28,439 nt of DNA, from the IMG/VR virus record IMGVR_UViG_3300049734_000338, positions 1 to 28,439 of that record; one strand, written 5' to 3'. Source of the stretch: a virus. Below, piece after piece: positions 1 through 28,439 of this stretch; the first letter of the stretch is position 1; each line of letters opens with the position of its first letter. Made by a program: the position numbers and the translations under genes. The notes under the pieces are model-generated. The model did no database searches. It was given only the letters and a program-made list of their open reading frames with translations, and was not told the DNA's origin.

Positions 1-159
1 GCTGGCTACCACTGGCATCCGCGCGCGTCGTTCTACGCGCCTGGCCGGCGGGTCGTCGTGGCCGCAACGGAGTGTCTCGGCTGCGGCTGGAGGCTCGGTG
101 AGCACGGACCGGATCGCCAGTGCCCCGAGCGTGATGCGGCGCCGCGGAGGACGGCGTGA
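1..159 (+). CDS. Small zinc-ribbon-like phage protein, 5'-truncated
   Basis: The window opens inside this gene: frame 1 is open from base 1 to the TGA at 157-159, giving 52 residues with no start codon visible. Visible residues C25, C28, H35 and C41 form a CxxC...H...C cluster that could bind one zinc ion, followed by an Arg/Pro-rich tail. The next gene starts inside its last codons with a GTGA overlap, which supports this frame. The family is not recognisable. Small Cys-rich proteins of this kind are common in phage early regions, where their roles are mostly unknown. Confidence 0.55.
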   Translation, partial: AGYHWHPRASFYAPGRRVVVAATECLGCGWRLGEHGPDRQCPERDAAPRRTA

Positions 160-242
160 TCGCCCGCGAGCTCCTGCGCGCCGCCGTCACGCTGGTCGCG
201 CTCGTCGCCTGGGCCGTCGGTTTCTACGCGGTGGCCGGATGA
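156..242 (+). CDS. Tiny single-span membrane peptide (28 aa)
   Basis: A 28-residue ORF with a GTG start overlapping the preceding TGA by 4 nt. After a short charged N-terminus (MIARELLR) almost the whole peptide is one hydrophobic stretch (Ala/Val/Leu/Trp/Phe), as expected of a single transmembrane helix. It ends in an ATGA overlap with the next gene. No family is recognisable and the ORF is short. Support comes from the overlaps on both sides and the membrane-like composition. It could be a small inner-membrane modulator, but that is a guess. Confidence 0.45.
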   Translation: MIARELLRAAVTLVALVAWAVGFYAVAG

Positions 243-460
243 GACGCGACGGCCAGGCCCGCGCCCGGATCGGCTCGCAGGCGCCCGCCGCCCGCCTCTA
301 CCAGCTCGAGCAGGAGGCCCGGCGCCTGTCCGCGCGGCTCCACCGCGACCGCACGCGGCTGACCCTCGTCGAGGACGAGCTGCGGCGCCTCCGCGTGTCC
401 TTCGATGCGAACGATGCCGAGCAGTACCGGAGGCTGGTGTTTGTCAAGGAGGGGCGGTAG
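239..460 (+). CDS. Small coiled-coil protein (73 aa)
   Basis: The ATG at 239 overlaps the stop of the membrane peptide (ATGA). This start is preferred over the GTG at 98 in the same frame because it fits the overlap pattern and drops an Arg-rich unlikely N-terminus. Residues from about 20 to 55 are rich in Leu, Glu, Arg and Ala with heptad-like spacing (LYQLEQEARRLSARL), typical of a coiled coil. There is no catalytic motif and the function is unknown. Similar short coiled-coil proteins are frequent in phage early operons. Confidence 0.55.
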   Translation: MRRDGQARARIGSQAPAARLYQLEQEARRLSARLHRDRTRLTLVEDELRRLRVSFDANDAEQYRRLVFVKEGR

Positions 461-463
461 GCC

Positions 464-750
464 ATGCAGAGCCATCACGATAGCGACGGCAACGACACGT
501 TCGACGCGCTCAGGAAGGAAGCCGAACGGCTCACAGCGCTCGGCGAGAATCTCATCACCGCGGGCGCGCCAGGTGAGTCGGCCCTCTTTGCGCGAACCCG
601 CGGCGGCTTCGCACTGCGCTCCGGATCTCGATCGGCGAGGCGCACGACAAGCGGATGGGGGAGCCGTCCTATCTCGTGTTCCGCGGCGATCAGGCCGCGA
701 TCGTCGCGTTGCTGCGTCGGGCTCTCCAGGCCCTCGATGGCGCCCGGTGA
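464..750 (+). CDS. Unknown small protein, apparently split by a -1 frameshift
   Basis: A strong Shine-Dalgarno site (AAGGAGG, about 447-453) precedes the ATG at 464. Frame 2 reads a plausible alpha-helical start (FDALRKEAERLTALGENL) but turns into low-quality Ser/Arg/Cys-rich sequence after about 600. Frame 1 from about 610 to the TGA at 748-750 instead reads like a normal protein (RISIGEAHDKRMGEPSYL, then a hydrophobic helix), yet it has no ATG, GTG, TTG or CTG of its own. The simplest reading is one gene of about 95 residues that changes from frame 2 to frame 1 (one base missing, or a programmed -1 shift) between about 574 and 616. The family is not recognised. Confidence 0.45.
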
Positions 751-754
751 GGCG

Positions 755-892
755 ATGACCCGCGCCCAGCAGATCGCCCTCGCGCACCCCTGCTACCTCG
801 CCGGCGAGACGATGCACCTCCGCTTCGGCCCGCGCCTCGTCGGTCGCAACGGCGTCAGCGTGAAGCTCACCGTCAACGCGGGGTACGAGTGA
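755..892 (+). CDS. Small unknown protein (45 aa)
   Basis: A 45-residue ORF starting at the ATG at 755, five bases after the stop of the preceding frameshifted gene, with GGTGAG just upstream as a possible ribosome site. Its stop (890-892) directly abuts the next ATG at 893. The same frame is open back to 464, but the upstream part there is poor-quality sequence, so this start is preferred. The peptide (MTRAQQIALAHPCYLAGE...) has no recognised motif. Its position suggests a translationally coupled early gene. Confidence 0.4.
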   Translation: MTRAQQIALAHPCYLAGETMHLRFGPRLVGRNGVSVKLTVNAGYE

Positions 893-1234
893 ATGGAGAA
901 CGGCTACGGCGGGCCCGTGTGGCACGCCTCGGCAGCGCTCCAGCGGCCGGAGGGCCTCGTGCCCGTGATCGGCATGCGCATGGAGGACGCCGTCGAGCTC
1001 CTGCTCCGACTCCGCGATGCGCTGACCGGCGTCGGCGATCCCGCGCTCGGCGAGTGGACCGAGCACCTGGAGCGCTCCGTCCACGTGAAGCGCCGGCTCA
1101 CCGAGGCCGAGTGGGGCGGCAAGCCGTGGGGCATGGACTACCGGCGAACGCCCGAGGGCGTGGCTCGCATCGAGGCCGTCGCGCGCGAGCTCCCTTCGGA
1201 CTGGCGTGGTCGCCTCATGGTGGAAGTGCAGTGA
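893..1234 (+). CDS. Unknown phage early protein (113 aa)
   Basis: The ATG at 893 abuts the previous stop and the TGA at 1232-1234 abuts the next ATG, so the limits are well fixed. The protein is mixed alpha/beta, with a helical middle (MEDAVELLLRLRDAL) and a Trp/Gly motif (EWGGKPWGMDY) near residues 89-99. There is no signal peptide, membrane segment or metal site. I do not recognise the family. Codon use (G/C third positions) is normal for the region. It lies among the early genes upstream of the recombination module. Confidence 0.6.
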   Translation: MENGYGGPVWHASAALQRPEGLVPVIGMRMEDAVELLLRLRDALTGVGDPALGEWTEHLERSVHVKRRLTEAEWGGKPWGMDYRRTPEGVARIEAVARELPSDWRGRLMVEVQ

Positions 1235-1375
1235 ATGCCGCGCCGACGCCTCACCGCATTCCTCGCGCGCCGGATCGTGGAAGCCTTCCTCTCTGGCCAG
1301 AGCATGGCCGAGATCGCGCGCCGGTTCCGAATCGCCCGCGAGCGCGTCGAGCGGTGCCTGCGGCGTCACCTGTGA
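1235..1375 (+). CDS. Mini helix-turn-helix protein (46 aa)
   Basis: A 46-residue basic peptide starting directly after the previous stop. Residues 18-46 look like a helix-turn-helix: a turn at SGQSM, a helix AEIARRF, then a recognition-type helix RIARERVERCLRRHL. This resembles the C-terminal HTH of resolvases and sigma region 4. The N-terminus is Arg-rich. It may bind DNA as a small regulator, inferred from the motif alone. It ends in a GTGA overlap with the next gene. Confidence 0.55.
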   Translation: MPRRRLTAFLARRIVEAFLSGQSMAEIARRFRIARERVERCLRRHL

Positions 1376-1506
1376 CATGTACCTACCGCTCCGCGCCCTT
1401 CACCCGCGACGGCCGGCGCGTCCGGCTGATCTGCACCGATGCCGCCGTCAAGAGCGGGCGATGCGCGAAGCACCCGATCGGCGTGGTGCTGGTCGCGCGC
1501 CTATGA
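1372..1506 (+). CDS. Cys/His mini-protein (44 aa)
   Basis: The GTG at 1372 overlaps the previous TGA (GTGA) and the stop overlaps the next ATG (ATGA). The 44-residue product has C3, C21, C31 and H34, a possible single zinc site, set in a small beta-rich peptide (FTRDGRRVRLICTD). A frame-3 reading of the same stretch is possible from an ATG at 1377 but is Arg/Pro-rich and looks like a shadow. Function unknown. Confidence 0.5.
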   Translation: MTCTYRSAPFTRDGRRVRLICTDAAVKSGRCAKHPIGVVLVARL

Positions 1507-1661
1507 CCCGGCCCCAGGCCAGGATGTTCCCGCTCAAGGCATTGTCCGGCGCCCTGGCGCTTGCGCCCCGCACGCCGGCGCCGCCGGAGCATCCGCTGGA
1601 TTTCGAGCTCGACGCCGCCGTGGAGGCGAGCGATTCGACGCAGCGACGGAAGGAGCCGTGA
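1503..1661 (+). CDS. Small unknown protein (52 aa)
   Basis: A 52-residue ORF bounded by an ATGA overlap at its start and a TGATG overlap with the ERF gene at its end. The N-terminal half is Ala/Leu-rich and mildly hydrophobic (FPLKALSGALALA); the C-terminal half is acidic (DFELDAAVEASD). No known motif. Its direct coupling to the annealing-protein gene suggests co-expression with the recombination module. Confidence 0.45.
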   Translation: MTRPQARMFPLKALSGALALAPRTPAPPEHPLDFELDAAVEASDSTQRRKEP

Positions 1662-2515
1662 TGGCCACGAGAGAAGCCGACATCGTCGAGGGTCCGACCG
1701 CCCTTGCGCGCCTGGATCCGCAGTCCCTGATCGCGATGGCGATCGAGCAGAAGGCCCCGCTGGAGTACCTCGAGCGCCTCGTCTCGCTCGCCGAGCGCGT
1801 GCAGGCGATCAGCGCGAAGCAGGCCTATGACAAGGCGATGAGCGCCTTCCAGGTCGAGTGCCCGCCGATCTACAAGACCGGCCGGGCGAAGATCGTGACC
1901 CGCGGCGGGGGCAGCTACGGCTACGCCTTCGCGCCGCTCGATGAGATCACCAGCGCGATCTCGCCCGTCATGGGCAAGTTCGGCCTGTCGTTCCGGTGGC
2001 GCGTGCCGAGCGCAGAGGAGTGCACGGCCGCCGGCATCAAGGCGGGTCCGGACCTGGTCGCGATCATCTGCCGGATCACCCACGAGCTCGGCCACTACGA
2101 AGAGAGCGGCATCATTTCGATGCCGGTCGAGAAGACCCAGGAGGGCGGCTCTGGCGCGAACCCGCTGCAGCGCGTCGGCATCGCCCTGACCTACGCCAAG
2201 CGCTACTCGCTCATGGTCGCGATCGGCCGCTCGCCGGAGCCGGAAGACACCGACGGCCGGCAGGCCGGCACCAGCCAGGCGCCGCCGGTCGACCAGGATC
2301 CGCACGGCACGCCGCAGGCGGTCGAGGGCCAGATCATCTCGGAGGCCCAGACGAAGCGCTTCTGGGCCATCGCGCGCGGGACGAAGTGGAGCGACGAGCA
2401 GGTTCACGCGCTGCTCAGCGAGGCCGGGATCATGTCCGGGCAGCCGAAGGACATCCTGGTCGTCGAGTACGAGAAACTTGTCGACCGACTCAAGAAAGGG
2501 CCGCCGCAGTCGTGA
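1661..2515 (+). CDS. erf: ERF-superfamily single-strand DNA annealing protein
   Basis: Proteins of the ERF family (type: phage P22 Erf) anneal complementary single strands during phage recombination or genome circularisation. The 284-residue product has the family core at about residues 55-195: a YAFAPLDEI stretch, helix SAISPVMGKFGLSF, and the signature NPLQRVGIALTYAKRYSL followed by a hydrophobic strand. A Pro/Gly-rich linker (about 195-235) leads to a C-terminal helical domain (ISEAQTKRFWAIA) seen in several phage annealing proteins. The ATG at 1661 fits the TGATG overlap; the open frame extends upstream but is out of character there. The exonuclease-like gene at 2955 is its likely partner. 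Confidence 0.9.
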   Translation: MATREADIVEGPTALARLDPQSLIAMAIEQKAPLEYLERLVSLAERVQAISAKQAYDKAMSAFQVECPPIYKTGRAKIVTRGGGSYGYAFAPLDEITSAISPVMGKFGLSFRWRVPSAEECTAAGIKAGPDLVAIICRITHELGHYEESGIISMPVEKTQEGGSGANPLQRVGIALTYAKRYSLMVAIGRSPEPEDTDGRQAGTSQAPPVDQDPHGTPQAVEGQIISEAQTKRFWAIARGTKWSDEQVHALLSEAGIMSGQPKDILVVEYEKLVDRLKKGPPQS

Positions 2516-2958
2516 GCCTCTGCCAGTGCGGGTGCGGGCACCGGTGGTCGAAGTACGTCGGGCGACACCCGGGCTTCGTCGTTGACGCGGCGACAGGCTG
2601 CTGGTTGTGGCAGGGCCATGTCAACGCCGTGAATGGTTACGGAGGAATGAAGATCGAGGGGCGCGTCTCGATGCCGGCGCACCGAGCGTACTACATGAAA
2701 CACCGCGGACCGATCCCCACGGGTCTGCATCTGGACCATCTGTGCGGCGTCAAGCGATGCGTCAATCCGGCGCATCTAGAGCCGGTGACGCCAGCTGTCA
2801 ACGCGCGCCGCGCTCCAAGGACCCGGCTCACGCTCGACAGCGTCGCGGAGATCCGGTCTCTCGTCCTGGCCGGGGTGCAGCAGAAGGACGTCGCTCGACG
2901 GTTCGGAGTCGCGCGCTCGCACATCAGCAAGATCGTGGCGGGGCGGAAGTGGGCGTGA
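2512..2958 (+). CDS. HNH endonuclease with C-terminal helix-turn-helix
   Basis: A 148-residue protein whose GTG start overlaps the stop of erf. A Cys cluster (CQCGCG, residues 4-8) opens the protein. The motif GCWLWQG...GYGG (about 29-45) and the core LDHLCGVKRCVNPAHLEPV (H76, N85, H88) are typical of phage and homing-type HNH nucleases. Residues about 107-148 form a helix-turn-helix (VQQKDVARRFGVARSHISK) probably used for DNA binding. It sits between the annealing protein and the exonuclease-like gene, as mobile or free-standing HNH genes often do. It could be a homing-type nuclease or a working part of the recombination module. Confidence 0.85.
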   Translation: MSLCQCGCGHRWSKYVGRHPGFVVDAATGCWLWQGHVNAVNGYGGMKIEGRVSMPAHRAYYMKHRGPIPTGLHLDHLCGVKRCVNPAHLEPVTPAVNARRAPRTRLTLDSVAEIRSLVLAGVQQKDVARRFGVARSHISKIVAGRKWA

Positions 2959-3509
2959 CGGACTGGCCTCGCGTCACCGCGATTCTGGCGTCGTGCGGCC
3001 TGGGGCCCGATCTCGCGATGGTCTCTCCGGAAACGCTGGCGCTTGCGGCCGACCGCGGCTCGCGCGTCCACGCGTTGATCGAGGCCGATCACTACGGATA
3101 CCTCGACGAGGCCGAGATCACGTCAGACGTCGCCGCGTATTTCTCGGCCTACCGGAAGTTCCTAGCCGAGTCGGGACATGAACCAATCGCGAGCGAAATC
3201 GAGGTCCGTCACCCCGACTGGCGATTCCGTGGACACGTCGACCGCGTGGGCTGGCTCGCAGCCCGTCGCGCGTTGATCGACTGGAAGTGCGTCGCATCCG
3301 TGGATGAACGCGCCGCCGCGCTCCAGCTGGCCGGCTATCGATGTGCGTGGCAAGCGATGCACCCCACGGAACCCACTGAGATCACCGCCGTCGTGCAACT
3401 GCGCGCTGACGGCACGTATCGGTTTCACGAAGTCGATGCGCGTGAACAGGAACACGTTTTTCTGGCCGCCGTCACCGTCTACAACGCGCGAAAGGATCTG
3501 GGCCGATGA
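2955..3509 (+). CDS. PD-(D/E)XK nuclease, probable recombination exonuclease
   Basis: A 184-residue protein starting at GTG 2955 (GTGA overlap; an in-frame GTG at 2949 is an alternative). It shows the RecB/Cas4-like PD-(D/E)XK pattern: H39 in RGSRVHALIE, an acidic strand with E81/E83, D96 in GHVDRVG, the D109-W-K111 catalytic pair in LIDWK, and Q124...Y128 in LQLAGY. These residues bind the metal and DNA in this superfamily. With the ERF protein it likely forms an exonuclease plus annealing pair comparable to lambda Exo and Beta, in which the nuclease resects ends and the partner anneals. That pairing is inferred from gene order. Closest family unknown. Confidence 0.8.
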   Translation: MTDWPRVTAILASCGLGPDLAMVSPETLALAADRGSRVHALIEADHYGYLDEAEITSDVAAYFSAYRKFLAESGHEPIASEIEVRHPDWRFRGHVDRVGWLAARRALIDWKCVASVDERAAALQLAGYRCAWQAMHPTEPTEITAVVQLRADGTYRFHEVDAREQEHVFLAAVTVYNARKDLGR

Positions 3510-3667
3510 ACGATCCGAAGTGCGTCGAGCTCGCGCGCTACTTCCTGCGCGACTACCGGCTGAAGCAGAACGAGCGGATCGACGAGACCGCGCGCCTGGC
3601 CGAAGCCTTCAAGCAGGTGGCCGATCTGCACCTGGAAAACCTCGAGCATCTGAAGGTGACCCGATGA
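3506..3667 (+). CDS. Small helical protein of the recombination module (53 aa)
   Basis: A 53-residue ORF with ATGA overlaps at both ends (3506 and 3664), so its limits are firm. The product is almost entirely helical and charged (ARYFLRDYRLKQNERIDE, then AEAFKQVADLHLENLEHLK). No known motif. Tight coupling to the nuclease and to the coiled-coil gene suggests a small accessory of that module. Confidence 0.55.
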   Translation: MNDPKCVELARYFLRDYRLKQNERIDETARLAEAFKQVADLHLENLEHLKVTR

Positions 3668-4428
3668 CGGACGCGCTCGTCATTCCCGTGGAGCTCGAAA
3701 CCCAGGCGACGGAGATCGCCGCGAAGATCCCGCTGATCGCGATCACCGATCCGACGTCGTTTGCCGCGGCCGTCGAGGACCGGGCGGAGATCAAGCGCCG
3801 TCTGTCGAAGATCGACGAGGTCATGGGCCCGATCGTGCAAACCGCGCACGCCGCCTGGAAGACCGCCGTGGCCAAGCGGGAGCAGCTGCGTGGCCCGTTC
3901 GTCGACGCGGACAAGGCGTATGCCCGTGCGATGGGCGCGTACGAGCAGGAGCAGGAGCGGATCCGCCGCGAGGCTGAGGAATCCGCCCGCCGCGAGCGTG
4001 AGCGTCTGGAAGCCGAGGAGCGGGCCCGCGTCGCCGCGGAGCAGGAGCGCCTCCGGAAGGAGGCCGAGGACACGCGGCTCGCCGAGGCGGCCGCGGCCGA
4101 AGCGAAGGGCGACACCGTGATGGCCGAGCGGCTCGTGGCGGCGCCGGTCGTGGTGCCGACCGTGGCGCCGCGTCCGGTCTACGTGCCGCCGCCGCCGCCC
4201 GCGCCGAAGCCGGTCGCGGCCGGCGTCAGCTTCCGCGATCAGTGGAGCGCGAAGGTCACGAACCTGATGGCGCTCGTCCAGGCGGTCGCGAAGGGCGAGC
4301 AGCCCATCACGCTGATCCAGGCGGACATGACCGCGCTCAACGGCCTGGCGCGGACGCTCAAGCAGGCGATGAACCTCCCGGGCGTCGAGGCGGTCAACGA
4401 GCGCATCGCGGCTCAGCGACGATCGTGA
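3664..4428 (+). CDS. Coiled-coil protein of the recombination module (254 aa)
   Basis: The ATG at 3664 follows the overlap pattern; the open frame reaches back to 3304 but that part lies inside the nuclease gene. Domains seen: an N-terminal helical segment (1-95), a long Glu/Arg/Ala coiled coil (about 95-150, repeated RREAEE/RERERLEAEE patterns), a Pro-rich hinge (PPPPPAP near 180) and a C-terminal globular helical domain (about 190-254). Proteins with this layout are common next to ERF or RecT genes in phages and may scaffold or protect DNA ends, but no function is demonstrated by the sequence. A Gam-like nuclease inhibitor is possible; I see no diagnostic motif for it. Confidence 0.7.
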   Translation: MTDALVIPVELETQATEIAAKIPLIAITDPTSFAAAVEDRAEIKRRLSKIDEVMGPIVQTAHAAWKTAVAKREQLRGPFVDADKAYARAMGAYEQEQERIRREAEESARRERERLEAEERARVAAEQERLRKEAEDTRLAEAAAAEAKGDTVMAERLVAAPVVVPTVAPRPVYVPPPPPAPKPVAAGVSFRDQWSAKVTNLMALVQAVAKGEQPITLIQADMTALNGLARTLKQAMNLPGVEAVNERIAAQRRS

Positions 4429-4589
4429 CCGCGCCCGCTCCCGACCCTCACCGCGCGATGGCCGACGACCTCGTGACCGAGTGGATGAAGGGCTGCGCCG
4501 AGCCCGTGTGCGCGGTCCAGGACGAGCTGCGGCTGCGCGCCATGATCGCGCGCGCCCTCGCCCGGGCCGGGCAGGGGAGTGCGGCGTGA
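4425..4589 (+). CDS. Small unknown helical protein (54 aa)
   Basis: A 54-residue ORF with a GTGA overlap at both ends. It has an acidic helical middle (MADDLVTEWMKG) with two cysteines (C33... region GCAEPVC) and a basic Ala-rich C-terminus. No known family. It lies between the coiled-coil gene and the integrase and is probably co-translated with both. Confidence 0.45.
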   Translation: MTAPAPDPHRAMADDLVTEWMKGCAEPVCAVQDELRLRAMIARALARAGQGSAA

Positions 4590-4738
4590 CCCAGGCCCGC
4601 CCCGAGCCCTTGCGTCCTCCGATGAGCCCCGCCGACAATCGCGCCCTCACGGCCGTGATCGTCGAGCGGCCGGACGACGGAGGGCAGCGATGGGATCGGG
4701 CGATCGCGATGCTTCTCGAAGCCGGGCGGGGGGCCTGA
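4586..4738 (+). CDS. Small unknown protein (50 aa)
   Basis: A 50-residue ORF starting at GTG 4586 (GTGA overlap) and stopping two bases before the integrase ATG. The N-terminus is Pro-rich. The rest (DNRALTAVIVERPDDG, then a short helix RWDRAIAMLLEAG) suggests a small strand-plus-helix peptide. Function unknown. Its stop lies so close to the integrase start that translation is probably coupled. Confidence 0.45.
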   Translation: MTQARPEPLRPPMSPADNRALTAVIVERPDDGGQRWDRAIAMLLEAGRGA

Positions 4739-4740
4739 CG

Positions 4741-6309
4741 ATGCGCGCGGTGCTCTACGCCCGGGTGTCCACGGAAGAGCAGGCGCAGAAGTACGGACTG
4801 AAGGGCCAGGTCCGCGAACTGCGTGCCCACGCGACGGAGAAGGGCTACGAGGTCATCGGCGAGTTCGTGGACGAGGGCCACAGCGGCGCCATCCTCGACC
4901 GTCCCGCGCTGGCCCGCGTGCGCGAGCTGGTGCGCGCCCGCGGCGTTGACGTCGTGCTCGCCCACGACCCGGACCGCATCGCCCGGCGCCTGGTGCTGCA
5001 GGCCATCCTGCACGAGGAGTTTTCGCGCTGCCAGGTTCAGCTGCTCTACGTCACGACTCCGCTCGACGGCACGCCCGAGGGCAAGATGTTCATGCAGTTC
5101 AAGGGCGTGATCGCCGAGTACGAGCGCGAGAAGATCCGCGAGCGCACCATGCGCGGGCGTCGGGAAAAGGCGCGCCAGGGGCGCTACTCGGGGCCGCCGC
5201 CCTTTGGCTATCGCGTCGACCCTGACCACCGTGGAGCCCTCCTCGTCGACGAGGAGGAGGCCGCGCTCGTCCGGATGGTCTATCGCTGGCTCGTCGAGGA
5301 GCGCCGATCGATCCGCGCCATCACCCATGAGCTCCGTGCGCTCGGCGTCCGACCCCGGCGCGGGCGCCGGTGGGCCAAGTCGTCGGTCGCGAAGCTGCTG
5401 ACGGACGAGCGCTACGTCGGCCGGGCCTATTTCAATCGCCGCCGTGTCAGCCTCGACCCCGAGACCGGCAAGCCGGACGGCGTCCGCTACCGGTCGCGCG
5501 AAGAGTGGATCACGGTGCCGGTGCCTGCCCTGCTGGAGGACGGCCTCTTCGCGCAGGCGCAGGCCCAGCTGGCCCGCAACCGGGACGTGCTCGCCGGCCG
5601 GCCGCCGACGCGGATCTATCTCCTGCAGGGCCTCGCCCGGTGTGGGCGGTGCGGGCGCCGGATGAGCGGCGAGACGCATCGCGGCACGACCGTGTACCGC
5701 TGCAAGGGCCGGGATGCCATCGACTATGACGCCGTCCGCTGTCGGCGCTGGGTGTCCGGGCGGCGGGTGGAGACCGTCGTCTGGTCGACGGTTGCCGGGG
5801 TGATCCGGAACCCCCAGGGGCTCCGGCCCCGCCTCGAGGCCTACCGGGCGCGCGTGGGGGCCAGGAACGTGGAGATCGCCTCTCGTGGCGAGGTCCTCCG
5901 CCGCCAGCTCGCCCAGAGCCGTCGGGCGGTCGAGCGACTGCTCGACCTCTACGTCGACGGCCGCCTCACGAAGTCGGCCTTTGCCGAACGCCACGCGCCG
6001 CTGGCCCGCCAGCAGGCGGAGCTCGAGGCCGACCTCGCCGCCATGGGGGAGCGGCTCCAGGAGACCCAGGCCCAGGCGACAGAGAGCGAGGCGATCGAGC
6101 GGGCCTGCGCCCTGGCCGCCCGCGGCCTGGACAAGCTGACCGCCGAGGGCCGCCAGGGTCTCCTCAAAGCCCTCCTGGACGCCTGCGTGATCCATGACGA
6201 CCGCGTGGAAATTCAGGGAGTTCTGCCGACCTCGGAATCGTCCAACCCGTCAGCCCGGGCGGGACGGTTTTCGTATAGCCTCGCGGTCCCGCTCGCCTCC
6301 GCCAAGTGA
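4741..6309 (+). CDS. int: Large serine recombinase (phage integrase)
   Basis: A 522-residue large serine recombinase, which integrates phage DNA at an attB site through a covalent 5'-phosphoserine intermediate. The N-terminal resolvase domain starts with LYARVS (R8, catalytic S10), followed by GLKGQ, GHSGAILDRP and the D78-R79...R82 active-site group. The recombinase domain spans about 150-280 (GPPPFGYRVD; LLTDERYVGRAYFN). The zinc ribbon uses C301, C304, C321 and C334. A C-terminal coiled coil (about 370-460) is the segment that in relatives controls integration versus excision. Length is normal for the family. It implies a temperate lifestyle. Unusually, it sits mid-operon on the same strand as its neighbours, with no intergenic attP visible beside it. 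Confidence 0.95.
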   Translation: MRAVLYARVSTEEQAQKYGLKGQVRELRAHATEKGYEVIGEFVDEGHSGAILDRPALARVRELVRARGVDVVLAHDPDRIARRLVLQAILHEEFSRCQVQLLYVTTPLDGTPEGKMFMQFKGVIAEYEREKIRERTMRGRREKARQGRYSGPPPFGYRVDPDHRGALLVDEEEAALVRMVYRWLVEERRSIRAITHELRALGVRPRRGRRWAKSSVAKLLTDERYVGRAYFNRRRVSLDPETGKPDGVRYRSREEWITVPVPALLEDGLFAQAQAQLARNRDVLAGRPPTRIYLLQGLARCGRCGRRMSGETHRGTTVYRCKGRDAIDYDAVRCRRWVSGRRVETVVWSTVAGVIRNPQGLRPRLEAYRARVGARNVEIASRGEVLRRQLAQSRRAVERLLDLYVDGRLTKSAFAERHAPLARQQAELEADLAAMGERLQETQAQATESEAIERACALAARGLDKLTAEGRQGLLKALLDACVIHDDRVEIQGVLPTSESSNPSARAGRFSYSLAVPLASAK

Positions 6310-6410
6310 TTGTCGCGCTCGCCGGCCTCCGGCTCGTCCGCCCTGAATCCCTACTCACGCGATGGGAGTTTTCTGAAGCCGTCTTCTACAACCGGGCCTT
6401 GACGGCGTGA
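6306..6410 (+). CDS. Tiny ORF downstream of the integrase (34 aa)
   Basis: The 100 bases after the integrase look like a gap, but a 34-codon frame fills them: GTG at 6306 overlaps the integrase stop (GTGA) and its own TGA at 6408-6410 overlaps the next GTG (GTGA). The peptide begins with a hydrophobic stretch (MIVALAGLRLV) and ends with EFSEAVFYNRALTA. No family is recognisable. The double overlap is the main support. If it is not translated, this stretch would be the natural place to look for attP. Confidence 0.4.
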   Translation: MIVALAGLRLVRPESLLTRWEFSEAVFYNRALTA

Positions 6411-6922
6411 TCACCTGTCCGGAGTCCGGGTGCCAGGTCACGCGCGAGCTCCCAGGACAACTCACGGCTCATCTCGTCCAGGACCACCTGGTCGCCGCGG
6501 ACGTCGCCCTCGATCGAGCCCGCCGCGTCGCCGCGACCGCTGATCCGTTCGGCCTCGATCGCAACGGCATCAAGACGCACGTCGAGCCCGCGCCCGCTTC
6601 CATTCCGCCCGCTCCCGAGGAGACGCCTATGGCCGAGGCCTGCAAGCTCTGCGCACGGGTCGCCCCTGACAAGTGCAAGCGCCACGGCGGCGCCGCCGCG
6701 CCGAAGACGAAGGCCGCCAGGACCCGCACCGGGGGGGGCGCTTCACGGACGCGTCGACCCGCAGAGTCGCGGACCGCCGCCGGCTCCACGAACGGCCACG
6801 CGCCGGTCGGCGACAACGCGGCGCGGAGGTCGGGCGAGGCGTTCCGCGATCACCTGGTGCGCTTGCGGGATCGCCTCGGCGACGACATCGCGCGGCTCAA
6901 CGACCTGCTGGCGGTCCTGTAG
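6407..6922 (+). CDS. Two-zinc-finger protein of unknown function (171 aa)
   Basis: The GTG at 6407 overlaps the preceding stop. Residues 4-27 form a C2H2-like finger (C4, C9, H22, H27), and residues 79-93 a second small Cys/His cluster (CKLC...CKRH: C79, C82, C90, H93). A disordered Lys/Arg/Ala-rich linker (about 95-135) leads to an amphipathic C-terminal helix (RDHLVRLRDRLGDDIARL). A second possible start, ATG 6629, has its own good Shine-Dalgarno site (GAGGAG) and would give a 97-residue protein with only the second cluster. A G8 tract (6731-6738) does not disturb the frame. Likely nucleic-acid or protein binding; the exact role is unknown. Confidence 0.6.
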   Translation: MITCPESGCQVTRELPGQLTAHLVQDHLVAADVALDRARRVAATADPFGLDRNGIKTHVEPAPASIPPAPEETPMAEACKLCARVAPDKCKRHGGAAAPKTKAARTRTGGGASRTRRPAESRTAAGSTNGHAPVGDNAARRSGEAFRDHLVRLRDRLGDDIARLNDLLAVL

Positions 6923-6932
6923 CCCGGGCCGC

Positions 6933-7295
6933 GTGACCGATCTCCGAGAGCAGCTCATGACGGAGCTTCGCTACGTGAACACCCGCCTCGGTATCCCGAT
7001 GGCGCCGCGCGAGACCGAAGGCGACCTGGGTGACGTCGCCGCCCGCTCCGAGGACCGCGAGCGCGATGCCGATGCTCGCGCCCGGTACTTCGCCCGGCTG
7101 CGGGAGATCGAGGCGGCGCTCGTCCGCCTCTCTGACGGCTCCTACGGTGAGTGCCTGGACTGCGGAAGCGCGATCGCGCCGGCGCGGCTGCAGGCGCTCC
7201 CGACCGTCGAGACCTGCCGAGGATGCCAGGAAAAACGAGAAGCCGCAGCGGCGGCGCGCACCACGCGCGGCTTCGACACCGAGGAGGACGAATGA
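6933..7295 (+). CDS. DksA/TraR-family zinc-finger protein
   Basis: A 120-residue protein with the DksA/TraR layout: an N-terminal helical hairpin (about 1-65) and a C4 zinc finger with C74, C77, C95 and C98 inside the family signature (DGSYGECLDCG...RLQALPTVETCRGCQ). Family members enter the RNA polymerase secondary channel and change initiation at selected promoters; phage- and plasmid-encoded relatives such as TraR can act without ppGpp. The hairpin tip carries several Asp/Glu residues, as expected for a secondary-channel factor. Start GTG 6933, 10 bases after the previous stop. It probably reshapes host or phage transcription; the target promoters are unknown. Confidence 0.85.
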   Translation: MTDLREQLMTELRYVNTRLGIPMAPRETEGDLGDVAARSEDRERDADARARYFARLREIEAALVRLSDGSYGECLDCGSAIAPARLQALPTVETCRGCQEKREAAAAARTTRGFDTEEDE

Positions 7296-7468
7296 AGCAC
7301 CGCGAGCTCACCCTCGTCGTCACGTGCCTGGATCCCGACGGGGCGATGCCGCTCGGTCAGCGACTGGTCGACGTCAGCCAGGCCATGGCCGAGGCGCTCG
7401 TGAAGCTGGGCGTCACCATCGAGAAGACGGACTGCCGTGGCCGCGAGCTGGACGAAAGGAGCGCGTGA
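7292..7468 (+). CDS. Small unknown protein (58 aa)
   Basis: A 58-residue ORF with ATGA overlap to the DksA-like gene and TGATG overlap to the next ORF. Predicted order is strand, helix, strand (KHRELTLVVTCL, then VDVSQAMAEALVKLGVTI), like a small alpha/beta fold. No catalytic motif is visible and the family is not recognised. Tight coupling to the transcription factor gene is the only functional hint. Confidence 0.5.
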   Translation: MKHRELTLVVTCLDPDGAMPLGQRLVDVSQAMAEALVKLGVTIEKTDCRGRELDERSA

Positions 7469-7560
7469 TGTCGTCTGTGGCTAAGCCTAAGCCCTTACCG
7501 TGGACCGTCACCGCCCCCTGGTCGTCGCTGCTGCGGCGATGGGGCGTGCGACCGTCGTGA
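7468..7560 (+). CDS. Very small ORF (30 aa)
   Basis: A 30-codon ORF defined by a 1-nt overlap at its start (TGATG) and a GTGA overlap at its end. The peptide has Trp and Pro residues (PLPWTVTAPWSSLLRRW) and no motif. It may be a leader-type peptide that carries ribosomes to the gene at 7557. Support is positional only. Confidence 0.35.
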   Translation: MSSVAKPKPLPWTVTAPWSSLLRRWGVRPS

Positions 7561-7916
7561 GCCCGACCGCGCGTTCGCTGAAGCATCTCCGCGCCCTGGC
7601 GGGCGACATGGTCGCCGTCGTCGAGCGCTACAACCCACATGCGCGGCGGCGCATCGACTTGTTCCAGTTTGCCGACCTTGTGGCGGTGATCCCCGGCGTG
7701 CCGGGCACGACCTACGTGCAGACCACGAGCGGCGACAACGTGAGTCATCGGCTGGCGAAGCTGCGCGCCGAGCCCGTGTCGAGCCGCGTCCGGGCGTGCC
7801 TCGCCGCCGGCAACACGGTGCTGATCCACGGCTGGCGGAAGGTCGGCCCACGCGGTGCCAGGAAGACGTGGGACCTGCGGGAGGTCGTCGTGACGGCCGC
7901 GGAGCTGGCGGGATGA
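7557..7916 (+). CDS. Possible restriction-nuclease-like fold protein (119 aa)
   Basis: The GTG at 7557 overlaps the previous TGA; the same frame is open from 7500 but the extra N-terminus is Ala-rich and unlikely. The order of elements resembles a compact PD-(D/E)XK fold: helix with E23 (VVERYNP), strand ending in D40 (DLFQFADLVAV), a strand with a Q-T-T-S turn (YVQTTSGD) where the E-x-K pair normally lies, a helix, and final strands (TVLIHGWRK, TWDLREVVV). Small phage proteins with this pattern are familiar to me but usually unnamed. Because the usual catalytic Lys is absent, it may be inactive or use a variant site. Fold assignment is an inference. Confidence 0.55.
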   Translation: MSPTARSLKHLRALAGDMVAVVERYNPHARRRIDLFQFADLVAVIPGVPGTTYVQTTSGDNVSHRLAKLRAEPVSSRVRACLAAGNTVLIHGWRKVGPRGARKTWDLREVVVTAAELAG

Positions 7917-8080
7917 CCGCCGCCCTCGCCGCCATCACGCCGGCCGAGCTGCAGGAGAAGTACGACCAGCTCACCGACTACGCCTTCCGCCTGCTCAGCG
8001 AGCTGAACGGGGTCCAGCGCGACCGCGAGGACGTGCGGCGGGAGCTGCACGGGCGGCTCAGGCGGCCGGTGGCGGGATGA
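7913..8080 (+). CDS. Small helical protein (55 aa)
   Basis: A 55-residue ORF with ATGA overlaps at both ends. It is helical throughout (ITPAELQEKYDQLTDYAF, then a charged coiled-coil-like segment with RDREDVRRELHGRL). No known domain. Probably an accessory early protein; function unknown. Confidence 0.5.
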   Translation: MTAALAAITPAELQEKYDQLTDYAFRLLSELNGVQRDREDVRRELHGRLRRPVAG

Positions 8081-8275
8081 CCGTCTGCCGCTGCCGCCAC
8101 CTGGTGCGCCGCCACGGCAAGGACGGGGTCTGCCTCGAAGCTGCCCCCCCCACATCGATTCGCGCGCCCCCGGTGTCCGTGCGTGCGCCCGGTCCCGCTC
8201 CGGGGCGTGGTCGGGCTCCAGCGCCGCCTGTTCGACGACACCGACGACCTGCTGATCAGGAGAGCCAGAGCATGA
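8077..8275 (+). CDS. Cys-rich small protein interrupted by a frameshift at a C8 tract
   Basis: The ATG at 8077 overlaps the previous stop and frame 1 reads MTVCRCRHLVRRHGKDG with C4, C6 and C19. After the C8 run at 8144-8151, frame 1 becomes Pro/Arg-rich, while frame 2 reads a good continuation: RCPC, PLRGVVGLQRRLFDDTDDLL, and a TGA at 8273-8275 that overlaps the ParB start in the usual ATGA manner. One extra C in the tract (C8 for C7), or a +1 slip there, would join both halves into a zinc-ribbon-like protein of about 65 residues. Either a sequencing error in the homopolymer or real phase variation or recoding fits. Confidence 0.5.
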
Positions 8276-9720
8276 GCATGAGCACCGAGACCGCGACCTT
8301 CAACGACGCACTCCCACTCGCGAAGCTCCACGAGTCGAAGTGGAACCCTCGCCGCACCTTCGACGCCGCCAAGCTCGCCGAGCTGACGGCCAGCATCCAG
8401 GCGAAGGGCGTGGTGACGCCGCTCCTGGTGCGGCCCAACGCCAGCGGCTACGAGATCGGCGCCGGACATCGCCGGTACCGCGCCGCGAAGGCCGCCGGCG
8501 TGGCCACGGTGCCTGCGCTCATTCGCCCCATGACCGACGAGGAGTTCCTCGAGCTCGTGGTCTTCGAGAACGACGAGCGCGAGGATGTGCACCCGCTCGA
8601 GGAGGCGGCCGGCTACCGCACCATGATGAAAGAGCTGAAGTGGGACGTCGGCCGGATCGCCCAGCGCACGGGCAAATCCGAGAAGTACGTCTACGACCGG
8701 GTGAAGCTGCTCGCCCTGATCCCCGAGGCGCAGAAGCTCTTCCTGGAGAACGCGATCACCGCCGGGCACGCGATCCTCCTGGCGCGCCTGAAGGCGGAGG
8801 ATCAGAAGCGGATCCTCGAGCCCGAGGATCGGGACTGGTCGAAGCAGAGCGTTCTTCTGCGTGAGGACGCGGTGCTGCTCCCGCCCGACCAGGAGGACAC
8901 GCTCGACGAGAAGAAGCTTCCGCTTAAGCCGATCAGCGTCCGCGAGCTGGAGCGCTACATCGCCGAGCACGTCCGGTTCAAGCCGTCCGAGACCGACGCC
9001 TTCCTCTTCCCGGAGACGGCGGCCGCGGTGCAGGCGGCCACCGAGACGAAGAAGAAGATCGTCGAGATCACGCACCTGTCGTTCATCCCGGAGGAGGCGC
9101 GCGAGGGCCGCACGATCCGCGCCGGCTTCTGGAAGTACGCCGGCGGCAAGAAGGGCAAGGCCTGCGACTACGCCGTGACCGGCGTCATCGTGGTCGGGCC
9201 CGAGCAGGGCCAGGCCTTCCCCGTGTGCGTCAACCGCGAGAAGTGCCGCCTGCACTGGGGCAAGGAGATCGCGGCCAAGGAGAAGGCGGCGAAGTCGCCG
9301 GCGAAGAAGACGGCACCTGCCCGCGACGACTACAACGAGCGCTGGAAGCGCGAGCAGGCGGCGCGCGAGGCCGCGCAGGCTCGGTGGAAGAAGGCCCTGC
9401 CGAAGATCCTCGAGGCCGTCGCGGCATGCGTGAAGAAGGCGCCGTTGGAGGCGGGCGGCCTCCTGTCGACGATCCTGCTCGACGAGGTCGGCGGGTATGG
9501 CGGCGCTCGCGTGACGACGGCGGCCGAGTACGTGGCCCGCGGATCCACGGTCGAGGACCTGGTGCGCCACGCGGTCTTCGCCATCCTCGTCGGTGAGGCG
9601 CAGGAGTACAACGCGCCGGACCAGTTCCACAAACGCGCGAAGGCCTTCGGCGTCGACCTCAAGAAGATCCTCGACGCCGCGGCGCCGGTGGAGAAGCCGG
9701 CCGCGAGCCGGATGAAGTGA
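8272..9720 (+). CDS. ParB/Spo0J-like DNA-binding protein (phage type)
   Basis: Start ATG 8272 is set by the Shine-Dalgarno site AGGAGA (8258-8263); the frame is open to 8077 but that part belongs to the preceding gene. The 482-residue product has the ParB N-terminal domain with GAGHRRYRAAKAAG (about 63-76) and the EN..R.D segment (FENDEREDVHPLEEAAGY), both linked to CTP binding and clamp formation in ParB, then an HTH domain (DVGRIAQRTGKSEKYVYDRV, about 125-144). The C-terminal half is specific to phage-type relatives and includes a Cys/His cluster (CVNREKCRLHW) and a Lys/Ala-rich linker. No parA is nearby, so it may act as a regulator or DNA organiser instead of a partition protein. Confidence 0.85.
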   Translation: MSMSTETATFNDALPLAKLHESKWNPRRTFDAAKLAELTASIQAKGVVTPLLVRPNASGYEIGAGHRRYRAAKAAGVATVPALIRPMTDEEFLELVVFENDEREDVHPLEEAAGYRTMMKELKWDVGRIAQRTGKSEKYVYDRVKLLALIPEAQKLFLENAITAGHAILLARLKAEDQKRILEPEDRDWSKQSVLLREDAVLLPPDQEDTLDEKKLPLKPISVRELERYIAEHVRFKPSETDAFLFPETAAAVQAATETKKKIVEITHLSFIPEEAREGRTIRAGFWKYAGGKKGKACDYAVTGVIVVGPEQGQAFPVCVNREKCRLHWGKEIAAKEKAAKSPAKKTAPARDDYNERWKREQAAREAAQARWKKALPKILEAVAACVKKAPLEAGGLLSTILLDEVGGYGGARVTTAAEYVARGSTVEDLVRHAVFAILVGEAQEYNAPDQFHKRAKAFGVDLKKILDAAAPVEKPAASRMK

Positions 9721-9798
9721 CGGCCGAACAGCAGATGGTTTCCCGGGGCGAAGGAGCGCACGGAGCGTAGCCGATTCTCCTCCTCATTCCCCCTGCCG

Positions 9799-9827
9799 CC
9801 GAGCGCCCGGGCACCCTCGACGCTCGG
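9799..9827 (+). terminator. Hairpin after the ParB-like gene (possible terminator)
   Basis: CCGAGCG (9799-9805) pairs with CGCTCGG (9821-9827) around a 15-base loop. There is no U-tract downstream, so it does not look like a standard intrinsic terminator. It could contribute to stopping transcription after the ParB-like gene or be part of the adjacent origin-like region. Confidence 0.3.
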
Positions 9828-9842
9828 GGTGTCGCTGCGCAA

Positions 9843-9861
9843 CTATCCACACGAATCCACA
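9843..9861 (+). promoter_or_regulatory. Two DnaA-box-like sites
   Basis: CTATCCACA (9843-9851) differs by one base from the DnaA consensus TTATCCACA. GAATCCACA (9853-9861) follows one base later in the same orientation and differs at two positions. Tandem sites just upstream of primase-helicase genes could recruit host DnaA. Support is sequence similarity and position only; short motifs arise by chance. Confidence 0.4.
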
Positions 9862-9874
9862 GGCCGGGGCACCT

Positions 9875-9919
9875 ACGCGCACGCGGACGTGAAAACATAC
9901 TTCCGGGTCGCGTGCGCGT
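9875..9919 (+). repeat. Perfect 11-bp inverted repeat before the replication operon
   Basis: ACGCGCACGCG (9875-9885) and its exact reverse complement CGCGTGCGCGT (9909-9919) flank a 23-base spacer that is comparatively A-rich (GTGAAAACATAC). The right arm ends immediately before the GTG at 9920. It could be an operator, an origin element, or an RNA hairpin that affects translation of the next gene. Alternating CG-rich repeats are somewhat easier to form by chance in G+C-rich DNA, but an exact 11-bp match in a gap is notable. Confidence 0.55.
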
Positions 9920-10438
9920 GTGGCAGATGATGAGAGTGACCGCCCCGCCCGATCGCCGCCGCCCATGACACGCGACGAATTCGAAGCCCAGCGGCGCCAG
10001 CTCGTCTGCAAGGACTGCGGGCACGAGGGGCTTGAGCCCGAGCTCAACGCGAACAATGGCGGGCTCCGTCCGGTGTGCTCGGCATGCGGCAGCAAGACGC
10101 CGCTCGCCGGCCAGTCGTGGCTGCCGAAGGCCGAGCCACGGCGCCCTCGTCGCGGGCTCGTCGACGTCGAGACGATCTGGTCGGCCAACGGCGATCATTG
10201 CGCCTTCTGCGGGAAGAGCCGTGCGCTCTGTGAGCGCCTCGGCATCGGGCTCAGTGCGCAGCACATCGTGCCGTTCGCGGAGGCCGGCGACGCCTGGCCG
10301 CTCGTCCCATTCTGCGCGCGGTGCCAGCAGCAGAGCACCGCCGCCCAGGCCGAGACCCGCCGCGTGCAGGCCACCATTGGGGGGCTCGACGCGGTCATCG
10401 CTCGCATCGAAAAAAACCACCCGGAGCTCCTCGGATGA
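9920..10438 (+). CDS. HNH-like zinc protein at the head of the replication operon
   Basis: A 172-residue product from GTG 9920; ATG 9965 is a plausible alternative that would remove 15 low-complexity residues and leave the inverted repeat fully outside the gene. An N-terminal zinc ribbon uses C30, C33, C53 and C56. Residues 94-136 follow an HNH-type pattern: CAFC (C94, C97), the beta-turn QHIVPF with H115, then PLVPFCARC (C132, C135) and QQ where the usual second His would be. The missing last His suggests a variant or inactive nuclease. It overlaps the primase-helicase gene by ATGA, so it is likely co-expressed with replication proteins. Confidence 0.7.
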   Translation: MADDESDRPARSPPPMTRDEFEAQRRQLVCKDCGHEGLEPELNANNGGLRPVCSACGSKTPLAGQSWLPKAEPRRPRRGLVDVETIWSANGDHCAFCGKSRALCERLGIGLSAQHIVPFAEAGDAWPLVPFCARCQQQSTAAQAETRRVQATIGGLDAVIARIEKNHPELLG

Positions 10439-12054
10439 CCCCCTGTTACGACGCCGCCCGGCAGTACCTCGCGCTCGGCCTGCACCCGATTCCATCGCGC
10501 GGCAAGGTCCCGCTCGTCCCGTGGAAGGAGTATCAAGACGCCCCGCCGCACGCGGATCAGATCGACGAGTGGTATGCCGCCCATCCTGACGCCAACGTCG
10601 GGGTTGTGGTCGGCCGCGGACTCATCGTGGTGGATCTGGACGGCGACGGCGCCGAGGGGCTCCTCCACAACGCGAACGTGGCGCTGCCGCGGGATGCCCC
10701 GCGGGTGCGCACGGGCAACGGCTTCCACGTCTATCTCTCGGTCGAGGAGTCGATCGGGGACCGCATCGGCTTGCTCACCGCGCCTAGCGGTGGGAAGCCC
10801 CAGGTCGATGTGCGCGGCATCGGCTTCGTGGTGGCGCCTCCGAGCCTGCATCCGAACGGTCGCCACTACGAGTGGGTTGTCCCCCTCGGTCCGACGATCC
10901 CGCGCGCGCCATCCGTCCTCCTGGATCTCCTCCGCGCGCCCAAGGCCGCGCCGGGCGCAGGGCGCGAGCCCGTTGGGCACGACTGGGTCGCGACGGCGCT
11001 CCGCGGCGTCGGTGATGGGCTCCGGGATGTGACGTGCACGAAGCTCGCGGGCTACCTCATCGGCAAGGGGCTCGACCAGGAGACCGTCACCACCATCCTG
11101 ACCGAGAGCTTCGGCCGCAACTGCACGCCGCCCTTCCCTCCGGGCGATGTGCGCAAGTGCGTGCAGTCGATCGCGCGCAAGCACGGCGTCAACGGCACGG
11201 AGGACCGGGCGATCACGCCGGTGCACGTGAGTCACGTCCTCGACGGCCTGATCAGCGAGATGCAGGCGGGACCCCGATCGACCGTCCCGACGCCGTTTGC
11301 CTCGGTGAACGACTTCCTGAGCGGCGGGTTCGGGGCGGGCGAGCTGACCTACTGCGGCGCTCGCCCGGGCGTGGGCAAGACGGCCCTCGGGCTCGAGCTG
11401 GGACGGAGTGCGGCCAAGCAGAAGCGGTCCGTGCTGATCGTCTCCCGCGAGATGGTGAACACCGCCCTTGCCCGCCGGATGCTCGCCCAGGAAGCCCGGG
11501 TCGAGGCCCGTTCGCTTCGCTCGGGACGGCTGCAGCCCGGCGAACAGCTGGGCGTCGAGCGCGCCCTGCCCAAGCTGAAGGGGCTGCCGATCTGGATGAC
11601 CGACGAGGCGGTGAGCCTCACCGAGATCACCGACATGGTCGCCGGCTGGTCAGTCTCCCCGAAGCTCGACTTCCTGATCGTCGACTACCTGCAGCTGGTG
11701 CGCGCGCCGATGACGATCCGGGAGCGCCGCCTCCAGGTCGAGGCGGTCAGTCACGGACTGAAGACGCTGGCGCTCCAGTTCAAGCTCGCCGTGCTATGTC
11801 TGTCCTCGCTCGCCCGCACCCGAGACGAACGCGGCAAGGAGCGCCGGCCGACCCTCGGCGATCTCCGCGAGTCCGGCGAGCTCGAGCACGACGCTGACAT
11901 CGTGCTGCTGCTCCACCGCGAGCCGATGAAGCCGGAGACGGACTGCATCGTCGCCAAAAACCGGGACGGCCGGGTCGGCGTCGCCCATCTGACCTTCCGT
12001 CACGAGTTCGTCGCCTTTGACGAGGCCGCTCATCCGGATCGCGAGGGCGCATGA
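10435..12054 (+). CDS. Fused primase-polymerase and DnaB-type replicative helicase
   Basis: A 539-residue protein joining two replisome enzymes. Residues 1-165 match the bifunctional primase-polymerase (AEP) domain: VVDLDGDG (D67, D69), GNGFHVYL (H98), and VDVRGIGFVVAPPS with D125. Residues about 185-250 resemble a primase C-terminal helical domain. Residues about 285-530 are a RecA-fold DnaB helicase: Walker A GARPGVGKT (308-316), Walker B FLIVDYLQL (D417), and the late motif LGDLRESGELEHDADIVLLL with its sensor residues. The usual DnaB N-terminal domain is absent, replaced by the primase. It should prime and unwind the phage fork. It overlaps both neighbours by ATGA. Confidence 0.9.
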   Translation: MTPCYDAARQYLALGLHPIPSRGKVPLVPWKEYQDAPPHADQIDEWYAAHPDANVGVVVGRGLIVVDLDGDGAEGLLHNANVALPRDAPRVRTGNGFHVYLSVEESIGDRIGLLTAPSGGKPQVDVRGIGFVVAPPSLHPNGRHYEWVVPLGPTIPRAPSVLLDLLRAPKAAPGAGREPVGHDWVATALRGVGDGLRDVTCTKLAGYLIGKGLDQETVTTILTESFGRNCTPPFPPGDVRKCVQSIARKHGVNGTEDRAITPVHVSHVLDGLISEMQAGPRSTVPTPFASVNDFLSGGFGAGELTYCGARPGVGKTALGLELGRSAAKQKRSVLIVSREMVNTALARRMLAQEARVEARSLRSGRLQPGEQLGVERALPKLKGLPIWMTDEAVSLTEITDMVAGWSVSPKLDFLIVDYLQLVRAPMTIRERRLQVEAVSHGLKTLALQFKLAVLCLSSLARTRDERGKERRPTLGDLRESGELEHDADIVLLLHREPMKPETDCIVAKNRDGRVGVAHLTFRHEFVAFDEAAHPDREGA

Positions 12055-12902
12055 GCCGCGGCGTCTATCGCAGCGTCCACAGCTCGCTCCTGGATGACCC
12101 GGACTACCAGCGTTTGTCCGCCAGAGCGCGCCACGTGCTCCTGACGGCCCGGCTCTGCCTCGCCGCGGGCCCCGCGTGCATCTTCCGGTACTACCCCGAG
12201 GTCCTCATGCGTCAGACCGGCTACACCCGGCGCCAGGTGGCTGAGGCGCTGGAGGAGCTCGCCGAGCAGAACTGGGCCTACGCGGACGGCAGTGTGCTGT
12301 GGATCAGGAACGGCCTGCGACACGACCCGCAGCTCAGAATGCGGGACAAAAAGCACCTCACGGCGGTCGTCCGACAGCTGGACGGGCTTCCTGCGTCCGC
12401 CCTCGTTGCAAAGTTCTGTCAGTACTACCGAATCAGTAGGCCCTTGCAAGGCCCATCGAAGACCAATCCCGATTTGGCCTCCGATACCGATACCGAAGTA
12501 CTACGTACTACCGATACCGAGAAGGATACCCATTCCGCGAAGAAGGGCCTTCGCGGACCCTTGCCGGCGGACACGCCGCCGGCGGATCGATTCGAGGAGT
12601 TCTATCGGCTCTTTCCGCGTAAGGCCGCCCCCGACGATGCCCGCAGAGCCTGGAAGCAGATCACGAAGCAGGTCTCGCCCGACGCGCTGATCGCTGCCCT
12701 CACGCGCCAGCTGCCCGACTTCTCACGCCGACCGCCCGACCGGGTGCCGTACCCGGCCACGTGGTTGCGAGGCGGCCACTGGCGCAACGAGCCCACGATC
12801 ACCCCAGAGGACGACCCCTACCGAGGCTTCCCGGAGCTCTACGACTGTGAGGCCTGCGGGGGTGCGCACGAGACGAAGCAGTGCCCGGTGCCAGCGCCAT
12901 GA
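12051..12902 (+). CDS. Replisome organizer / replication initiator (lambda-O-like layout)
   Basis: A 283-residue protein coupled to the primase-helicase by ATGA. The N-terminal region (about 15-90) looks like a winged helix: LSARARHVLLTARL, then TGYTRRQVAEALEELAEQ as recognition part and a wing. A low-complexity linker (130-180; repeated DTDTE/TDTEKDT) joins a C-terminal helical domain with the FEEFYRLFPRK...ARRAWKQI signature found in many phage replication and helicase-loader proteins. It ends in a zinc-knuckle-like CEACGGAHETKQC (C-x2-C-x3-H-x4-C). Such proteins bind the origin and recruit helicase. The linker-coding DNA carries the repeats described separately, as lambda O carries its own origin. 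Function by analogy; not a named family match. Confidence 0.75.
   Translation: MSRGVYRSVHSSLLDDPDYQRLSARARHVLLTARLCLAAGPACIFRYYPEVLMRQTGYTRRQVAEALEELAEQNWAYADGSVLWIRNGLRHDPQLRMRDKKHLTAVVRQLDGLPASALVAKFCQYYRISRPLQGPSKTNPDLASDTDTEVLRTTDTEKDTHSAKKGLRGPLPADTPPADRFEEFYRLFPRKAAPDDARRAWKQITKQVSPDALIAALTRQLPDFSRRPPDRVPYPATWLRGGHWRNEPTITPEDDPYRGFPELYDCEACGGAHETKQCPVPAP
12421..12583 (+). repeat. Iteron-like repeats and palindromes inside the initiator gene (candidate origin)
   Basis: Within the linker-coding part of the replisome-organizer gene the DNA is less G+C-rich and repeat-dense. CCGATA occurs at 12481, 12487 and 12511, with CCGA following at 12493 and 12517. AGTACTACCGA at 12421 and GTACTACCGATACCGA at 12505 share a longer unit. 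AGTAC-TAC-GTACT (12497-12509) is a short inverted repeat. CCTTGCAAGG (12442-12451) is a 10-bp palindrome. CCGCGAAG/CTTCGCGG (12535-12542, 12549-12556) and GCCGGCGG/CCGCCGGC (12563-12570, 12576-12583) are perfect 8-bp hairpins. Lambdoid origins lie in the same place, inside gene O. Origin function is inferred. Confidence 0.55.
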
Positions 12903-13279
12903 GCCCGACCGCGCCGAAGCGCCCGTGTCCGGTGCCGGGCTGCCGTGAGCTCGTGGAGTCAGGGCGCTGCCAGGCCCACCGGAGCGAGGCGAGGAAGCAG
13001 CAGGACGCCGGACGACGCTACGACCACGCCGAGCGCTACGGGGCCCGCCATCGGGCGTGGCGACGGGCGATCCTCGACCGGGATCCGCTCTGCAGGACGT
13101 GTCAGCGCCGGCCGAGCGTGGTGGCCGATCACGTCGTGCCGATCGAGGAGGGCGGCGCGCGATTCGCGCTCGAGAACGGGCAAGGCCTCTGCCTCGCGTG
13201 CCACAACGCGAAGACCGCGCGCGAGCGGCAGACGAGGGGGGAGGGGGGCATCGGATCTCTGGGAAGTGGCGCCCTGTGA
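12899..13279 (+). CDS. Terminase-adjacent HNH endonuclease
   Basis: The ATG at 12899 overlaps the initiator stop (ATGA); 126 residues. An N-terminal Cys/His knuckle (C10, C15, C24, H27) precedes the HNH core: CRTC (C65, C68), ADHVVPIEEGG (D77, H78), LENGQGLCLACHNAKTARE (N93, C98, C101, H102). Small HNH proteins beside the terminase genes are typical of HK97-like cos phages, where they are needed for efficient cos cleavage by the terminase in studied cases. The position directly upstream of the small terminase supports that role here. All expected HNH residues are present, unlike the protein at 9920. Confidence 0.88.
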   Translation: MSPTAPKRPCPVPGCRELVESGRCQAHRSEARKQQDAGRRYDHAERYGARHRAWRRAILDRDPLCRTCQRRPSVVADHVVPIEEGGARFALENGQGLCLACHNAKTARERQTRGEGGIGSLGSGAL

Positions 13280-13423
13280 CCGTCGGGGAAGTCTCGCACG
13301 CGCCGTCTAGGGTCCCCGTCTCCCCCCTGAGCTGCGCCGGAGGCATCAGCCTAAGCGATGGATAACTCTGCAAACGATCAGTGTTTCTGATGAAACTTCT
13401 TGCATACCCGCAGGTGTGATGGC
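13280..13423 (+). other. Gap between HNH and small terminase; candidate cos/packaging site
   Basis: This 144-base non-coding stretch lies where cos sites are found in phages with an HNH gene next to the terminase. Its second half (about 13360-13410) is clearly richer in A and T than its surroundings and contains the inverted repeat ATCAG-TGTTT-CTGAT (13377-13391). The first half has a short GGGGA...TCCCC pairing. No promoter pair is convincing. The assignment as a packaging site rests on position and composition only. Confidence 0.4.
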
Positions 13424-13987
13424 ATGACTCGTGGCATGAAGCCGGGGCCGCCGCCAAAGCCGCTCAACCTCCGGCTCCTCGAAGGCAACCCCGGCAAGGT
13501 CCCCCTGAATCTTCGCCAGCCCCGGCCAGAGGCGGGCAGCCTGGAATGCCCGGCCTACCTCGATCGCTACGGCCGAGAGGAGTGGCGCCGCATCGTCGGG
13601 CAGGCGCTCACGATGGGCTACGCGGTGACCGACGTCTCGACGCTGGCGATGGCGTGCGATGCCTACGCGCAGTGGCGACGGGCCCGGGCGAAGTGCGCGG
13701 ACCGGACGGTGCGCCGGCGCGTGCGGGCCGAGGGCCAGCCCGATCGCGTCGAGACCGTGCGGCTCGACGGGCTCGTGCAGGAATCCGGCGCGAACGGCCT
13801 CGTGCCGTCGGCCTGGTTCCGCATCGCGACCGAGGCGCAGCGGATCTACCTGCGCTTCGTCGGCGAGCTCGGCCTGAGCCCGGCTGCGCGCACGCGGATC
13901 GAGACCGAGCCGATCCTCACCCCGCCGCAGTCCCACCCCACCAAGACCGGCACTGACGACCCCGGGCGCTTCTTCCGCGACCAGTAG
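13424..13987 (+). CDS. terS: Terminase small subunit, P27 family
   Basis: A 187-residue protein with the P27/Terminase_4 N-terminal signature: basic Pro-rich start (MKPGPPPKPLNLRLLEGNPGK), then PLN and a helix-rich body (DRYGREEWRRIVGQAL, DAYAQWRRARAK). Small terminases recognise the packaging site and load the large subunit. ATG 13424 is chosen; ATG 13436 would begin exactly at the conserved block and is equally possible. An in-frame ATG at 13400 adds non-conserved residues. The gene ends in FFRDQ and TAG at 13985-13987, probably overlapping the large-subunit reading frame. Confidence 0.88.
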   Translation: MTRGMKPGPPPKPLNLRLLEGNPGKVPLNLRQPRPEAGSLECPAYLDRYGREEWRRIVGQALTMGYAVTDVSTLAMACDAYAQWRRARAKCADRTVRRRVRAEGQPDRVETVRLDGLVQESGANGLVPSAWFRIATEAQRIYLRFVGELGLSPAARTRIETEPILTPPQSHPTKTGTDDPGRFFRDQ

Positions 13988-15581
13988 CGCGAGCGGCGCG
14001 GCGGCGTTCTGGTTCGACGAGGACGCCGCCCAGCGCGCCGTCGACTTCTTCGCGGAGTGCCTGCACCACGTCAAGGGCGAGCACGCGGGCCGGCCCTTCG
14101 TGCTCGAGCCGTGGCAGCGCGACGAGATCATCCGGCCGCTCTTCGGCTGGAAGCGCGTGCGGGCGGACCTGCCGCGCGAGCGCTGGCCGCGGCGCTATCG
14201 GACGGTCTACGTCGAAGTGCCGAAGAAGAACGGCAAGTCGACCCTCGCGGCGGGCCTGGCGCTCTACCTGCTCTTCGCGGACGGTGAGGACGGCGCGGAG
14301 GTCTACGGCGCGGCGGGCGACAAGGACCAGGCGCGGATCGTGTTCGACCTGGCGCGCGACATGCGGGTGGCGAGCCCCGAGCTGCGCAAGCGGTCGAAGG
14401 CCTACAAGAACAGCCTGGTCGTGCACAGCACGGCCTCGACGTACAAGGTGCTCTCCGCGGACGCGCCGACGAAGCACGGCTTCAACGCGCACGCGATCAT
14501 CTTCGACGAGCTGCACGTCCAGCCGACCCGGGAGCTCTGGGACACGCTGACGACGGGCGTGGCGGCGCGCCGACAGCCCGTCACGATCGCGCTCACCACG
14601 GCGGGCTACGACCGGCACTCGATCTGCTGGGAGGTCCACGAGTACGCGCGCAAGGTGCGCGACGGCGCCCTCAAGGATCCGGAGTTCCTGGCCGTGATCT
14701 TTGCGGCGGACGGGGGCGACGACTGGCGCGCGCCGTCGACGTGGGCCAAGGCGAACCCGAGCCTCGGCGTCAGCGTCCAGCCCGAGTACTTCCAGGGCCA
14801 GATCACGAAGGCGGAGGACTCGCTCGCCTACCAGAACACCTTCAAGCGGCTGCACCTGAACCTCTGGACCGAGAGCCTCGTCCGCTGGCTCGATGCCGAC
14901 CGGTGGCAGGCGTGCGCGGCCGCGGTGCCGATGGACGACCTCCTCGGCCGCGACTGCTACGCCGGGCTCGACCTCTCGACAACGACGGACATCACGGCCT
15001 ACGTGCTCCTCTTCCCGCCGCGGACGGCCGAGGAGCCCTACGTCCTCGTCCCGCACTTCTGGGCGCCGGAGGCCTCGATCCGGCTGCGCGCGACACGGGA
15101 TCGCGTGCCGTACGACGTGTGGGCGCAGCAGGGCCAGCTCTTCAAGACCGAGGGCAACGTCGTCGACTACGACGTGGTGCGGGCGTTCATCCGCGGGAGC
15201 ACGGGGCGCTTCCGGATCCGCGAGATCGCCTACGACCGCTGGAACGCGACGCAGCTCGTGACGCAGCTCCTGGACGACGGCGCCCCGATGGTGCCCGTCG
15301 GCCAGGGCTTTCAGAGCCTGTCCGCGCCGACGAAGGAATTCGAGGCGCTCGTCGTCAGCGGGCGCCTGCGCCACGGCGGACACCCCGTCCTCACGTGGAT
15401 GGCGGGCAACGTCGTCATCGCGAAGGACCCGGCCGACAACTGGAAGCCGACGAAGCAGAAGAGCTCCGGGCGCATCGACGGGATCGTCGCCGCGATCATG
15501 GCCCTCGGCCGCGCGATCGTGCAGGCCGACGAGCGCCCCAGCGACCACTACGCCCGGCACGATCTCCTGGTGATCGGATGA
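13953..15581 (+). CDS. terL: Terminase large subunit (HK97/Terminase_1 type)
   Basis: The packaging motor: ATPase plus headful/cos nuclease. Walker A is VPKKNGKST (bases 14217-14243), Walker B IIFDEL (14496-14513). The nuclease domain shows three acidic sites: GLDLSTTTD, IAYDRWN and the late SGRIDGIVAAI. The conserved N-terminal stretch (RAVDFFAECLHHVKGEHAG...FVLEPWQ) begins before the first GTG at 14100, and there is no ATG, GTG or TTG upstream before the in-frame TGA at 13875. I therefore place the start tentatively at CTG 13953, inside the end of the small subunit (542 residues). A start at 14100 would remove a conserved segment. The end overlaps the next gene by ATGA. Confidence 0.85.
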   Translation: MTTPGASSATSSASGAAAFWFDEDAAQRAVDFFAECLHHVKGEHAGRPFVLEPWQRDEIIRPLFGWKRVRADLPRERWPRRYRTVYVEVPKKNGKSTLAAGLALYLLFADGEDGAEVYGAAGDKDQARIVFDLARDMRVASPELRKRSKAYKNSLVVHSTASTYKVLSADAPTKHGFNAHAIIFDELHVQPTRELWDTLTTGVAARRQPVTIALTTAGYDRHSICWEVHEYARKVRDGALKDPEFLAVIFAADGGDDWRAPSTWAKANPSLGVSVQPEYFQGQITKAEDSLAYQNTFKRLHLNLWTESLVRWLDADRWQACAAAVPMDDLLGRDCYAGLDLSTTTDITAYVLLFPPRTAEEPYVLVPHFWAPEASIRLRATRDRVPYDVWAQQGQLFKTEGNVVDYDVVRAFIRGSTGRFRIREIAYDRWNATQLVTQLLDDGAPMVPVGQGFQSLSAPTKEFEALVVSGRLRHGGHPVLTWMAGNVVIAKDPADNWKPTKQKSSGRIDGIVAAIMALGRAIVQADERPSDHYARHDLLVIG

Positions 15582-15721
15582 CGGGGATCGTGCGCGACGG
15601 CGTCTTCCTCGTCGGCGCCGGCCTGATGGCCGCCGGGGCCTACCAGCTCCTCCCGGCGCCGTGGCTGCTCCTGGTCGGCGGCGGTGCGATCACCTTCGTC
15701 GCCCTCCGGATGCGCGGCTGA
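15578..15721 (+). CDS. Small two-helix membrane protein between terminase and portal (47 aa)
   Basis: A 47-residue ORF with ATGA overlap to the terminase and TGATG overlap to the portal. Two hydrophobic segments (GVFLVGAGLMAAGAYQLL and WLLLVGGGAITFVAL) are separated by a Pro turn, so a helical hairpin in the membrane is likely. Tiny membrane ORFs at this position are seen in other HK97-like phages. The role is unknown; it is not large enough for a typical holin with confidence, though a holin-like function is possible. Confidence 0.6.
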   Translation: MTGIVRDGVFLVGAGLMAAGAYQLLPAPWLLLVGGGAITFVALRMRG

Positions 15722-18177
15722 TGCTCGTCGAGACGATCCACGAGGCGTTCCGCTCCATCCGCCTCGGACCGTGGTCGACCGGCGACCCGAAGCTGCGCGA
15801 GCTCTTCGGCGGCCGTCCCGCCTCGAGCGGCGTCAGCGTCAACGAGGACTCCGCGCTCACGTTCTCGGCCTGGTGGTGCGCCGTCTCCACGATCGCCGCC
15901 GACGTCGCGGGCCTGCCGCTCTTCCTGTACAAGCGCCTGCAGGACGGGGACCGCGAGGAGTTCGTCGCGCACCCGAATCACCGCCTCGGGCACGACGCGC
16001 CGAATCCCGAGATGACCTCGATCGTGTTCCGCGAGACGCTGACGGCGCACGTCCTGACGTGGGGCAACGGTTTTGCCGAGATCGAGCGGGACGGCGCGGG
16101 CCGCGCGGTGGCGCTCTGGCCGCTCGAGCCGTACCGCGTCGCCGTGCAGCGCGACGCCAGCCGGTCGCTCACCTATCGCGTCAGCAACGAGGGCAAGCCG
16201 GACTCGCTTCTGTCCGCCGCCGACATGCTCCACATCCCGGGCCTGTCGTTCGATGGCGTGACAGGCTACTCCGTCGTCGCGAAGGCGCGCGAGTCGATCG
16301 GCCTCGGCCTCGCGACCGAGCGCTACGGCGGGACGCTCTTCGCCAACGGCGCCTCGTTCGGCGGCGTGATCTCGACGCCCACGATGACCGAGACCGCGCG
16401 CGAGCGGTTCAACGCCCAGCTCCAAGAGAAATACATCGGCGCGAACAAGGTCGGGAAGCTGCTGATCCTCGAGGGCGCGGGCTTCGAGTTCAAGCCGACG
16501 ACGATGCCGGCCGACGACGCGCAGTTCCTCGCCACGCGGCAGCACCAGACGACCGAGGTCGCGCGCTGGTTCAAGATCCCGCCCCACAAGCTCATGGAGC
16601 TCGACCGCGCGACGTTCTCGAACATCGAGCACCAGGAGCAGCAGTACCTCAACGGCACGCTCCTGCCGTGGCTCGAGCGCTGGGAGCAAGAGCTCAACCG
16701 CAAGCTGATCCGGCCGCTGGAGCGGGGCATCCAGTACTTCGAGCACTCCGTCGAGGGGCGCCTGCGTGGGGATGCCGCCGCGCGCGGCGCGTTCTACCAG
16801 GCGATGTCGAACGTCGGCGCGATCACGCCGAACGAGATCCGTCGCCGCGAGAACCTGAAGAGTCTCGGCCCCGCCGGCGAGAAGACGTACATCCAGGTCA
16901 ACATGCAGCCGCTCGACATGGCGGGCAAGCCGCAGCCGGCCCCGCGGCCCCCGGCCCAGGACGACCCGCCGCCCGCGCGGTCGCTCGACCCGGAGGCCTT
17001 CCGCGCGGCCCTGCTCGACGAGATCGCGGCGCTGCCGCCGCGGGAGGACCTGGCGCCGCTCCGTGCGGATCTCGGCGCGCTGGCGGCCAGCGTCGCCCTC
17101 TGGCCCGATCAGCAGCGCGAGCTCCTGGCCAGCCTCGACGGCATCGTAGCTGGCGCCGCGACCGCAGACGAGGCCACGCGCGCCGCCCTCGACGGCCTCC
17201 GGGCCCGGCTCGACGCCGTCCCTGACGTGCCCGCCGCGATCGCCGAGGCCGAGCGCCGGATCGTCGAGACCGTCAGCGAGAAGGTCGACGCCGTGGAGAC
17301 GGCCACGCCCGATCAGATCCGGGCCGTCGTCGCCCCGATCGCCGCGCGGGTCGATGAGGCGATGGGGACGACCGAGCAACTCCTCGCCGACCTGGCGGAC
17401 GCCAGAGCGCAGGCGCAGGCCGCACAGGCGGAGCTCGCCACCGAGCGCGAGCTGCGCGCCAAGGTTGCGACCCAGAAGCTCGGGGACATCGCCGAGGCCG
17501 CCGGCAAGATCGTCCGGGCAGAGGTCCGCGACGCCCGGCGGGCTGCCGCGACGCCCGACAAGCTGCTCGCCTGGGCCGACGAGTTCTACGCGAAACAGGC
17601 CGACCGCTGGGCCGCCTGGCTGGCGTCGCCGCTGCGGTCGTCCCCGGACCTGATCCAAGCGGAGGGCGATCCGTCTGCCGTTGCGGCCGACGAGATCGAG
17701 CATCATGTCGAGGATTCGCGTGCTGACCTGGCCGAAGCCGTGGCCGCGTCGTCGCCCGCGGAGGCGCTGGCCGCGCTCTTCACACGCTGGGAGATCGAGC
17801 GCGCGCCGGCGATGGTGACCCGCCTGACGTCCGCGAGTGTCCCGAGCACCCCGACCGCCCCACGCGCGCGCCGGAGCCGACGCCCGATCCAGGTCGTCGT
17901 GAATCACCAGACGCACATCAACGAGGGCGCGGTCCGCACCGAGGTGAAGCCGACGATCAACGTCGACAACCCCGTGGTCATCGAGGAGGGCGCCGTCCGC
18001 GTGCACGCGCCCGTCACGATCGACGAGGGCGCGGTCCAGGTGCCCGTCACCATCCCGATCCGCGCCGACGCCATGACCGTGAAGCAGCGGCCGATGAACA
18101 AGCAGATCCTCCACGACGCCGACGGCAAGATCATCCAGGTGCGGGAGACGCCCGCGGCCGAGGACGAGACGCGGTGA
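15721..18177 (+). CDS. HK97-family portal protein with a 400-residue C-terminal extension
   Basis: The dodecameric portal forms the DNA entry vertex. Residues 1-405 show the HK97 portal pattern: SALTFSAWWCAVSTIAADVAGLPLF split around 44-68, LTWGNGFAEIERD, WPLEPYRV, DMLHIPG, DRATFSNIEHQEQQYL, and NEIRRRENL near 371-379. Normal family members end near here; this one runs to 818 residues. The extension has a Pro-rich hinge (400-420), long Ala/Glu coiled-coil-like helices (about 420-620), a helical segment with EFYAKQADRWAAWL, and a beta-type tail with three EGAV repeats (about 733-775). The extension could be a fused scaffold or head protein. The start follows the TGATG overlap. Confidence 0.88.
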   Translation: MLVETIHEAFRSIRLGPWSTGDPKLRELFGGRPASSGVSVNEDSALTFSAWWCAVSTIAADVAGLPLFLYKRLQDGDREEFVAHPNHRLGHDAPNPEMTSIVFRETLTAHVLTWGNGFAEIERDGAGRAVALWPLEPYRVAVQRDASRSLTYRVSNEGKPDSLLSAADMLHIPGLSFDGVTGYSVVAKARESIGLGLATERYGGTLFANGASFGGVISTPTMTETARERFNAQLQEKYIGANKVGKLLILEGAGFEFKPTTMPADDAQFLATRQHQTTEVARWFKIPPHKLMELDRATFSNIEHQEQQYLNGTLLPWLERWEQELNRKLIRPLERGIQYFEHSVEGRLRGDAAARGAFYQAMSNVGAITPNEIRRRENLKSLGPAGEKTYIQVNMQPLDMAGKPQPAPRPPAQDDPPPARSLDPEAFRAALLDEIAALPPREDLAPLRADLGALAASVALWPDQQRELLASLDGIVAGAATADEATRAALDGLRARLDAVPDVPAAIAEAERRIVETVSEKVDAVETATPDQIRAVVAPIAARVDEAMGTTEQLLADLADARAQAQAAQAELATERELRAKVATQKLGDIAEAAGKIVRAEVRDARRAAATPDKLLAWADEFYAKQADRWAAWLASPLRSSPDLIQAEGDPSAVAADEIEHHVEDSRADLAEAVAASSPAEALAALFTRWEIERAPAMVTRLTSASVPSTPTAPRARRSRRPIQVVVNHQTHINEGAVRTEVKPTINVDNPVVIEEGAVRVHAPVTIDEGAVQVPVTIPIRADAMTVKQRPMNKQILHDADGKIIQVRETPAAEDETR
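17917..18036 (+). repeat. EGAV repeats coding for the portal tail
   Basis: Three copies of an I-(N/E/D)-E-G-A-V motif are encoded at about 17917, 17980 and 18019, each followed by alternating Val/Thr strands (RTEVKPTINV, RVHAPVTI, QVPVTIPI). The pattern suggests stacked short beta strands, like a small beta-helix or prism, at the end of the portal extension. DNA copies are only partly identical, so this is a protein-level repeat. Confidence 0.6.
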
Positions 18178-18575
18178 CGGTCGCCCTCGCGCACGCCGCG
18201 AAGCGCCGCCAGCTCGAGCGCATCCTGGCCGACGACCTGACGCTCCGCCTGTATCGCAACGCGCACGAGCCGAGCGACGACGACCGCGTCGAGGACTACG
18301 ACGAGGCGACGTTCGCCGGCTACGCGCCGATCGTCCTGCGCGGCGGATTCTGGATCACCGACGTGCTCGACGGCGTGGGCCGCGCCGTCTATCCGGAGCG
18401 CCGGTTCCGCGCCACCGTCGACCAGGCCGAGCAGGCCATCGTCGGCTACTTCGTCACCGAGACGGATGGGGCGCTCGCGTGGGCCGAGCGGTTCGCGGAC
18501 GGGCCGTATCCCGTCGAGATCCGCGGCGACATGATCCACGTGACGCCGCGCTATGCCCTGCGCCGGGCCGCCTGA
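18174..18575 (+). CDS. Probable phage structural protein of the head module (133 aa)
   Basis: The GTG at 18174 overlaps the portal stop (GTGA). After an N-terminal helix, the protein reads DLTLRLYRNAHEPSDDD...YDEATFAGYAPIVL, then beta-rich sequence with FRATVDQAEQAIVGYFVTE and ALAWAERFADG. Similar LYKN...T...FxGY proteins occur in the head or adaptor regions of many uncharacterised phages, usually unnamed. Likely a beta-sandwich virion protein; exact site unknown. It is followed by the first clear gap of the structural region. Confidence 0.6.
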   Translation: MTVALAHAAKRRQLERILADDLTLRLYRNAHEPSDDDRVEDYDEATFAGYAPIVLRGGFWITDVLDGVGRAVYPERRFRATVDQAEQAIVGYFVTETDGALAWAERFADGPYPVEIRGDMIHVTPRYALRRAA

Positions 18576-18705
18576 CCTGACACCGATGGGAGGAGGTCTC
18601 ATCACCGCCGTGCTCGGATTCGCCCGGCGCGAAGAGCGTGGTGATCGGCGTGCAGCGGGTACTGGGTCAACACCAAACGGACGATCAACCCGTTAGGAGG
18701 GGGAA
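18576..18705 (+). other. Gap before the beta-helix gene with a strong unused Shine-Dalgarno site
   Basis: This 130-base stretch contains GGGAGGAGGT (about 18588-18597), a near-perfect ribosome site, but no well-placed start follows it. An ORF from ATG 18586 to TAG 18696 (36 codons) is open but Arg/Gly/Thr-rich and unconvincing; GTG 18610 in the same frame would suit the ribosome site slightly better. GGAGGGGG near 18697 serves the next gene. I see no clear promoter. Confidence 0.35.
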
Positions 18706-20742
18706 GTGAGCACGATCCACGTCGGATCGATCGAGGACAATGTCATCCAGGAGGCGATCAACGACGCCGCGCAGGGCGACGAGCTCCTGCTCCCCGAGGG
18801 CGACGTGGCGTGGGCGCTGGGCATCAAGAGCCTCGACAAGAGCCTGCTCCTGCGGGGCGCGGGCGCCGGCCTGACGAACGTCCGCGACAACATTCCGCGC
18901 ACGCTGAACGGGGGGCGCGGCTTCATCGCGCGCATCCGGAAGGACCAGTGGTTTCGCGTGACGGGAATGAGCTTCCACGCCTACCGGCAGGAGTCCAACT
19001 ACAACGGCTTCTTCCAGTTCTACGGCGGGACGCAACGCTTCCGCATGGACCACGTCGGTCTGCGCGGTTTCGACTCCGCGAACGCGACCAACCTCCTCGT
19101 CTTCGACAACGTGTGCGGCGTCGTCGACACCATCGACGCCGAGTGCAAGTTCTGCGTGATCTTCAACGTCAACCACACGGCCTGGGAGGGCGTCGGCTCG
19201 TACGGCGACAACTCGTGGGTGCAGCCGAGCGAGTGGGGGACGGCCCGGGCGCTCTACATCGAGCACGGGACGTACAAGAACGTCGGCACCGTCGAACAGG
19301 CGATGGTGGACGCTGGGCGTGGCGGCGGGCGCGTGTGCGTGCGCTACAACAAGATCCACGCCTACAGCATCGGAAACCACGGCGCGGAGAGCGGCGGGCG
19401 TGCGCGCGGCGGGCGACAGATCGAGGCGTACGGGAACGAGCTCACGTCGACCAAGACCTCGCCGCGCCTCTTCTTCATCCGCTCCGGCCCGGCGCTGCTC
19501 TGGGGCAACCGGAAGTCGGGACCCTTCAATGGGTGGGGGAACGTGTGGTCTCCGCGCGCCACCGATGCGTTGGGCTCGTGGGGCGGCGCGGACGGTCGGG
19601 GCAAGTGGGACGACAACGGCCCCGTGGAGTACAGCGGTATCGCGGGCGTGGGCTCGGGGCTCGACGTGTTGGTGGACGAGACGGCCAACTTTCCCGTGAA
19701 CGGGCTCGTCGGCAAGACGCTGCGGCAGGCGAACGGGCGCTTTAGCTGCATCACCTCCAACACGGTCACGCAGATCAAGACCGCGGCGAGTTACTACAAT
19801 CAGAACCACACGTTCGTTGCCGGAACGGCCTACGAGGTCGTCAAGGTCCAATCAGTCATCGACTCGCCGGGGCACGGCCGGTGCCCGGTGATGCTGTCGG
19901 GCAGTCCCCCGCTGCCTGCCCAGCCGGTGCTCAACGAGCTCGAGGCCGTGCGCTGCTGGGACAACGTCTCCACGCAGGCCCCGGTCTTCGCCAAGTTCGG
20001 CGGCATGCCGGGCGGCTGGTTCAAGTCCGGCGTGCATTGGATCTGGTCTGACGACAGCAGCGCGAAGCCCGAAGGGTACGCGCCGCTCGCCGACCCGCAT
20101 CCGTTCACGGCGACTGAGATCCCTGGCGGTGAAGCGCCGCCGCCTCCGGATACCGAAGCGCCGGTCGTGACGATCCTGACGCCCGCAATGGGCGCGGTAC
20201 TGGAGGGCGTCGCGAGCGTCGTCGTGCGTGCCACGGACAACCGGGAGATCGCAGGCGTGCACGTCGAGGTCGCGGGTGTCGTGCTGGAAGGATCGCCGCT
20301 GCCGCCGGACGGTGTGCAGTTCGACACGAAGCTGCTGACCAACGGCGCCTACACCATCGTGGCGGTGGCGCGCGACACCGCAGGGCTGGAGGGCACGGCG
20401 CAGATCGACGTCCGGATCGACAACGATTCCACCCCGCCCCAGGTGCGCATCGTGCAACCTGAGCCCGGCGAGCGCCTGCACAACAAGCTCGTGATCGAGG
20501 CCGAGACGACGGACAACCGAGCGGTCGTGGGCGCCGCCGTGGAACTCGACGGCGTGCCGGTCGAGCACGTCCTCCTTGGCTCAGTCGTCACGGCGGAGGT
20601 CACGCTGCGCGACCTGGACGACGGCACACATGCGGTGGAGGTGTCCGCCAGCGACGCGGCGGGGCACGTCGGGCGCGCGCACTTCTTCTTTGAAGTCGTC
20701 AGGGTCAACCTCGCCGTCATCGGACGTGAGGCATCACGGTGA
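18706..20742 (+). CDS. Parallel beta-helix protein with two Ig-like domains
   Basis: A 678-residue protein from GTG 18706 with a good ribosome site. Residues 1-300 have the short-strand, Asn/Gly-rich pattern of a right-handed beta-helix (LLLRGAGAGLTNV, FFQFYGG, NVCGVVDTID, ALYIEHGTYKNVG, IEAYGNEL), as in phage tailspikes and pectate-lyase-like enzymes. Residues 300-480 are a mixed beta region. Two related Ig-like domains follow (about 485-575 and 577-670), each starting with PPxVxIxxP and containing (A/T)TDNR and a GxY/GTHxVxVxAxDxAG end. Such proteins bind or cut surface sugars. It lies in the head module, so it may be a capsid-surface adhesin. No catalytic residues could be assigned. Confidence 0.75.
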   Translation: MSTIHVGSIEDNVIQEAINDAAQGDELLLPEGDVAWALGIKSLDKSLLLRGAGAGLTNVRDNIPRTLNGGRGFIARIRKDQWFRVTGMSFHAYRQESNYNGFFQFYGGTQRFRMDHVGLRGFDSANATNLLVFDNVCGVVDTIDAECKFCVIFNVNHTAWEGVGSYGDNSWVQPSEWGTARALYIEHGTYKNVGTVEQAMVDAGRGGGRVCVRYNKIHAYSIGNHGAESGGRARGGRQIEAYGNELTSTKTSPRLFFIRSGPALLWGNRKSGPFNGWGNVWSPRATDALGSWGGADGRGKWDDNGPVEYSGIAGVGSGLDVLVDETANFPVNGLVGKTLRQANGRFSCITSNTVTQIKTAASYYNQNHTFVAGTAYEVVKVQSVIDSPGHGRCPVMLSGSPPLPAQPVLNELEAVRCWDNVSTQAPVFAKFGGMPGGWFKSGVHWIWSDDSSAKPEGYAPLADPHPFTATEIPGGEAPPPPDTEAPVVTILTPAMGAVLEGVASVVVRATDNREIAGVHVEVAGVVLEGSPLPPDGVQFDTKLLTNGAYTIVAVARDTAGLEGTAQIDVRIDNDSTPPQVRIVQPEPGERLHNKLVIEAETTDNRAVVGAAVELDGVPVEHVLLGSVVTAEVTLRDLDDGTHAVEVSASDAAGHVGRAHFFFEVVRVNLAVIGREASR

Positions 20743-20749
20743 ACCGCTG

Positions 20750-21301
20750 ATGACCACGCCGTTCCCCGTCGAGCGCGCGCCCTTCCTGCCCCCGGGGCGG
20801 GCGACACATATCTCCACGATCGCCTCCCATTCACTCGGCGGTGGGGCGTATTTTTCTCTGAGTACCGCATCAGCGGTGTGGCCGACGGACGACTCCGCCA
20901 TCTTTATTCCATTTCGTCTCTCCCTGCCGCAAACGCTGACGATGATCGGGTGGCGCAATGGCACCGCCGTCTCAGGAAACGTCGATGCCGGTGTGTACAC
21001 CGGGACCACGAAGATCATTTCGACTGGGGCTACCGCGCAAGCGGGCACGAGCGCCGTGCAATCCGTCGCCGTGACGGATACCATCCTCGGCCCCGGCGAA
21101 TACCTCATGGCCCTCTGCTGCGACAACACAACCGCCGCCTTCTCGCGCTACGCGCCCGCCCAGGCCGTCTTTCTGCGGTTCATGGGGATTCGTCGCCAGA
21201 CGGGCATCACGACGTTGCCCGCCACGACGAGTCTCGTATCCGCGACCGCCGCATACATCCCGCTGATGTTTCTCGGATTCGGACCGAGGACGCTGATCTA
21301 A
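20750..21301 (+). CDS. Beta-sandwich virion protein, tandem paralog 1 (183 aa)
   Basis: The ATG at 20750 lies 8 bases after the beta-helix gene stop. The product is almost all beta strand, rich in Thr, Ser, Ala and Gly. The segment WRNGTAVSGNVDAGVYTG...IISTGATAQAGTSAVQSV...LGPGEYLMALCCD aligns by eye with the next gene (WFNGATANGNVDIGVYGID...LGSTAQSGTNAIQIN...VGPGLFYLAIAL). The pair therefore arose by duplication. Folds of this type occur as tips or decorations of phage adhesins. The stop TAA directly abuts the next ATG. Function inferred from composition and neighbours. Confidence 0.65.
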   Translation: MTTPFPVERAPFLPPGRATHISTIASHSLGGGAYFSLSTASAVWPTDDSAIFIPFRLSLPQTLTMIGWRNGTAVSGNVDAGVYTGTTKIISTGATAQAGTSAVQSVAVTDTILGPGEYLMALCCDNTTAAFSRYAPAQAVFLRFMGIRRQTGITTLPATTSLVSATAAYIPLMFLGFGPRTLI

Positions 21302-21841
21302 ATGCTGTATCCCGTCGCACCGCTCATCGTCATTAGCCCCTTCAGCCCCGACTGTCTCGTCGCGGAGCCGATGGCGACCGGGGTCACCGGGGCGGGGGGA
21401 TGTATGGACGCTGCGACAAGCGGAGCCACACCCGGCGCCGACATAGCCTTCTACTTCCCGTTCGTCCTCTATCAGAGCACGACCTTCATTCGAGCGGCAT
21501 GGTTCAACGGGGCGACCGCGAACGGCAACGTGGACATCGGCGTGTATGGGATTGACGGGACGCGGCTGTGGTCACTCGGCTCGACGGCGCAGAGCGGGAC
21601 CAACGCGATCCAGATCAACACGGTGAGCTTCACGGTCGGGCCGGGACTCTTCTACCTCGCCATCGCGTTGTCGTCCGCGACGGGGACGCTGTTTCGAGTC
21701 GCTGTGTCCGCTGCCCCGACTGGGGGCGGGCGCCTCACGCAAGCCTCCGCGTTCCCGCTTCCGGCGACTGCGACATTCGAGACGGGCGCTGACGTTAACG
21801 CCTTCGTCCCGGTGTGTGGCATTGCCACGAGGGCCATCTAA
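21302..21841 (+). CDS. Beta-sandwich virion protein, tandem paralog 2 (179 aa)
   Basis: Begins at ATG 21302 immediately after the TAA of paralog 1 and ends in TAA immediately before the next ATG, a head-to-tail arrangement unlike the TGA overlaps elsewhere. It shares the FNGATANGNVDIGVY, TAQSGTNAIQ and VGPGLFYLAIAL blocks with paralog 1 but differs strongly at both ends. Codon use and G+C are slightly lower than in the flanking head genes, which may reflect separate acquisition of this cluster. Probably an exposed virion protein; ligand unknown. Confidence 0.65.
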   Translation: MLYPVAPLIVISPFSPDCLVAEPMATGVTGAGGCMDAATSGATPGADIAFYFPFVLYQSTTFIRAAWFNGATANGNVDIGVYGIDGTRLWSLGSTAQSGTNAIQINTVSFTVGPGLFYLAIALSSATGTLFRVAVSAAPTGGGRLTQASAFPLPATATFETGADVNAFVPVCGIATRAI

Positions 21842-22108
21842 ATGCCGTACGTCTTTCCGCTCGCCTGCACGTTCTCGCGCTACGCGGTCGAGGACAGCGG
21901 CATCCGCATGTTCTTCGTCGCCCTCACGCCGGGTCCGGGGATGCCGAACGACCTCGACATCTTTCTGACGGACACGGAACTGGCGGGCGTGGCGAACCAG
22001 CCGCAGCTCAATACGCTGGTGCAGTCAAAGCTCAACCGCAAGATCCGTGCGGCGACCATCGCCAGCAAGTTGGACCCGTTCATCGGACAGACCGTGACCG
22101 TCGCGTGA
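21842..22108 (+). CDS. Small unknown structural-region protein (88 aa)
   Basis: An 88-residue ORF following directly on a TAA, ending in a GTGA overlap with the next gene. The N-terminal part is beta-rich with an aromatic pattern (YVFPLACTFSRYAVEDSG, RMFFVALTPGPG); the C-terminal part is helical (VQSKLNRKIRAATIASKL). The family is not recognised. It is placed within the adhesin-like cluster and may be an accessory or chaperone for it, which is only a positional guess. Confidence 0.5.
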   Translation: MPYVFPLACTFSRYAVEDSGIRMFFVALTPGPGMPNDLDIFLTDTELAGVANQPQLNTLVQSKLNRKIRAATIASKLDPFIGQTVTVA

Positions 22109-23199
22109 TCGTTCTTCACGCCTCCGGCACGCTCTCGACCACGGGCAGCAGCACCGAGGACACGCTCGGGAGCGCGACCGTCGAGGGGAAGTTCCGGCTC
22201 GAGGTGGACCTGAACGACATGGTGGCGGGCGACGTCATCGAGGTGAAGATTTACAAGATCATCCTCACCTCGGGGACCAAGCGCCTGTTCCGTTACTGGC
22301 AATTGGCGGGTGCCCCCGACACTGACAAGATCATCTTCACGTCCACCGAGGAGTGGAATGATCTCGGAGACGCGAACTCGCTCCAGTTCACGGTGACACA
22401 GAAGTTCGGCTCGGCCGGTATCTCGCTGCCGTGGAAGATCCTGCGCGAGAAGAACCTCGCGCCGACGACGGACGGCCGCACGCTGGCGATCGAGTCCGAC
22501 GGCATGGCGCACGCCGACGTGAAGGAAGTCGCCGGCACGACCCAGACTGCGGGCGACATCATCGGCGACACGAACGACATCCAGGCGCGGCTCCCGGCGG
22601 CACTGACCTCTGACGGCAACATCAAGGCCGACGCGCTCCGGTGGGCCGGCGCCCTCACCGCCACCGACGACATCGCGCTGAAGGCCTCGCTCGCGAAGGG
22701 CACGGACATCACGGGGTTCAACGACCTGTCCGCGGCCCAGGTGAACGCCGAGGCCGATACCGCCCTCGCCGACGTCGGCGTCACGACCACGGTCACGGGC
22801 CGGATCGACGCCGCGGTCAGCACGCGCGCGACCCAGGCCTCCGTCGACACCATCGACGCGCTCGTGGACGCCATCAAGGCGAGCACCGACAACCTGCCGA
22901 GTGATCCGGCCGATCAGTCGCTCATCATCGCGGCGACCGACGCGATCATGACCCGGCTCGGCATGCCCGCGAACGCCGACATCGCGGCGGACATCGCGGC
23001 CGTGCTGGTGGCCGTCGGCACGCGGCTCGCCGCCTCCAGCTACACCGCGCCGGACAACTCCGGGATCGCGGACATCAAGACGCAGACCGACCGGCTGACC
23101 TTCGACGCCGACGACAACCTCGCGGCGAACATCAAGGCCGTCAACGACATCGCCGTGGGCGGCAGCGGCACCGAGGTCGATCCGTGGGGCCCGGCGTAA
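22105..23199 (+). CDS. Repeat-containing phage structural protein (364 aa)
   Basis: GTG 22105 overlaps the previous stop. Residues 1-105 form a beta-rich domain (GTLSTTGSSTEDTLGSATV, KFRLEVDLNDMVAGDVIEV, FRYWQL). The rest is a string of Ala/Asp-rich helical repeats: LSAAQVNAEADTALADV, TVTGRIDAAVSTRAT, VDTIDALVDAIKASTDNLP, IADIKTQTDRLTFD. Such NAEADTALADV-type repeats are frequent in tail fibre or head fibre shafts of unclassified phages and probably form trimeric coiled coils. This suggests a fibre that joins the capsid to an adhesin tip, an inference from composition and neighbours. Confidence 0.65.
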   Translation: MIVLHASGTLSTTGSSTEDTLGSATVEGKFRLEVDLNDMVAGDVIEVKIYKIILTSGTKRLFRYWQLAGAPDTDKIIFTSTEEWNDLGDANSLQFTVTQKFGSAGISLPWKILREKNLAPTTDGRTLAIESDGMAHADVKEVAGTTQTAGDIIGDTNDIQARLPAALTSDGNIKADALRWAGALTATDDIALKASLAKGTDITGFNDLSAAQVNAEADTALADVGVTTTVTGRIDAAVSTRATQASVDTIDALVDAIKASTDNLPSDPADQSLIIAATDAIMTRLGMPANADIAADIAAVLVAVGTRLAASSYTAPDNSGIADIKTQTDRLTFDADDNLAANIKAVNDIAVGGSGTEVDPWGPA

Positions 23200-23202
23200 C
23201 CC

Positions 23203-23499
23203 GTGGCCGACGCCTGGGGCGGAGCCTGGGGGGTCGCTTGGGGTGTCTCCTGGGGCGCGGGCGTCACGCCGCCAGTCACGCCGCCGGCGGTCCGCGGCGG
23301 GCGACCCCGGCGCCGCGCCCGGCAGTTCTTCGACCCGCCGAAGAAGGTCGAGGTCGCGCGCCCGTCCCGCGAGTACGCCTACGGGGCCGCGCTCGCGGTC
23401 GAGGTCGGCGGGGCCGCGACGACCAGCTTCGAGCCGAACATGACGCGGCGCCAGACGCTGCGGGACGAGCAGGCGCTGACGCAGCTCGGCGTGCTCTGA
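23203..23499 (+). CDS. Trp-Gly repeat structural protein (98 aa)
   Basis: GTG 23203 begins 3 bases after the preceding stop. The N-terminus repeats a W-G unit (AWGGAWGVAWGVSWG), followed by a Pro/Thr linker, a basic stretch (GRPRRRARQFFDPPKK) and a mixed C-terminus. Similar Trp-rich N-termini appear on small phage virion proteins found near fibre genes. The role may be anchoring to a larger virion part; no enzymatic motif is visible. Confidence 0.5.
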   Translation: MADAWGGAWGVAWGVSWGAGVTPPVTPPAVRGGRPRRRARQFFDPPKKVEVARPSREYAYGAALAVEVGGAATTSFEPNMTRRQTLRDEQALTQLGVL

Positions 23500-23515
23500 G
23501 AGAGGGGATGAGGCC

Positions 23516-24130
23516 ATGACGATCGATGAGATCCGCAAGCACCTCGGGACGGACGGCGAGCTCCGCATATCGCTCGGCACGCTGCGCGCGGGCCGCGGCG
23601 AGAGCGGCCAGCCTCCCGTCATCCGGGGCTACGCCATCGTGTTCGACGTGCTGTCCGAGAACCTCGGCGGATTCCGCGAGCGGATCGCGCCGGAGGCGGT
23701 GACGCGCACGCTGCACGAGAACATCGACGTCCGGGCCTTCGTCGACCACGACCCCTCGAAGATCATCGGGCGCGTCTCGGCCGGGACGCTCCGGCTGCGC
23801 GCGGACAGCAAGGGCCTGAAGTCGGAGATCGACCCGCCGAACACCTCGGCCGCCCGGGACATCGTCGAGTCGATCCGCCGCGGGGACGTCACGGGCATGT
23901 CCTTCGCCTTCCGGACCCTGACCGACGACTGGAACATGGAGGACGGGGTGCCGGTCCGGACCGTCCTCGACATGCGGATCAGCGAGGTGAGCGTGGTCAG
24001 CGTGCCGGCCTACACGTCGACCACGGCCGACGTCGCCCTCCGCTCCCTGGCCCGCTACCAGGGCGCGACCGGCGCCCCGATCGCCGCGATGCGCGAGGAG
24101 CTGGCGAAGCGGGTAGCGAAAGTCTCTTGA
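23516..24130 (+). CDS. HK97-type prohead maturation protease
   Basis: A 204-residue serine protease of the HK97 gp4/U35 family that trims the capsid protein during head maturation. Signatures: IRGYAIVFD near 36-44, FVDHDPSKIIGRV (catalytic H78), and GMSFAFR (catalytic S129), plus the final ISEVSVVSVPAYTST block (about 154-168) typical of the family. Length is normal. ATG 23516 has a ribosome site (GAGAGGGGATGAGG region) just upstream. It sits directly before the capsid gene, as in HK97-like phages. The third active-site residue could not be assigned with certainty. Confidence 0.92.
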   Translation: MTIDEIRKHLGTDGELRISLGTLRAGRGESGQPPVIRGYAIVFDVLSENLGGFRERIAPEAVTRTLHENIDVRAFVDHDPSKIIGRVSAGTLRLRADSKGLKSEIDPPNTSAARDIVESIRRGDVTGMSFAFRTLTDDWNMEDGVPVRTVLDMRISEVSVVSVPAYTSTTADVALRSLARYQGATGAPIAAMREELAKRVAKVS

Positions 24131-24181
24131 CGCTCCCCGGCATGATCGTGTAGGACTGAGCGCGTGAAGTAGCAGCGACGT

Positions 24182-24216
24182 CGCGCGGACCGGAGGCGTT
24201 CCTCCCCAGCCGCGCG
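24182..24216 (+). promoter_or_regulatory. Leader hairpin 1 with paired GGAGG
   Basis: CGCGCGG (24182-24188) pairs with CCGCGCG (24210-24216). Inside, GGAGG (24192-24196) pairs with CCTCC (24201-24205) around a CGTT loop. The paired GGAGG looks like a masked ribosome site. No U-tract follows, so intrinsic termination is unlikely. Confidence 0.5.
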
Positions 24217-24263
24217 GCGACATAGTGCGACCCGCACGACGTTTCGGGCGTGGTCCACGGACC

Positions 24264-24284
24264 GAAGTTCTCAACGAGAGCTTC
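24264..24284 (+). promoter_or_regulatory. Leader hairpin 2 (9-bp stem, 3-nt loop)
   Basis: GAAGTTCTC (24264-24272) and GAGAGCTTC (24276-24284) pair fully, counting one G-U wobble, around an AAC loop. This is the least G+C-dependent of the three leader hairpins, so chance pairing is a weaker explanation. Confidence 0.5.
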
Positions 24285-24298
24285 GTTCGCGGGCCGCG

Positions 24299-24332
24299 CC
24301 CTTCGCATTTCTGGGCCAGCCCCGGCGAAGGG
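24299..24332 (+). promoter_or_regulatory. Leader hairpin 3 next to the capsid ribosome site
   Basis: CCCTTCGC (24299-24306) pairs with GCGAAGGG (24325-24332); CTGG-g-CCAG (24311-24319) can form a nested stem in the loop. The right arm touches the GGGGAGGA ribosome site of the capsid gene (ATG 24346), so folding could tune capsid translation or stabilise the mRNA 5' end. Confidence 0.5.
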
Positions 24333-24345
24333 GAGGAACCCAGGA

Positions 24346-25689
24346 ATGACGCTCCAGGAGCTCCAGGACAAGCGGCTCAATCTCCACGAGCAGGCCAAGG
24401 CCATCCTCGAGGGCGCCGCCAAGGACAAGCGCGAGGCCCTGAAGGCGGACGAGGAAGAGACGGTCCAGAAGCTCTTCGCCGAGATGGACCGGATCGCGGC
24501 GAACATCGAGCTGCGCCGGAAGTCCGAGGAGCTCGACAAGTCCCTGGCCGAGAGCGCCGGGCGCAGGAGCGAGCCCAGCCAGCCCGGCACCGAGCACCGC
24601 GGCAACGGCCACCAGCAGAGCCGCATCCTGCACGTCGGCCAGCACGACAGCGTCCGCGCCCTGCAGGCCTGGTTCCTGGCCGGCACCGACGTCGAGCTGA
24701 CGACCGAGCAGCGCGACATCGCGGCCCGGTGCGGCGTCGACCTCAACAAGAAGCAGATCCACCTCCGCCTGCCCTCGCTGTCGCTGCGCGACCTGCGGCA
24801 CGTCGAGGAGTGGGAGCGGCGCGCGCTGGCGACGACCTCCGGGTCCGTCGGCGGCTACACGGTGCCCGACGAGACGATGCGGGCCCTCGAGGTCGCGCTC
24901 CTCCAGTTCGGAGGGATGCGCGAGGTCGCCACGGTCCTCCGCACGGACACGGGTGCGGCCCTGCCGATCCCGACCGTGGACGACACCGGGAACGTGGGCG
25001 AGATCATCGGCGAGAACACGACGATCAACAACCAGGACGTCGCCTTCGGGCAGGTCGTCCTCGGCGCCTTCAAGTACTCGTCGAAGAAGGTGCTGGTCTC
25101 CGTGGAGCTCCTGCAGGACAACGCGATCAACCTCGCGAGCTTCCTCGGCACGGCGCTCGGCCAGCGCATCGGCCGGATCACGAACCAGCACTTCACCACG
25201 GGCGGCGGCACCACGGAGCCGAACGGCATCGTGACGGCGGCCACCGACTCCGGCATCTCGGTCGCGGCCGACGACGCCATCGCCTACGGCGAGCTGGTCG
25301 ACTTCCAGCACTCGGTCGACCCGGCCTACCGCCGGAACGCGCGCTGGATGTTCCGCGACTCGAGCCTCGCCGCCCTCAAGAAGCTGGTCGACGGCGACGG
25401 TCGGCTCATCTGGCAGATGAACGCCAGCGTCCGCGAGCCGGACACGATCCTCGGCTCGCCCTTCGTCATCAACCAGGATGTCGCCGCGATGGGCGCCAAC
25501 GCCAAGGCGTTCCTGTACGGCGACCTGTCGAAGTACATCATCCGCGACGTGCGGGACATCACCCTGCTCCGCCTCGACGAGCGATACGCGGAGCTCCACC
25601 AGGTCGCCTTCTTCGCCTTCTCGCGCCACGACGGCGACCTGCTGGACGCCGGCACCAACCCGGTGAAGTACCTGACGATGGGCTCGTAG
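24346..25689 (+). CDS. Major capsid protein, HK97 fold
   Basis: A 447-residue HK97-fold capsid protein. Residues 1-70 are a charged coiled coil (LNLHEQAKAILEGAAKDKRE) corresponding to the delta/scaffolding domain removed by the protease, followed by a Ser/Gly/His-rich linker (about 70-100). The shell domain begins near 160-175 (SGSVGGYTVPDETMRAL) and contains VATVLRTDTGAALPIPT, VVLGAFKYSSKKVLVSVELL and GTALGQRIGRITNQHFTTG, hallmarks of the family. ATG 24346 is chosen for its ribosome site; the frame is open back to 24250 but that part carries the leader hairpins. Present in 415 copies per T=7 head in the type phage. The gene ends before a strong hairpin. Confidence 0.93.
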   Translation: MTLQELQDKRLNLHEQAKAILEGAAKDKREALKADEEETVQKLFAEMDRIAANIELRRKSEELDKSLAESAGRRSEPSQPGTEHRGNGHQQSRILHVGQHDSVRALQAWFLAGTDVELTTEQRDIAARCGVDLNKKQIHLRLPSLSLRDLRHVEEWERRALATTSGSVGGYTVPDETMRALEVALLQFGGMREVATVLRTDTGAALPIPTVDDTGNVGEIIGENTTINNQDVAFGQVVLGAFKYSSKKVLVSVELLQDNAINLASFLGTALGQRIGRITNQHFTTGGGTTEPNGIVTAATDSGISVAADDAIAYGELVDFQHSVDPAYRRNARWMFRDSSLAALKKLVDGDGRLIWQMNASVREPDTILGSPFVINQDVAAMGANAKAFLYGDLSKYIIRDVRDITLLRLDERYAELHQVAFFAFSRHDGDLLDAGTNPVKYLTMGS

Positions 25690-25706
25690 CGCGCTGACTG
25701 ACTGAG

Positions 25707-25739
25707 ACGGGGCGGCGGTCGACGAGGCCGCCGCCCCGT
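25707..25739 (+). terminator. Strong 12-bp hairpin after the capsid gene
   Basis: ACGGGGCGGCGG (25707-25718) pairs exactly with CCGCCGCCCCGT (25728-25739) around a 9-base loop (TCGACGAGG). It lies 18 bases after the capsid stop. There is no U-tract after it, so it may be a weak or Rho-assisted terminator, or an mRNA 3' barrier that protects the capsid message from exonucleases and makes capsid expression higher than that of downstream genes. Confidence 0.7.
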
Positions 25740-25772
25740 GACGGCTCACACCGAACGCAGGGGAGGCGCGCA

Positions 25773-26231
25773 ATGGGTGCAGGTTCGATGCTCGATCTCT
25801 TCGCCGACTGCAAGTTCCTCACGGCCATCACCGCCACGGAAGGCCTGGCGGGCACGGACGCGATCACGGGGGCGGCCTGCGACACGCAGGGCTTCCGATC
25901 CGTCCTGATCCTGGTCTGCTTCGGCGCGATCGTGACGAACGCGGTCACGTCGATCAAGGTGCAGCAGAGCAGCGACAACGGCGCCGGGGACGCCTACTCG
26001 GACATCGCGGGCTCGGCGCAGACGGTCGCCGACAGCGGCGACGGGAAGACCTTCTGGATCGAGATCCAGAACCCCGGGAAGCGCTACCTGAAGTTGATCG
26101 TCTCGCGCGCGACCCAGAACGCGACCGTGTTCGCGCAGTACATCCTGGTCGGCTCGCGCCGCAAGCCGGTGACGCAGGGCAACAGCGCCGTCATCGAGCG
26201 GTTCGTGCAGCCCGCCGAGGGCTCGGCCTAG
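25773..26231 (+). CDS. Probable capsid decoration or head protein (152 aa)
   Basis: ATG 25773 with a GGGGAGG ribosome site upstream; 152 residues. The protein is beta-rich with regularly spaced hydrophobic strands (RSVLILVCFGAIV, SIKVQQSSDNGAGDAYSDI, TFWIEIQNPGKRYLKLIVSR). This layout is common in small proteins encoded directly after HK97-type capsid genes. It could coat the capsid or sit at the head-tail interface. No family could be named. Confidence 0.6.
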   Translation: MGAGSMLDLFADCKFLTAITATEGLAGTDAITGAACDTQGFRSVLILVCFGAIVTNAVTSIKVQQSSDNGAGDAYSDIAGSAQTVADSGDGKTFWIEIQNPGKRYLKLIVSRATQNATVFAQYILVGSRRKPVTQGNSAVIERFVQPAEGSA

Positions 26232-26234
26232 CCG

Positions 26235-26441
26235 ATGAAGATCCGCTTCACCACGAGCGTCGCCGGGGCGCGAGCCGCGTATCACGCGAAGAAGGTCTAC
26301 GACCTCGCGCCCCGGCTGGCGCTCCGCTTCCTTCGTGCGGGCCACGCGGTCCCAGTGGCCGATGAGGCCGAGGCCGCCACCCTCGCCCCGGACCCCGAGA
26401 CCGGCACCCGCCGCCGCAGCCGGAAGCGGCCGGCGGCCTGA
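26235..26441 (+). CDS. Small head-associated protein (68 aa)
   Basis: A 68-residue ORF starting 3 bases after the preceding stop and ending in a TGATG overlap with the connector. The first part (MKIRFTTSVAGARAAYHAKK...VYDLAPRLALRFLRAGHAVPV) follows a pattern seen in small phage proteins encoded between capsid and connector genes (MKVKFLTS...G..Y..G....L....A..F...G.A). The C-terminus is a basic disordered tail (RRRSRKRPAA). Role unknown; probably a virion component. Confidence 0.6.
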   Translation: MKIRFTTSVAGARAAYHAKKVYDLAPRLALRFLRAGHAVPVADEAEAATLAPDPETGTRRRSRKRPAA

Positions 26442-27361
26442 TGCTGACCCTCGCCAGCGGGCCGGCCGCGGAGCCGGTCACCCTCGCCGAATTGCGCGCG
26501 TGGCTCCGCCTGGACGCCGCCAACCTCGAGCCCGCCCCGATGAGCGCCCCCGTCGGCGCCCTGGTCGATCCGGCCGCCGCCGGCGACAAGTCGGCCGGTG
26601 CCTATCGCGCCCGGTGCACGTTCGTGACGGCGGACGGCGAGACCGAGCCCGGGCCGGTCTCCGCGGCCGTCGAGATCGAGGACCCGGAGGTCAACGGGCA
26701 GATCGTCTGGACCGTGCCGACGGGCGGCGCGGCCGTCACCAGCGTCCGGGTCTACGTCACCGCGGCCGACGGCGACGAGTTCTTCCTCGCGGGCAGCGTG
26801 GCGAACGGCGAGACCGAGTTCACGGACAACGTCGCGGACGACGACCTGGGCGCCGGTGCCCCGACCGAGAACACGACGGGCGACCCCGTCCTCCTGTCGG
26901 TCCAGACCGCCGCCCGCGAGCACTTCGACGGCGAGCAGGGGATCCTCGGGCGCGCCCTCATCACCCAGACCTGGGACCTGCGCCTCGACGCCTTCCCGGT
27001 CTGCGACATCGTGGTCCCCCTGCCGCCCCTGCAGGCCGTCGAGGAGCTCGTCTACATCGACCCCGACGGCGCCGAGCAGACGCTCGCGGCCGAGGCCTAC
27101 GAGGTCGACGCCACGCGCGAGCCCGGGGTCGTGCGGCCGATCTACGGGACCTCCTGGCCCTCGACCCGTGCCGTCCCGAACGCCGTGCGCGTCCAGTTCA
27201 CGGCCGGCTACGGGGACGCCCCTGGCGACGTCCCGGCGACCCTCCGCGCGCGCATCAAGGCGCTGGCGGGCCATCTCTACGAGCACCGCGAGACCGTCGA
27301 CCAGGAGCTCGTGAGCGCGATCGACGCCTCGGTCGTCTCGTACCGGATGAGCCTCGTCTGA
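26441..27361 (+). CDS. gp6-like head-tail connector with an inserted Ig/Fn3-like domain
   Basis: HK97 gp6-type connectors form a ring under the portal and are usually 100-200 residues. This one has 306. Residues 1-27 (PVTLAELRAWLRLDA) and 149-306 (LLSVQTAAREHFDG, RALITQTWDLRLDAFP, PPLQAVEELVYIDPDGAEQ, NAVRVQFTAGYGD, PATLRARIKALAGHLYEHRE) together make the normal connector. Residues about 28-148 interrupt it with a beta-sandwich domain (YRARCTFVTADGETEPGPV, GQIVWTVPTGG, SVRVYVTAADGDEFFLAG, TEFTDN) of the Ig/Fn3-like type often displayed on phage virions. The insertion falls between the first two helices. The gene is coupled by TGATG on both sides. Confidence 0.82.
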   Translation: MLTLASGPAAEPVTLAELRAWLRLDAANLEPAPMSAPVGALVDPAAAGDKSAGAYRARCTFVTADGETEPGPVSAAVEIEDPEVNGQIVWTVPTGGAAVTSVRVYVTAADGDEFFLAGSVANGETEFTDNVADDDLGAGAPTENTTGDPVLLSVQTAAREHFDGEQGILGRALITQTWDLRLDAFPVCDIVVPLPPLQAVEELVYIDPDGAEQTLAAEAYEVDATREPGVVRPIYGTSWPSTRAVPNAVRVQFTAGYGDAPGDVPATLRARIKALAGHLYEHRETVDQELVSAIDASVVSYRMSLV

Positions 27362-28176
27362 TGAAGGCCGTCATCCACATCAATCCCGCCAGCCAGCTCC
27401 GCCCGATCGCGGACGCCATGCAGGCCGGTCTCGAGCGCCACGGCATCGCGGTGACGAACACGATGCCGAACAAGCCTCAGCCCTGCGACTTCGCGGTGGT
27501 CTGGGGGGCCAGGCAGGACAAGGTGTTTGCGGCCGGGCCGCCGGTCCTGGTCATGGAGCGTGGGCACGTCGGCGCCCGGATGACCCTGGTCTCGGTCGGC
27601 TGGGACGGCCTCGCCCGCCGCTGCCGCTATCCGGTCGCCACGGACGGCGGTGCCCGGTGGCGCGAGCGCTACGGCTCCCTGATGCAGCCCTGGCGGCGCC
27701 TGGACGACGGCCACGCCCTCATCATCGGCCAGGTCGACAGCGACGCCTCCCTGACGCTCCAGGGGCTCAAACTGAAGCCCTGGGCGACCGAGGTCGCAGT
27801 CCGGCTCACCCGGCTCGGCTGGAGTGTCCGCTACCGGCCCCACCCGCTCGGGGACGGCTGGGTGCCGCCCGGCGTGGCGCGCTCCTCGCGCGAGACGCCG
27901 CTCGAGGCCGACCTCGCCGGCGCGGCGGTCTGCGTGACCTACAACTCCACGACCGGCGTCGAGGCCGTCCTGGCGGGCGTGCCGACCATGACCCTCGATG
28001 AGGGCGCGATGGCGTGGCCCGTCGCGAGTCACGGCCTGGCCGAGCCCCTGGTCACGCCGGACCGTGACGCCTGGGCTGCCGACCTCGCCTGGTGTCAGTG
28101 GAGCGTCGAGGAGCTCGCCTCCGGCGCCGCCTGGGAGGCCGTCGCGCCACTCATGCACGGACGGGTCGCCGCATGA
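27361..28176 (+). CDS. Glycosyltransferase-like protein inside the head module (271 aa)
   Basis: The ATG at 27361 overlaps the connector stop (TGATG); the frame is open far upstream but only as a shadow. The product looks like a two-domain GT-B-type fold: an N-terminal alpha/beta half (AVIHINPASQLRPIADAM, DFAVVWGA, VLVMERGH), a middle GQVDSDASL segment, then a nucleotide-sugar-type half with YRPHPLG (about 158-164) and VTYNSTTGVEAVLAGVPTM (about 192-210), resembling the S/T-rich, GVEAxxxGxP end of capsule or Kdo-type transferases. It may glycosylate virion or host surface molecules. Donor, acceptor and activity are unknown; the family call rests on motifs. Confidence 0.65.
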   Translation: MKAVIHINPASQLRPIADAMQAGLERHGIAVTNTMPNKPQPCDFAVVWGARQDKVFAAGPPVLVMERGHVGARMTLVSVGWDGLARRCRYPVATDGGARWRERYGSLMQPWRRLDDGHALIIGQVDSDASLTLQGLKLKPWATEVAVRLTRLGWSVRYRPHPLGDGWVPPGVARSSRETPLEADLAGAAVCVTYNSTTGVEAVLAGVPTMTLDEGAMAWPVASHGLAEPLVTPDRDAWAADLAWCQWSVEELASGAAWEAVAPLMHGRVAA

Positions 28177-28439
28177 TGGAAGCCGGCGCCCTCCGCAACC
28201 GGGTCTCGATCGAGGCGCCGCCGACGGACCAGGACACGTCGGGCGCGCCGACGGGCCCGTGGTCGCTGGTGACGATGCTCTGGGCCGCCATCGAGCCCCT
28301 GCAGGGCCGGGAGTACTACGAGGCCAGCCAGCACCCGTCCGCGGTCGATCACCGGATCCGGGTCCGCTACACCGCCGGCATCGCGCCCGCGATGCGCGTG
28401 CGCTTGGGGGAGCGGCTCTTCGACATCGAGGCCGGGCTC
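28173..28439 (+). CDS. Head-tail adaptor / head closure protein, 3'-truncated by the window
   Basis: ATG 28173 overlaps the previous stop (ATGA); 89 codons are visible and the frame is still open at the window end. The start MMEAGALRNRVSIEAP, the central WAAIEPLQGREYYEASQ and VDHRIRVRYTAGIAP, and LGERLFDIEA match the SPP1 gp16 / HK97 gp7-like head-tail joining family (about 110 residues when complete). It would sit below the connector ring and receive the tail. This marks the transition to tail genes, which should follow downstream. Confidence 0.88.
   Translation, partial: MMEAGALRNRVSIEAPPTDQDTSGAPTGPWSLVTMLWAAIEPLQGREYYEASQHPSAVDHRIRVRYTAGIAPAMRVRLGERLFDIEAGL

Follow-up and report, generated by a model that had tools for sequence, protein, structure and literature searches.

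Where does replication begin in the phage recorded as IMGVR_UViG_3300049734_000338, and can its origin be read from within the gene for its replication initiator? The window analysed here is the whole viral record, 28,439 bp with ~70% G+C, and its gene set is like that of a temperate phage: an Erf-like annealing protein, exonucleases, an integrase, a ParB-like protein, a Prim-Pol-PriCT_1-DnaB helicase fusion, the initiator, an HNH endonuclease, terminase subunits, a portal, a protease, and head genes. A preliminary description had placed a candidate origin at 12421-12583, in the linker-coding part of the initiator gene, on the plan of the lambdoid phages.

The initiator gene and its product

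The replication initiator (replisome organizer) P0001, 283 aa, is encoded on the plus strand at 12051-12902 and was assigned through PHROG 270 and an AlphaFold2 model. Its gene is adjacent to another replication gene, as a 577-aa Prim-Pol/PriCT_1/DnaB-type helicase fusion recognized with Pfam (10321-12054, plus strand) abuts its 5′ side. The profile match to the PHROG 270 “replication initiation protein” family (E 6.4e-16) spans residues 52-253, most of the protein. The AlphaFold2 model, built with 34 sequences, shows a winged helix at residues 11-85, low-confidence helices up to 125, disorder at ~126-178, and a confident helical domain at 179-248. The winged helix is the predicted N-terminal DNA-binding domain (codons 11-85, 12081-12305, plus strand), and its blockwise pLDDT is mostly 82-96, with 64 for block 41-50. 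The C-terminal helical domain (FxxFY..FPRK ... PATWL; 12585-12794, plus strand) is common to many phage initiators and probably contacts the helicase or its loader. The disordered codons 126-178 correspond to nucleotides 12426-12584, coinciding with the repeat region at 12421-12583.

Among solved structures, the best Foldseek matches to the model were the N-domains of 4pql, 4pt7, and 5kbj, all weak (E 0.02-0.05), which, going by the entry titles, are pSK41-type Rep. The RepA_N domain (PF06970) has no Pfam match in P0001, and the fold match to RepA_N initiators is weak. In BFVD, the structure matches were phage replication initiators and replisome organizers. The preliminary description had noted no obvious sequence shared with lambda O, and this was borne out: a match between P0001 and lambda O is undetectable, on which ground homology to O was rejected, and the Phage_rep_O N-terminal domain (PF04492) is absent from P0001. 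The “very different background” ascribed to this phage must be qualified: several of its relatives match PHROGs “replication initiation O-like” families. Over residues 6-125, P0001 is 25% identical to L108, from a Pseudodesulfovibrio genome. P0001 probably belongs, as a distant branch, to a single broad superfamily of initiators.

Elsewhere in the record, the ParB-like protein (547 aa, 8077-9720) and a serine-type integrase (4579-6309; DNA-invertase-type match) occur together in one phage. In temperate phages, partition and integration functions frequently substitute for each other (PMC7157519, for mycobacteriophages).

Repeats and base composition of the linker-coding DNA

The candidate origin at 12421-12583 is dense in direct and inverted repeats, and the repeats, the AGTAC/GTACT inverted repeat, and the 10-bp palindrome first listed for it are all present. 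GTACTACCGA occurs at 12422-12431 (plus strand) and again at 12505, a separation of 83 bp that is not a multiple of three, and the palindrome CCTTGCAAGG lies at 12442-12451; both are candidate binding sites in this phage. A short-unit array occupies 12481-12530 (plus strand) and comprises CCGATA starting at 12481, 12487, and 12511 (spacings of 6, 24, and 30 bp, all in frame), GATACC starting at 12483, 12489, 12513, and 12525, two copies of GTACTAC, and the second copy of GTACTACCGA. GTACTAC, which occurs within GTACTACCGA and also at 12498, has copies separated by 7, 76, and 83 bp, so that they do not share a frame. The inverted repeat AGTAC-TAC-GTACT is found at 12497-12509. Two perfect hairpins were described as having 8 bp each; both exist, and a hairpin search of the record gave 8 bp for one (12563-12583, 5-nt loop) but 9 bp for the other (12534-12557, 6-nt loop). 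The record has ~10 distinct perfect hairpins (stem of at least 8, loop of at most 12), these two being 5 bp apart, and the strand at 12400-12600 folds better than its shuffles (z -3.6). No Rfam match, terminator, or sigma-70 promoter was detected at 12421-12583. We also considered AGGCCCTTGCA/AGGCCCATCGA at 12438-12459 as lag-11 iterons and dropped them, the best out-of-frame lag score being 7.5 against a best-lag null mean of 9.5.

Three nulls that keep the protein the same were used: genome codon usage, permutation within the gene, and permutation of synonymous codons restricted to the linker. The 163-bp region contains 23 direct pairs of 7-mers where these nulls predict 5-7, and 20 inverted pairs where they predict ~3 (p 0.0005-0.0015 for both), so that its 7-base direct and inverted repeats stand at 3-7 times the codon-preserving shuffle level. 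Among 17 genes scanned, the initiator linker was the top repeat outlier (z 4.8; gene-wide p 0.01, the lowest value attainable). The repeats in the P0001 linker exceed codon constraint. The second-ranking codon-corrected repeat cluster of the record lies in the terminase large subunit gene (14199-14361, z 3.1).

Base composition sets the same DNA apart. The region had been described as less G+C-rich than its surroundings, and its G+C of 0.589 over 12421-12583 falls in the lowest 1% of 163-bp windows. The lowest-G+C 120 bp of the record, a candidate unwinding region, is 12410-12529. Its G+C is 0.50, whereas encoding the same protein with gene or genome codon usage would be expected to give 0.60-0.625 (0.625 with the latter). 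Duplex stability over 100 bp also reaches its minimum for the record here, at 12410-12509. A sample of codons taken elsewhere in the initiator gene and in four neighboring genes contains no GTA and a single CTA; the P0001 linker uses the two side by side. A GC-skew change at the site, proposed as a further sign of an origin, did not appear: the profile is uninformative, no turn is seen, and we count this against the origin reading. A second low-G+C stretch, at 13281-13440, is intergenic, lies just 5′ of the terminase small subunit gene, and has a stability nearly down to that of the linker; it is possibly a promoter, cos, or pac region.

It is unlikely that these DNA repeats merely reflect the protein, that is, that a disordered, low-complexity, repetitive peptide (DTDTEVLRTTDTEKDT) causes them, perhaps with slippage. 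The linker is disordered, the CCGATA spacings all keep the frame, and a lag test for tandem iterons of regular spacing in the initiator gene was not significant (lags 6-30, p 0.08-0.11), all of which speaks for this reading. However, synonymous shuffling erases most of the repeats even when confined to the linker, the GTACTAC spacings fall in different frames, and the G+C deficit persists with the protein fixed. The relatives described below add spacings of 10-11 and 22 bp, which are out of frame, and conserved linker codons.

Repeats in the wider initiator family

No DNA-level relatives of the window were found among named phages, and P0001 scanned directly against bacterial genomes gave no match; in sets of 396, 398, and 297 genomes from three phyla, it returned only distant C-domain or weak matches. 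A single close viral contig turned up; at 100% identity over 6.8 kb, it is uninformative on conservation, and the viral and bacterial searches yielded no independent homolog alignable with the window at the DNA level. Given this lack of a closer homolog, the outcome of the lag test, and the lack of 11- or 22-bp periodicity in its linker, the window by itself is a weak case for an embedded origin.

The C-terminal domain gave access to a broader comparison. A tblastn search located it in phages of Pseudomonas, Arthrobacter, Gordonia, Mycobacterium, and Rhizobium. A further 80 viral and 80 bacterial loci came from profile searches, and 105 non-redundant full genes were tested. Direct repeats went beyond the synonymous-codon null (p ≤ 0.01) in 73 of the 105, with ~1 expected and the other 32 not significant at this threshold; these p-values apply to genes sampled from database matches, among which kinship beyond the redundancy filter remains. 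In 97% of the 73 positives, the repeats lie at most 300 nt upstream of the C-domain, where even placement predicts 37%. Under the identical test, only 2 of 98 neighboring ORFs were positive, and lambda O was positive (lag 20, p 0.005).

Third-position G+C in the family drops by up to 0.16, and this drop is confined to the linker. Autocorrelation of the family linkers exceeds the null most strongly at 10-11 and 22 bp (z 5-7), irrespective of reading frame, and the family C-domains give no signal at 11 or 22 bp. None of these spacings is divisible by three, so they cannot follow from the protein; they correspond to one and two helical turns. A helical-turn array together with a separate, non-overlapping short-unit array was found in 14 genes, with the helical-turn array on the 5′ side in 13. 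Taking all genes, the median midpoints of the lag-11 and lag-22 arrays lie 104-119 nt upstream of the C-domain, and those of the lag-5 to lag-7 arrays 56-70 nt upstream; in-frame short arrays of lag 6 could partly stem from low-complexity peptides or slippage, whereas out-of-frame arrays cannot. In three Arthrobacter phages, the segment with GAACCGTCCTT repeats has identical codons in all 38 comparable pairs, against 38% expected.

This comparison changes how the repeats of the window are best read. They had been taken as iterons, and most relatives do carry regular iterons; the window, however, lacks a clear iteron array. Its CCGATA/GTACTAC cluster (12481-12530) ends 61 nt before the C-domain motif, in the position of the short 3′ array of the relatives, and the CCGATA repeats are therefore more likely an unwinding-side array of this kind than classical iterons.

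Several ORFs of ~110-190 aa contain little beyond the C-domain (L028, L032, L038, L047, L058, L061, L110, and others, as well as positions 2492-2872 of the Rhizobium phage L016), which suggests that this domain may exist also as a separate protein.

Another DNA or RNA function for the linker repeats, such as a packaging or cos site for terminase, a centromere-like ParB site, or autoregulation of the initiator, seems quite improbable. It would fit the terminase small and large subunit genes that start ~0.8 kb downstream, the presence of a ParB-like gene, and the two strong hairpins with the favorable folding of their strand, but not the absence of a terminator or Rfam match. In addition, the repeats of ~70% of the relatives, whose neighboring genes differ, are in the initiator linker and not beside terminase or parB genes.

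Conservation and domain exchange among N-terminal relatives

The alignment of homologous initiator genes, proposed earlier as a check, was run on relatives, and their linker DNA is conserved ~2-fold beyond codon constraint. The group used consists of L108 and its 16 viral relatives, in whose linkers (CAGGAR)n comes after AAGGCTT/AAGCCTT repeats. At conserved residues in L108 and L195-L208, the codon-identity ratio is 1.1 (median) in the N-domain and 2.1 in the linker (p 3e-9), and it falls back to ~1 after the linker. The N-parts of the group are related in 105 of 105 pairs and the C-parts in 6 of 105. In L108 and L195-L210, the N-domain and the repeats are kept, and the C-domain changes completely directly after (CAGGAR)n, an apparent recombination junction judging from the sequences. 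Such linkage of N-domain and repeats, with exchange of the C-domain, is as expected if a binding domain is inherited along with the DNA site it recognizes. P0001 is only ~25% identical to the L108 group, and these relatives therefore establish the principle, not the conservation of the window’s own linker.

A probable origin within the initiator gene

We consider the linker-coding DNA at ~12410-12583 to be the replication origin of this phage with a probability of about 0.74. We favor this reading because the repeats and the low G+C both surpass codon-preserving nulls, and because they overlap exactly with the disordered linker, where duplex stability over 100 bp is lowest in the record. The family argues in the same direction through the excess of positive initiator genes over neighboring ORFs, with lambda O among the positives, through a helical-turn spacing that is independent of frame and absent from the C-domain, and through a G+C dip limited to the linker. 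The synonymous conservation of linkers and the co-inheritance of N-domain and repeats among relatives are further grounds. The lambda-like plan of the preliminary description, in which an origin-bearing linker joins a DNA-binding domain to a loader-side C-domain, is supported by the gene architecture and strongly by the family. It is very improbable that the true origin lies elsewhere, for example in the intergenic DNA at 13341-13440 or outside a possibly incomplete record, with the linker repeats as a remnant, for which speak the unclean iterons of the window, the chance that the record is a fragment, and the rank of 13341-13440 as second least stable 100 bp, almost equal to the linker, but against which stand the absence of this segment from the record’s best direct repeats and the position of the linker as the strongest codon-corrected outlier of the 17 genes.

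If the linker is the origin, the N-terminal winged helix would bind repeated sites in the linker DNA, and assembly of the initiator would strain and open the adjoining low-stability segment around the CCGATA/GTACTAC repeats. The C-domain would then recruit the phage’s own primase-helicase, encoded just upstream, onto the opened strand. This scheme is modeled by analogy on lambda O (PMC7466680) and pSK41 Rep (PMC5703833), and the role suggested for the short array on plasmid initiators that bind short repeats in single-stranded form (PMC4081077).

We propose tentatively, with the odds somewhat against it, that origins throughout the superfamily share a conserved two-part design written in the linker. 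Helical-turn iterons would be followed by a short-unit array (5-8 or 14 bp) acting as a specific unwinding/helicase-loading element, and the binding domain and origin would move between phages as a cassette, swapping C-terminal loader domains at the array. The short-unit arrays in this design are not always A+T-rich, as in CAGGAR, AACCAAT, and the CCGATA of the window. The family sequences suggest that initiator-embedded origins may be widespread rather than specific to lambda. If so, a codon-aware repeat test on a single gene could locate the origins of this phage and many others, and origins would become testable even in uncultured phages. The lambda plan might then be a general solution for modular phage initiators, in which the binding domain and its DNA site, carried on one gene, are inherited as a pair while the domain that contacts the helicase is exchanged.

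Comparison with known systems

The closest phage initiators are those of PHROG 270 and related families, in Pseudomonas phages AV001 and JBD68, Arthrobacter phages Kepler, Coral, and Galaxy, Gordonia phages Goib and Aleemily, and Mycobacterium phage Krakatau. They have in common with P0001 the C-terminal domain and the presence of DNA-level repeats in the linker. Their N-domains differ, and in most of them, 11- or 22-bp iterons stand out more clearly than in the window. The open-access literature searched held no experimental origin mapping for these named phages.

In plasmids RK2 and F, the origin lies outside the initiator gene, and their initiators TrfA and RepE showed no relation to the phage initiator in any test made. 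The unwinding region beside their iterons holds short repeats that the initiator binds single-stranded (PMC4081077), a possible counterpart of the window’s short 3′ array.

For mycobacteriophage RepA genes, an origin within the initiator gene has been suggested (PMC7157519). The Rep of pSK41 has a winged-helix N-domain that binds Rep boxes central in rep, a linker encoded by the origin, and a separate helical C-domain (PMC5703833). P0001 as modeled follows a similar plan, with its linker encoded by the candidate origin, and its best solved-structure matches are of this type. The resemblance in fold is weak, however, at E 0.02 for a domain type as common as the winged helix; the C-domain belongs to another family, and pSK41 is a plasmid rather than a phage. 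In pPR9, the RepA_N N-domain and origin are exchangeable as a unit (PMC5703833), which is paralleled in the L108 group.

The precedent for an origin inside an initiator gene is lambda O (PMC7466680). As in lambda and other lambdoids, the candidate origin of our phage is located between the DNA-binding and C-terminal domains, and, as in lambda, repeats precede a low-stability stretch. Unlike O, P0001 has neither a sequence match to O nor PF04492; lambda has four clear 18-bp iterons, whereas those of the window are unclear; and lambda uses the host helicase delivered by P, whereas this phage encodes its own Prim-Pol-DnaB fusion. Lambda O and plasmid pSK41 Rep had already revealed the plan of an origin within the initiator gene, and P0001 would add a member.
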